A DNA stretch of 64,000 nt. It comes from Sphagnum magellanicum (taxonomy: Eukaryota; Streptophyta; Sphagnopsida; Sphagnales; Sphagnaceae). The first letter of the stretch is position 1; each line of letters starts with the position of its first letter. Location: positions 4,944,041-5,008,040 of the forward strand of contig CM038917.1 in NCBI GenBank assembly GCA_021904315.1, written 5' to 3'. The notes beneath the pieces are model-generated. The model made no database searches and was not told where the DNA came from. It worked only from the letters and a program-made list of their open reading frames with translations. The position numbers and the translations under genes are program-made. Positions 1 through 64,000 of the stretch are shown here, piece after piece.

Positions 1-905
1 CTTTATTGGAATAAGGGTCCTTCCTCCGCATGAGGGGGAGCTGAGTGTGGGCCTGATTTCCACAAAGCCTGCGGCTGACGGACAGCTTTACCAAATGTGA
101 AGACACATGTTAAATTTTTTTAATTTGTTTTTGGGTGGTATCCAAGGAAAAGAAATGCTGTTTCAAAAAATGAAACACCTACATAAGCATGCATTAAAAT
201 TTTAGAAATTCTCACCATTTAAGGCCGAAAAGTTTCAGCCTGCCCTACAACTATCCGATGAAAATCAATACAGATCTTTTCATTGTGCATAGCACCCCAA
301 AAAGAGAAAGAGAGAGAGATAAAGGCTTAAATAGGGGGGAGGGGGGAGGGGGAAAAAATTTGGGCCGAATTTTCCTATCTTCCACTTTTGCTCACATTTA
401 TATGTTGAGTTTTTTACCTCTTTTGTTTTCTTTTTCTTTTTTTAATGATTCCCCCCCCCCCCCCCCCGCCCCCTTTTGGGGTTTTCATTTTTGTACTGGT
501 CTTCCTTCCATGTGTTTTGTGAAGAAGTGCTGTCACAGCCTTATTTTTACTGGTGAACGTTTGCCAAAACTTGAAATAGAAATATCAAAGAAGAAAAAAT
601 GGCAACAAGTTTTAGAACTTTTCTAAATGGTCTAAAAATACAAGTTTAAAAATTTGTTACCAAACTGAAATCAGAGTCCAAATGTGACAAAATTTGACAA
701 TATTTTGACAGAATATTCCCTTCTCTCTTTCTTTTTTCATTTTGGGGAAATTTTCGCCTTTAAAAAAAAGGATGGTCAGGACATAAAAGTGAGAAAAAAC
801 AATAGTAAAAATCGTCAGATTACTATATATTTAGTTTTCAGTGCACAATAGCCATAAATACAGAAACTTTTGTTAAAGACGTGTACTTCTTGTCTGGTCT
901 GGTTT
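1..905. other. AT-rich upstream flank with homopolymer runs
   Basis: No gene is supported here. The stretch contains a G-rich tract near 337-353 and a run of 17 C at 451-467, both low-complexity. Short open frames across these runs are composition artefacts. It lies far upstream of the SnRK1 gene and may hold distal promoter sequence, but I see no motif that proves this. Confidence 0.5.
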
Positions 906-1290
906 ATAGCGAGCTTTGGCTAAAATTTGCCGTGGATGATTGCCATTTTCCCCACATCTTCGTATGGATGATTGCCGCTTAAGCCACACAAATAGAATTC
1001 CCAAAAAAAGGCACCGGCGCTCAGGATGTTTTTGGCTAAACTCCGCTGAATAGTTTTTTGTTTTTACAGAATGGCGAAATTTTAGTATTTTTTGAGGTTC
1101 TAATCGCCAATTTCGGGAAAAAAACGCCAGATTCTATCCTAAGTTGCAGCAGGTAGCCAAAAATATAGAAGGCTACTAAATTGTTTTTCTACTTTTATAT
1201 TTTCTTATCGCCAAATCTGGCTAAATTGTCGGATGATTGCCACCTTACTCCATAAATAAAATTCCTTAAAAAGACACTGCTCACTGCTGT
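906..1290 (+). repeat. Dispersed repeat A, two partial copies
   Basis: The core GGATGATTGCCATTTT and its flanks appear at about 906-1015, and a shorter version with GGATGATTGCCACCTTAC lies at about 1195-1290. The same order of words (TTTGGCTAAA, then GATGATTGCCA, then a CATAAA-like word, then AATTC plus an A-rich stretch) recurs near 19029-19140 and in weaker form near 31290, 58740 and 59230. This is a dispersed, probably transposon-derived family. No coding capacity or terminal structure is visible. Confidence 0.5.
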
Positions 1291-1689
1291 GTCTTTTTGT
1301 TTTTGTGTTTTTTGGGGATTGCAGAAAGCAGCCTTTGATTACGCACACAATACAAAGAAACAAAAACCTTGTTTGTTTGTTTGTTTCTTTGCTTTGTTTG
1401 CTTGCTTGCTCGTTCTCTTGTAGAGGAGCTTGAAGCACAATCGCACTACATACCAGCAGGAGTCTTCCGTATCTTCTGGAGGATTTTTTTTGCTGTTATA
1501 CTTTGGAGAATTATTTTCAACTTGTTATGTGCTTTGGAGGAAATTCATTTTGTGAAGATTTTGCAGGAGATAGGACATTGAGTGTGCTGCTGGAAGAAGA
1601 AGAAGAAGAAGCCTAAGCCTTGCTTGCACGAGAAGCTTTTTTTTAAAAAAATTTAAGCGTTTTTGTTTTTGTTTACCGCTGGTTTTTAG

Positions 1690-1928
1690 TAGTGGAGAAT
1701 ATCCCGAGTGAACAACACGTCCTTTGTCTGGAACTGTATCGACTCTCTTGGTTTTTCGTTTGTTGTCATTTGCTTCTTCTTCCTGCCTTTCATGCATTTT
1801 CTTGTGTGCATTCGGTTGATAAGAGCTGCTCGTCGTAGAATACGGTTGCTGAATGTTTGTGGCGGCGCCGGCGGCAGCAGCAGCAGCAGGGGAGTCACAG
1901 CAGAATACTCTTCTTCGCCTTCTCAGAG
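1690..1928 (+). promoter_or_regulatory. Putative 5' leader exon and donor of the SnRK1 gene
   Basis: The segment ends in CTTCTCAGAG followed by GTGAGTGAGC, a near-consensus splice donor at 1929. The upstream part has the GAAGAAGAAG and CAGCAGCAGC composition common in plant 5' leaders. No in-frame coding link to the kinase exon is seen, so I read it as a non-coding first exon followed by a leader intron that ends before 4150. The acceptor and the transcription start are not fixed by the sequence. Confidence 0.35.
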
Positions 1929-4149
1929 GTGAGTGAGCACTTTACTCTTTTTGGCGATTTGCGTGCGTTCCCTTGTTTTCTTCTCCTTGAAGCTTTGAGG
2001 TGTTTCCGTTTCCGATTTTCGTGTGGTTGAAAGCTTGCAGTATGGGAAGCTGGCATAGTGAGTTTTGGATAGAGGACTATATACCGTTGTACACACAGAA
2101 TCGTTGCATTTGAGATGAATTCCACTGAACTCGTTTGACTCCTTTTCCGGCAACAACAGTATCCAGATTTGCGTCGTGCTTTTCAGGAGAAGAACTTGCT
2201 TTGCTTTGTTGAATTTCGTGAGGAAGCGTTTTTTCACAACTAAGTCTAACATGATCATTCATTCTTCTCGAGCTCTTCCCTTGCTACGGAGATGTCTATT
2301 TTGCATTACACGTTGCTGCTGCTGCTGCTTCCGAAGCAGCCGCAGCAGCAGATTGCAATAACTTGTTTACAGCTCTGCAGGTGGAGAATCCGCCATAATG
2401 GACGCTACACTCCCCCCCACCCCCCCACCCCCCTGGGGTCCCTTGATGCATGCATGGTTTGTGTACATATGCGGTGCTCCATCTCTTCGAGCTTCCATGC
2501 ACATATTGTTCACTGTCTCCTGAGCCGCTTGCTGAGACTGGATTGGACTTAGACTGGACAATTACTCCCAGATCTGCTTTATGCGATTCGGTAATCGACG
2601 TAGAATAGAGAGAGTTTGTTTCCACTGCCTCAGATAGGTGTCTCGGGAAGATACTTAGGTGCATGCGGATGTGTCACTGGCCTGTAGCACGTCAGAGAAC
2701 TGACGAGATGACCATTGTACTGTTTTGTAGCTTGAATGTACATACGCTGTATTGGATTCCGGTAGATAGAACGCTTTGATCGCCGCGCCCTCGAGAGGCG
2801 GACTCTGGATTCTCGGACGTTCACACGGATCCTGCTGCGTTGTTTCGAGCTCTCGACCGGAAGTAGTTGGCTAGGCTGGGCTTGACGAGGAGAGTGAAGA
2901 CGAGTCTTTCCGACATGTACCTCAAGGGCCGATTGAGCGCCACGCGACAGACTCTGTACCGTGGGACCCTGATGCGGTGGAGGTCGTCAAATGGACATTC
3001 GCAAGCGTGTTTGCGGGGATTCTTGTGAGACAACGTCTCTCGTAACAGCAGGCTTTTCTCCTCTCCCGGAAGTAGAGCATTGAAGGGGAATCTTTCATTC
3101 TTGTCATTGGATCTTCTAGCGCTCTGAACACCAGAGAGGGCCGGTCGACGAAGTGGCATGTGAAGGAATTAACAATAGATCTGGAGCCCCCAGATTGATT
3201 GAGTTCCAGGGAACAGATTGCAGAAACGGAGTGGACAAGAAGAGCACAAATTTTCTTAGGATTAGGAGTTTTGACGACTGCTAGAACCTTGGAAATTCCG
3301 GGAGGCAAAATGTAAAGAATGTTATCAAGAGTTTGAAGTGATAGCCCAACTGACTGACCTAAGTATCTCCTTTGAAATTTCTGCCAGTGTATATAGTATG
3401 AGAACTCAGAGATGAAATGAAGACTGTCAAGCAGTGTATGTATGTCCATATTGCAGGAAGTGTCCATTTTGAGAAGAAGGGTACTTTGAGACTAGAGATT
3501 TCTTCTTTAGATTTGAGCAAGGTTACGTCATGTCAGGAGCAGCAGTAGCTTCTTCCTGACTTATGAACTATAAGGATCTAAGTAGCAGCTAGGTATTTGA
3601 ACTTGCCACGAAAACTTCTGATGAATTGAGCCCTGAACTCGGCCTACTTTGGAAGTGTGAATCAATGCTTCACAGTCGCAGATTGCTGGAGGACAAGAGT
3701 CCCTACTAAAGCTTGAAGTCTTGGTAGTGCCAAGTGAACAAATTGAGATCTTGCGTGGAATTGGAGAAGGAACAAAGTTGCCTTCTCTCCATTTTGGTCA
3801 ATTTTTGGAGGACAGGAACATTCAGAGCTTGAGCACTGTGTGGTGACAAGGTGTTGAGGTAGCAGATGTGGAGCTAGCTGATTTAATCGCAACTGCAGAT
3901 TGAAGGACCAGGATTGAAGGGGACTATGGCATTGGTTGCTGGTGGCCAACCACTCTGGGATCTCTTGTACTCACTCAGCAGGAGTTTATCTTGTGCTTGT
4001 GCAAACAGATCTGCAGCAAACAAGTCACAAATTGCAGATTCTCCTCTGCCCTCCTTTTAGAAAACTTATAAGCTTCAAAATTTCCTTGAAAAGTCTATTT
4101 GCTTGATTGGTGACTGATGGAGAATCAGTGAGAAAGGAGAGGGTGCTCA

Positions 4150-4183
4150 ATGCACATGAGCAGGCTGTGGAACAATATTAGAA
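4150..4183 (+). promoter_or_regulatory. Upstream AUGs overlapping the SnRK1 start
   Basis: Two ATGs, at 4150 and 4156, are in frame with each other and out of frame with the kinase ATG at 4184. Their frame stays open past 4184 and on to the exon end, so ribosomes starting there would miss the main start. Both have weak contexts (T or C at -3), while 4184 has A at -3 and G at +4. That pattern suits leaky scanning. Whether 4150 is inside the mature leader depends on the unmapped leader acceptor. Confidence 0.45.
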
Positions 4184-10459
<6,276 letters not shown>

Positions 10460-11600
10460 CATGATGTCTGCAGCCCTCATATGTCTCTCTTTTCAGTATT
10501 ACCAACCAACCAACTTCTTATTCAACCAACTGGTAAGTTCAGCACTCTCTCAAAGTCTCAACAGATATGGATATGGATGTGTGCATTGTTTAGAACCTTT
10601 ATTTCAATCGTAAACAAACTCTGATTTACTGCTGTTCGGCATTCTTGGTGCAGAATTTTGGAGGGGAAGAGAATTGGTCTTCCTCAAACTTCCTTCTTGC
10701 ACACATTGTAAATTTTCCATCACAGCTCACCAGTAGTCTCTCCCCTTACCCTCTTAGCCTCTAGGCTCTTACCCTCAATTGATTCATTATTGCTTTGATT
10801 ACAAGCAATTTTGTAGTATCCAGAGGATCCAGTATTCAATAGTTTTACCTATAAACTAGTGCCTTTTTTCATTTTTGCAGATTCACCAATTTCCTTTGCT
10901 TCCTAAAAGCTTTTTTTTTGTGGGAGAATAGATGGTATGCTTACCATGAAAGATCACTTTGGCTTCACTTCTGTTGCAAGTTCCTTCTATGTTTAGCAAA
11001 GTTTCTGTGATGATCATGCCTGAAAAATGTGTAGATCTAATGACCAGAATTTTAGTTCTGTTGAAAATGTGGGCTAGGCAAGTAAATTTTACAGTAAAGA
11101 TCTCAGCCAATGTACCAATATGGAGGAATGATCTTACAAAATCCTGAATTGGTCTGTCTGCAAGCAATTTGTAGAGGAGATTTCCTGGAGCAGCCAGCTC
11201 TCAGACCAGAGTCCAGCTGCAAAAAGATGGGGAGGAAGAAAACACACCAGTGTTTTGTATTGAAACTTTATGATATTAGCTGTCGCTGTGAGTCCCAGCC
11301 AACAACAATGTGGTGGAACCTTTCTCATTGCTTCCAGTAACACCAGAGATTAAGGATTCAGATTCATGTAACTGTACATGGGAAAGTAGTTCTAGCAGGT
11401 TCTCATATTCTTATCTGTATGGAGATGATGAAGTCAGTCTGGAGCAACCACCATTCATAATGAAGATAATGGTGTGATACTTTGCATGCAAAAGAATTGT
11501 CATGTTTGGTTTTGTTTCATGGGGTTGTTCCGGTGTAACCTCATAAATCCACAATGAAGCTTTCTGTGAACGATCATTATACAGTCAACCCTTGATATAC
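10460..11600 (+). other. SnRK1 3' UTR and downstream flank
   Basis: This follows the TGA at 10457-10459. A strong donor-like CTGGTAAGT at about 10531 and acceptor-like GGTGCAG at about 10653 allow a small 3'-UTR intron, and another TTTGCAG occurs at about 10880. Neither is needed for the coding sequence. No further SnRK1 homology or other gene is seen. The poly(A) site cannot be placed with confidence. Confidence 0.4.
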
Positions 11601-12647
11601 TTTGAACTGCCAAATCTGGTTTGGCTTGTTTGTTTTGTTTTGTATCTTGTTAATATGCAATGGAGTTTTCTACAAACCATCTTCATATAAACAAGGCCAA
11701 TTGGGTTGGTATTCTTTTGTATTTTATAAAATATGTAATGGTTCTTCCTATGAACAATTGTAATAGAATTAAACCCACTCACTCATTGCATTAGAAACTG
11801 GTATAGGCATGGTGAAAAGGAAATACATGTATATCAGTAACCTAGTGGAAGAAAGCAGTAGAGAAAAGGCATTGGAGCTATCAAGGCATTCATCTGAATT
11901 GGAGGTAATTGTGAACCTACAAATTATTCTGCATCCTTTATATCTTTTTGACAATACAAACAGGAGAATACAATGTTTTACATCTGAAATGTACATTATC
12001 AAATGTTGAAAAAAAAGGTCTGTTGCAAATCACACCACAATCTCAGCTACAGTAAAGCTAAATTTAGTAGCAAATATATGCAAACTAATAACACACCCAT
12101 GCACCCAAGTGATAATTACTCCTCACTTCCTCAACACTGCAAATGACCACCTGTCCTGTATCTGTGCATCTGCACTGCTTTTGTCACTCTTTTTATCATC
12201 AGATTTGTTCTACTAAGGGATACTCTGCAAATCACTAGAGACAACAATATCGCCCCACAACTGGTTCTATGAAACCCTTTGATCGAAGCACAAAACAGAG
12301 TCAGGGATGTGACTACTCCATGACTTCATGAAAGATGATGACAAACTTGCAGGGGAAACCAGATGCTATGATAGAAGTTGCAAAGAAAATCAATTCTTCT
12401 GGGTGGTCAGGGGTCTAATCTCCACCTTAAGAAATAGTGTACAGCTGGTGGAGAAACACAGAACTTTGACATGACAACTCACACTTCTGTATGCATACAA
12501 TAACCTTTAAAGGAGGGTCCCCCATAAGGGCGATCAGCAGCAGAACTGTATTACCATTTCAAATGCAGGTCAATCCTTTCCGTTTTGGACATAAATTCAG
12601 CACAAGCTATAAACATCAAAAGACCTCTGGTTCCATAGAAACATAGC
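11601..12647 (-). other. Intergenic gap and 3' flank of the BTB gene
   Basis: This lies between two convergent genes. The part next to 12648 is presumably the 3' UTR of the BTB gene. Short frames here have no recognisable similarity, and I see no RNA gene or transposon end. Confidence 0.4.
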
Positions 12648-14141
12648 TCATTCATTGAGTTGCTGCTCGTCAGATTCTAGAAATGCAAGGTTGGAGCACA
12701 TGGTGTCACACCACGCATCGAATGCCTCTGAAAGATTTGGCCAGTTTTGGGTTGGCCAGCTTTTGAGATACTGCACTTGCTCAAGAGGAGGAAGGGTCTT
12801 GAGTACTCCATTCAAGGCTTTATCAACATTCTTCTTGGTGGCTTCATAAATACAGAAATCGATTGTTACCAGCTCTGGTAGCCATGCTTCAACCAGAGCG
12901 AGGCGCACAGAATTTTCCAACCAGATTTCTCCTTTGGCCACTATGTCCAGATAGCGAACAAGCACATTGCAGGTGTCTTGGACAAAGTTGAGACCAGAGT
13001 ATGCATATTCTGTGCTTACAAGAGGCCAGATACCAAACAGCATTTGAGAGAAGGATCTGTCAACAAAGATTGTCCGAGCTGCTAACTCAGCAATTCCAAA
13101 ATCAACAAGGGAGTTCAATAGCCAGAACAAACCTTTGCCTGCAATAGAGAATTCCTCATCTTTGTACATATGTGGGATCCTGCAATGTTGCCTGAAATCA
13201 TCAACAGCTCGCTGTAGAGCATCATACATGACAGCTTTCACAACAGTTGCAACCGACTTCGACACTACAAGTCCCCTCATTGACACCTTCAGTAACCTCT
13301 CAAAAGCAGCTCTGTTCTCCAGCACCTTGGTCTCAAGCATCTGATCCTGTGGATTCAACTGCATGCTCTTCATCAGTAGAGTCTCCAGTACTTTTTTCAG
13401 TGCATCCAGAGAGCTGTCTCTTGCAAGGTTCCCAAAAGTCCCAAGCCGGGCAGCCAAGTCAGGTGAAGGAGCGATCTGGAATGCCAAGACGGCACATCGG
13501 ATAGCAGACAGATCCTCTGGGCTCCAGGGCATCAATGCCAGGTACCGCATGCAGTTATCCACACAGTCCTGGAAAACAAGCTGTGCTGCTACAGGCATGA
13601 CTTCTATAGCATGTGCCACATTCTCAAAGGAGGAAGGAGAGACTTCCTGGGCGTAGAGCAGCTGCATACAGCGTGTATAAGCCCGCGGATTGCTGCGAGC
13701 TTCCAAGGTCAGGTCAAGGGGGAGGTCATTCTTTGACCATCGCTCCGCCAAGCATGCATCGAAGTATTGACATCGCCGCAGATATGCAGCGTGGACATGC
13801 AGGGTAGCGACAGCATCTACCTGTTCTGGCATCTTCTTCGATGACTGCCCTTGCTCCTGGGATTCGCCTCTTCGACAAAGGTCTGAGGGACCTTGTTTTC
13901 TGAATTTTTTGCAGGGATGAGGTCCTTTTTCGGAGTCTTCCTGTCTCTGGAACTGCTGGTGCTCCGAGTTGCCTCCTGCCTGCTGCAATGGTACCAATCG
14001 CAGCGTCACGTCGCTAATTTCGTCTTCCTTGAGCCATACTTCCGTCGGCATTCCTGAGCCATCTGCTTCCAAGCGCAAGGGAGGTGCCAAACGCAGCGTG
14101 ATGCTGCTCTCATCATCCTTCGGCCACACCTCCATCAGCAT
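12648..14141 (-). CDS. BTB/POZ-domain protein, plant At3g05675/At1g63850-like family
   Basis: This is a 497-residue single coding exon. Plant BTB proteins of this type are candidate substrate adaptors for CUL3 ubiquitin ligases; the substrate is unknown. The BTB fold is seen as SDVTLRL at residues 43-49 and, after a 60-residue polar insert rich in Q, E, K and S, LHVHAAYLRRCQYFDACLAERW at about 114-135. Then come LLYAQEVSPSSFENV and the helical PVAAQLVFQDCVDNCMRYLALMPW, typical of the family, and a long helical C-terminal part. The first ATG of the frame is at 14141. The frame stays open 45 codons further upstream, but only from a GTG and through a T-rich stretch ending in CTTAG/CACACAG, which looks like an intron end. 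MEVWPKDDESSITLRL at 3-18 is followed by TEVWLKEDEISDVTLRL at 33-49, an internal duplication of the first strand. No lesion is seen. Confidence 0.85.
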   Translation of the reverse strand: MLMEVWPKDDESSITLRLAPPLRLEADGSGMPTEVWLKEDEISDVTLRLVPLQQAGGNSEHQQFQRQEDSEKGPHPCKKFRKQGPSDLCRRGESQEQGQSSKKMPEQVDAVATLHVHAAYLRRCQYFDACLAERWSKNDLPLDLTLEARSNPRAYTRCMQLLYAQEVSPSSFENVAHAIEVMPVAAQLVFQDCVDNCMRYLALMPWSPEDLSAIRCAVLAFQIAPSPDLAARLGTFGNLARDSSLDALKKVLETLLMKSMQLNPQDQMLETKVLENRAAFERLLKVSMRGLVVSKSVATVVKAVMYDALQRAVDDFRQHCRIPHMYKDEEFSIAGKGLFWLLNSLVDFGIAELAARTIFVDRSFSQMLFGIWPLVSTEYAYSGLNFVQDTCNVLVRYLDIVAKGEIWLENSVRLALVEAWLPELVTIDFCIYEATKKNVDKALNGVLKTLPPLEQVQYLKSWPTQNWPNLSEAFDAWCDTMCSNLAFLESDEQQLNE

Positions 14142-15240
14142 TGCTGCACGTCTGTCAGGGTTGAAAGGAAGCTCAAGACTGTGTGTACCTAAGAGCTTAA
14201 GGACACCACAAAAATTGCAAAAACAGAAACCAATACTACTGAAACGCCAACAGCGGCAGCTGCAGCAGCATCCCACAACACGACGTCCATTACCATTCCC
14301 ACCACAAGCTTCTCGATAGGGAACCGGACGGCTTGCAAAGCTCTAGGCACAGAGACAAAATTGACGCAACGAAGTCTTACAACGGCATGTCACACATAAA
14401 GAAACCTCATTCACCAGAGGTCAACTGCAAGGGAGAACAGAGAGGAAAACCTTACTACTTCCACTAGGTGATCGGACGCAAGACGAGAAACAAAACAATA
14501 GCAACGGGATGCGAAAGAGTTTAGGCTTACGACCACAGTCACAGTCCCATCCCCGTATCTACTCTTCTTCACCTTCACTGCAAAACACCGCTTCCTGAGA
14601 GCACCGCACCAATTGCAACGGAAGAAATCATCAATGGAGTTTGTTTGAAGCAATCACGGACATCGGTGACAGACATCCGTCATCAGTCAACCACTCTCCG
14701 CTAAAAAGAAAGATCTCCGAGTACAACAACATCACGAGGGAAGAAGAACTAATAACTCTGTTATTGAACCATGAAGTGGGCCAAAGAAACAACAGCCGGA
14801 AAAAAAAAAAAAAAAAAAAGCACACGCACACATACACAGAGCAGTGGAACAACAGATGAGAAAGGACTGGGTCCACACAGCATACACAAGCTACAAAATC
14901 TAGGACTAATTCTTCACCCAAAGAGAAGCTGTAAAAATCGGTTAAGAACATAAAAATAGCACAAACGATTCTTGAGTATTCCGAGCTCCACGAGAGCTTG
15001 ATTGCAGAGGAAACAAAAGGCAGAAGCAACAACAAAAAACACCAACCCCAATCCCCCTTTCGCAACAACTCTCCCTCTCTCTCAACTGTGCACGGCAGGG
15101 AGCCTTCTTCGCCCTCTTTCCTTCGCACCTGCCCTCGGAGAACGAAGGAAAGAGAGAGACGACGACGATCCCCGACAGATCATCCAAAAATCCTCGTTTT
15201 CCAAATTTCATTCACAGGGGCTCTTTCATTACGTTACTAA
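14142..15240 (-). promoter_or_regulatory. Leader and promoter region of the BTB gene
   Basis: On the minus strand this stretch contains donor-like GTAAGG (about 14451) and GTAAGCC (about 14527) and acceptor-like TTAG or CACACAG just upstream of the start, so a spliced 5' leader is likely. A run of about 19 A at 14800-14818 reads as poly-T on the gene strand. The GA/CT-rich segment 15060-15180 resembles a plant transcription start region. No second gene is supported. Confidence 0.4.
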
Positions 15241-15258
15241 TCTATCCGCAAAGTCGAT

Positions 15259-15640
15259 CTTCATCCATATTCTTCATTCATCTTCTCAGCAGGCTGTCAT
15301 CCTCATCCATTACCGTCGCCTCAACAAGCGTTCGTCCTTCTGCTCGTTCGTCAGTCCGTCCGTCCATCCATCTCCTTTCTTCATCCATATTTTTCATTGC
15401 TCCACGTTCATCCTTCATCCTCATCCATTCCCATGGCCTCAACAAACGTTCGTCCTTCAGATCGTCCGTCCGTCCATATCCTTTCTTCATCCATGTTCTT
15501 CACTGGTCCGCGTTCATCCTTCATCCTCATCCATTCCCGTCGCCTCAACAAACGTCCGTCATTCCGTTCGTCCGTCCGTCAGTCCATCCGCAGTCTTCAT
15601 CGATATTCTTTCATCGCTTCACATTCATTCTTCTATTTTT
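15259..15640 (+). repeat. Pyrimidine-rich minisatellite, about 106-120 bp unit, 3.4 copies
   Basis: Copies begin at 15259, 15379, 15485 and 15597, each starting CTTCATCSATRTTCTT or similar. The unit includes CATCCTCATCCATT, GCCTCAACAA and strings of CGTCCGTC. The spacing is 120, 106 and 112 bp and the last copy is partial. It lies directly upstream of the inferred BTB promoter. Long open frames through it are a by-product of the repeat. Confidence 0.8.
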
Positions 15641-15659
15641 CAGAGCCTGTTCTTTAACC

Positions 15660-18600
15660 TCTTTGTTTAATAAGCTTTCCTATTCCAGAGACTTGTCACT
15701 TAATGGTGTTTTTTTAATGAGGGAAAAGAGATAATTGCAAGTAAAATGCAAGAAATATATGCAAATACACAGAAGTATTTTTTTAATATAATTATTCTCA
15801 TCACATAATTATGTTATATCATTACACAACATGAAAGGAATATTTTAAGCAATTTTGAGGAAAATATATTTATTTATTCAAAAAATCTATTTTGTTAATC
15901 TATTTATTTATTCATGAAAGGTCCATGGATTAGTTATGGAAGTGGTTGTGAGAATTTTATTTGGATTGTGTTTTGACTTCCATGGCCTTTTTTCTTAAAT
16001 TATGTATATGTAATATAATTTATTAATTAGTTACAAAACAATGTCACAATGTTCGTAACTTAATCTAATTCATCCTTTTTTATTTATGATTCATATTTAT
16101 GTATTTTCGTGTCACGAATCAAAATCCTTTTTGTTACACACATTACATGTCTTATTATTTATTGTCCTTGTTTCTATTTACATGTTTATGGTAAGGATTA
16201 TGTTTAAGCTTCTTGTGCTTTATATTCATAATTCTTGTGCAAATACGGTAATAGTTTGATTAGATTATATATCAAGTTTATTCATTTGGTAATATTGACA
16301 TGTCAATTCCAAGGGACATACCATATTCCCTTATCAGATTTAGCAATAAACTGTTGATTAATTAATTAAATCTAAAATCTTAACTTCGACACTTGATTTT
16401 TTTAATTCTGAAATTTTAGCAAGTAATTATTATAAATAATAATAAACACATTCTTGTTACATTTTTTTTTAATTGTTAAAATAATCAAACAAGTCAAAAC
16501 TTGTGGATCCTTCATTTTAGAAAAATTATGAAAAAAATTGCACAAGTAATAAAAAAAAATTCAGAAATTCGACAAAAAGAAAGCCATTTTTAAAAAATCA
16601 TGAAGCAATTGTGCTTCAAGTTCCACCATTATGATGTGTGTCTAAAACCTCAAACATATGATGTAAGTTGTTTAATTTGTGGTTCAAGGTTTGATGGTAA
16701 CTTCATATATATTTGGTTCAAATTTGTCCATTATCTAAAGACCTTGCCCAAGTTGAACTAATGAATATATTTTTATTGAGCATAGTCTTGGCTTAGTTTC
16801 TATTGTGTGGTAATTCACTATGGATTTTTCCTAACTATTGTGTATGCTCTTGAGTTCAAGGTAATAGTGTGAAAAATCTCTTGAAACATGCACAAATTAT
16901 GTCCATGGACTTCAACATAAATTGTATAACATTTTAAATAAAGTACAAAATCATTTATGAAAGATATAAAAGTTTCATATAATAGTCCATGAAGCTTGAC
17001 TTCCCATTTGTGGATGAATTCACCCAACACCAATCAATTTTCCATCAATATTGAAAAATTCATCAAGTATTCACATTATTCATTGAATTTTTGCTTTCAA
17101 AAGTTTTTGGGATGGTGAGTTTTATGTAAGCTTCCATGACTAAATCCCCAAACAAATAGAAATAATAAATACATTTGGTGCAACCTCTAATTTTATTTAG
17201 TAATCAAAACTAGTTTGAAGTATAACATCCCTACAACATAACTTCAAATCTTGTTCTACTTGTTTCATGTTATGATTACAATTTCATTTGGATATTTATT
17301 TGCATATTTTGTGTTTTATTGATCACCCCTACACTTGTCATGTGTTATTGATGTTATTTTTCTAATTCAAATGATTTTGAAAGTTACTAAAACTTAACAC
17401 ACAATGTTATGTACAAAAACTATGATAACTAAAGAATTCCAAACATGCACAATAGCTAGGACAAATTATAATAAAAAGAAACATAAACCTACGTTTAACT
17501 ATGCATAAGGGATAACATGAGTTACATTTGCCCACTTAGATGATTGTTTTAAAAGTAATGGGTTTGCCTACTAAGATGATGTAGTAAATTGTGATTAGTT
17601 GCAAAAGGGGATGGATTAGAAAATCCATGGTTGTTATGGTTGTCCAAAATATTCGTGACAAAAAAGGTGATGTACTAATATGTAAAGGTGTGGATAATAA
17701 TTATTTATGAGTATATCATTTTGAATGCATTTCAAATCTTTCAAAACAACAACAAAACAGTAGTTATTTAGTGCTTTAAAAATGTTTTTGAAAAGTTTAT
17801 ATATTCATTAGATTCATTCCACATGCTTCCACATGTTTCTATAATGTATAAAAACATTGTCATAAAACAAAAAAAACGTGGTTTTTTCACACAAAATGAA
17901 GGAGTACATAACATGTGTGAGAGGTAAACTTTGTCAATATAATGTACAAATATGTGGTGTTTATTAAATGGCATATTTGCATTTTGAAAATTGTTGAAAT
18001 GTTGCATAGTTTTGTCACTAAAACATGAAAAACTAAACATTGTTTACACTTGTTGTGGCTCCTATTAATGTGACCACACCTTAAGCTAAGGCCACCAAAT
18101 ATGCACAAAAAATATTCAAAAAAATTTTGAAACATGAAATAAACAAAAAAAACCTAAAGGTGCAATTAAAATAACACACCCCATTCCGAGCATAACCAAT
18201 AGTTATTTTTACATATTTTGAAGTGGTAAACTAATTAGTTAATGTTGAGATTGTGTGAAATGTGTGAAATATAACATTATAACATTACAATGAATATAAT
18301 AATTATAAAGTACCCAAAAGCATTTATTAGGGACTATAACCTATGCTTAAAAACACAATTGAGACATTGAAACCAATGTAGTTTTTTTATAAAAATCAAT
18401 CAATCCCAATTTGTCACATTAGCTTGTCAAAAATCACTATGCACTAAACAAATTCAATATTCAAATGTAGGTGTGGGCCTTTAAATATAAAGTCATACCT
18501 CAAACTAGGGTTGAACACATTGAAAATAATGGGAAGGGACTACCTCTATATTTGTTTAGATCATATGTGTCAATTAAAGCTTCCATATATGCTAAATTAA

Positions 18601-19028
18601 ATGATTTTTTATTAATTATAAAAATCTTAATATATTTTTAATGACCTATGCTAGGGTAGGTTATGGGATGTCATTCATGACACACACATTACCATGATCG
18701 AATAATTCCCAATGTGCATGATGAAAACCATAACAAATTATAACAAATACATGCATAAACTTAAGTTCAACCACACAATGATAATCTAAAACAATGCAAC
18801 ATAATATGCTAAAAAATATTCAAATAAAATTTTGCACAAATGTGAAATACATGGACCAATTGGGGAATGGTGCATATCAACCTTTTGTTTATATTGAAAT
18901 TTCACCAAAATGAAAAATGAAAAAATGATATGATTTTAAGGGTTTCAATCAGCAATTTTTTTATATTTGGTGTTCCATGTGTAGCCAAAAATATTAATGA
19001 TGATTAAAAAAATATATTTCATATATGG
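15660..19028. other. AT-rich intergenic DNA
   Basis: I recognise no gene, RNA or intact transposon here. The AT content is high, with many A and T runs. Two segments resemble others nearby: about 17400-17500 with about 18685-18785, and about 18100-18145 with about 18805-18850. This hints at older duplicated or transposed sequence. Confidence 0.5.
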
Positions 19029-19140
19029 TTTATACCTATATTTGGCTAAACCTCAAGATAATTACCACTTTTTCTAGATCTTCCTATGGATGATTGCCAT
19101 TTTGGTTGCATAAAATAATTCTTAAAATAAACAGTAATCC
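19029..19140 (+). repeat. Dispersed repeat A copy
   Basis: It aligns by eye with 906-1015: TTTATA, TTTGGCTAAA, ATCTTCCTATGGATGATTGCC (in part), a CATAAA-like word, and AATTCTTAAAA. The near-identical 15-base core and conserved word order over about 110 bp make common origin likely. No TIR or coding potential is visible. Confidence 0.5.
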
Positions 19141-20171
19141 ATATATGAAAACATTGGGGAATTATTATAACTAAAGGTGTTTCGAGGAATACAACGTAAG
19201 GTTTGAACTCTGGATACCAACATGTGATTATATTAGGGCATTTATGATATTAAACCAAGTTGTTTATGGTATGACAAGCATTGTGAAGAATTCAAAATAA
19301 AAAGAAATTTAAAAAATAAATAAATTGCTACCTCTTTCAAAAGACATCTTCAAGAAATTTCATCTGTCTACAATTTCTTTTTAAATAGATATTTATTTTT
19401 TAATCTTCGTGTTTTTATTAAAGTAAAAAATATTGTGGATAAAATGAACATAATATATTTACATGGATAGAAGTTTTTCAAATTCTTGAACCATCCCTTG
19501 ATCTCCAATCAATATTGGTTACCTAGTTTGTACATTAGAATCTTAGGACTTATGTTCTATGAATATAGACATTAAAACTTTATTGTTATAACACAAAGAA
19601 AGTCCTCCCAACCATAGAAGACACACAAACTCTTTTCACCCTTGAGCTCTTGTATCCAACATCAATTGTAAATACCATTATAATGAGTGAAGTAAATTTT
19701 ATTATCTTAAATTAGGTTTCTTGTTCATTATACTTTCACTAAACCTAAACTAGGTTTTTCATTCGTTATACTCTCATTAAACTTAAACTAGGTTTTTAAA
19801 TCACGTTTTTTTATCTTGCTCCTACATCTCCATGGGTTAAACCCCACAATTTCATAACAATGTTTCTGCTTTCACTTCCTAAGGCTCTTCATTGAGAAAT
19901 TCATTGTCATAATTGTAGTACAAATGTAAATGAATTTTCTTTCATTCATTTGAACTTGTTCTCTTATGAAGTGATATTGTATGTCAATATTTTTGTCTTG
20001 AGAATGAAATTTAAGGTTTGCTAATAACATTATTGTTTGTTGATTATTAAAAGACAAGGTAATATGGTTAGGATTATCAAAATAAAAACTACAATTTTCT
20101 CAAGCAAACAACTTTCTGCCAATGTTTATGAGATTGTCATACATTTGATTTGTACTTGATAATGCAACCAA

Positions 20172-20969
20172 AGGTGAAAGCACATTAAAGGGGGGCCAAA
20201 AATGTTGTCACATTGTACTTTTTTTAGGGGTGTCAATGTTTGAACTTCAACCATGGTAATATTGAAGCATATTTTTCCAAACTTTTTGCATAATATGGTA
20301 GATTATAACACAAAAAATTCAATTGCAAGGAATTTTTTTTTCCAACTTATATTGTGCGATTCCGAAATATATTTGTGACAAAAAAAAATGTACGTTACTA
20401 TAAACTAAAAAAATGCAAATTTACTCAAAAAATGATTGAAATGATTTTTCATCTTTATGAAATTTGTAGAATCTATTAAACATTGTGGTTCCATATGATT
20501 ACAATAAATTTGTGAGCCATGTGAAAATTTTGATAATTATCATATCACAAATGGGTGTTTTTGGGGACAATTACCATAACTATTTGGTAAATTAACATTT
20601 TAACCAACTATCACTTTCAAATGGAAGATGACAAAATATGTGAGGTGGGTCATTTTTAAAATTTTCATTTCAAATAGTTTTTGGTTGACTAATTCAAACC
20701 CAAACCTAGTGTAGTCTAAAAACAAAATTAGGCTCTATTTTATTGTATATACCATGAATATATTCATTATTCCTTGAATTTTATGCTTTAAAATTTTATT
20801 TATTTATTCAAATAATATTAAATATCATTAAATTTGTGAAAATCAAAATATCAAGCCCAAACACCAAAAATGAAACCCAAAATTAAATGCAATACGTTTT
20901 GCAAAAATATTTTTTATATACATGTTGTGAAAATGCCCAAAGTGGCCCCCCCATAGTGTGCTTTCACCC
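20172..20969. mobile_element. 798-bp TIR element (MITE-like), 4-bp TSD CCAA
   Basis: The left end is AGGTGAAAGCACATTA and the right end, reverse-complemented, is GGGTGAAAGCACACTA. GGGGGGCCA lies inside both ends. CCAA flanks it at 20168-20171 and 20970-20973. It interrupts the copia RNase H frame between ISWTCKQQ and VALSST. Removing the element plus one CCAA restores a continuous frame there, so the boundaries and the 4-bp duplication are supported independently. It contains no transposase and is non-autonomous. Superfamily is unassigned. Confidence 0.88.
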
Positions 20970-21159
20970 CCAACTATTGTTGTTTGCATGTCCAACTTAT
21001 AACGTCTCTAACAACAAAATACTAATAATAGGTCAAGATGTTCATCTTCTTGTGTTAGGATCGTTGCCCTAATCAACATTAATGTAACCATACAAAACAA
21101 TTATCTTTTGATTTTGTATATTAAAGTGTATTATCTAATGTACATTAATTGTATCTTAA

Positions 21160-21477
21160 GGCAACTTTAGATGAAGGTCCAAGGTCCATGGACTAATGAA
21201 TTCAAGCAATCTTATTGGTTGAAAGCTTTAAATTGGTTAAAGGCCTTTAAACGAAGGGCCAAGACCAAAAAGTGGCAAATTGATGCTAAACCTACATGGC
21301 ACATGTTTTGGAAGGAAAATCAATTGGGCCATACCAAAAAAAATGCTAAAAGGAGAGCTCTTAATTTGGAAACCAAGAATCAAGCTAGGGACCAAGGTAT
21401 AGTCCAACTCAAGGATTCAATTTATTTCAAACTGGTTCCTAGTAAATTGGACCTTGGACCCTCATCTAAAGTGGGCC
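21160..21477. mobile_element. 318-bp TIR element (MITE), TTAA target duplication
   Basis: The ends are GGCAACTTTAGATGAAGGTC and, reverse-complemented, GGCCCACTTTAGATGAGGGT, continuing as CCAAGGTCC in both (about 29 bp TIR). TTAA flanks it at 21156-21159 and 21478-21481. It splits the copia frame within ILRY: RIL lies on one side and LRY-like codons on the other. A 135-codon open frame on the + strand (21171-21578) runs through the element and out into copia DNA, so it is fortuitous. TTAA targets are typical of piggyBac- and Kolobok-type transposases; the parent is not in the window. Confidence 0.85.
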
Positions 21478-22100
21478 TTAATATTCTTTTAGCAACTTGC
21501 CAATGTTTGCACCAAGGTTCACAAAGAATTAAACCAAGCAAGTTTTATATATTTATATGCAAACAAATGCATACATAAAACATCTAACAACTTGTGAGTA
21601 TGGAACTCCTATTAAATTTTTTCTTCTTGTTTTTGAAGACAACCATCTTTATTTAACTTCACATTAGACTCACCTAGGTTACATATAAATTTGCAATATG
21701 GCATTGCAAATTTAAGTAAACTTTATAATAAATATTTCTTCTATGACATTCTAATCCAACCATCCTCTTGATTTCTAATCATTTGAGTTCCAATACAAAA
21801 ATGAATATATTTTAAGTTTGTCATTTCAAATTCAAATTCAAAAGTCTTCTTCATTTGTTGTGATAGGAATATGACCATTGCTCACTAGCATTGTATTATC
21901 AATGTAAAGAACAATCATAGCAAACTTTCCCTCTTGTTTCATTGTGTATAGATTAAAATCAACATCATTTCTTATACACCCAATAGAGATTACATATGAG
22001 TCCATCCATTAGTACCAAGCCCTATAATACTACTTAAGTTGTATAAAGCTTTTTAGAGCGTGCACATTTTTTGTGAATTTGTTCTTTCTTTAACTCCTCA

Positions 22101-22103
<3 letters not shown>

Positions 22104-22177
<74 letters not shown>
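22104..22177. repeat. (AT)n microsatellite
   Basis: An uninterrupted TA/AT dinucleotide run of about 74 bp lies inside the copia relic. Confidence 0.95.
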
Positions 22178-22179
<2 letters not shown>

Positions 22180-23654
22180 TCTTCTAATACTCCATGTAGG
22201 AATTTAGTTTTAACATTCAATCGATGGACTTTGTAATCAAGTTAAAATAATAATAACATGAATAGAAGAAAGTTTTACAACCAATGAAAAGATGTCACCA
22301 TAATCTACACCCTTGACTTGTGTGAAACCTTTTACTAAATGAACTTTATATCTCTAATGCTTCCTTCAAATTTTAACTTGGTTTGAAAATTCACTTATAA
22401 TTCATCATTTATTTATTGTTTGATAGTGTTGTTAATGTATGGAAATTTTATTCGTCTATATTGAATGCAATGTAAATTCAATAGCCATTTTCCAATGAGT
22501 TACATCAAGTTTAAATAAAACTTTTTCATATGTGATTGGCTCCAACTTATAATCTTGTACTATTAGTGCCTTGGTTTGGATTTTCTTGAGGTAGATGGCT
22601 TCTTTCCCACATTCTATGTGATCAATCTATTTGGTTTAATAATCTTTCTCAATGGTCTTGATGGATATTGCATGTTTATTCTATATTAGGTGATATGTGA
22701 TTATTGATATAAAACTTTTCAATTTCTCCCATTGAATTCAAACTCAAGTGTGGTATAGTTAAGTTGTAGTCTATATTTTTGGTTGTATTTGTTGTGTAAT
22801 AATATGTTTACTACCAAGTTAGGAGGGGATTAAACTAGTAAAGGGATTATTTAAAGAATGTATTAAACAACAATTCATTTAAATTTGTTTCATTTTGTTC
22901 AATTGAATGTTCATATTCTATAGTAGTTCATTTTTTCAAAGACCACATCTCTAGAGATAATAATGGTTTTGTTTAACAATTTTAATAAATATTTATAGGC
23001 TCGTTTTCTTCATAATAGCCAAAAAGTGTATATTCAATTGTATGATGCATTAATTTCTTCCTTACTAAATCTTTTTGCACAAGAAAAAAATACATCTAAA
23101 CATTTTCGAATGAATTTAACTTTGGTTTTACACTAATCCATGAATCAACATGAATCTTTGTGTCATCAAGTGCCTTTGTAGGAATCGTATTCTAAAAATA
23201 GTTTCTTGTCAACAAAGCCTTGTCCCCATAGGATTTAGAAAGACCAAAATTGTGCAACATACAAGTTACAACATCCATTAGAATCATGTATTTACTCTCT
23301 ACAACCCCATTATTAAACAAGAGCTAATCATCATAACCAAGGCCAATTTTTGAAATATTAACAAAGGTCAACTTTTGAAAGGATCCCAATTAATATGTAC
23401 ACTTATATACACCTAGATTATACAAATGATTATAAAAATGTTTTTTTTCATTTAATAAACATCTAATTTTTCATCTATACAAAACACACAAGTTGCCAAG
23501 TTGTATGACAACATATTGTAAACAATTTTGAAACTTTGAGTCTATGGACCTAATGGAATACCTTTCCACATTTACAAAAAGGATAAACGAATGATATGGA
23601 CAAACGTTACATTAAGTATACATGTTGAGTGTAATCATATAATAAATATACAAA

Positions 23655-26600
23655 TCACATCCATTTGAAAGTGGAGCTAAATCTTTTCGATAATATGTTG
23701 AATATGGGAATATATTGCATGCCTTTCTTTTTGTTCAATCCTTCAAAAAGTTGTAGAACTTCTTGGATTCCCGGTCTTTGATTTGGATCTTCCTATAAGA
23801 AACAAATGTCATAAAAGTTAGATGTTTATTATGTAATAGTTAAACATTATAATCAAACCATGGCAAAATGTTCAAATAAATGGACTACGTGTTCATATCT
23901 AAATTTGCAATGACACAATGTGAACATATATCCTTCAAAAAAGAATGTTTAAACCAACTTATATTTTTATTCAACAACATAATTTTATTGACTTTGAAAA
24001 TAATATATTCCTTTGAACTATACATATCAATCATGCAAATGGTCTAAAAGAATTCCAAGTGAGATTGAATGTACCATTTTCATGTGTAAACCTTATCAGG
24101 AAGTCTTACATTCAGTGGACAATCTAGTTTAATGTATTTCAAATTGTTTCAAGTACTACATCGAATCCATGATTTGGGTTTTTCAAATTTGTTTGACAAC
24201 AAATTGAATGATACACATAAAAGATTTGGCACAAAAATTACCTTGATGCACTGAAGGGAAATTTGCAAAAACAATTTGGCTTCATTGCGGTCAAACCCAA
24301 TGATTGAATTATTGATCACAACATTGAAAATTTGTTGGAATCCATTTTCTTCCACACGAACCTTTTGTGCCCATTGGATAAATTTGTAAAGGTAAACTTC
24401 ATTTCCATCTAAAATGAATGGTGATCCATTCAAAAGTTGAATCAACAACACTCCGAAGCTATACACATCACTCTTTGTTGATGCTTGCTTTTTTTCACGA
24501 ATTTCTGGTGCCATATATCCGAGTGTTCCTGGTGTAGAAGTTGAAGCTAACTACATCTGAATTTGAATTTTCCAAACAAATCAATAATTTCAATAGATGT
24601 CACATGCATTGAATGTACATGTTGAAGTTCATAAAACCCACACCCAAAATCCCATCTAATACCAATAGGAACCCATAATTTTTTTTGAATCTTTTTCAAT
24701 CACAAAAGTTCCAAGCCTTGTGTCATTACTCATGCACACATAAAAATAAATTTTGTATATAAAATGTAATTTCTTGAATTATTATATTAAATTTTTTTCA
24801 AATATTCATTTTAGATTGTGAATGTTTATCATATTTGTTCCATGACCTATAATAATGCAAATATGAAATTAGCAAGTTGTGCCCAAAAAGACTGTTCAAA
24901 TTTGCAAGGTTCACAATCGCAGTAAGATATAGTGTGCATGCACATAACCAATTAAAAAAAATGGTGGGGCACATACCACATCTTCATCCTTGCCATCTAA
25001 AATTTTTGCCAACCCAAAATCAGCTAATTTTGGGGTGTAATCTTGATCCAAAAGGATATTTTGTGGTTTGATATCAAGATGGACAATGATCGGATTACAT
25101 TTATGCAAATGTGCCAATCCTTGAGCAACCCCTATAATGATGCACATTCGTCGGTCCCAACCCAAAAGGTTGTCTTCATGGAGCCATTTGTCAAGAGATG
25201 AATTTGAAATGTATTCATATACCAACATATGTTTTGGGCCTTCGATACAATAGCCCAAAAGACGAACCAAATTGAAATGTTGAATTGATCCCAAAGTGCG
25301 CACTTCAGATATGAAAGATTTTTTTGCACCTTCATTGTGGGAGCCGTTCCATTTTAAAACTTTAATGGCAATCTTGGTGTCTTTCCAACAACTTTGATAA
25401 ACCTCACCAAAGGCTCCTTCCCCCAAACTTGTTCCAAAATTCAATTCATTGTATGTAAAAGATTGAATATTTGAATTGAATGGCAACAATTTTATTGTGG
25501 GTTGGTATTCATTTACCATCCATTTCAACATTTTTTGAATTTGTAATATCAAATGATCATTTGGTTGAAGATGATGAAATTTATCCATGATTTCCAAGGT
25601 TCCTTGATAGTCATCCAACCTGTATTTCACATCTGCATGACTCATCAAGGCGAATGGATCGTTTGGTTCAAGAACATCAACCTTGTCAAGGTCTTCCAAT
25701 GCTCCTTGATACTCTTTCAGCATCCTTTTGATATCTCCACGAATCCTCAAGGTGAATGCATTGTTTGGTTCAAGAACATCAGCCTTGTCAAGGTCCTCCA
25801 AGGCTCTTTTATAATCATCCAACATGTATTTGACATGTCCACGAATGCTCAAGGTGGATGCATTGTTTGGTCCAAGAACATCAGCCTTGTCAAGGTCCTC
25901 CAAGGCTCCTTGATACTCTTCCAACATGTATTTGACATTTCCACGAGTCCCCAAGGTGAATGCATGGTTTGGTTCAAGAACATCAGCCTTGTCAAGGTCC
26001 TCCAAGGCTCCTTGATAATCTTTCAACATCCTTTTGATATCTCCACGAGTCCTCAAGGTGAATGCATTGTTTGGTTCAAGAACATCAGCCTTGTCAAGGT
26101 CCTCCAAGGCTCCTTGATACTCTTTCAACATGTATTTGACATTTCCACGAGTCCCCAAAGTGAATGCATGGTTTGGTTCAAGAACATCAGCCTTGTCAAG
26201 GTCCTCCAAGGCTCCTTGATACTCTTTCAGCATCCTTTTGACATCTCCACGAGTCCTCAAGGTGAATGCATCGTTTGGTCCAAGAACATCAGCTTTGTCA
26301 AGGTCTTCCAAGGCTCCTTGATACTCTTTCAACATCTTTTTGACATTTCCACGAGTCCCCAAGGTGAATGCATGGTTTGGTTCAAGAACATCAGCCTTGT
26401 CAAGGTCCTCCAAGGCTCCTTGATACTCTTTCAGCATCCTTTTGACATCTCCACGAATCCGCAAGGTGAATGCATTGTTTGGTTCAAAAATATCAGCCTT
26501 GTCAAGGTCCTCCAAGGCTCCTTGATACTCTTTCAACATGTATTTGACATTTCCACGAGTCCCCAAGGTGAATGCATGGTTTGGTTCAAGAACATCAGCC

Positions 26601-28681
26601 TTGTCAAAGTCGTCCAAGGCTCCTTGATAGTCTTTCAGCATCCTTTTGACATCTCCACGAGTCCTCAAGGTGAATGCATTGTTTGGTTGAATAACATCAG
26701 CCTCGTCAAAGTCCTCCAAGGCTCTTTGATACTCTTTCAACATTTTTTTGACATCTCCATGAATCCTCAAGGTGAATGCATTGTTTGGTTCAAGAACATC
26801 AGCCTTGTCAAGGTCCTCCAAGGCTCCTTGATACTCTTTCAACATCTTTTTGACATCTCCACGAGTCTTCAAGGTGAATGCATGGTTTGGTTCAAGAACA
26901 TCAGCCTTGTCAAGGTCTTCCAAGGCTCCTTGATAGTCTTTTAGCATCCTTTTGACATCTCCACAAGTCATCAAGGTGAATACATTGTTTGGTCCAAGAA
27001 CATCAGCCTTGTCAAAGTCCTCCAAGGCTCCTTGATACTCTTTCAACATCTTTTTGACATCTCCACGAATCATCAAGGTGAATACATTGTTTGGTTCAAG
27101 AACATCAGCCTTGTCAAGGTCCTCCAAGGCTCCTTGATACTCTTTCAACATGTATTTGACATTTCCACGAGTCCCCAAGGTGAATGCATGGTTTGGTTCA
27201 AGAACATCAGCCTTGTCAAGGTCGTCCAAGGCTCCTTGATAGTCTTTTAGCATCCTTTTGACATCTCCACGAGTCCTGAAGGTGAATGCATTGTTTGGTT
27301 CAAGAACATTAGCCTTGTCAAGGTCTTCCAAGGCTCCTTGATATTCTTTCAACATGTATTTGACATTTCCACGAGTCCTCAAGGTGAATGCATTGTTTGG
27401 TCCAAGAACATCAGCCTTGTCAAGGTCGTCCAAGGCTCTTTGATAGTCTTTCAACATCCTTTTGATATCTCCACGAGTCCTGAAGGTGAATGCATTGTTT
27501 GGTTCAAAAACATCAGCCTTGTCAAGGTCCTCCAAGGCTCCTTGATACTCTTCCAACATGTATTTGACATTTCCACGAGTCCCCAAGGTGAATGCATGGT
27601 TTGGTTCAAGAACATCAGCCTTGTCAAGGTCGTCCAAGGCTCCTTGATAGTCTTTCAGCATCTTTTTGACATCTCCACGAGTCCTCAAGGTGAATGCATT
27701 GTTTGGTTGAATAACATCAGCCTTGTCAAGGTCCTCCAAGGCTCCTTGATACTCTTTCAACATCTTTTTGACATCTCCACGAGTCTTCAAGGTGAATGCA
27801 TGGTTTGGTTCAAAAACATCAGCCTTGTCAAGGTCCTCCAAGGCTCCTTGATATTCTTTCAACATCTTTTTGACATGTCCACGAATCCTCAAGGTGAATG
27901 GATTGTTTGGTTCAAGAACATCAGCCTTGTCAAGGTCTTCCAAGGCTCCTTGATATTCTTTCAACATGTATTTGACATTTCCACGAGTCCTCAAGGTGAA
28001 TGCATGGTTTGGTTCAAGAACATCAGCCTTGTCAAAGTCCTCCAAGGTTCCTTGATAGTCTTTCAACATGTATTTGACATCTCCACGAGTCTTCAAGGTG
28101 AATGCATTGTTTGGTTCAAGAACATGAGCCTTGTCAAGGTCCTCCAAGGCTCCTTGATACTCTTTCAACATGTATTTGACATTTCCACGAGTCTTCAAGG
28201 TGAATGCATTGTTTGGTTCAAGAACATCAGCCTTGTCAAGGTCGTTCAAGGCTCCTTGATAGTCTTTCAACATCTTTTTGACATCTCCACGAGTCCTCAA
28301 GGTGAATGCATTGTTTGGTTCAAGAGCATCAGCCTTGTCAAGGTCCTCCAAGGCTCTTTGATAGTCTTTCAACATTCTTTTGATATCTCCACGAGTCTTC
28401 AAGGTGAATGCATTGTTTGGTTCAAGAACATCAACCTTGTCAAGGTCCTCCAAGGCTCCTTGATAGTCTTTCAACATCTTTTTGACATCTCCACGAGTCT
28501 TGAAGGTGAATGCATTGTTTGGTTCAAGAACATCAGCCTTGTCAAGGTCGTTCAAGGCTCCTTGATAGTCTTTCAGCATCCCTTTGACATCTCTACAAGT
28601 CCTGAAGGTGAATGCATTATTTGGTTCAAGAACATCAGGCTTGTCAAGGTCCTTCACAGCTCCTTCATAATCTTCTAACAT
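23655..28681 (-). CDS. TPR-array protein kinase (31 TPR-like repeats plus non-RD RLK/Pelle-type kinase)
   Basis: Three exons join in frame on the minus strand: 28681-24977, 24550-24242, 23792-23655, giving 1383 residues. Residues 1-1054 are 31 consecutive 34-residue units of the type MLKEYQGALEDLDKADVLEP followed by NNAFTLRTRGDVKK, matching the TPR length and pattern; the last unit is diverged. The kinase follows from about 1075: glycine loop GEGAFGEVY, Lys1107 in AIK, HLDIKPQN at 1201-1208 (Leu instead of Arg, so non-RD), DFG at 1221-1223, PGTLGYMAPE at 1242-1251, DVYSFGVLL, and EDPNQRPGIQEVLQLFEG at about 1339-1356. All catalytic residues are present. No signal peptide or membrane segment is visible, so a cytoplasmic kinase is likely. 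TPRs bind proteins; the partner is unknown. A TGA sits just upstream of the chosen ATG, and the first unit begins mid-repeat, so an upstream exon is possible. Donors are GTATGT and GTAATT. Confidence 0.85.
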
Positions 28682-29350
28682 CCTTCATACATCGATCTAG
28701 TTAGTTCTCATGTTGATCTTTCATTTCAATGTGATTTGAATGACAAACTTGATCATCGCCAAAAATATTGGTGCACAATTCCATCACGTGCATAATTACA
28801 TGCATATGCACAAACCTTGTCCAAAATTATTGTTGTTTTAATCCATTTGTTGAATGGAATTCTTTCTTTGGCAAACATTATTATTGTAGTACTCTATATA
28901 TGCAAAGTTCATGACTTTTAATTGTTGCAAAACTACTTGAAATAGCTAGATGATGTGAGTCCCAATTTTGTTCAAATTAAACTCTCTAGTATAACCCCAT
29001 GTGAAACTTAGGAATATCATGTTCATGTTTTAATTAGTCACTACTTGAGCTTTGAAACAGATTCCATTCATCACAACCTTCACACCTTTGAATAAAAACA
29101 CACGCTTAATTTTATTGTTGCAAAACAAATTCAGTTCAAAATGATAAATGTTTGTGTGTGAAGCACATACCTACAAGTTTTGGGAAATTGCAAAAGATGT
29201 GACATTTGAATGACCTTGATAGTTTTTGTTGTCCTTTTGTGTTGGTTGCTAGCCCAATGAAATGCATGCGATCACTGTGGCAATCAAGAAAAGCACCAAG
29301 TTAACCCACGTTAGTAGAAAATAAGAGTAGATTAGCCTTTGTGCAAATTT
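28682..29350 (-). promoter_or_regulatory. 5' flank of the TPR-kinase with a possible leader intron
   Basis: On the minus strand, TTGTAG followed by GTATGTGCTT near 29172 is a good donor. A short ATG-led frame precedes it but cannot be joined in frame to the ATG at 28681 using an obvious acceptor. I therefore read it as a candidate non-coding leader exon plus intron. The rest is AT-rich, with no other feature. Confidence 0.25.
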
Positions 29351-29465
29351 GAATCATTATACAATCGTTACTCTAGGTTGAATATTCATGACACTACTAA
29401 TGCTTTCAAAGACATAGAACCTAAGTTTTGGTGTTTGAGACATACTAGGTTTCACATAAAAAGAC

Positions 29466-29747
29466 ATGATAATATGTGAGATGAATTTCATGTGGCAATT
29501 GGATGATGAATACTCTTGTTGTTGCATTGAGCCACGAAACCCTATACATGTATGCGAGGAGATGGACGGCAGTAGAAGCTCTACAACAAGCGCAATAGAA
29601 AGCTCTGCAACAAGCCCAACAGGGGAACTGACCTTGATAAAAATTTGTAGCAAGCTCTTGGATGCAAATCTGAGCCAAGGTAGAATTAGTCCATTGGATT
29701 CCTTGCATTTATGCCAGAATGATGAACAACTTGTAAGGTGGTCATGA
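29466..29747 (+). other. Unrecognised open frame, about 93 codons (both strands open)
   Basis: On the + strand the frame includes a hydrophilic stretch EEMDGSRSSTTSAIESSATS and then LTLIKICSKLLDANLSQGRI, which looks protein-like. The minus strand is open through the same bases for up to 189 codons (29357-29926). I recognise neither. It is a somewhat more GC-rich island than its surroundings and may be an exon fragment captured by a transposon or a pseudogene piece. Confidence 0.2.
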
Positions 29748-29984
29748 TTAAAGGTTGAGAGTAAGGATCCAAGAGGTACTTCTAGGATGGTGCATAGCAT
29801 GTGCCATAATTGTCGCGGGTTAAAGTTTTCCGTGCACCCGCTCAGAACTTTACCAGGGAAAATTTTATTGCAGCTGGATGCTTTGCCGACTTTTCTCTTG
29901 TCATGTTGTGCTTTCACACCGCTCAAGATTGGAAGTCTTTAAGAAAGTAATGCAATCCCCGCGTGAATACGGCGGCCACAGTAA

Positions 29985-30345
29985 ACCAGCACCCACCGGT
30001 GCACCATCCACTGGATGCCGGTTATGACTCAGTTGTGGATGATCGTCAACTGAGTTACTACCTGGTCTCATCTTGGTAACCCATTCAATAAGAAGTAGGT
30101 TTAACCTTTAGTCAGGTAGGTTAAAAAATAGCGGACTACTATGTAAGTAGATAGACGATACATAGTAGGTAGGGGCTGTTTTTACTACCTACCTGGTTGG
30201 CAGGTAGTTAATAAAGCAAGTTAGCTAACCACCATGGTTAGCTAGGGAACTGGAACCCAACAGAAAACTGTTTCCTCATCACATATCATCCATTCTTGAT
30301 GGTACACTGGTGGCTGCAGGTTAACAGTGGCCACGTTCTACACCT
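29985..30345 (+). repeat. Dispersed repeat B, copy 1
   Basis: Order of words: CACCCACCGGTGCACCATC, GGTTGTGGATGA-like words, CAACTGAGTTACTA, TTGGTAACC, ACTACCTACCTGG, GTTAGCTAACCACCATGGTT, CATATCATCCATTC and GATGGTACACTGGTGG. All recur in reverse orientation at 46868-47275. The GTAGGT/ACCTAC words make it locally palindromic. No coding potential; type unknown. Confidence 0.7.
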
Positions 30346-32045
30346 GCAACTTCCTGTGGTCGCTGATTTTTTGGGCTTTCACATAATGGAGACAAGTGGT
30401 CATTGATGGATTGCGCCGACCATGTGTCAGCAAAGAAAGGTGAGGCAAGTTAGCAGTCTTTAGTCAGAACCAGGGTTTTTTTTTTCAAATTCCTCAGGTA
30501 GGTGCACTGGCGAGGATCCCCAGCTTTAATTCGCATTAAATGGCGACTGCACTAGGCGGACATTAGAGTTTTTTCTGAATCCTGCATAATTCTTGGTGAG
30601 CTACACGAACTCACTGTCTAAATCTGGCGATATTTTTGAAAATTTTCAAGAAAAATCCTTTGTAGAGGTCGCCCTGGGCTTTTTTTTTTGGTCAGTCAGT
30701 TGGCGAAATTTCGCCCAACAGAAAACACTGGTCAGAACTCTCCTCTTATATAGATTATTATATCAACTCTTTGCTTTGTGTAACTTTTTCTCCTTTCATT
30801 ACCTGCTGGGAAACATTGTTCATAATTTCATTTCCCATAATGTCATGGCACATGCCCCATGTTGGTGGTAGGCCCCAAACTTGAGCATGTGTAAGGTTTT
30901 AGACTCGAAAAATTTCCTATTAGAGCTGAACTTTTCAGCCTTTACAGAATGGATGTATTTGGTCATTGTTCGATAATTCACAGCCTGTGTCAGGAGATAT
31001 AATGAGGGTTGTTAGAGCTGGAACTAGTGATTTGTTGGTGGCTGAAATTCGCCATTTTTGCTGTTAAAAAAAAAGTCCCAAGCAACATGATCCAGTGAAC
31101 ATTTTGGAGAAGTTCTTAAAAAATCCTCACATATAGAGGAAGAAGAGAGATATGAAATCACCAAGATTTTCTGGGAGGATTTGGGCAGATTTCTAGCCTG
31201 TTTCTTTTGAAATCTCCATATTTATAGTTAATAGGTTCTAGTGGTTCGCCAACATGTAATAAGATTCCTAGAACTTTATTTGTCTTGTAGCCAGATCTGA
31301 CTAAATCCTCTTGTGGCTGATGGCCACTTTTGATGCAACATGAGAAAATTGAAAAAAGAAACACTGGCTGGAAGCTCTGAATTGTGTGTCAGCAAAGAAA
31401 ACTTATTGGCCATTTGAAGTCTTCCCCAAAGTTGGGCATACATTAGAGAAATCCCTAAATTCACCAGGATTTTCATAGGGTGTCTCACACCCTATTAAAA
31501 TTTTCGCCCTGAGTTGCAGTCGTCCGTAAGGTCACCCTGACTAACCGTGGGCGGTTTTCGAAAAAGAGTGGGTGAGAAGGGGTTGACCACGTGGTGTGTT
31601 TGACTGGCTTAAAATAGGTGGACAGTCCAAGAAGTTGCCAATTTCAACACTTGGATTGGCGAGGGGGGAGGGGAGGTTGTTGCGAGAAGTTTTTTTTTTT
31701 GGGATTTTGAGGGGATTTGGGTGGGGTTTTTCATTTCCTGAAGGATGGGCGGGCTAGGGGTTTAGGGGATGATGATTTTTCTTTTTCTTTTGGGGGGAGG
31801 GTTTGTTTTTCTTTCAGAGTGGGTGGGTTCAAGTCTTTAAATATTTATTTTTGGTTGTTGGAGGTCTAGGGGACACCTCAATTTATTTGAAGTTTTTTAT
31901 TTTTTTATAATTAGGTGTGGGTTCATGTTCTAGGGTTTAGAGTTTAGGGTTTATGGGGTTAGGGGAGCTTTTCATTTGATTCCTTTGATGCTAAATAAGT
32001 GGGAGGGATCCCAATTTTGCCTTTTTATTTTCAATCTCATTTCAC
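30346..32045. other. Intergenic DNA with repeat A-like fragment and telomere-like words
   Basis: No gene is supported. A repeat A-like fragment (GCTGATGGCCACTTTTGATGC) sits at about 31290-31372. G-rich, T-rich sequence follows from 31660, with a few TTTAGGG-like words around 31930-31970. The open frames are short and unrecognised. Confidence 0.4.
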
Positions 32046-32161
32046 TTGAAAGTTTTAAGTCTTCCATTTCATTTGGGAGTGTCAAGTGATTTGAAATTTT
32101 TTTTGGGTTTAGGGAATCCGATTTCATTTTTCTTTTTTAGGGTTCATTTCACTTGCCATCT

Positions 32162-32374
32162 ATGGAGTTTATTTTATCACATCTTGAATCGAGCTCCTCC
32201 AATAGTGACGAGGAGTTGCTTGAGGAAATGGTGATAAATGATCAAATTGCAATGCAAGCGATAATTGCTTGTGTCAATATTTGGGAATATTTCACATCAA
32301 TAGAGCTGGATGAAGAAAGTGAAAATTTGGTCAACCTTGATGTAAGTGTGTGGGACATCTTAACAACCATGTGA
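32162..32374 (+). other. Short acidic open frame, 70 codons, unknown
   Basis: It starts MEFILSHLESSSSNSDEELL and continues acidic. A Ser-rich, acidic start like this occurs at the N-termini of some transposase-associated proteins (PIF/Harbinger type), but nothing diagnostic follows. It could equally be chance. No splice partner was identified. Confidence 0.15.
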
Positions 32375-32929
32375 ACCACACTAAGTTTGTTTAAGTTTCT
32401 CACCAACTTCATTTTGGGAAAATTTGAAAATTTGACTCAACTTGTGGTCCTAACCAATGTTGGGTGATTCTCACATGCGACTTGAAAATCTGCAAGATTT
32501 TGAAGTTGAAAACTGTGGGTTCTTAGATAAGAGGAAAACCAAATTAATAACCTAACTGGTTCACAACCTAGTGATAACCACCCCTAAAATGTTTAAGGTT
32601 TTCAAAAATCAAAAAAGTTGAAAATCAAAAAAGGTATCTCCCAATACCTTTTGGACCAGTTTCAACTTTAAGGTTATAGCTTATAGGTTTAGGTTTAAGG
32701 TTTAAAGCTAGCCATTTTAAGTGTGTTGTTTAGGTTTAGGGTTAATAATTAAAAATTAGGGTTAGGTTCAAAAATTAAGGTTTAGTCATTGCCTGAAACG
32801 ACGCCTTAAACTATATAAATTAAATGTTAGTGAATGAGAGCTTCTTTGATTTTGCTTTGTGCGTTATATGTTATTTGTTAATTGCTTTGGATTTCTCTTA
32901 TGTTTTGTTTCTAGATCTTTTAACTTTTT

Positions 32930-34260
32930 GTTCAACTCTTTTTTTGTGTTTTTTTGGGTTTGTTTTTGCTTTTAGATCTTGCTTGTGGCCCTTGCTTTTG
33001 TTCCAACTCTCATTTTGTAGGTATAGGTTTTTATTCTTGGCTTTAGTTTTTGATTCTTTCCTAACTTTCGCTTCTTACTTCTATTTTTCGTTTCTCATTT
33101 ACGGTTTTTACTTGGCTTTCATTTCTTGTTTTTGTCTCTCATATTTTTTCTTTTGGCTCTTGTCAAGTTTTCATTTCTCACTTCTATCTTTCACTTTTCA
33201 CTTATGGGTGAAAGCACACTATAGTGAACCAATGGCGATGGATGTGGTGTTCATAATTAGTCTTTTTCATAATGTCAAATTGGAATCACTACTTCAAAAT
33301 TGCAAACATTCCCCCCTAAAACAAAAAATTTGTGGATTTCAATAAAGGCCTCCCTTGAAAATCCTACATGCTATTTATATTTTGAAATGTAGCTAAAAAT
33401 TCATCAATGTGTGGATTTCAAAGACTAAATTTTCAGATATTCATTTTTTTATGAATTATTCCATTCAAAATCTACATTCATGATACCATTCCACCAAAAA
33501 AAAACATTTACTAGTATAGTTCATGATGCATTTTTGAGTCCATAACACAAATCATGGATTGTGACAACACAATTGCCTTGACTTAGAAAGTCCACTTTGA
33601 GTTCATAATATCATTATTTGTCATTCTATTTTTACAATGCTTTTAACTTGTACCCCACTACTAAAAAATGAGTCCCTACCAACATTTTATCATAATTTCA
33701 AAGTTATATAGGCCTATAACTTAACACCCCCCTTTAGTGAAAATTGTAGTGTGACACCAAAAAATGGATTATCTAGTGTGCTTTCACCCTTATTGCTCTT
33801 GCCTAACTCTCACTTTTCACTTATGTTTCTCACTTCTCACTTCTAGTTCTTGTTCAACTTTCATTTCTTGCTTCTAGTTCTATCTACTTTCACTTTTGTT
33901 TTTCATTTCTAGTTCTTGTTTGGCTCTCACTTTTTGCTTTTGTTTTTTGTTTCTATCTCTTGCTTCTCACTTTTATCTTTCACTTTTCACTTTTGTCTTT
34001 TACTTCTTGTTTATGGTTCATGGTTGGCTTTCGTTTCCTACTTCTATCTTTCACTTCTCACTTTTATCTTTTATTTCTTGTTTTTAGCTCTTGCTTGGCT
34101 TTTGCTTTTCACTTTTGTTTTTTGTTTTCCCTTTTGGTTTTGCCTAGCTTTTATTTCTCATTTTTGTCTTTTATTTTTCCTTTCTATCTTTCATTTCTTG
34201 CTTTTGATTTTTTTGCTAACCTTAATTATTTCTAGCTCTTATTTTAAGTCTTGGTTCTAC
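32930..34260 (+). repeat. Pyrimidine-rich degenerate tandem array, split by a TIR element
   Basis: Words such as TTTCACTTCTTGTTTTTAGC, CACTTTTATCTTTCACTTCT and GCTCTTGCTTGGCTTT recur at irregular spacing of roughly 20-35 bp on both sides of the TIR element at 33206-33789. The array is almost free of purine runs on this strand. The Phe/Leu/Ser-rich open frames through it (up to 173 codons) are composition artefacts, not proteins. Confidence 0.7.
33206..33789. mobile_element. 584-bp TIR element, same family as 20172-20969, TSD TTAT
   Basis: Left end GGGTGAAAGCACACTATAG; right end reverse-complemented GGGTGAAAGCACACTAGAT. TTAT flanks it at 33202-33205 and 33790-33793. The pyrimidine-rich array continues directly on both sides, which confirms an insertion. 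No coding capacity. Confidence 0.85.
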
Positions 34261-34539
34261 CTTGGTTCAAGCCCTGGTTTTTTATTCAACTACGATTATT
34301 TGTTTCATATATGAAAGCACCTTTCCACTCTGGCTTTGGCTTCTCATTTTTGGCTCTTGCTTGCATTCTAGCATGCATTGGATGCATTATTTTTGCAGAC
34401 TAGTACTTCCCCCCTGCTATTTTTTTGCATGTTCAAAATTCCAAGGCCAATTCGGGATGGAGGTCAAGCTTCCAAATTCTTTTTCAAGTAAACTTGCAAT
34501 CAACTTTTACTTTTTCAAAAAATAATAATATTTTGATCA

Positions 34540-35128
34540 AGGTGAAAACACATTACGGTGGTAAAAAATTATTGTCACAAATACTACTTTTGAAACTACA
34601 TGTTTTTGAACTTCTACCAAATTAATATTAAAATTACTTTTTGTAAATTCTACTTGGAGCAATGTATTTCAAAACGAAAAATATATATTGTAAAAAAAAA
34701 TCCCATTTTGAAGTTGATATTAAATGATTGAAAAGTATATTACTGAAAAAAAAATTGTACCAATATATTGCAAAGTGCAAATATATTAAAAAATCACTCA
34801 AACGATTAACAAATTTGATGAAGTATTCAATCATATATTACATATGAGTTTATTGTCCCATTTTAATTATATATGAAGAATTCCACATCTAGATGAGGTT
34901 TTTCATTCAAACAAACATGTGTGAATACATAAAAGTTTTTTTGAAAAACCACTATCATTTGAAAGATAACAAGAATTGTGTTGGAGGATTTGTGTCAAAA
35001 ATCCATTTTTAATGTTTCTCAAAACGTTAAATGAAATGAAAAAATATGCCCCCAAAATAATACAAAATGTATTAAAAAATGAATACATTTTTTTGTTCAA
35101 AATATACCACTGTAATGTGTTTTCACCC
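34540..35128. mobile_element. 589-bp TIR element, same family, TSD ATCA
   Basis: Left end AGGTGAAAACACATTACGG; right end reverse-complemented GGGTGAAAACACATTACAG. ATCA flanks it at 34536-34539 and 35129-35132. Its left subterminal region (TTGTCACA, then TTTTTGAACTTC) resembles that of the copy at 20172, so the two are related beyond the TIRs. No coding capacity. Confidence 0.85.
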
Positions 35129-35132
35129 ATCA

Positions 35133-37480
35133 ACAAAATTATAATAAATATCTATCTTATAAGTTATTTATTTTTTCTTGTGTTATTTACTAAGCCAAAC
35201 CTAGGTAGATTAAAAAAGATCTTAAAATGCTTATTAATGATTGTCTTCTTTCATGAAAGGTATGCATGTATATCTTAATCTTGATGATTTGCAACAATTT
35301 GGTCAAGGGGGCAAAAAGTTGACTTATATCATTCCACTTGCACTATCAAGGAAACAAATAAAAAACTTCAAAAGTCACAATACAATAGGGATGACCCATA
35401 TATACTTCCTTGTTTGACCTAAAATTTTGACTATTTACAGTGTTGATGCAATAGGCAAGGCTAATAAAACATGAAAAACCATGGCTACTCTTGAGTGATT
35501 ACTAAAGGTTATATGTCATCCAACTTTTGAATAATTGGCATGTTAGAAAGGACATCATCAACTTAGTTTGACATTGTTTTTATCATGACATCCATAATTT
35601 TTCTTAGGTTAGAAGAGGGTGCTTCAAACCTAATTTGTGCTTGGATTGACGTCAAGATCCATGACATTGTGTCTCTTCACTATAATTCCTTTGCTTTTTA
35701 GTTTGATTATAGACTTTAATCATAATCATATGTGAGTTTATTTAATGTGTCTAAAGTCAAAATATAGCTCATTGCACATATTCCTTATGATTTGACAACA
35801 TAAAATGTTCCACATGGGACAATGGATGTTGAAAGAAAGTAGGATGAATGGCAAGTAACAAAATATGGTAGAAATCTTACAAACCTTGAATCACAAACTA
35901 ATACAATGATACTTATCTATTTATTATTGCATTTGTCATTTTTTTCAAGTCTTACATGTAGGAGACCCACTTTACAAGGATTCAAATGAAGCAACATGAA
36001 AGACACTAAAAAGGTCACCATCTTTCAAACCTTGATAATCATACATTTGAAGAAAATAACAATCCAATCCATAAGTGGACATTCCTATCCACCAACTTTT
36101 CCATTAACACATCTTAATTATGTTAAAAATCATGCAAACATTTGACCAACAATAGAAAAATTAACATAATCAAGCACATTTGTTTACCTTACACAAGCTA
36201 GTGCCTTACTAAATGCGCAATATCTATCACATATGGCATGTCATGCATATATGGATCTAACAATATTGTGTTTTCTCAAATTATCATATGCATAAAAGCA
36301 CAATTCAAATGAAAACATATAATTAAGAAACCAAGCCATTGTGTGAAGATTTGGTTCACCTTTTTCATATGAAAAGTCTAAGAATGCCATGTAATTTATG
36401 TTAAGAAGAGTGCCCATACACATTAAGGCACCATAAATTCATAAAACAAAACCTCCTTTCACAATTAATCAAACAATTACACTATTTATGACGTCGCAAA
36501 TTAGTGCTTCATGAATATGAGGAGTTCCATGTGGTAAGAAAACCGAAAAGGAATTGTATTGAGTATATTTGGAAAATGGGTGTAGCTAGAGAGAAATGAC
36601 AAAGAAAAATCAAATTCCTAACACAGACCTTAACATGTGATGCAAAAGAAAGGAAACACATGGACTTGTGCAATGTCTTGTCAATGAAATTAACATTGAG
36701 CAAAACCTTAAACACCTATATCCGACTTCTACTTTCAATGTTGCTTGAGTTCTCACACTCTATGTAGGTTTGTCCTAATTCAAGAACACAAGGATTTTCT
36801 TCCAAATCGACTACCAGTCATCAATCAACAAACCAAGAGAGATTTCTACTAATGCACCCAAAGTGTTATTGCATGCACACAAAATAGCAAAGGAAACAAA
36901 ATAATAATGCACCCTTGCCTCGTACAACACTTGAATTTCCACCCTTGCCTTTGCTTTCTATAAGAAGGTGTTTCACATTCAAAATGCATGAACATGTAAT
37001 GTACATTCATCCTAAACAATTCAAATCTATTAGGATTTTGTGGTGTTCAAAACATTAAACTCAAGCCCTTCATTAAACATTCAATGAAACTACCATATGA
37101 AGATCTTGTTATATTTGCAAGCTTCAAATGTTGCTTGTTGGCCTTTCCCCATTAAAACTTGTAATTTTTTTGTCACCACTATGTTATTTGAAATAAAATT
37201 GCTTGTGATGAATCTATGTTTCCATTAAACTATAAATAGCTAAGAAAACTTGAAGAGGGTATAATCTTCCAAGCCAAAAATAAAGGAAGATGAGTCTTTT
37301 GCAAATGAAAGTTAGTACAAAGGGAATGCAATGTAAGAATTCAATCACGTTGTGCAAATGTTGCAAACCCTACATTTTGGGTGATTTTTGCAATTTCCCC
37401 CCCCTTTATACGATTCATTCATTGTTATTGCATTTTTCATTTTAATGAAATGTTACACACAAACAAAATGTTGATGGGGG
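35133..37480. other. AT-rich intergenic DNA
   Basis: I recognise no gene, RNA or transposon domain. Short frames are unremarkable. Confidence 0.4.
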
Positions 37481-40400
37481 CATAATGTTTTTTTTGGCCA
37501 AAAATTTGCCACTTGGTCACAAAAAAATAGGGTTGTGAATCATACAAATATTTTTGGGGGAAATACTAGCCCAAAATCACTATATTTTGAGGAAAAAAAG
37601 AACAAAGTTGCCATATTTTGAGGAAAATGTTTTAAATCATTATATTTAGACTAAATGATCTAACATGATGCCAAAATATAGTGGGTTCCATAAAACTTTT
37701 ATTTTCCTCCTCGACCTATAGCCAAAATTAGCTAGGTCCTTTTATTGATGATCACTAGTTCACCTACCTCACAATTTTTTTTTTTTCAAAAATGTTGATG
37801 ATAAGGGGCAAATGAGTTAATTTATGAAGGAAGGTAGTTTGTTTTGTTTTGTTTGTATTTGTGAGATCCATCAAACCAGGATGCTTTCGATTGCGTTCTT
37901 GATATCTTTGGAAAGCTCTAAAGGAGGAAGGGTGCATTGGCTTGGTTTCATGGTGTTTGGACTTGTGGTGTAGAAGTTTTTGAATATTGATTGATTTTTT
38001 CATTGAAAATTAAATTAAATCGTAGCTGAAATTTTTGGAGGGATTGGAATGTGCCTCTAGTGTTGTTGGAAAGATCTTGACGAGCAAGATTTAATCAAAT
38101 TTATTTGGTAAGATTTGGATTCATAATGTGGGAAATAATGATTTAAAAGTGATTTCTGCCACTAAAAATTCAAATAAATTCCAAAAAACCAAGTTTTGGA
38201 AGGAAAAACCAGTTGAGGACATGTTAACACTTGGGCCAATGGCACATGCCACTCTATCCATTGACGAATTGGTACAAATGAAGGGCATGTCCAATTGCCA
38301 CAAAATTTGTTTTGTTAAAAAATAACACTTCATTTGGTTCACATTGTATGAAACACCTTTGTGTTTTGGAAAATGTTTTGTAATCCAATTCATGTTATAG
38401 AGCATGCTCTTTTCCTACATACAACAAAAATCAATAAGAAGCCTATGTTCTTGGGAAAAAAACTACTAAACCTAAAACACCAATTTTTTTTCTTTTTGGA
38501 TTTTTTTTTTTCTTTTGAGATTTTTTAACAATATGATGGTCCATTAATTTTTTTGATAAATAAACAATGACTTGTGTTTTAAAAATGAATTAAAATAGAA
38601 ACATGAACCTAAAAGTTTAAAAATGAAACATCTTACAAGATAGACCTACATAACATGTTGATCAATTAAAGGGATGTCCACACCACCAATTATGTACAAC
38701 CTTTATTGCTAAATAAGGCATTCACTTATGGTAAGTATAAGAGGAAAGATTTCAATGCAAAAGCTTCAAAAAGTTGTTATGTAGGCTCCTTTTGTGCTAG
38801 GTTCAAATCTAATAACCTCATGTGTTTTGAAGGAAGAGAGCCAAGGTGAACAATTGAAAATGGTGGGAGGTTCGAAGGCTCAAAGTTCAAACTAGTGTGG
38901 TACTTGTATGTCCACTTTTCAATACCATGAATAAGCCTTAATAACAAAGATTTTACTCATTTTACATGCGAACTTGGTGTGTTTGCCTTTAGATATAAGC
39001 TAAGTAGGGTATGAATTTGGTATGAATATTTGTATTTTGGGATGTAATGTGAATATGATATATGTAATTACAAATTTTGGCATTCATATTGGGGATATAT
39101 GAACATTGGGATTGTATTTAAAGTCAACTCATACAAATCTTGAAACATTCATAAGCAAAGAGTAACATATTATGCACATGAAACACAACCAACATAATCA
39201 ATAATGAAACATTTGCAAATAGTGAAATGTAAATGCCTTATGTTGTGCCTCTTATTTAGCTCCATTGTCACTAATGAACCTTAGTAATGGTATCACTCGC
39301 AATATTGTAATTGCCACAAACCAAACTAGTTCAGTATCACAATTGCAAACCCTAAGTTGATAGTCACCACAATATGAATATGAATTGAATATACAAAGTG
39401 AGTTCATACTTGATAGGTATGTTTTACCTTATGTTCTAAAAGTGTCAAGATAGCTAGCCCATTGGAAATATATCCAAATCTTTTGTGGATAAACATTGCA
39501 TTTGAATCCACATGTGGGACATTCAAATGTATCACATCTAAGTGTTCTTTGCAATTATAAACCATTGCAAAGACATCCATGGGTTGGGGGATAGTGAACC
39601 AATTTTGTTTAGACCAATATGTTTGATATTCCAATGAACTTCACACATAAACATTTTTTGTGAAGTGAATTGGACATGCATTATGGTTTTTTGTGCATGA
39701 AAACATTTTTTGGGTTGTAAAGATGTACTATGGTTGCCCCCTAGAACATGATGCCCCAAAACTTGTAACACTAGAACATAACAAATCCAAATCCACTAAT
39801 GAATTCACTAGGTTTTGTATTGAATTAGGTGAATTCCTAATGAATTCATCAAATTGTTTAGTGATTAATGATGAGTTGATAATAGACAAGTAAATTCACT
39901 AACATATGAACAACTATATTATTTTGAATATATTGAATATTGAATATTAATTATTTGAACTATTTATTTAACATTAATTATTTTATATTGATTATTTTAG
40001 TTTTTAGTTTTTTTTTAAATTGAAAGTTTCAAGAAGATTCAAACCTATCTACCTAGGTAGGTAGAAAATTAGCACCTACTTACTTGTGTAGGTGGGCAAG
40101 TAGGTGGAAAAGGAAAATATATAGATGGATTGAATAGCCAAAAAAAATCTCATTTACTTTGCTATTTCCATTTAAGGTCAAACATTTCTTTAATCATCCC
40201 AAATTGGCATACACATTTCTATGTTGTAAGTCAAAAGAAGACATGTTTATATACCATGTGAAATGGATTCAAAAACAAAATATGGGTTAAATCTTTTATT
40301 TGCACCTTAGTTTTAAATTGAGATGGAATTAACCTTTTCCAAAAGACAATTTTCATTAGTAATATCTTTTTCATATTATGTCCAAATAAAATGATTTAAA

Positions 40401-42900
40401 TTTCATTCTGGAAGGTTTTCCAAAAACTACAAAAAATTATAATTTTTTTTTTAATTGAATAAAATTTCATGTAAATCTTGCATTTCAACACATTCTAACA
40501 ACAATGTCTTGAAAACATTTTTTTTTTTTTTACCCATCATTATCTTCCTCATATTTTGTCCCAAGGAAAAAAAATAAATTAATATGATATTTTTGTATAA
40601 AATACGATGTATCAACATATAATAACGTATCATCAAAATTATTTAATTCTACATAGTGTATTTTTAAAATAACTACATTTAAATATGGAATATTAAATAC
40701 ATGTATCCAGATTTTTATATTACAATATGAGTTTGATTATGTAATTATAAAATATAAATGAATTGGAAATAATAAATATTCAAGGAAATGATTAGTGTAT
40801 TATGAATATTAAATAACTTTTACATTTTATTAATTTTATTTTTAAATGATTTTTATTAATATAATATATAATTAATAAATATTTTCATATATTATATATA
40901 TGTGATTTTATATGATAAAAATACTAGATCAAAAAAATTATATTTGCATGGATGAATATTATGTTTTACATTTTTATCAAGTGAAGCCCGCAATAAAATA
41001 CTATCTAGTTTAAGAAATTATATATAATATGCATACATGATTTTATATGTTATATATTTTACATCTTATCATATGATATATAATATATTAGAAATATTTA
41101 TGTTAAAACTTATTGAATTCTGATTTTTTTTTGTTGCAAACATCTTTTAGCATTTTATTAAATAAAGATAACAAAAAAATATTTTTGGTTTAATTAATTA
41201 TTATAATCCAAAAATAAAGTAAAATATGTTACAAAATTTTATTATGTGTGTGTGTGTGTGTGTGTAAACAATTTAAATAATATTTAAATATATAAATTTG
41301 AATAATATGTTAGTTGATTTTTTAATATTAAAAATAAATTATTAATATTATTTCAATTAAATAATATTATTTTTAGAAATTCAAAATATATATTTCATTA
41401 TTTATTTTGAATTTTATTGTGGTTCATTTGGTTTCAAAATAATGGAATGTGTTAATTAATTATAAATTAATTTATATGATACAATATTAAATACTTTATA
41501 AATGATTAGTTAACATAAATTAATTTCTATATTTTATTACATTATTTTAATATTTGTATGTATAGTAACGAATGTAACCACCCAAATAAATATAATTTTT
41601 TACATTATGTTACAACATATTACTCATAATATAGTATATGTATTATATCAACACATATGATTAAGATTGGATTTTCATCTTTTTATTTCTTAAAAATGTC
41701 TTTATGTTGTAATAAATGAAGGCCCAAAATAAAATATGGGAATTAAATTCAAATTTTTTTGTAAAATAAATTACTAAATTAGTTATAAGTTGGTTTAAAT
41801 CACCATCTATTATGTCATATTTTAACCAATTGATGCAATAAAATGTTTTAATAATAAATTTACACATTATATATTAATTATATTAAATGCTGATTATTGT
41901 AAATTTTGATATAACATTGAAATTATCATTTTAATGGTACCAAAAATAACTTTAGTAAATTATTTTGACGACAAGTGAATGTGTAGTTGAAGTTTCATTG
42001 AATGTGAAATGAAATTAAGGCATGGTAAATTTTGTTCGCTTTTACAACCCCGTAGCAATTTAAGTTAGTGAATTTGAATTCATTATGTATTAGTGTAATC
42101 AATATTTTATCATTAGAAGTTTGCATGATAACCATAATTATGATGACTTTGTTCAATTGCAACTAACAAAGCCTAGTGGAAAAGTTTGTTGTAATAAAAA
42201 AGGGTCCATTATTAAGCATGGCATTGCCTCAACAATAAGGGAGGCATTTTTTAGGACATTTCACATTTGGAGGTAGCCCCTCCAATTTTAATGTGTCCAC
42301 TTTTTGCATTTTTTTACTAGATTCAAAACTTTAAACCCACAATAAGTAGGAGTTGAACATAGCTCCAAATGGCAATTCCCTTGTCCATGGCCCTCACCTA
42401 CATGTAAATGTTCAATCTTGGTTTAGAAGTGTGCAAAATCATCTTAATTGTATTATCTTCAAATATGTGTACAAACAATCTTCATCCCATGGCAAAACCT
42501 TGTTAAGAAGCTTGGCTAGTTATATTTCATTCCTTTAGAAACCACTTGTAAAATTATGGCATGACAAGACAACCATAATGGATGACACAGGTTGGAAGGA
42601 CTTCACAATGGCAATGGGAATTAAAATTTGCAAATTGATTCACAAAATCTATTCACCTCGAATGTGGTTAAACCAAAGTGGATACATCAATTCTAGCATG
42701 AACTTTGAAAGAACATGAACCATAACCAATAAATGTAAATGGAAGCACAACATGTGAACAAGCCTAATATTAACTTGCATACAATCCCCAACTTTGTTGT
42801 TAAGATTTAAATGAAACTTTTCATCATGCCAACATCACTTCATATCAAGGTCAATTTTTTGTTTCCTTTTATCATATTTGCATATGCTTCAAATAATCCT
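37481..42900. other. AT-rich intergenic DNA with minor repeats
   Basis: A weak repeat A-like segment lies at about 37720-37770 (GCCAAAATTAGCTAGG). ACCTAC/GTAGGT words like those in repeat B lie at about 40050-40110, and a (TG)n run at about 41247-41265. The region 40400-41900 is extremely AT-rich. No gene is supported. Confidence 0.4.
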
Positions 42901-42909
42901 CACAAAATC

Positions 42910-45356
42910 CTATTTTTGTACCCTAGGATGAATTTTCATTGGCAATCCATTCTTCATTTGCATGGTCATGTCAATTGCATACATTGGATTGAAAATTTCA
43001 ACATAAAATGTGAAGTGGATTAGTAGCCTTGTTGCTACCAACTTCATTTTAAGCATTGCAAAATCTTTCCCCAAGCATACATGAGTCCCTGTTTGAAACA
43101 CAAAAAAATTATATGGGTTTTCGAGAACAAAAACTCCATCTTTCAACCACCTTTCAGGTTTGAATTCAAGGAAATCAACCCCCCATAGTTGTTCCATTCT
43201 TCGCATTGCATATGGAAGATAACCAACATATGACATCTTAGGGATTGGAATTCCATCTAGCAACACATCATCCTTTACAACCATTTTAACATCAAATGGA
43301 ACCGAGGGATAAAGCCTAAGAGATTTTGACACTACTTCATGCAAGTAATGCATTTCCTTTAGCTCCTCATAAGTGATTAAAGTGCTAGGATCATCTTTTT
43401 CATCCTTGTTGTCAAACTGGACCTTAGATTTTAATGTGTTTGTGATTTCAACAAGCATTGTGTCTTCAATGTGAAGGTTGCATGATAACAACGAAAAGAA
43501 CCATGATAAACCTATAGGACAAATGAAAGCAAATGTCGAGGACCAATTGATAAGTCTTTCAAGCAAAATTTTAAAGAGACAAAATGAGGAGAAAATTGAT
43601 GTTGTGAACAACTTGCATAGGTGGTATCCCTTCCTACTAGGATGAAACTTATCACAATGTCTTGTAAAAAACCATTAAAAAAGCCTTATTGCTTCTTATT
43701 CTTATCCACATCTTCAAAATTTCTTTTCGTTTGTTGCATGGGGAGGCCCATGAATCTTGACAAAAGATCCATATGTTGATCTTCCAAACTTTTTGAATTG
43801 ATCCTTTAATAATCAATTTCCATTAATTGTGTCCTCTTTGTGTGGATCACAAACATGGAAAAATCATCAATATCACATAAAACTTGACACATTTTCCTTT
43901 CATTGCCAACATGAAGAGCACGTTGCAACCTCAATATAAATGGAAAGTTAAAAGCCTGAGTTGATGAAATTGATGTTGCCATGTCAAATGCTTGAGCAAA
44001 TTTCACATTTGGAAGTGAAAAATCTAGGCATGCAACATCAATTCCGAACCCCAGTTTGCAAATATTATCAAATGCAGAATGTCGCAACCCCACTTTGGCC
44101 AAGTGTGGGGGTGAAGCCCAACACTTGGAAAAGTTTGGAGGTGTGGAGTCCTCTGGGACTCCCGAATGTTTAGAGCTCGACAGTAAGGGGCAAAACACCT
44201 CGCATTGGGGTGTTGTTGGTGTCATTGAAAAGGTCTTGAAACGTAGATATCGAAAATGCCCTCGCATTGGCAATTCGGACATCTGCAGCCCAAGTTATGG
44301 GCAAAAGAAGGGCCGGGAGTCAAATTGGCAATTTGACTCCTGACCACTAAAAGTCGGGAATCGACCTCTTCCCGACGTCCGATTTGAGTGTGCGACATGG
44401 CGTTGGAAAGATCTCGACGAGGGCTACAACTTCGATTTAGACCTTGTCGCGATCCAACTCTGCAGTCGGGAGTTATGGTGGTTCAAAGTTTCAGGAGTCC
44501 CGCCGGGACAATTTCGGGACTCCATTTCGGGAGTCCTGGGAATTTGTGCCATTCGGATGTAGCCTCCGCGACCAGCCGCAGAGAATACTATATGGGGGAA
44601 GGTGGTGGCTTCCCCCAAGTCCAGGCCGTGGTGAGTCTTGTGTGTCCAAGTGCCCGTGGCAAGTCCCAACACCCAAGGGTGTCCCGAATGCTAAACTAAC
44701 CCGATTTGGTTGGTTTTTGGATGCAGATTCACACGAGCTAAGTTAGTCCCTCTTCCTAGTCTAATCCCGGGGCTCCCAACTCGACCCTCTACCCCTTTCT
44801 AGAGTTGGAAGCCGGGAGCGTGCTACCAAGTTCAACTTTCCGCAACTTGACTTTGTGAAACCCTCAAATGGGTTTCACCCCGTGACTTGGGAGCGCGTCA
44901 CAGAATGCATGAAAAGTTTTGGAGATCAATTGAAACTTTTACTTTGCAAGTTTTTGCAAGCAACGGGATAAGTCAATCATTCAACTCTACTTGAATTATA
45001 GCACGCATGAAGTTTTGAAATGATTTTGAAGTAAATTCACAACTTACAATGCCTCATTGTAATTTCCAATGCTTTCCATCTATATTGAAAATCCCTTTCC
45101 CAAGAATTTCACCAAAAATGTGTTTTATGAAATGGCCTTTTTGGTAATTATCAGAATTGGTCTTCAAGATGTACTCCACATTCATAGGATTTGTTATGAT
45201 GTACACACATAAGCCACTAAGAAAAATATTTTGGATCATCATGGTGGGTTGGTTTTTGATGTGATATGTCATAAAATCCAACACACTATTTTGATGCCAT
45301 AACAATTGTATAATATTGCTTATAAATGTACACTTTGAGCCCTTTGTTCTTTCCAC
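42910..45356 (-). pseudogene. CYP704-like cytochrome P450 pseudogene
   Basis: In minus-strand order: NVEYILKTNSDNY and GKGIFNIDGKHWKLQ followed by a stop (45356-45054); EFTSKSFQNF; then an 821-bp LTR insertion. FDNICKLGFGID, FAQAFDMATS and DLLSRFMGLP follow, with a stop between the last two. The I-helix VGRDTT is followed by an apparent intron of about 100 bp (GTTGTT to CTATAG) and LSWFFSLL. Then comes the K-helix with KSLR where ExxR is required, then FKPERW and the heme loop FQTGTHVCLGKDFA with the Cys kept but the usual Arg replaced by His, ending at a stop at 42910. CYP704 and related CYP86-clan enzymes hydroxylate fatty acids for cutin or sporopollenin. At least three stops, the lost Glu and the LTR show it is not functional. 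Family placement within the clan is by motif resemblance only. Confidence 0.82.
44080..44900. mobile_element. Solo LTR, 821 bp, TSD CAGAA
   Basis: It begins TGTCGCAACCCC and ends GGGAGCGCGTCA, so it has TG...CA termini with imperfect inverted ends. CAGAA flanks it at 44075-44079 and 44901-44905. It splits the P450 reading between LQNFSCIL and FDNICKLGF. It is clearly more GC-rich than its surroundings and has no pol sequence next to it, as expected for a solo LTR left by recombination. Short open frames inside it are meaningless. Confidence 0.85.
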
Positions 45357-45869
45357 ATAGCGGATGATGCCACCTTATGTAAACAAGAGTGATAACAATA
45401 TTTACAAATAATGTTATCACCAATGCCTACAATTGGGGGGCCTTTTTTTGAAACAAATTGACAATCCCATTCTCAAGTTGTCTTGACATTTCACCTTAAA
45501 ACCTTTAAAATTCCTTTGAAAATTGGTGTTTAAGATTTAACTTTATGGTTTGTCAAATCTTAGGTAACTTGTTGAATAGAAAACAAGTGCATTATGTTAA
45601 CATTATAATTAGTTGATGAGAACAAGTATGTGGTATAAAGAAGAAAGGATGAAAAAATTTATTGAAAATTCAAATAACTTTTATATGTCTAGTCTACTTA
45701 TGATGGTTGACATTTGATCTAGTGGTTGAGAAAGAGAGAGTTGTAAACATAATTACAATTATAAACTTCATGTTTTTTTTCTTCTTTTGACAACAATGAA
45801 GTTGATTTGACAAGTTGTTGGCACCCCCAAGTCAAGCTCATTAATAAAGGGCCAACATGAGTTTCACTT

Positions 45870-45952
45870 GTGCACCATTGAGTTTGAACCTAAAACCTTT
45901 TGGGGTCCCAATGTCCCAAAAAGGGTTATACCAATGAACCATCACCCCAAGG
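45870..45952 (-). repeat. tRNA-derived SINE-like head
   Basis: On the minus strand TGGTTCATTGGTATAACC resembles a Pol III A box and GGTTCAAACTC a B box, about 40-50 bp apart. The stems do not form a clean tRNA cloverleaf, so a SINE head or degenerate tRNA is more likely than a functional tRNA gene. The 3' limit is unclear. Confidence 0.4.
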
Positions 45953-46319
45953 TCAAACTCCATTTTAATCATTCAAACTTGAATTGCACAATCCATGATT
46001 TTACAAAGAGAAACAAAAGAAACAATTGAAGAGTCCACAAAATCTTGTTCCCTTTTATAGAATTTAAAAAACATGCACATCTTGAATAGTTGATTTTGAA
46101 TGCATTTAATATAAAAGTTTTTCAAAATAAATAATAACATTATGAGAATTTTACATGACAAACTCATAATTTGACCACATGCATATGTAAGAATAGTCTC
46201 AAATGCCCAATAAAAATGTTCCAAAGTTGGAGAACACATTATAGCACTAAAAGAGGTTGAGAGGTTGCTTTCACAAATTGTAGCTCAAAGTCAAGAACAT
46301 AAGAATGAAAACAAAAAGC

Positions 46320-46505
46320 TTGTAAATAGGATTCAAACCATATTACTTGGGTTACGTCATGATCATAAAAAAATCACACAAGTAGCTTGTCACTTCTTGG
46401 GTGAAGAGCTTGTAATAGGTTTTGAACCTTATTATTTGGGTTTGTGTGATGGATCATAAAAATAATAATCATACAAACAACTCTCCAACTCTTGGGTGGT
46501 TTGCT
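46320..46505. repeat. Tandem duplication, about 90 bp, two copies
   Basis: Both halves share TTGTAA, AGG, then a degenerate TTCAAACC/TTTGAACC, ATTA-TTGGGTT, GATCATAAAAA, ACAAA/ACAAG and CTCTTGGGTG/CTTCTTGGGTG. The copies start near 46320 and 46410. No function is apparent. Confidence 0.5.
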
Positions 46506-46867
46506 AGAACCGCATGAAAACCAAAAGTGTGCACAAAACAATTGGGAAGACATGGAAAAAAAGAAAAGAAAACAAAAGTTGATCATTGGCGTTTGGTTAT
46601 CCTTCTCCCCCTTTATAGCAAGCAACATGATATTCAAGAAGAAAGAAAGAACTTGTGATATTTCATACTACATAACACTTGGTGACATTCATCAAAATGT
46701 CAAAGGCCAAATTCAAAACTCCATGGTTCCCAAAAGTCTTTATCTTTTGGATGGATAGAACCAATAAAAAGCAACCATGTTTCCTCCTTCAAAAAGTGCA
46801 GTAGGCCTGAGAAATGTGCGAGTTGTTCGTTAGAGAAACAAAGAAAAAAAGAAAATAATGAAAGAAA

Positions 46868-47110
46868 GGCACACAATGAGCTAACACCCACTAGCACACC
46901 ATGAAGGATGAATGATAAGTGGTTAGGAAATAATTTTCTATTGAATTTCAATTTTGTAGCTAACCATGGTGGTTAACTCACTTTCTTTTTTAAACTACCT
47001 ACTTATCTACCTACTAAGAACCCATAGTAGGTTGTTAGTAGGTACGTACTAAAAACAACCCTTACCAACCTATATATAAATCATTTACTTACTTGGTAGT
47101 TATCTACTTT

Positions 47111-47157
<47 letters not shown>

Positions 47158-47275
47158 CCTATTTCTTACATAATTGGTTACCAAAATGAAACCATATACT
47201 AACTCAGTTGAAGTTCATCCACAACCTTATAATAATAGGCATCTAGTGGATGATGGTGCATTGGTGGGGATGCCC
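46868..47275 (-). repeat. Dispersed repeat B, copy 2 (inverted)
   Basis: This is the reverse complement of the repeat at 29985-30345, with all key words in the same order (ACCAATGCACCATC, AACTGAGTTAGTAT, TTGGTAACC, GTTAACCACCATGGTTAG, CATGGTGTGCTAGTGGG). It has acquired an (AT)n run at 47113-47153 absent from copy 1. With copy 1 it forms a 17-kb inverted pair. Confidence 0.7.
47113..47153. repeat. (AT)n microsatellite
   Basis: About 41 bp of uninterrupted TA dinucleotides inside repeat B copy 2. Confidence 0.95.
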
Positions 47276-49240
47276 AAAGGAAGAAAATATAGATGACATA
47301 TGATATGTGTGCCATTTGTGGACAAATGTGTGATTGTGTGCCATTGACAATAGGAGAGTTGACAAAGTTGGGTACTTTATATCAATGGGTCCACATACAA
47401 CTCTACATGTCAGTCCAATAATTAATTGATTTTGTAGAAATTGAGAAATACAAAAGAAAGAAAGAAAGAGGAAGAAGAAATAGATTTTTGGCCCAATAAA
47501 CTTAAGCTAAGAACCCAAAAAAGAAAGGAAGAATTAAAATTTTTAATTAAAATACTAATATTTCAACATTAAACATTCAAAAGAAAAAAACAAAACAACT
47601 TTTTTGAGTGCTAGCCAATTATCATCCCAACCCAATTTTCAAACACATGATAAACAAACTCAAACACCTCATTATCATCTACTTTGGTAGAAATTTCTTT
47701 ATTTTTGCATCAATGGGTTTCTTTTAAACCCCTCAATTCAAACCACAAAATTTTCAACCCAAAATAATTGTAAGTCTTAACAATTTTTTTCATTTTGTAA
47801 GATAAACTTTGCACACTACAATAGAACGATTTCCTGTATTATCAATCAGCACAACTCCAATCCATATATAAGAATAAGTAGATAATTATTGAAGATTCAA
47901 TATTTTTCGTCACAAAATTTTGTTATTTGAAAAGTATTATTTGAAAATATCAATAGTTATGAAAATAATATAATTAGCATCAATTCTACCAAAGTATTTA
48001 TTGTTTTAATGATGAGAATTTTCAAGGAATTGGTATATGGGTGGTTTTTTATAATCTTTCGTAGGCTTGTTTTTGTAAAATGTAAAGATTTGGAATCTAT
48101 GGTATGGTCATCCCTAGACATTTAAAGAGAAAATTCCATATATAATTGTTTCATTTCCAACGTTTAAGTACTTTTTTTGTTACTTTTTTAAAAATAATTA
48201 TTTCCCATCTTTCCTAAAAACTACTTCACTTCTTTTCCCTACCCACCAACATGGATAAGAAAAAACAAACTTGGCCTTTGTGTTGCTATGCATTGCTAGT
48301 GATAATGAAATGACCAAAAAAACATGATTTACATTTGAAAATTTTGTTATATATATAAGATACAAATTATATAAAATATTGCCCAGTTATCATCCAAGGG
48401 GAGATTTAGTTAGTCTTTTGTTTTTAATTCATTGAAATTTTGGAAGCAATTAGGGTGGATAAACATTAAATCAGTTGAGCAAGTGGGGATTAAATCCTTG
48501 AATTAGGTATTTAAGGGAATTTTTATTATTATAAACTAACTTGATTTCAAAGAAAAAAAAACATGTGAATCCCTTGAAATAATCTCAACATATTCAAATG
48601 AAATAACACATATTTACATTTGTATGAACTTACATGTAAATATGTGTATGAAATTGGAAAAGACACAAAGATTTTATTTTATTTTGAAAGGACACCAAAA
48701 TTCCCAAAAAATAGAAAAAAATACAAAGATTTGTTCTTCTTTTGATATCTTAGGATCCATAAGGACATTTTAAAACATTACAACTTGTAAAATGTTTATT
48801 TTAAAGAAATTCCAGTTTGGATTCGACTTCTAATAAATTTGCAATTTGGAATTTTTTTTTTATGACCTACAACTATAGCCCATCCCACCTAAAATATCTT
48901 TGATGAAATCATCATCATTGGAATTAACATGTGTCTTTTCATGTCCATAGAATTTATATTAAATCAAATCAATTTGACATCGACTTGACTAACAATGTAT
49001 TATTGAAAACCATATGAAAAAAGAAAAAATAAGTTGATCATCACATGTATTGTGTAACAATGTGGTGCGCAAATGAAAGTAATATGACCAATATCAATTG
49101 TGCCCAAGTACTAAGCAAACACAAGTGGGCATCAATAGTGGGTTCACATAAGTACAAATGCGCATCTCCATTTATCATTGATCATTGATTTCTATTCCCT
49201 AACATAATTATATATGCACATAGTTGTTATAGGTGTTTCT
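47276..49240. other. AT-rich intergenic DNA
   Basis: No gene, RNA or transposon domain is recognised. Confidence 0.4.
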
Positions 49241-49249
49241 TTGATTTAT

Positions 49250-51353
49250 AAGTCGTTCCATTATCTTACAACTTTGGGGGCCGTTTTAGGAGCACTTATC
49301 CCTTCATCAATTTGGAGTATCGATTCCTAGAAGTTATGAGGCCATCATTTTTGGCATTCGAGCCCTCCTCAACTTACACCTTTATTGGGCCATGATGTAA
49401 GTCGATGTCGAAAATGCTTTTAATAACATTTTTCAAGCTATTATTTTTAAAGAGTTGTGTGATGTTGAGGAGCTTTTGGCAAGCATTGTCCTGTTTACCA
49501 AGTTATTTTATGGTGTTCATTCTTCTTTTTATTACTAGCATGGGCGGCATGTGGAGGGGGTCACCATTATTGGACCATTTTTAGGCATGAAGCAGGGTGA
49601 CCCCCTAAAAAGTCTTTTATTTGTTTTGGCTCATTATTGAACTTTCCTAGAGACCATTTTATGGGCCCTTAGTTACATCTTTCCATCCCTAGTGGACAAT
49701 ACCCATGTTGTGGGGCCTATGAATGAAATTACTTGCGCCTTTGACCACCTTTCGACCTAATTAAGCCTGCTTGGGCTTAAGGTTAAGATGTCAAAGTGTA
49801 AGCTTTAGAGTCCATTAGGGATCTCTTCAAGCATAGAGATTTTTCAAGATTAAACTTTGGTCACAAATGGCTTACACATTTTTGTGTATGCTAGTGGGTT
49901 CTCAGGACTTTGCCACACATTTTTTGGATGAGGTTTTATTTCAGGATGTGGTACATATTGACGATCTTCCTTTTTTAAGAAATGCCCACATTGTTTTGGG
50001 CATTTTGTTTTCATGTGTAGCTCGTCGACCTTTTTATTTCACATGAACAATACCTCATTTTCTTTCCTTCTCATCTCTTTTGGTGGGTTTTGACGAGAGA
50101 ATTATGCAGGTATGTGTGGACATTATGGGTTTAGGATCATGGGAATCTTTTAAGGGCTCTTTAACAAGGCGTTAGGTTCAATTACTGATATCCTTTGGTG
50201 GTATAAGGCTTCTTTTTATGGAGGATTGTGCCCCATCTGCTTTTATATGGAATTGGGCATTGGTGGCTCCATATTTGTGCATTAGGTTTCGTATTTTTGA
50301 TAGACCCATTTTGGAAAAGTATGTTTCTCAAATTGAGGGGGGTTCACACTTGCTTTAGTCATGCTTACATGTAACACAAGATGGTCTTCCTCCTGTAGTT
50401 AGGATAATGCACCATTTTTTGAAAGTTTGACAGTTACGAGCACCCCAGGTCTACATGCATCTTGGATGGACATCCACCACGACACATCCCTTAAATTTAT
50501 TTTGGAAGATGATTCCATTTCCTCAACATTCAGAGCTTGCATTTGTTATTGTTCGAATAAGGGGGTAGGGCTATGGTTGCTTATTAAACCATCTATCTGT
50601 TCCTTTCACATCCCACGTTTTACTTTCACCTCAACATTGTGTTTTTTGTTTCGGTTTGATTCAACCTTTAGCATCTAATTTTTTCACATGTGAATGTGGA
50701 CATAAGTTGGACGCATCTAGCACACACTTAATTCATTGCTCGTTTGGAGGTCAATGGATAGCCAAACATGATGCCATTTGAGATGTCATGTATGCCCTTG
50801 CTCAAGAGAGTGGGCATACTGTATGGAAAAAACAATGGTATGCCCTCATGTCGGAATTTCATTTCGAGCCAATCTTTACATGACTTGAGAGGACTAGGTC
50901 TTTGTTGCTGATGTGTTGGTTACTAACTTGATGCGAGAAACGGTAGCTTCAAATGTCATTAATCAACCAATAGGTGTAGCTACAAAATTTAACACCATTG
51001 GTAAAATCCACAAGTATAGAGGGCTTCATGAGGGGCACCATTTTATTCCTACGGCCATGGAAGTGCATTGTTCACCCATGTGTGATATGAATCATTTCAT
51101 TAAGGAATGTGTTTGTCTTTTCCATGATAGACGATTGGGAGGCCATTTATCCTTATCTTTTTGCATTCAATTTTTCAAGTAGCATGTTACTATTGCTCTT
51201 CAACATGCTTTAGCCTCTACTATAGAAAGGAAGATTATGTTGGCAGGTGATGCTTGTTCTAGACCTCCCATTACTATTAGATTTCACGATTTACATGCAT
51301 GCGACATTAGAAGGACTGTGGGTGAGATAGTTTCGTACCACAAGAAGGATTAG
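49250..51353 (+). mobile_element. Relic of an RT element with C-terminal zinc-finger and nuclease-like region
   Basis: Broken + frames show RT motif A (VDVENAFNN, about 49400), motif B (GMKQGDPL, about 49590) and a degenerate motif C (LVDNTHVVGP in place of L-A-D-D, about 49690). A Cys/His segment at about 50690-50735 (HKLDASSTHLIHC) lies upstream of a C-terminal part, NLMRETVASNV to LSFCIQFFK (50930-51180), then ASTIERKIMLAGDACSRPP and VGEIVSYHKKD up to the stop at about 51353. An RT followed by a Cys/His finger and a compact C-terminal domain is the layout of non-LTR elements with a restriction-like nuclease. That assignment is inference. Numerous stops and frameshifts make it inactive. Confidence 0.65.
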
Positions 51354-54265
51354 CTTTTTCCCTTTTTTTGGTTCATGCGGGTTGTACATCTTTTGGCCTT
51401 TCTTTGGCCTTCCCTTGTTATGGTTTTGACCATTGATATTTTATTGGTTACTTTTTTCTTTGTTGTTATTGCAACATGCAACACTTTTGTAATGCATGCC
51501 TTTTTTTTCCCCCCTAGCTACCCTTTTCCTTGCCCAAAATGTGTTTAATGGTGTTGTACCGCATCTTGGTGTTGTCCATACACACTTCAAGTTTTGTTAT
51601 GCATGTTTTGGGCTTATAATGGACAGCTTAGTGTCCATTGTAACAGGGGTCTAAAGTGTGTCTTGGCACCATCAAGCTTTTCTTGATGAAAAGATTGACT
51701 GGGCCAAGGGTAGACAAGGAAACATAAGAAAAATAACAATAATTAAATTAAAACAACACACCCCTTTATGTGCACATAAAATGTTGGGTATTTATTTTTC
51801 ACTAAAGAAAGCTTCATTTAGTCCACATATTCTCTATACACATGTATATAATATATATATATATATATATATTCTCTTCAAAAAAGGAGCACAAATATGC
51901 ATTTGAGTGCAATAACCAATTTTTCTTTGTTTTAATGGAAATATATTTGACCCATGTATGGTTGTGGACTATTTTAGAAGTTGAACTTTGTGGAGTCAAT
52001 TTGCAAAGAGTCTATTCTACAAAAATCTTATAAAGACACACAAGAGTTTTCAGCTTGGGGGATTAATTAGTTGCCCCTCTATAGCCTCAAGTGCCTTGTC
52101 TAAATGTGCAATATAGTACAAAATGGAAGTTAGATTGGCTTGTAGTTCTAAACATTGGGAGAGATGTTGTGATGCACCTAGAAATGGCCAAAGTTTGGTA
52201 CCTTACAAACTTTGTATCCCTACATTTTAATGTCATGTGAAGTCCATTATAAAAACATTTATGGCATAACTAAGGATCCACTTGGCATGGGTTTTACCAT
52301 GCTAACCACCATGTGTTTCCAATTTAGTATGTTGAATATTTAACATCCTTATGGGTTTCTTAACATCCTCATGGGTGTCATTGAAAAGGCATAGCCATGA
52401 TGAAATGACCTACTTGTTCTAGAGAATGTTTTTTAGTTGGAGCCTTGGCAAAGCTCCATGGAGTTTTTTTACAATTCGGGGTTATCAAATTGGAGTCATA
52501 ACCAATATATATTCAAGGTTTTCCATTACCTAAGGGAGGGTAATTGTTTTGAAATGGATAAAAAGAGGGAATATGTTAAAATCATTATATAATATACGTG
52601 CATTTCCATATTTTGTAAAGCGTGTGATGACAATGAGTTTTTTCAAATTGTGGTGACTAACTCTTGAATATGTTTGCTTTTTACATTTCATTTATGATGA
52701 TTAAGTTAATTCCCTAGGACAATATTTTTAACACATGTTCTTGGAACCCAAAGTAAGATTTTACTCCCATTTGTTATTATAAGAATGATTTAAATGTGTT
52801 TGTAAACATGTTGATTGGTTTCATTGTGCTTTCATTAAATTTTTTTAATAAAAAAATTCATGGGTTCATGTTTGCAACGCCTAGCCTATGGTCAATTAAA
52901 TAATCCAAAAAATCATGAAAATTTAATTTTTAAAAATGTCCAAGTGACAGTGATAAAAATGTTGAATATTTCACTTCCCTAGTGATGAAAAATTTGAACA
53001 TAAAATACAAGAATTTGTATAAGCAACCACCTTCTACAAGCAATCCATTTGACTTTTTTTCTTTTAATAAGTGAAATTAAAAGCCTTGGTGATTATTTTG
53101 TCATCTTTCATCCTTTATATGCATCAAAATTATGATAGGTGTTGATCTTTATCATGTTTGATAGATAACTTGGATTATGCATGTTTAATAAAAAATAGAT
53201 GAAACATTCCTACACTAGAAAAACACAAATGAGCATGAATGTGCAACATCTAACCATGCATTCATTGCCACCATTTGCCACATAGTACATTCGATGGCTT
53301 TATATGTATGTCCAACATATGACAATTTTTTTAAAAATTCAAAGTTTGCATGAATGAAAATAAAATAAAGTAATTATGCAAATATGAAATGATTTTTTAT
53401 TAAAAAATCAATTTACTAGTGATGAATTTGACCCTAGGTATGTTTGTTGTGCACAAGAAATTGGCAATGTGCCATTTTCATGTACATATTTTGATTTACC
53501 CTATGGTCACCCCCTTAAATCCTTAAGGAAAACGTATTGTAAACAATAAAGTGTTCATCCTTAACCTCACCCCTATGAACATCATAATTGTTGGTAATTT
53601 ACCCTTACCCTAAGGTGGATTAATAAATTTTCAAAGCCTAGAGAACTTTCACCTTACTAGGCTTGGAAAAAATGTTCAACTTATATACCTTTTACTTGAT
53701 TGATATATATATAAAATTATTGACCTTTATTTAATTGATATATTAAAATTGATAAGCCCATCCACCTTGGTCACAACCAAGGTTTTTTTAATTTTTTTAT
53801 TATTTTTTTATTTTAAATTTTAAATTGTGATATGAATCATTTAATTTTTTTCCCAAAAATTTAGCTAAATTAGTTGAATTTACACAAAAAAAACACATTT
53901 TCCCAAACACATCCCAGTGTCCTTGTTGAAATAACAAAAAAACATCCAAAAAGATCATTAGTCACAACCCTTCCTATTAGTAGAATTGTTTTTTTACATG
54001 TGGTGGATTGTTGACATTATACATAATGTAAATGTCATAATTAGGTTTGAAACTATAATCTTTGTATATACAACATAAAATATCAATGGACCATGGTAAA
54101 GTATTTTCAAATATGAATGTAAAGGTCTAAAACTTTTGCATATAGATTTTAGGGGTATGGTTTAAGCTACCAACCTTGTTCTATACATTTTATGTGTATA
54201 CATTATTTTGATATAAGTCCAAAGGTACTTATAGGCGTAACTATTTCATTCCTTTCCCCTACTTA
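51354..54265. other. AT-rich intergenic DNA
   Basis: This contains a short (AT)n run at about 51848-51872. No gene or transposon domain is recognised. Confidence 0.4.
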
Positions 54266-54269
54266 CCTA

Positions 54270-55262
54270 AATGGATAAAAAGTTGGCTAAAATAGACCCT
54301 TATTTTACAAGAATATGATTTGATATTTTCCATAAGCCTAGTAAAGTCAACTAAGATGTGAATAGTTTGAATCATAACCCAAGTTCTATTGAGGAGGATA
54401 TTACATGGTTTTGTTGGCCCATGGATGCAAATTTGGAGGTGGTATCAAGATGCCATCCTCCACATACCTATGTACCTTGTTGGGGTGCTTTGGAGATGCA
54501 CCTTAAATTGACATGAGTACTAGGGGATTTCATGGTGTGGATATTGAACCAAAGGGTGATGGTGCCTAGGACATACATGATGATGTACTTGTCATTACAT
54601 ATTTGCAACATGTGAAGTTTTGATTGGATTAACACTCAAGGAATGGGATTGTGTTATGCGTAAGGCCAAATGATTCAAATGGGAAGGTAATTCCCTTTTG
54701 CATGTGTGGATAGATGGATGAGTGTGGGTCATATTTTGCTAAAAAAATGTGAGGGCCTTGTGCGACATGTCCACAAAAATTTGAACCACTTTGGTGTCCA
54801 TCAAAATTATAGTTTGTTTTAGGAATAATATTGGTGGCAATGGATATAATTGCAAGTTCAATCATTTGTGTTTTGGTACATGATGTGTGATAGAGCGTGA
54901 GCATCATTCAATGCACCTACACTTCATTTATAACCATTGCCCATCATGGGGTTTGCATATCAATGGAATATGGATTTTATTGAACCACTGAGTTTGATAG
55001 TATAATAAAACCGGTATGTTATGGTTATGATTGAAATTTTTTTGACATGGCTAAAGTTGGTGCCATTGCCAAATCATAGTAATGAGGGTGTTACATATGC
55101 ATTTCTAGATAGGATGTTCAGTAGGTTTGGGGATATAATCAAATATTCATCAACCAACATATGAAATTCTATGGGGAGTTTCAAAAGTTTCATGAAAATG
55201 CATTGATAGAATGAACAAACCCCCCATTCTTGTCAACGAGACTTATAAATAGGTTCAAAAGA
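54270..55262 (+). mobile_element. Ty3/gypsy pol relic (RNase H end and integrase)
   Basis: The + frames, with stops and frameshifts, give the RNase H tail YDFDIFHKPSKVN (about 54310), a linker, and VRHVHKNLNHFGVH of the integrase zinc-finger region (about 54765). The integrase core start follows: WGMDFIEPLS, NRYVMVMIE, WLKLVPLPNHSNEGVTYAFL and SRFGD (about 54970-55130). This order is diagnostic of Ty3/gypsy pol. No LTR was identified next to it. It ends just before a poly-G run. Confidence 0.75.
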
Positions 55263-55297
55263 AGTTGTGACACCTTTGGAGGAGGGGCTAGGGGGAA

Positions 55298-55318
55298 GGG
55301 GGGGGGGGGGGGGGGGGG
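55298..55318. repeat. Run of 21 G
   Basis: An uninterrupted homopolymer that directly follows the gypsy relic. The length is prone to assembly or polymerase error. Confidence 0.9.
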
Positions 55319-57475
55319 ACCATTGTTGTCAACAACACTAGGTCAGTTTGCATGGGAAAAAAAACCTTTATTTCATTTTAGAAAAAAACAACAATGACCA
55401 TGGGTTGGATGTTAGCATAGTAATAATAATAATATAATTAATTAAAATAATAATAATGGCATTTAAAACCATAGCCATGAAATATGTTTGTAATGGAATT
55501 TACATTACATTATTCAACAAAGTTATATCATATAATTAGATTGTGTTTCATGAGATTCTAGCTAATTAAAATTATGAAAAAAATTATCCATAAAAATTAT
55601 ATCATAAAAAAAAAAATTCATCCATAATTTTGATGGAAGTTCTATTTATTAGAATCATGGAAAATGCAAATTTTCTCATTCATACATTAGATGAATGAAA
55701 AAATCATTCATCCATAATGAAGATGAATGCTTACATTCATCCCCATGTTTGCTTTTAGGTTTATTGGTACAACTCATTTTGTGATTAAATTCTTGGGTTT
55801 TACTTGTGTATAGGGGAAAATGCATTTTGCTATCCCAAGTTTCAATTTTAAACTCATGTGGTAGCTTACCTTATGATTCACATTTGGTTAAAGATTTGAA
55901 GGACTTCAATTAAGCAATTAATAATGGGGCTCACATTTGCATTTAGCCCATTGGCCCTTGCACCTTACAACCAAGGTGTTCATTCTTAAGAGCTTGTAAA
56001 AAATATTTCTTACATTGTTATTTAGCTTAGGGGGATTTTAGCCCTAGATATGGAGCTTTTATGCACTTTTTAGGAAGGTTGTTATTTTATTTGGTTTGTG
56101 TGTGCAGACAACAATGGTTTTAGGTGTTGATATGGTATTACTTGAAAATTATCGAGAATGATATGTTAATTACATGTTTATATTTTAATTATTAAAAGTA
56201 AATTAAGGTAAGTTATTACAAAACCTGTTTTAGTGTGAACACAATTTTAAATATTTAATGCATGGGATATAATCCCAAGATGTGTGATCTCAAGTTATCA
56301 AATGGTGATTTGAAATGCTAGAGCACATAATGTTTTTTGCTTTGAAATTTTTATGTGTTATGCTAATTTTCTTTTACACATGATGTTTAGTTTCTCATCT
56401 TGTGTTTTAGGCTTGAAACCCTAAATTGTTGTTGGTGAGTCTTGTTTTGGTTTGGAAGCTATGCACTTTCAAAGAAGGTTCTTATGTTATCAAGTTTGTG
56501 TGTGTGGACATCAATGGTTGTGGGCACCAATATAATAACACACAATAACAAGTTGGAAACAATTACCTAGGATAACTCAATTGCATATTGGTGTTCCAAG
56601 AAAGAGAGAAAACCTAAATGGACATATTATTTTGGCTATAAATGGGCTAAGGAAGCAAAATTATCCAAATTATTAAGTGCTTCATTCAACTTTGACATAG
56701 GTACCAAAGACACAAATGAGTTTTTGATGGAAATTTTTTGGGGAAAACTTTAATATTAGAATATAATGCATGGGTAGTTGTAAAATATAATGTCCATTAA
56801 ATCCTATATGAGGTAGTTTTTTCTACACCTAGACCTATTAAAATCTATGGTGCATGCATTTGTTATAGTAATTATCTTAAAGGGTTAATGTAACGATTCT
56901 AATTATTTTTATCTTTAAAAGAAAAAATAAACCAAATCAATACAATATAAACACTTCAAATGGGCAACTTTTTAATTTATTACTTAAAACGTAACATTAT
57001 ATGAAGAGTATTTTTATGGATTGATTATTTCCAATATTTGTAATGATAAACCCATTTATTAATCTTTAGAAAATTTCAATAGCATAAGTGATTTAAAATA
57101 AAGGTTTTAAAACCATTTTCAAAATGGCAGGAAGTATAAAGATTTTCTGAAGGAAATTTATGAATATATTTTATATAATCTTTTTGGACATGATCTTTTC
57201 AGAATTCATATAATATTTTTCAAAAAGTCATATCTTAAGGTGTTTAGGAGGTGCCCGTTTAGTTACTTTTTGGATAAGATGATAGTCTTGCCTTGAACAA
57301 AAATCTCACATTTTTGTCACAATCAAAATACATTATAAAAATGTACTATTAAAAATCCTCATGTGTGTTGTTTTTGGGGTCCACCTTACAGTGCTTTTAC
57401 CTCCATCTACCACTAACTAGAAAAGTAGTGATTGTTAATGTTGTATTAGTCTTTACACTTTATTTTTTTATCAAT
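55319..57475. other. AT-rich intergenic DNA
   Basis: No gene or transposon domain is recognised. A GTGCTTTTACCTCC word near 57390 resembles the TIR of the 4-bp TSD family, but no partner end was found. Confidence 0.4.
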
Positions 57476-57479
57476 GTAT

Positions 57480-58525
57480 AGGGTGGATTTAGAAAAGCAG
57501 TCTGCAAATGTAAAGCCCTTTTGATGAATTTCTTATGGGCAGAGGTGAACATGCAAGGGCTAAGGGCTAAGGTTAAATGGGGTGAATTTTGCATACACCA
57601 TTTAAGGGGGTTAGGTCTGATTGCTCCAAAGGAAGGACTTGTTGCATTACTATGCAAATGGGTGTTGAAAGCTCTTGAACTAGGGGATTTGAACCTCAAA
57701 ATCATGTTGCAATATTCGTTGAGAAATTTGAAATGCAAACCATCCAAACATGCCATGTGAATCATTTACCTAAATTGGGCTTTAGTCTACAATCATATTT
57801 CACCTTTTGGCAACTATAAATATGACGCAGGGTCATCAAGGCATGGAAACAAGGCATCACAAACACGCTGGCCCTGCCAATTGGGGTTTTCTTACTTCAA
57901 AATGAATTTTGACCTAAGTTGGAGTTTAGCATTCAAACCGAAATTAAAATCCCCAAAGGATTAAAGTTTCTGAGGTTGGAACCAAATCAAGGTTGTTGTA
58001 CCTAGTGTCTAGTTTCCTTGTATATTTTAGGAAGCACTTGAAGCAAAAATATATTTGTTAATTTGCTATGAAATAATGACATATTTAAAGCATATTTTAG
58101 ATTTATTTTAATTCTATTTTCAAAATGAATTATTGACACACCTACTTATATTTAAATCAATTATTATTTAATTTTTTCAATAAATTGTACCCTATATTTT
58201 TTTCACATTCTTTTTAATAAAGTGAAAGTGACCTCCCTAGAACCCTAGTGAAAGGTAAAAGAATATTCATGGGCTCTCTAAAGAAAGTTAGAATTTATGC
58301 ACAACCATGTTTAGGTGTAAACACTTTGAAGTTGTTCTATGGACCTCTTACTAAACTAACCTTTGACTCTAGATTATGGCAATGAGATGCCAAGTGGAAA
58401 TGATGGGGTTGTATGATGGGGTACAACGCACAACTAAATAGACAATTGTTAAATCCAAAGAAGACCCTTATTTGTGACGCTCCTAAAAAACGGTAGCAAA
58501 TCCCTACCATTGAGCTTCCCATTAA
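57480..58525 (+). mobile_element. L1-type LINE relic (3' part of ORF2)
   Basis: The + strand reads FRKAVCKCKALLMNFLWAEV, then AKVKWGEFCIHHLRGLGLIA, KWVLKALELGDLNLKIMLQY and, after breaks, LQSSYFTFW-like words. These match the region after the RT core of plant L1 elements (NFLWG, KVKW, GGLGLID, KWI-KAL motifs). A further stretch to 58525 is less certain. Multiple stops; no tail or target duplication identified. Confidence 0.65.
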
Positions 58526-58654
58526 AGTGAAAGGATGTGTGAATGAAACAAAGAACTGAAAAACATTCTAAATTCATTTGGTCCATGTGGCATCAAGCCT
58601 TCTATTAATTTTTAGAAAAAAAAATTGAAGACAGTAAATTTTTCTAATATGTTA

Positions 58655-59290
58655 TGGTAGAAATGTAAAAACCCAAGAATATGGAAGGATCCTTCTATAT
58701 ATTTATTTTCCTATTGAATTTAATCCTAAATTTAGCTTTCTATAATTGCCACTTTTGTTACATGACAAAATCCAAAAGAGAAAAGCTTGGTACCATTATT
58801 CCATGGGAAATAAGGTAAGAGGCCATCCCAATTGTAATACATTAAAAAAAGGAAAGGAGAATTTTTCAATGAAAATGAAAATGAATAAAATATATGTTGA
58901 AATTTTCTGTACATTAAAGAATGTTGGAAACACATTTCAACCAAAACAAAAAAAAATTCAAATACTGAAACAATGAGATATCAACTTCCTCAACATTTTG
59001 TGTAAACACTATCAATGATTTGTTTTGCAAATTTTGTTGACTTGAAAAATCAGATTTTTTCATAAAAAGAATGTGTCAAATTAGCCAAAATTTGAGAATT
59101 TTTTTGGGGGTAAGACGCCATATTTCTATAATAGGTTTGTTAGAAAATAAAAACCTGAGAATATAAAAGGATCCTTTTAAATACATTTACTTTGATTCTT
59201 GATTTATTTCTAAATTTAGTAAAATGTTTTTTTGGGATGATTTGCACTTTTGTTGCATGATAATATTGAAGAAGAAACCATTGGTCATTA
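58655..59290 (+). repeat. Diverged direct duplication, two copies about 475 bp apart
   Basis: 58655-58800 and 59130-59290 share AAAACC-GAGAATAT/AAGAATAT, GGAAGGATCCTT/AAAAGGATCCTT, TTATTT, TAAATTTAG and GCCACTTTTGTTACATGA/TGCACTTTTGTTGCATGA. The last word resembles the core of repeat A, so this may be a pair of repeat A-type insertions. Confidence 0.5.
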
Positions 59291-60999
59291 AAGAAATCCA
59301 CAAAGCAACCTTACATTTAGGCCCTCCTTTCACCCCCAGCCCAATACCTCAACTTCAAATAATGTTATCTGCAAAGTGAGGAAATTTATTGGCCTTGCCT
59401 ACCAAGGCAAGGATACTGTGTTTAGATTCATTATAGAGTATAGTAGCTTAAGGGATAATGGCTCCTAGGTACTAGCTTGGTCTATTTTTATGTGAGGATT
59501 TTGAAAGATGATATTTTGGCTTGTGTTGAAACTTGAGAGATTAGTTATCAGAGTTATAATATCTTGAAGACTTTTGGTTTCTTTCAGAGGATTTTTTGAA
59601 GATTATGTTTTGGCATGGTGAAATATTTGAGTTTCAATAATTCTTCTTTTGCCTTAAGATACTTTTTTAATGTAAATGGCAAGGCCACAGTGTGACACAT
59701 CCCTTGTTGAATTTGGGAAGAAAATGTTGAAACTCAATGTTTAATGCATGAAGTTTGAAAATGATTTTGTAACAATGATAGACACAATTATAGCAATAAC
59801 ACACACATGAGATCGAAAGAAGGCACCTAGGAAAAGAAAAAGAAGGGATGAAACTCATATTATGATTGAGTTTGGTGACAATTTGAGTTTGACACCCCAT
59901 TTCATCACAATGTACTTTTTAGTGTTTTTAAAACTCTTCCCTTAGTAGAATTGCACTTTAAATTTGGGGGATTTAACAAAAGTTAAAGATCCCAAAAACA
60001 AATATCTTCCACTTTTGTAAGTCCCTCCAATTTGAAGAGTTTGTTTTGCGACATAAGAAATACATCAAGTATGTTGTAAGCAAAGTCTTTTTGTGATGCA
60101 AGGAATACATAAAGTATGTTGTGAGCAAATTATTTCGTGAGGTAAGGAGTAGATCAACTTTGTTATGAGCATATTGACACCTATTGTGAACATGGATGAT
60201 GTACCCCTGCCCCCTCCTATATTTATTGAAGTACATAGGGTTTAGTGTGTAGGGTCTAGGATTATATATATAAATATATATGGCTGCCCAAAAATTTCTT
60301 TGAACCCATTAGCTTTTTATGGTCTGCTCTTGGACTACATAACTCAAAACATGTAATTATATCTTGAAATTTAATTAGAAATTGTGAGGTGGATGTTACA
60401 CTCTTCACCTTCAACTCTCAACCTGGCTTTAACTTCAACTTAACCATCTTCCCCAAAGTGGGAAAAGAAAAGAACCTTAAACTATGCATTTTGGGGTTCT
60501 TAAAGTGGCTAGTAGTAAAAAAAAAAGAAAATAAGGTTTTTGACCTTTTGTGATCACTAATTGTAATTCAAAAGTGTGAGAAAGAAAAAAATGAATTAAA
60601 AATAACAAACGAATGGTGTTGGCCACGTCTCTTCCATGAAAGGGTGGCAATGCACTTGCAACTAAATAAATAAATAAATAAATAATATTTTAACCTCCCT
60701 TCACCCGCCCCCAAAAAAAAGACCTCAATGTTCCAAATCTTCTTTTCGTTGATATTTGGGTCTAGTAGTAGCAGGAAGAAAAACAAACAAACAAACCAAA
60801 AAGTCAAAAAAAGAGTTTCAAATATGTGTGCCTTTTTACTATGTGGATGTGGTATATTGGTGTGACCAACAAGAAAAAGAAACAAGAAATACTGCTTTTT
60901 AAGAATAAATCTTCTCACTTTCCTCTAATTTGAACTTTCATGGCGTTTAAAGGAGAGACAAAAAACTGTCAAGGAGGGGGCATCCCCATGGCCCCATAA
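59291..60999. other. AT-rich intergenic DNA
   Basis: No gene is recognised. A short (AAAT/AATA)n run lies at about 60664-60686. Confidence 0.4.
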
Positions 61000-61480
61000 A
61001 CTAGGCCAGTTTGTAATTCGTCCAAATTGTGTAAAGCCCTAGATTCAGGTCAAATTGGCACTGCATACTTGACTTGGTGTGTAGAATCTACCCTTGATGG
61101 CAGTCCATGTGGTTGCATCACCCACCCCTACCATACACAAAACGCTTACCTCACCCACAAGGCAATTGTTAACCCTAGGTTAATGCCCTAAGGGTACTAC
61201 TAAGGGGCATTCTCAAAATAGGGGGCCTAGGATGATGTGATAGTCAAATCTAGCCTCGCATTTTGAGAAGTCCGCCACCCATGGGCTTTACCTACGGTAA
61301 GGCATGAGGCAAAATTTATCATGAAGCAAGCCTACATAGATCACAAGATTTGTGAACAGGTTCGGGTTTTTAATTCTGACTCCTTAATAGTGGGAGGGTT
61401 CTTATACCTATAAATAGGCATAATATCCCTCCCAATTTTTAGAAGTGAAATTTTTGGATATAAGGTGCCCTCCACATACA
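61000..61480. other. Moderately GC-rich, LTR-like segment
   Basis: It has a promoter-like CCTATAAATAGGC at about 61409 and a composition unlike the flanks, as in a retroelement LTR. No TG...CA pair with a target duplication was found, so this is a guess. Confidence 0.2.
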
Positions 61481-62068
61481 CTATGAATTATCTCCTAGTG
61501 CTTTACAATAACCAAATGGATATTTTTTTGGAAAAAAAGAAATACATCAGAAATAATTTTAGAATTTCTGCCAATTATATATTATCTCACACCACTCTCC
61601 TTCCATCTCTAGATTGATACCTAAAAAGATAATGGATTTACAATTTGGTGGGCTTTTCAAGTAGTTAGGAAATTGAATTCAAATATTGCCCCAAAAACTA
61701 CCGAAACTAGCAATTTGTTTGGTGCCAAAACAATAAATTGATTTACTACGCACAATTACACTAAATATTTGCATATGTAGATTAAGATACCCATAACACC
61801 CATAGTTTTAAATTATCAAACCAATAGTGCAAGTGGACCAAGTCATAGTTTGCAGACTGGGGATAGCTTTGCAAGCAGATTGTTGTGAGTTCAATTAATA
61901 ACTAGGCCATGGTGCATGTTGCTACCATACTGAATAAGCCATATTGATAGTGGCTGCATAAATTAATCACCATAATATCCATTTCATAATTGCTTTTGAT
62001 ACAGACGTCTGTGTGAGAAATCATTTGTTTCACAGACTTTAGTGTGGCATATATTACCATTATAAATA

Positions 62069-62095
62069 TTAGTGGGTAACCCGTGGCTATGCCAC
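62069..62095 (-). mobile_element. Putative Helitron 3' terminus: hairpin plus CTAA
   Basis: On the minus strand, a perfect GTGGC-ATA-GCCAC stem-loop (62083-62095) is followed after a short spacer by CTAA at 62072-62069, and the next host base is T. Helitrons end in a short hairpin plus CTRR and insert between A and T. It lies 76 bp past the helicase stop. Confidence 0.5.
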
Positions 62096-62144
62096 TCTAG
62101 CCACCCCAAACGCTGTGTTAAGCTTTATTGTTTGCACGATCATG

Positions 62145-63835
62145 TTATAACACCTCTGTGTAAACAACATTTCGAGTATACACACCGGCAGGTGCATCTT
62201 CATGAGCATTCTCCCACCCATCTGTAACTAGCATTTTCACGCCCTCGGGGCACCCAATGCGCGACATGGCCACATACAACTGGCCATGTGTAAATACAGG
62301 TTTGGGCAGGAAAATGCCGACCATTTTTAATGTCTGCCCTTGCGCCTTATTGATGGTCATGGCAAATGCAGGGCGCACAGGAAACTGGCGTCGCCGCAGA
62401 GTGAAAGGCATTCGTTATGTGTCTGAAGGTGTGATGCTTAGTCGTGGAATGAACACTCGTTGGCCCTTTACAGGACCAGTTGCCACCTCTGCTTCAATGA
62501 CATGCTGCATGAGTTGAATGACAATGAGCCTAGTACCATTAGCCAGGCCGTTGGTCATGTTGCGTAATAATATGATGGGACAACCCTCCTGCAAGTGCAG
62601 TTCATGGGGTGGTACGCCCGGAAAATTGAGTGTGTTCAAGAACTCAGTGGGGTAAATGCCATGTTGATCCCCATGCATCACAGAATCCGCGCTGTAATAC
62701 ACGCGGTGCTGTGCGGGCGAGCCATCGTGCTTTGTGAATGCATATGTGTCATTGATGAGTTTATTGAGTGCATCCACATTTTCGTTCAAAGGTGTAAGAA
62801 TTGCACGCTCAATGATGTATGCAGATCTTGCAGCATACTCAACAATAGATGATAGAGCGCCATACACTTCTTTAATCAAATCTGCCACAATAGGGCCATT
62901 GCAACACATGTCATGAGGAATAAGAATGGAGTCTTCACCAACAGAGGGATACACGCGCTCTACGCCCTCCCCCACACGTTGCAAGTAATCAGCAAATGCC
63001 TGCAGCCGTGTGGCATCTACTTGTGCATACGCGTCACCCTGAGCCAACAACCTCTGCATGCGCATGTTGGTGTATAGCTTGAATACACGCACATGTTGCC
63101 AAATGCTGGAACGGTTCAAAGCTGCTTTGACAACATCTCCCCTGGTGCCGCGGGGCACAACAGGTAAAATTTGCCGAAAATCGCCACCAAACACCACAAC
63201 CAAGCCGCCAAAGGGCAGGAACTTGAATGTTGGGTTAATGACAGCCATGATGTCCTGCAAAGACCTGTTGACAGCCTCAAAAACATGCATGTGCATCATG
63301 ACAGCCTCATCCCACATAATGAGCGCAGCTGCTTGCAAAAGTGCTGCCAGGTCAGAGTCCCTATTGATGTAGCATGTGGACGTGCTATTGAGGTCTTGCA
63401 CAGGGATCTTGAAATGTGAGTGTGCAGTGCGGCCTCCGTCCAGCAGCAATGCAGCAATGCTAGACGATGCCACAACAATAGCGACCCGACCTTGTGCGCG
63501 CACGGTGCTTAGCAACTATAGAGAAAGGTTTTGCCAGTGCCGCCAAGGCCATCGACAAAAAATGCACGGCAGTCGACAGCGACCATGACATTGTCATAGA
63601 CAGCTCGTTGCTCAGGGTTAAGTTGCGGCACGCGCTCATTTCGTATGGCTGTTTGCGTTGCCACATCATACCTGGCAATTTTGTCTGCCACCACAGCACT
63701 GGTAAGTTGGGCCGCAGGTGTCGGCAAGCCAAATGTTGCCAAGTCATGGCTGCTGTTGAGGTGTGCCAAGTGTAGCGCCAACTCCCGCAGCACCATGTCC
63801 CGGATGGCAGCATCGAATTGCCGTGCTCGCTCGTC
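62145..63835 (-). pseudogene. Helitron PIF1-type DNA helicase, two lesions
   Basis: This is the helicase half of the Rep-Hel protein that unwinds DNA during rolling-circle transposition. Motifs in order: QLNPEQRAVYDNVM, Walker A GLGGTGKTF (about 63540), VVASSSIAALLLDGGRTAHS, Walker B region LIMWDEAVMM (DEA), GGDFRQILPVVPRGTR, ILTPLNENVDALN, GDQHGIYPTEFLNTL, GCPIILLRN, AMTINKAQGQTL, and YVAMSR near the end. A one-base loss near 63515, just after Walker A, shifts the frame. A TAA at 62415-62417 interrupts it between ITPSDT and RMPFTLRRRQF. Otherwise the protein reads through. The coding match begins after a GTGCAG acceptor-like site at 63836, so an intron may lie upstream. Confidence 0.85.
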
Positions 63836-64000
63836 CTGCACGTTATAGGAGCACACACACGACATAGTGAGCATTGAGCGCCGCACAACATGCAAACCAT
63901 GAACATGCAAAACCGCAAGGCAGGCTGACATGCATAGCCATACACGGACAAAGCTGAGCACCAACCTAGCGTGCTTGATACAAAAAGTCTTCTGCCATGT

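Follow-up and report, generated by a model that had tools for sequence, protein, structure and literature searches.

Predicted cytosolic kinases with long TPR arrays form a Sphagnum magellanicum family that may evolve like recognition receptors

The window analyzed here, a stretch of 64,000 nucleotides from Sphagnum magellanicum, carries on its reverse strand a predicted gene in which a long TPR array precedes a kinase domain. The features of the locus are as follows.

28681-23655, - strand: three-exon gene for 1383 amino acids without internal stop, with splicing predicted from the sequence
28681-24977, - strand: exon 1, with the start, the whole TPR array, the kinase N-lobe and most of the catalytic core
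28681-25622, - strand: 30 full 34-residue TPR units of 102 bp each (Pfam TPR_2/TPR_1 on units 1-8)
25621-25532, - strand: 31st, degenerate TPR unit at the array-kinase junction
25435-24977, - strand: kinase part within exon 1, from the start of the Pfam Pkinase match (PF00069)
25081-25073, - strand: HLD motif replacing HRD, giving a non-RD catalytic loop
24976-24551, - strand: intron 1, putative, GT..AG, phase 0
24550-24242, - strand: exon 2, phase 0, with the end of the activation segment (GTLGYMAPE) and C-lobe
24241-23793, - strand: intron 2, putative, GT..AG, phase 0
23792-23655, - strand: exon 3, with the end of the C-lobe and the stop codon, inside the Pkinase match
23654-23308, - strand: 3' flank common to paralogs
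28686-33431, - strand: upstream sequence that 17 of 20 paralogs also have, 33431 being reached in paralog L012

The three exons and the 1383-residue protein proposed by an earlier, sequence-only reading are borne out by the sequence, all exons being in phase 0 with GT..AG introns. The array does run straight into the kinase within exon 1, as that reading had it, but the kinase is incomplete there; the rest of the C-lobe comes from exons 2 and 3. The exon 1 splice donor, GTATGT, is present in all 20 paralogs fetched with wide flanks, and exon 2 is matched by tblastn at E<1e-30 in all of them except L024 (19 of 20).

The 5' end is less certain. An in-frame start, MFNK(P/L)K(V/M)H, just 5' of the array is kept by 8 of 10 paralogs aligned over this region. 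This start is absent from the window copy, in which about 700 bp are gone with a break at 28686, and the assignment of the window ATG is uncertain. The upstream sequence is about 70-97% identical to that of the paralogs (mostly 79-92%) and is not common to L018, L024 and L028. We compared 16 upstream ORFs of 45 or more codons with the fetched loci by tblastn. The longest, of 193 codons, has matches in 17 loci and is both complete and open in none of them. Shorter ORFs are still open, those of 46, 54 and 52 codons in 15/17, 13/17 and 6/6 loci, respectively, and a short upstream exon could still belong to the window gene. Substitution counts by codon phase, judged by eye, have no clear pattern. 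At the other end, a transposon boundary at 23308 was considered and rejected because the 17 paralogs compared stay alike past this point (L023 less closely) and the window copy diverges.

Tandem Repeats Finder (TRF) describes the repeats as a single 102-bp array of 30.3 copies with 90% matches and a score of 4857. The description of 31 near-identical repeats stands in part: there are 30 full TPRs and one degenerate unit, and mean repeat identity is 90% for DNA, but "near-identical" is too strong for the protein, for which the mean is 79% (minimum 56%) and 29 of the 30 repeats are distinct. Eight repeats scanned with Pfam match TPR_2 (5.3e-25, 85.9 bits) and TPR_1 (82.6 bits) in the register of the profile, whereas the array end that holds the 31st unit matches only TPR_9, under that model's cut-off. 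Canonical residues are well kept (G8 in 28/30 repeats; A20, A27 and P32 each in at least 27/30). By profile and canonical residues, then, the window protein is predicted to be a TPR protein. Two AlphaFold2 models have mean pLDDT values of 34 and 33 (<35), with helices A and B merged. The array contains no stops where 3.7-5.3 would be expected (P=0.025-0.005).

The spliced protein matches Pkinase (PF00069, 8.7e-51), and the catalytic K, E and D and the DFG motif are all present. The best PDB matches of the kinase are a lectin-RLK, BRI1, BAK1, PBL2, BIK1 and IRAK4, which places it by sequence in the RLK/Pelle class. The substitution of HLD for HRD is found as it had been read, and the loop is non-RD; in the family, 38 of 44 kinases have HLD and none has HRD. 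The window kinase looks constrained, with 3 replacement and 5 silent changes private to it (ratio 0.15, p=0.01). Fourteen other family copies also depart from neutrality (42 replacement and 24 silent changes, ratio 0.44, p=0.0015), whereas six copies that we grouped as pseudogene-like fit it (48:10, p=0.74).

We looked for a membrane receptor, as the term "receptor-kinase" in the sequence-only reading implies. Hydropathy alone reveals no hydrophobic segment suited to a signal peptide or membrane helix: the maximum Kyte-Doolittle value (window of 19) is 1.56 and is located in the kinase, and the N-terminal 60 windows are at or below -0.22, whereas an RLK-like control, L057, reaches 2.49. Because it has no such segment, the protein is probably not a membrane receptor, and we set that sense of the term aside. 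The window protein is probably cytosolic.

Counting the window gene, the family has at least 44 kinases in the genome, at 62-100% identity. Stops interrupt the kinase exon in 10 of the 44. Among the 21 copies read widely, the array before the kinase has 8-63 repeat units, with repeat matches sought on the kinase strand only, and it is wholly in frame in 7 copies and not in 14. An early-branching relative that lies closest to the outgroups in the kinase tree, L034, is a TIR-linker-kinase chimera (TIR PF01582, 1.3e-22). TIR genes also lie 7-9 kb from C1, a broken family kinase, and from C14, a kinase fragment; the two loci resemble copies of a single duplicated segment in which the kinases are broken. 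In the window protein, Pfam finds neither TIR nor NB-ARC in the parts scanned (repeats 1-8 and residues 953-1383); repeats 9-28, outside that scan, are TPR units like those scanned. The proposed link to immunity draws on the TIR-kinase relative, and HLD alone is weak evidence of an immune role since L054-L056, three RLK-like kinases that are not family members, also carry it; immune function itself would be an extrapolation.

A site test was run on 26 arrays and 642 distinct units, identical units within one array having been removed from 661 units kept at a consensus limit of 15 of 34; an earlier set had kept 490 of 560 profile matches, dropping those with stops, those cut and those with fewer than 17 of 34 consensus matches. 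The test rests on trees of exchanging repeats, which are unreliable, and on units from which stop-bearing and low-similarity ones were dropped. Replacement changes outpace silent ones at TPR positions 5, 6, 7, 9, 12 and 15 (Bonferroni; ratios 1.4-2.2). Ligand contacts in HOP include positions 5, 6, 9 and 12 (PMC1261162), and four of the six excess sites belong to the set of HOP contacts 2/5/6/9/12/13 (p=0.004), a set that we picked once the sites were known. With the set 2/5/9/12/13/33/34, used in a first test, p was 0.13 for the window and 0.037 for all arrays. Excess positions 7 and 15 fall outside the contact set, and contact site 13 shows no excess.

In nine arrays whose open frames span at least 600 amino acids, the excess is at 5, 6, 9, 12 and 15; in twelve other arrays it is at these positions plus 2 and 7. 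If transition bias is allowed, ten sites are in excess, five of them in the contact set. Position 5 alone passes in the diverged clade, and no site is significant after correction in the window array alone. Constrained positions include 4, 11, 14, 17, 20, 21, 23, 26 and 32, along with 33 and 34; the canonical positions 8, 24 and 27 are short of significance as constrained. At positions 5, 6, 9 and 12 the 661 repeats hold 301 residue combinations, whereas 2000 random quartets of positions elsewhere yield at most 153. The earlier idea of a fast-changing binding array is thus upheld, in that replacement is focused at a few TPR positions with 5, 6, 9 and 12 among them.

On balance, and by a slender preference, we read these genes as encoding cytosolic non-RD kinases with TPR arrays, a family that evolves in the manner of recognition receptors, probably immune ones. 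The TPR array would be the sensing part, with a peptide or protein partner lying along a groove that helix-A residues 5, 6, 9 and 12 would line from one repeat to the next. Partner binding might bring kinase domains together or release them, and the non-RD kinase would then pass the signal on. Unequal exchange of 102-bp units could lengthen, shorten and reshuffle arrays, while selection would keep the TPR frame and vary the groove. The gene anatomy, the family, the range of array lengths, the replacement excess at certain positions, the constrained kinase and the TIR-kinase relative are observed in the sequences; we infer the groove geometry, the ligand, the activation step and the immune role.

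Instead of non-self, the array might bind endogenous partners (chaperones, kinases, clients), making these proteins signaling scaffolds that have diversified to suit different partners within the cell. TPRs serve widely as docking modules. Constraint on the kinase in the fourteen other copies suits such a role, as does the occurrence of TPRs in BSK kinases (PMC6429265). However, groove positions differ between repeats of one protein and between copies, which would be unusual for a fixed internal partner. Given also the many broken copies and the TIR chimera, we regard a scaffold as unlikely.

A reading to which we give a little less credence, and which we consider improbable, takes the array as the by-product of a minisatellite, in which the 102-bp units multiply through slippage and unequal exchange, differences among repeats are nearly neutral and many copies, perhaps that of the window, are decaying pseudogenes. 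The repeat-wide dN/dS is indeed near 1 (1.0-1.4 in the window, 0.88 in all arrays), some kinase exons have stops, most widely fetched arrays are not wholly in frame, and the window copy has lost the start region of its paralogs. But a dN/dS near 1 is what results when constrained and diversifying sites average out, the 30 window repeats are free of stops, and the low ratio of the window kinase stands against the neutral counts of the six pseudogene-like copies.

Variable multigene recognition families arise in reproduction too, and the same variable groove could serve self-recognition in the cell (gamete, mating or tissue) rather than recognition of microbes. The variation data fit both, but TIR and TIR-NB-ARC genes provide the sole domain link found, which leaves self-recognition very unlikely. 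Coding on the + strand, where long frames across the array (25547-26944, 26945-27250 and 27251-28678) are open because one unit without antisense stops is repeated, is scarcely credible, as the - frame, the one covered by the domain scan, matches TPR and continues into a constrained kinase.

A recognition-type TPR-array kinase would share parts with several known systems. BSKs (brassinosteroid signaling kinases, RLCK-XII) combine a kinase with TPRs and are RLK-related without a transmembrane domain. The array-then-kinase order was rightly taken to be unlike theirs, for BSKs are described with the kinase first and then 2-3 TPRs (PMC6429265), whereas in the moss family 8-63 units precede the kinase. 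With this reverse order and a TPR_BSK1_C score of 25.9 bits against a cut-off of 42.2, the window protein would not be classed as a BSK. The top identity (53%, not the top score) among 22 matches outside the family is to an S-domain (G-type lectin) RLK, L031; its catalytic loop, HCD, is non-RD like that of the window kinase, but it matches S-locus and PAN ectodomains that are absent from the scanned parts of the window protein. Mosses also have kinase-bearing immune-type proteins, PK-NBS-LRR or PNL (PMC3352924), and the response to one Physcomitrium patens NLR kinase in N. benthamiana is described as modest and variable (PMC11218826). A kinase is common to these and to the window protein, in which it is C-terminal and NB-ARC was not found in the parts scanned. 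The TIR-NB-ARC receptors L059 and L060 of the same genome resemble the relative L034, which has a similar TIR and linker to the P-loop, then the family kinase; the window protein differs from them in having no TIR in its scanned parts. TAL effectors and designed consensus TPR arrays have 34-residue repeats as here, and PDB sequence matches to both were found. The TAL effector match is most likely an effect of the repeat period; Pfam assigns TPR.

No moss or Sphagnum TPR-kinase family is described in the highest-ranked open-access papers (the top 8-15 of up to 884), as judged by title and the start of the abstract. More tentatively, and with considerable doubt, the family may represent an undescribed class of moss intracellular recognition receptor, with hypervariable positions 5/6/9/12 in each TPR, arrays of roughly 8-63 units reshuffled through unequal exchange into new groove specificities and a non-RD kinase output, TIR and kinase being joined in one relative. 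Plant intracellular recognition is thought to depend mainly on NLRs. If the proposal is true, these proteins would be a kinase-based counterpart to NLRs and variable lymphocyte receptors, and mosses would hold a second design of plant intracellular recognition beside NLRs. The hundreds of TPR variants would form a natural set from which it may be learned how TPR residues set binding specificity.

The gene flagged by the sequence-only reading is real and unusual. It comprises three exons, with the HLD motif in the first:

Window 28681-23655, minus strand: the TPR-array kinase gene, 1383 residues, no internal stops
Window 28681-24977, minus strand: exon 1, containing 30 full TPRs and one degenerate repeat
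Window 25081-25073, minus strand: HLD motif of the kinase
Window 24550-24242, minus strand: exon 2
Window 23792-23655, minus strand: exon 3

The 31 repeats originally counted are 30 full TPRs and a degenerate 31st. A Pfam scan of eight repeats gives TPR_2 at 85.9 bits, the source of our repeat register (G8, A20, A27, P32), and the Pkinase match reaches 173 bits. The kinase has the catalytic lysine, the αC glutamate and DFG, and its nearest solved structures are those of a plant lectin-RLK, BRI1, BAK1, PBL2 and BIK1, and also IRAK4. A receptor-kinase in the membrane-bound sense is not supported: the maximum 19-residue hydropathy is 1.56, within the kinase, compared with 2.49 in L057, an RLK-like kinase of the same genome, and the first 60 windows are all at or below −0.22. 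As judged from its sequence, the protein is probably cytosolic and not membrane-bound.

Confidence in the gene model is lowest at the start site. The upstream flank is common to 17 of 20 paralogs (identity mostly 79-92%). No long conserved reading frame is kept in it among the paralogs; short frames are kept, so an additional short upstream exon may exist. The start MFNK(P/L)K(V/M)H, found in 8 of the 10 paralogs that were aligned (out of 20), directly precedes the first regular repeat and follows decayed repeat remnants. About 700 bp at this region is absent from the window copy, whose array meets the upstream flank at 28686; translation presumably begins at 28681. Besides this breakpoint 5′ of the array, the window copy has a second one 3′ of the gene, at 23308, where it diverges from the compared paralogs.

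Other features of the window are as follows:

Window 25547-26944, 26945-27250 and 27251-28678, plus strand: antisense reading frames that stay open over long stretches of the array, probably as a side effect of its repeated unit having no antisense stops
Window 62415-63515, minus strand: PIF1-like helicase ORF (Pfam 1.7e-55), perhaps a Helitron remnant
Window 42910-43674, minus strand: cytochrome P450 exon
Window 6339-6752, plus strand: exon of an HRD protein kinase of another type
Window 12648-14342, minus strand: single open frame of 564 codons, no Pfam match

By sequence, the gene belongs to a large, variable moss family. Searches covered the assembly of 438,994,042 bases in 31 contigs; among the best 150 of 1275 candidates scored, at least 69 matched at E≤1e-30. 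These matches include at least 44 family kinases, the window's among them (62-100% identical across 149 residues or more), at least 3 partial kinase fragments and at least 22 matches at 43-53% identity. Eleven of the 44 lie on C11, the contig on which the window spans 4944041-5008040; 22 lie within open frames that are 635-2178 residues long, and 10 have stops in the kinase exon. HLD is present in 38 and HRD in none, with the lysine in 44, the αC glutamate in 39 and DFG in 40. On the kinase strand, a DNA repeat profile found 8-63 units upstream of the kinase in each of 21 copies (the window and the 20 paralogs L009-L028), with the entire array in the kinase frame in 7 and partly shifted or interrupted in 14; the array of paralog L024 stops ~2.4 kb short of its kinase. 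The splice donor GTATGT occurs in all 20 paralogs, and five further stretches (L029, L030, L033, L035, L036) share the array-kinase design. Otherwise in-frame arrays contain two stops in L010 and one in L011, some of which sit, by eye, where the repeat has CAA (Gln), a pattern consistent with C-to-T decay in young copies. Among the open-access papers listed by searches on moss or Sphagnum TPR kinases, none describes such a family in its title or opening abstract lines, which is not proof of novelty.

Private changes in the exon-1 kinase part, counted against the 20 paralogs, point to a functional-looking window kinase (3 replacement, 5 silent; ratio 0.15, p=0.010). Fourteen other copies pooled give 42:24 (ratio 0.44, p=0.0015). 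A further six, grouped by us as pseudogene-like (four with exon-1 stops plus L018 and L021 without), add up to 48:10, a count that fits an absence of constraint.

For the arrays themselves, parsimony counts of replacement and silent changes used one tree per array. In 26 arrays (642 distinct units), replacement changes run above the silent rate, significantly so after correction, at positions 5, 6, 7, 9, 12 and 15 (ratios 1.39-2.23); when transition bias is taken into account, the list also includes 2, 8, 10 and 28. A single tree of 21 loci gives an excess at 5, 6, 9, 12 and 15 and constraint at 1, 4, 11, 14, 17, 18, 20-23, 26, 29 and 32-34; at canonical positions 8, 24 and 27 constraint fell short of significance. 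The same five positions are in excess in nine arrays within open frames of 600+ aa and, together with 2 and 7, in twelve others. L026-L028 and L036 show an excess at 5, 9 and 12, and a diverged clade at 5 only. No site is significant after correction in the window array alone (5, 0.011; 12, 0.016; 6, 0.044). An initial test of positions 2, 5, 9, 12, 13, 33 and 34, the most variable across TPRs according to PMC1261162, did not reach significance in the window array (p=0.13) and gave a weak result over all arrays (p=0.037). The same paper gives 2, 5, 6, 9, 12 and 13 as used by HOP in peptide binding, a set that was adopted after our sites were seen and contains four of the six excess positions (p=0.004). 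At 5/6/9/12, the 661 repeats show 301 residue combinations; none of 2000 quartets drawn at random from the remaining 30 positions exceeded 153. The variable positions are presumed to line the groove. In 18 of 22 arrays, similarity among repeats of the same array is above the between-array mean (0.81), a pattern that exchange of units would produce.

At three sets of loci, family kinases or a kinase fragment are fused to, or lie within about 20 kb of, immune-type genes:

L034:1-1901 (G000:C12:19816600-19818500): TIR-kinase chimera, in which a TIR and a TIR-NB-ARC-type linker precede a family kinase
L061:486-1541 (minus), L061:8810-9373 (plus) and L062:7465-8070 (plus): TIR genes in divergent orientation, with a broken TPR-kinase on C1 and a kinase fragment on C14 at distances of 7-9 kb
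G000:C11:4453290 and C11:4541985: two NB-ARC genes, with the TPR-kinases L020 and L021 at a distance of ~19 kb

In the chimera, a TIR domain (1.3e-22) is followed by an inferred intron, the linker and a kinase with 64-68% identity to the family. The linker matches that of TIR-NB-ARC genes L059 and L060 (the latter assessed by alignment), and similarity ends just before their P-loop; L059 itself lies ~70 kb away. A possible TPR remnant before the kinase was read by eye, and Pfam finds no TPR there. In the kinase tree, L034 and L033 are the members placed nearest to the outgroups (local support 0.79-0.82). This fusion accounts for one of 31 TIR matches; a second is found 9 kb away from a stop-containing family kinase on C1, and a third 7 kb away from the C14 kinase fragment. 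By chance, 0.066 would fall within 10 kb. The C1 and C14 TIRs appear to be near-copies, so these loci are perhaps one duplicated pair and a single event. L020 and L021 duplicate each other, with 98.5% identity upstream, and a segment holding an NLR and a TPR-kinase may have been duplicated here. NLR integrated domains are described as expanded in Sphagnum by PMC11218826, whose main text does not contain the term "TPR".

A scaffold role for the array kinase, or near-neutral turnover of its repeats, is possible. The best supported reading is that of a recognition receptor, as first proposed, to which we give about an even chance; its immune aspect is suggested by the TIR link and the pattern of variation.
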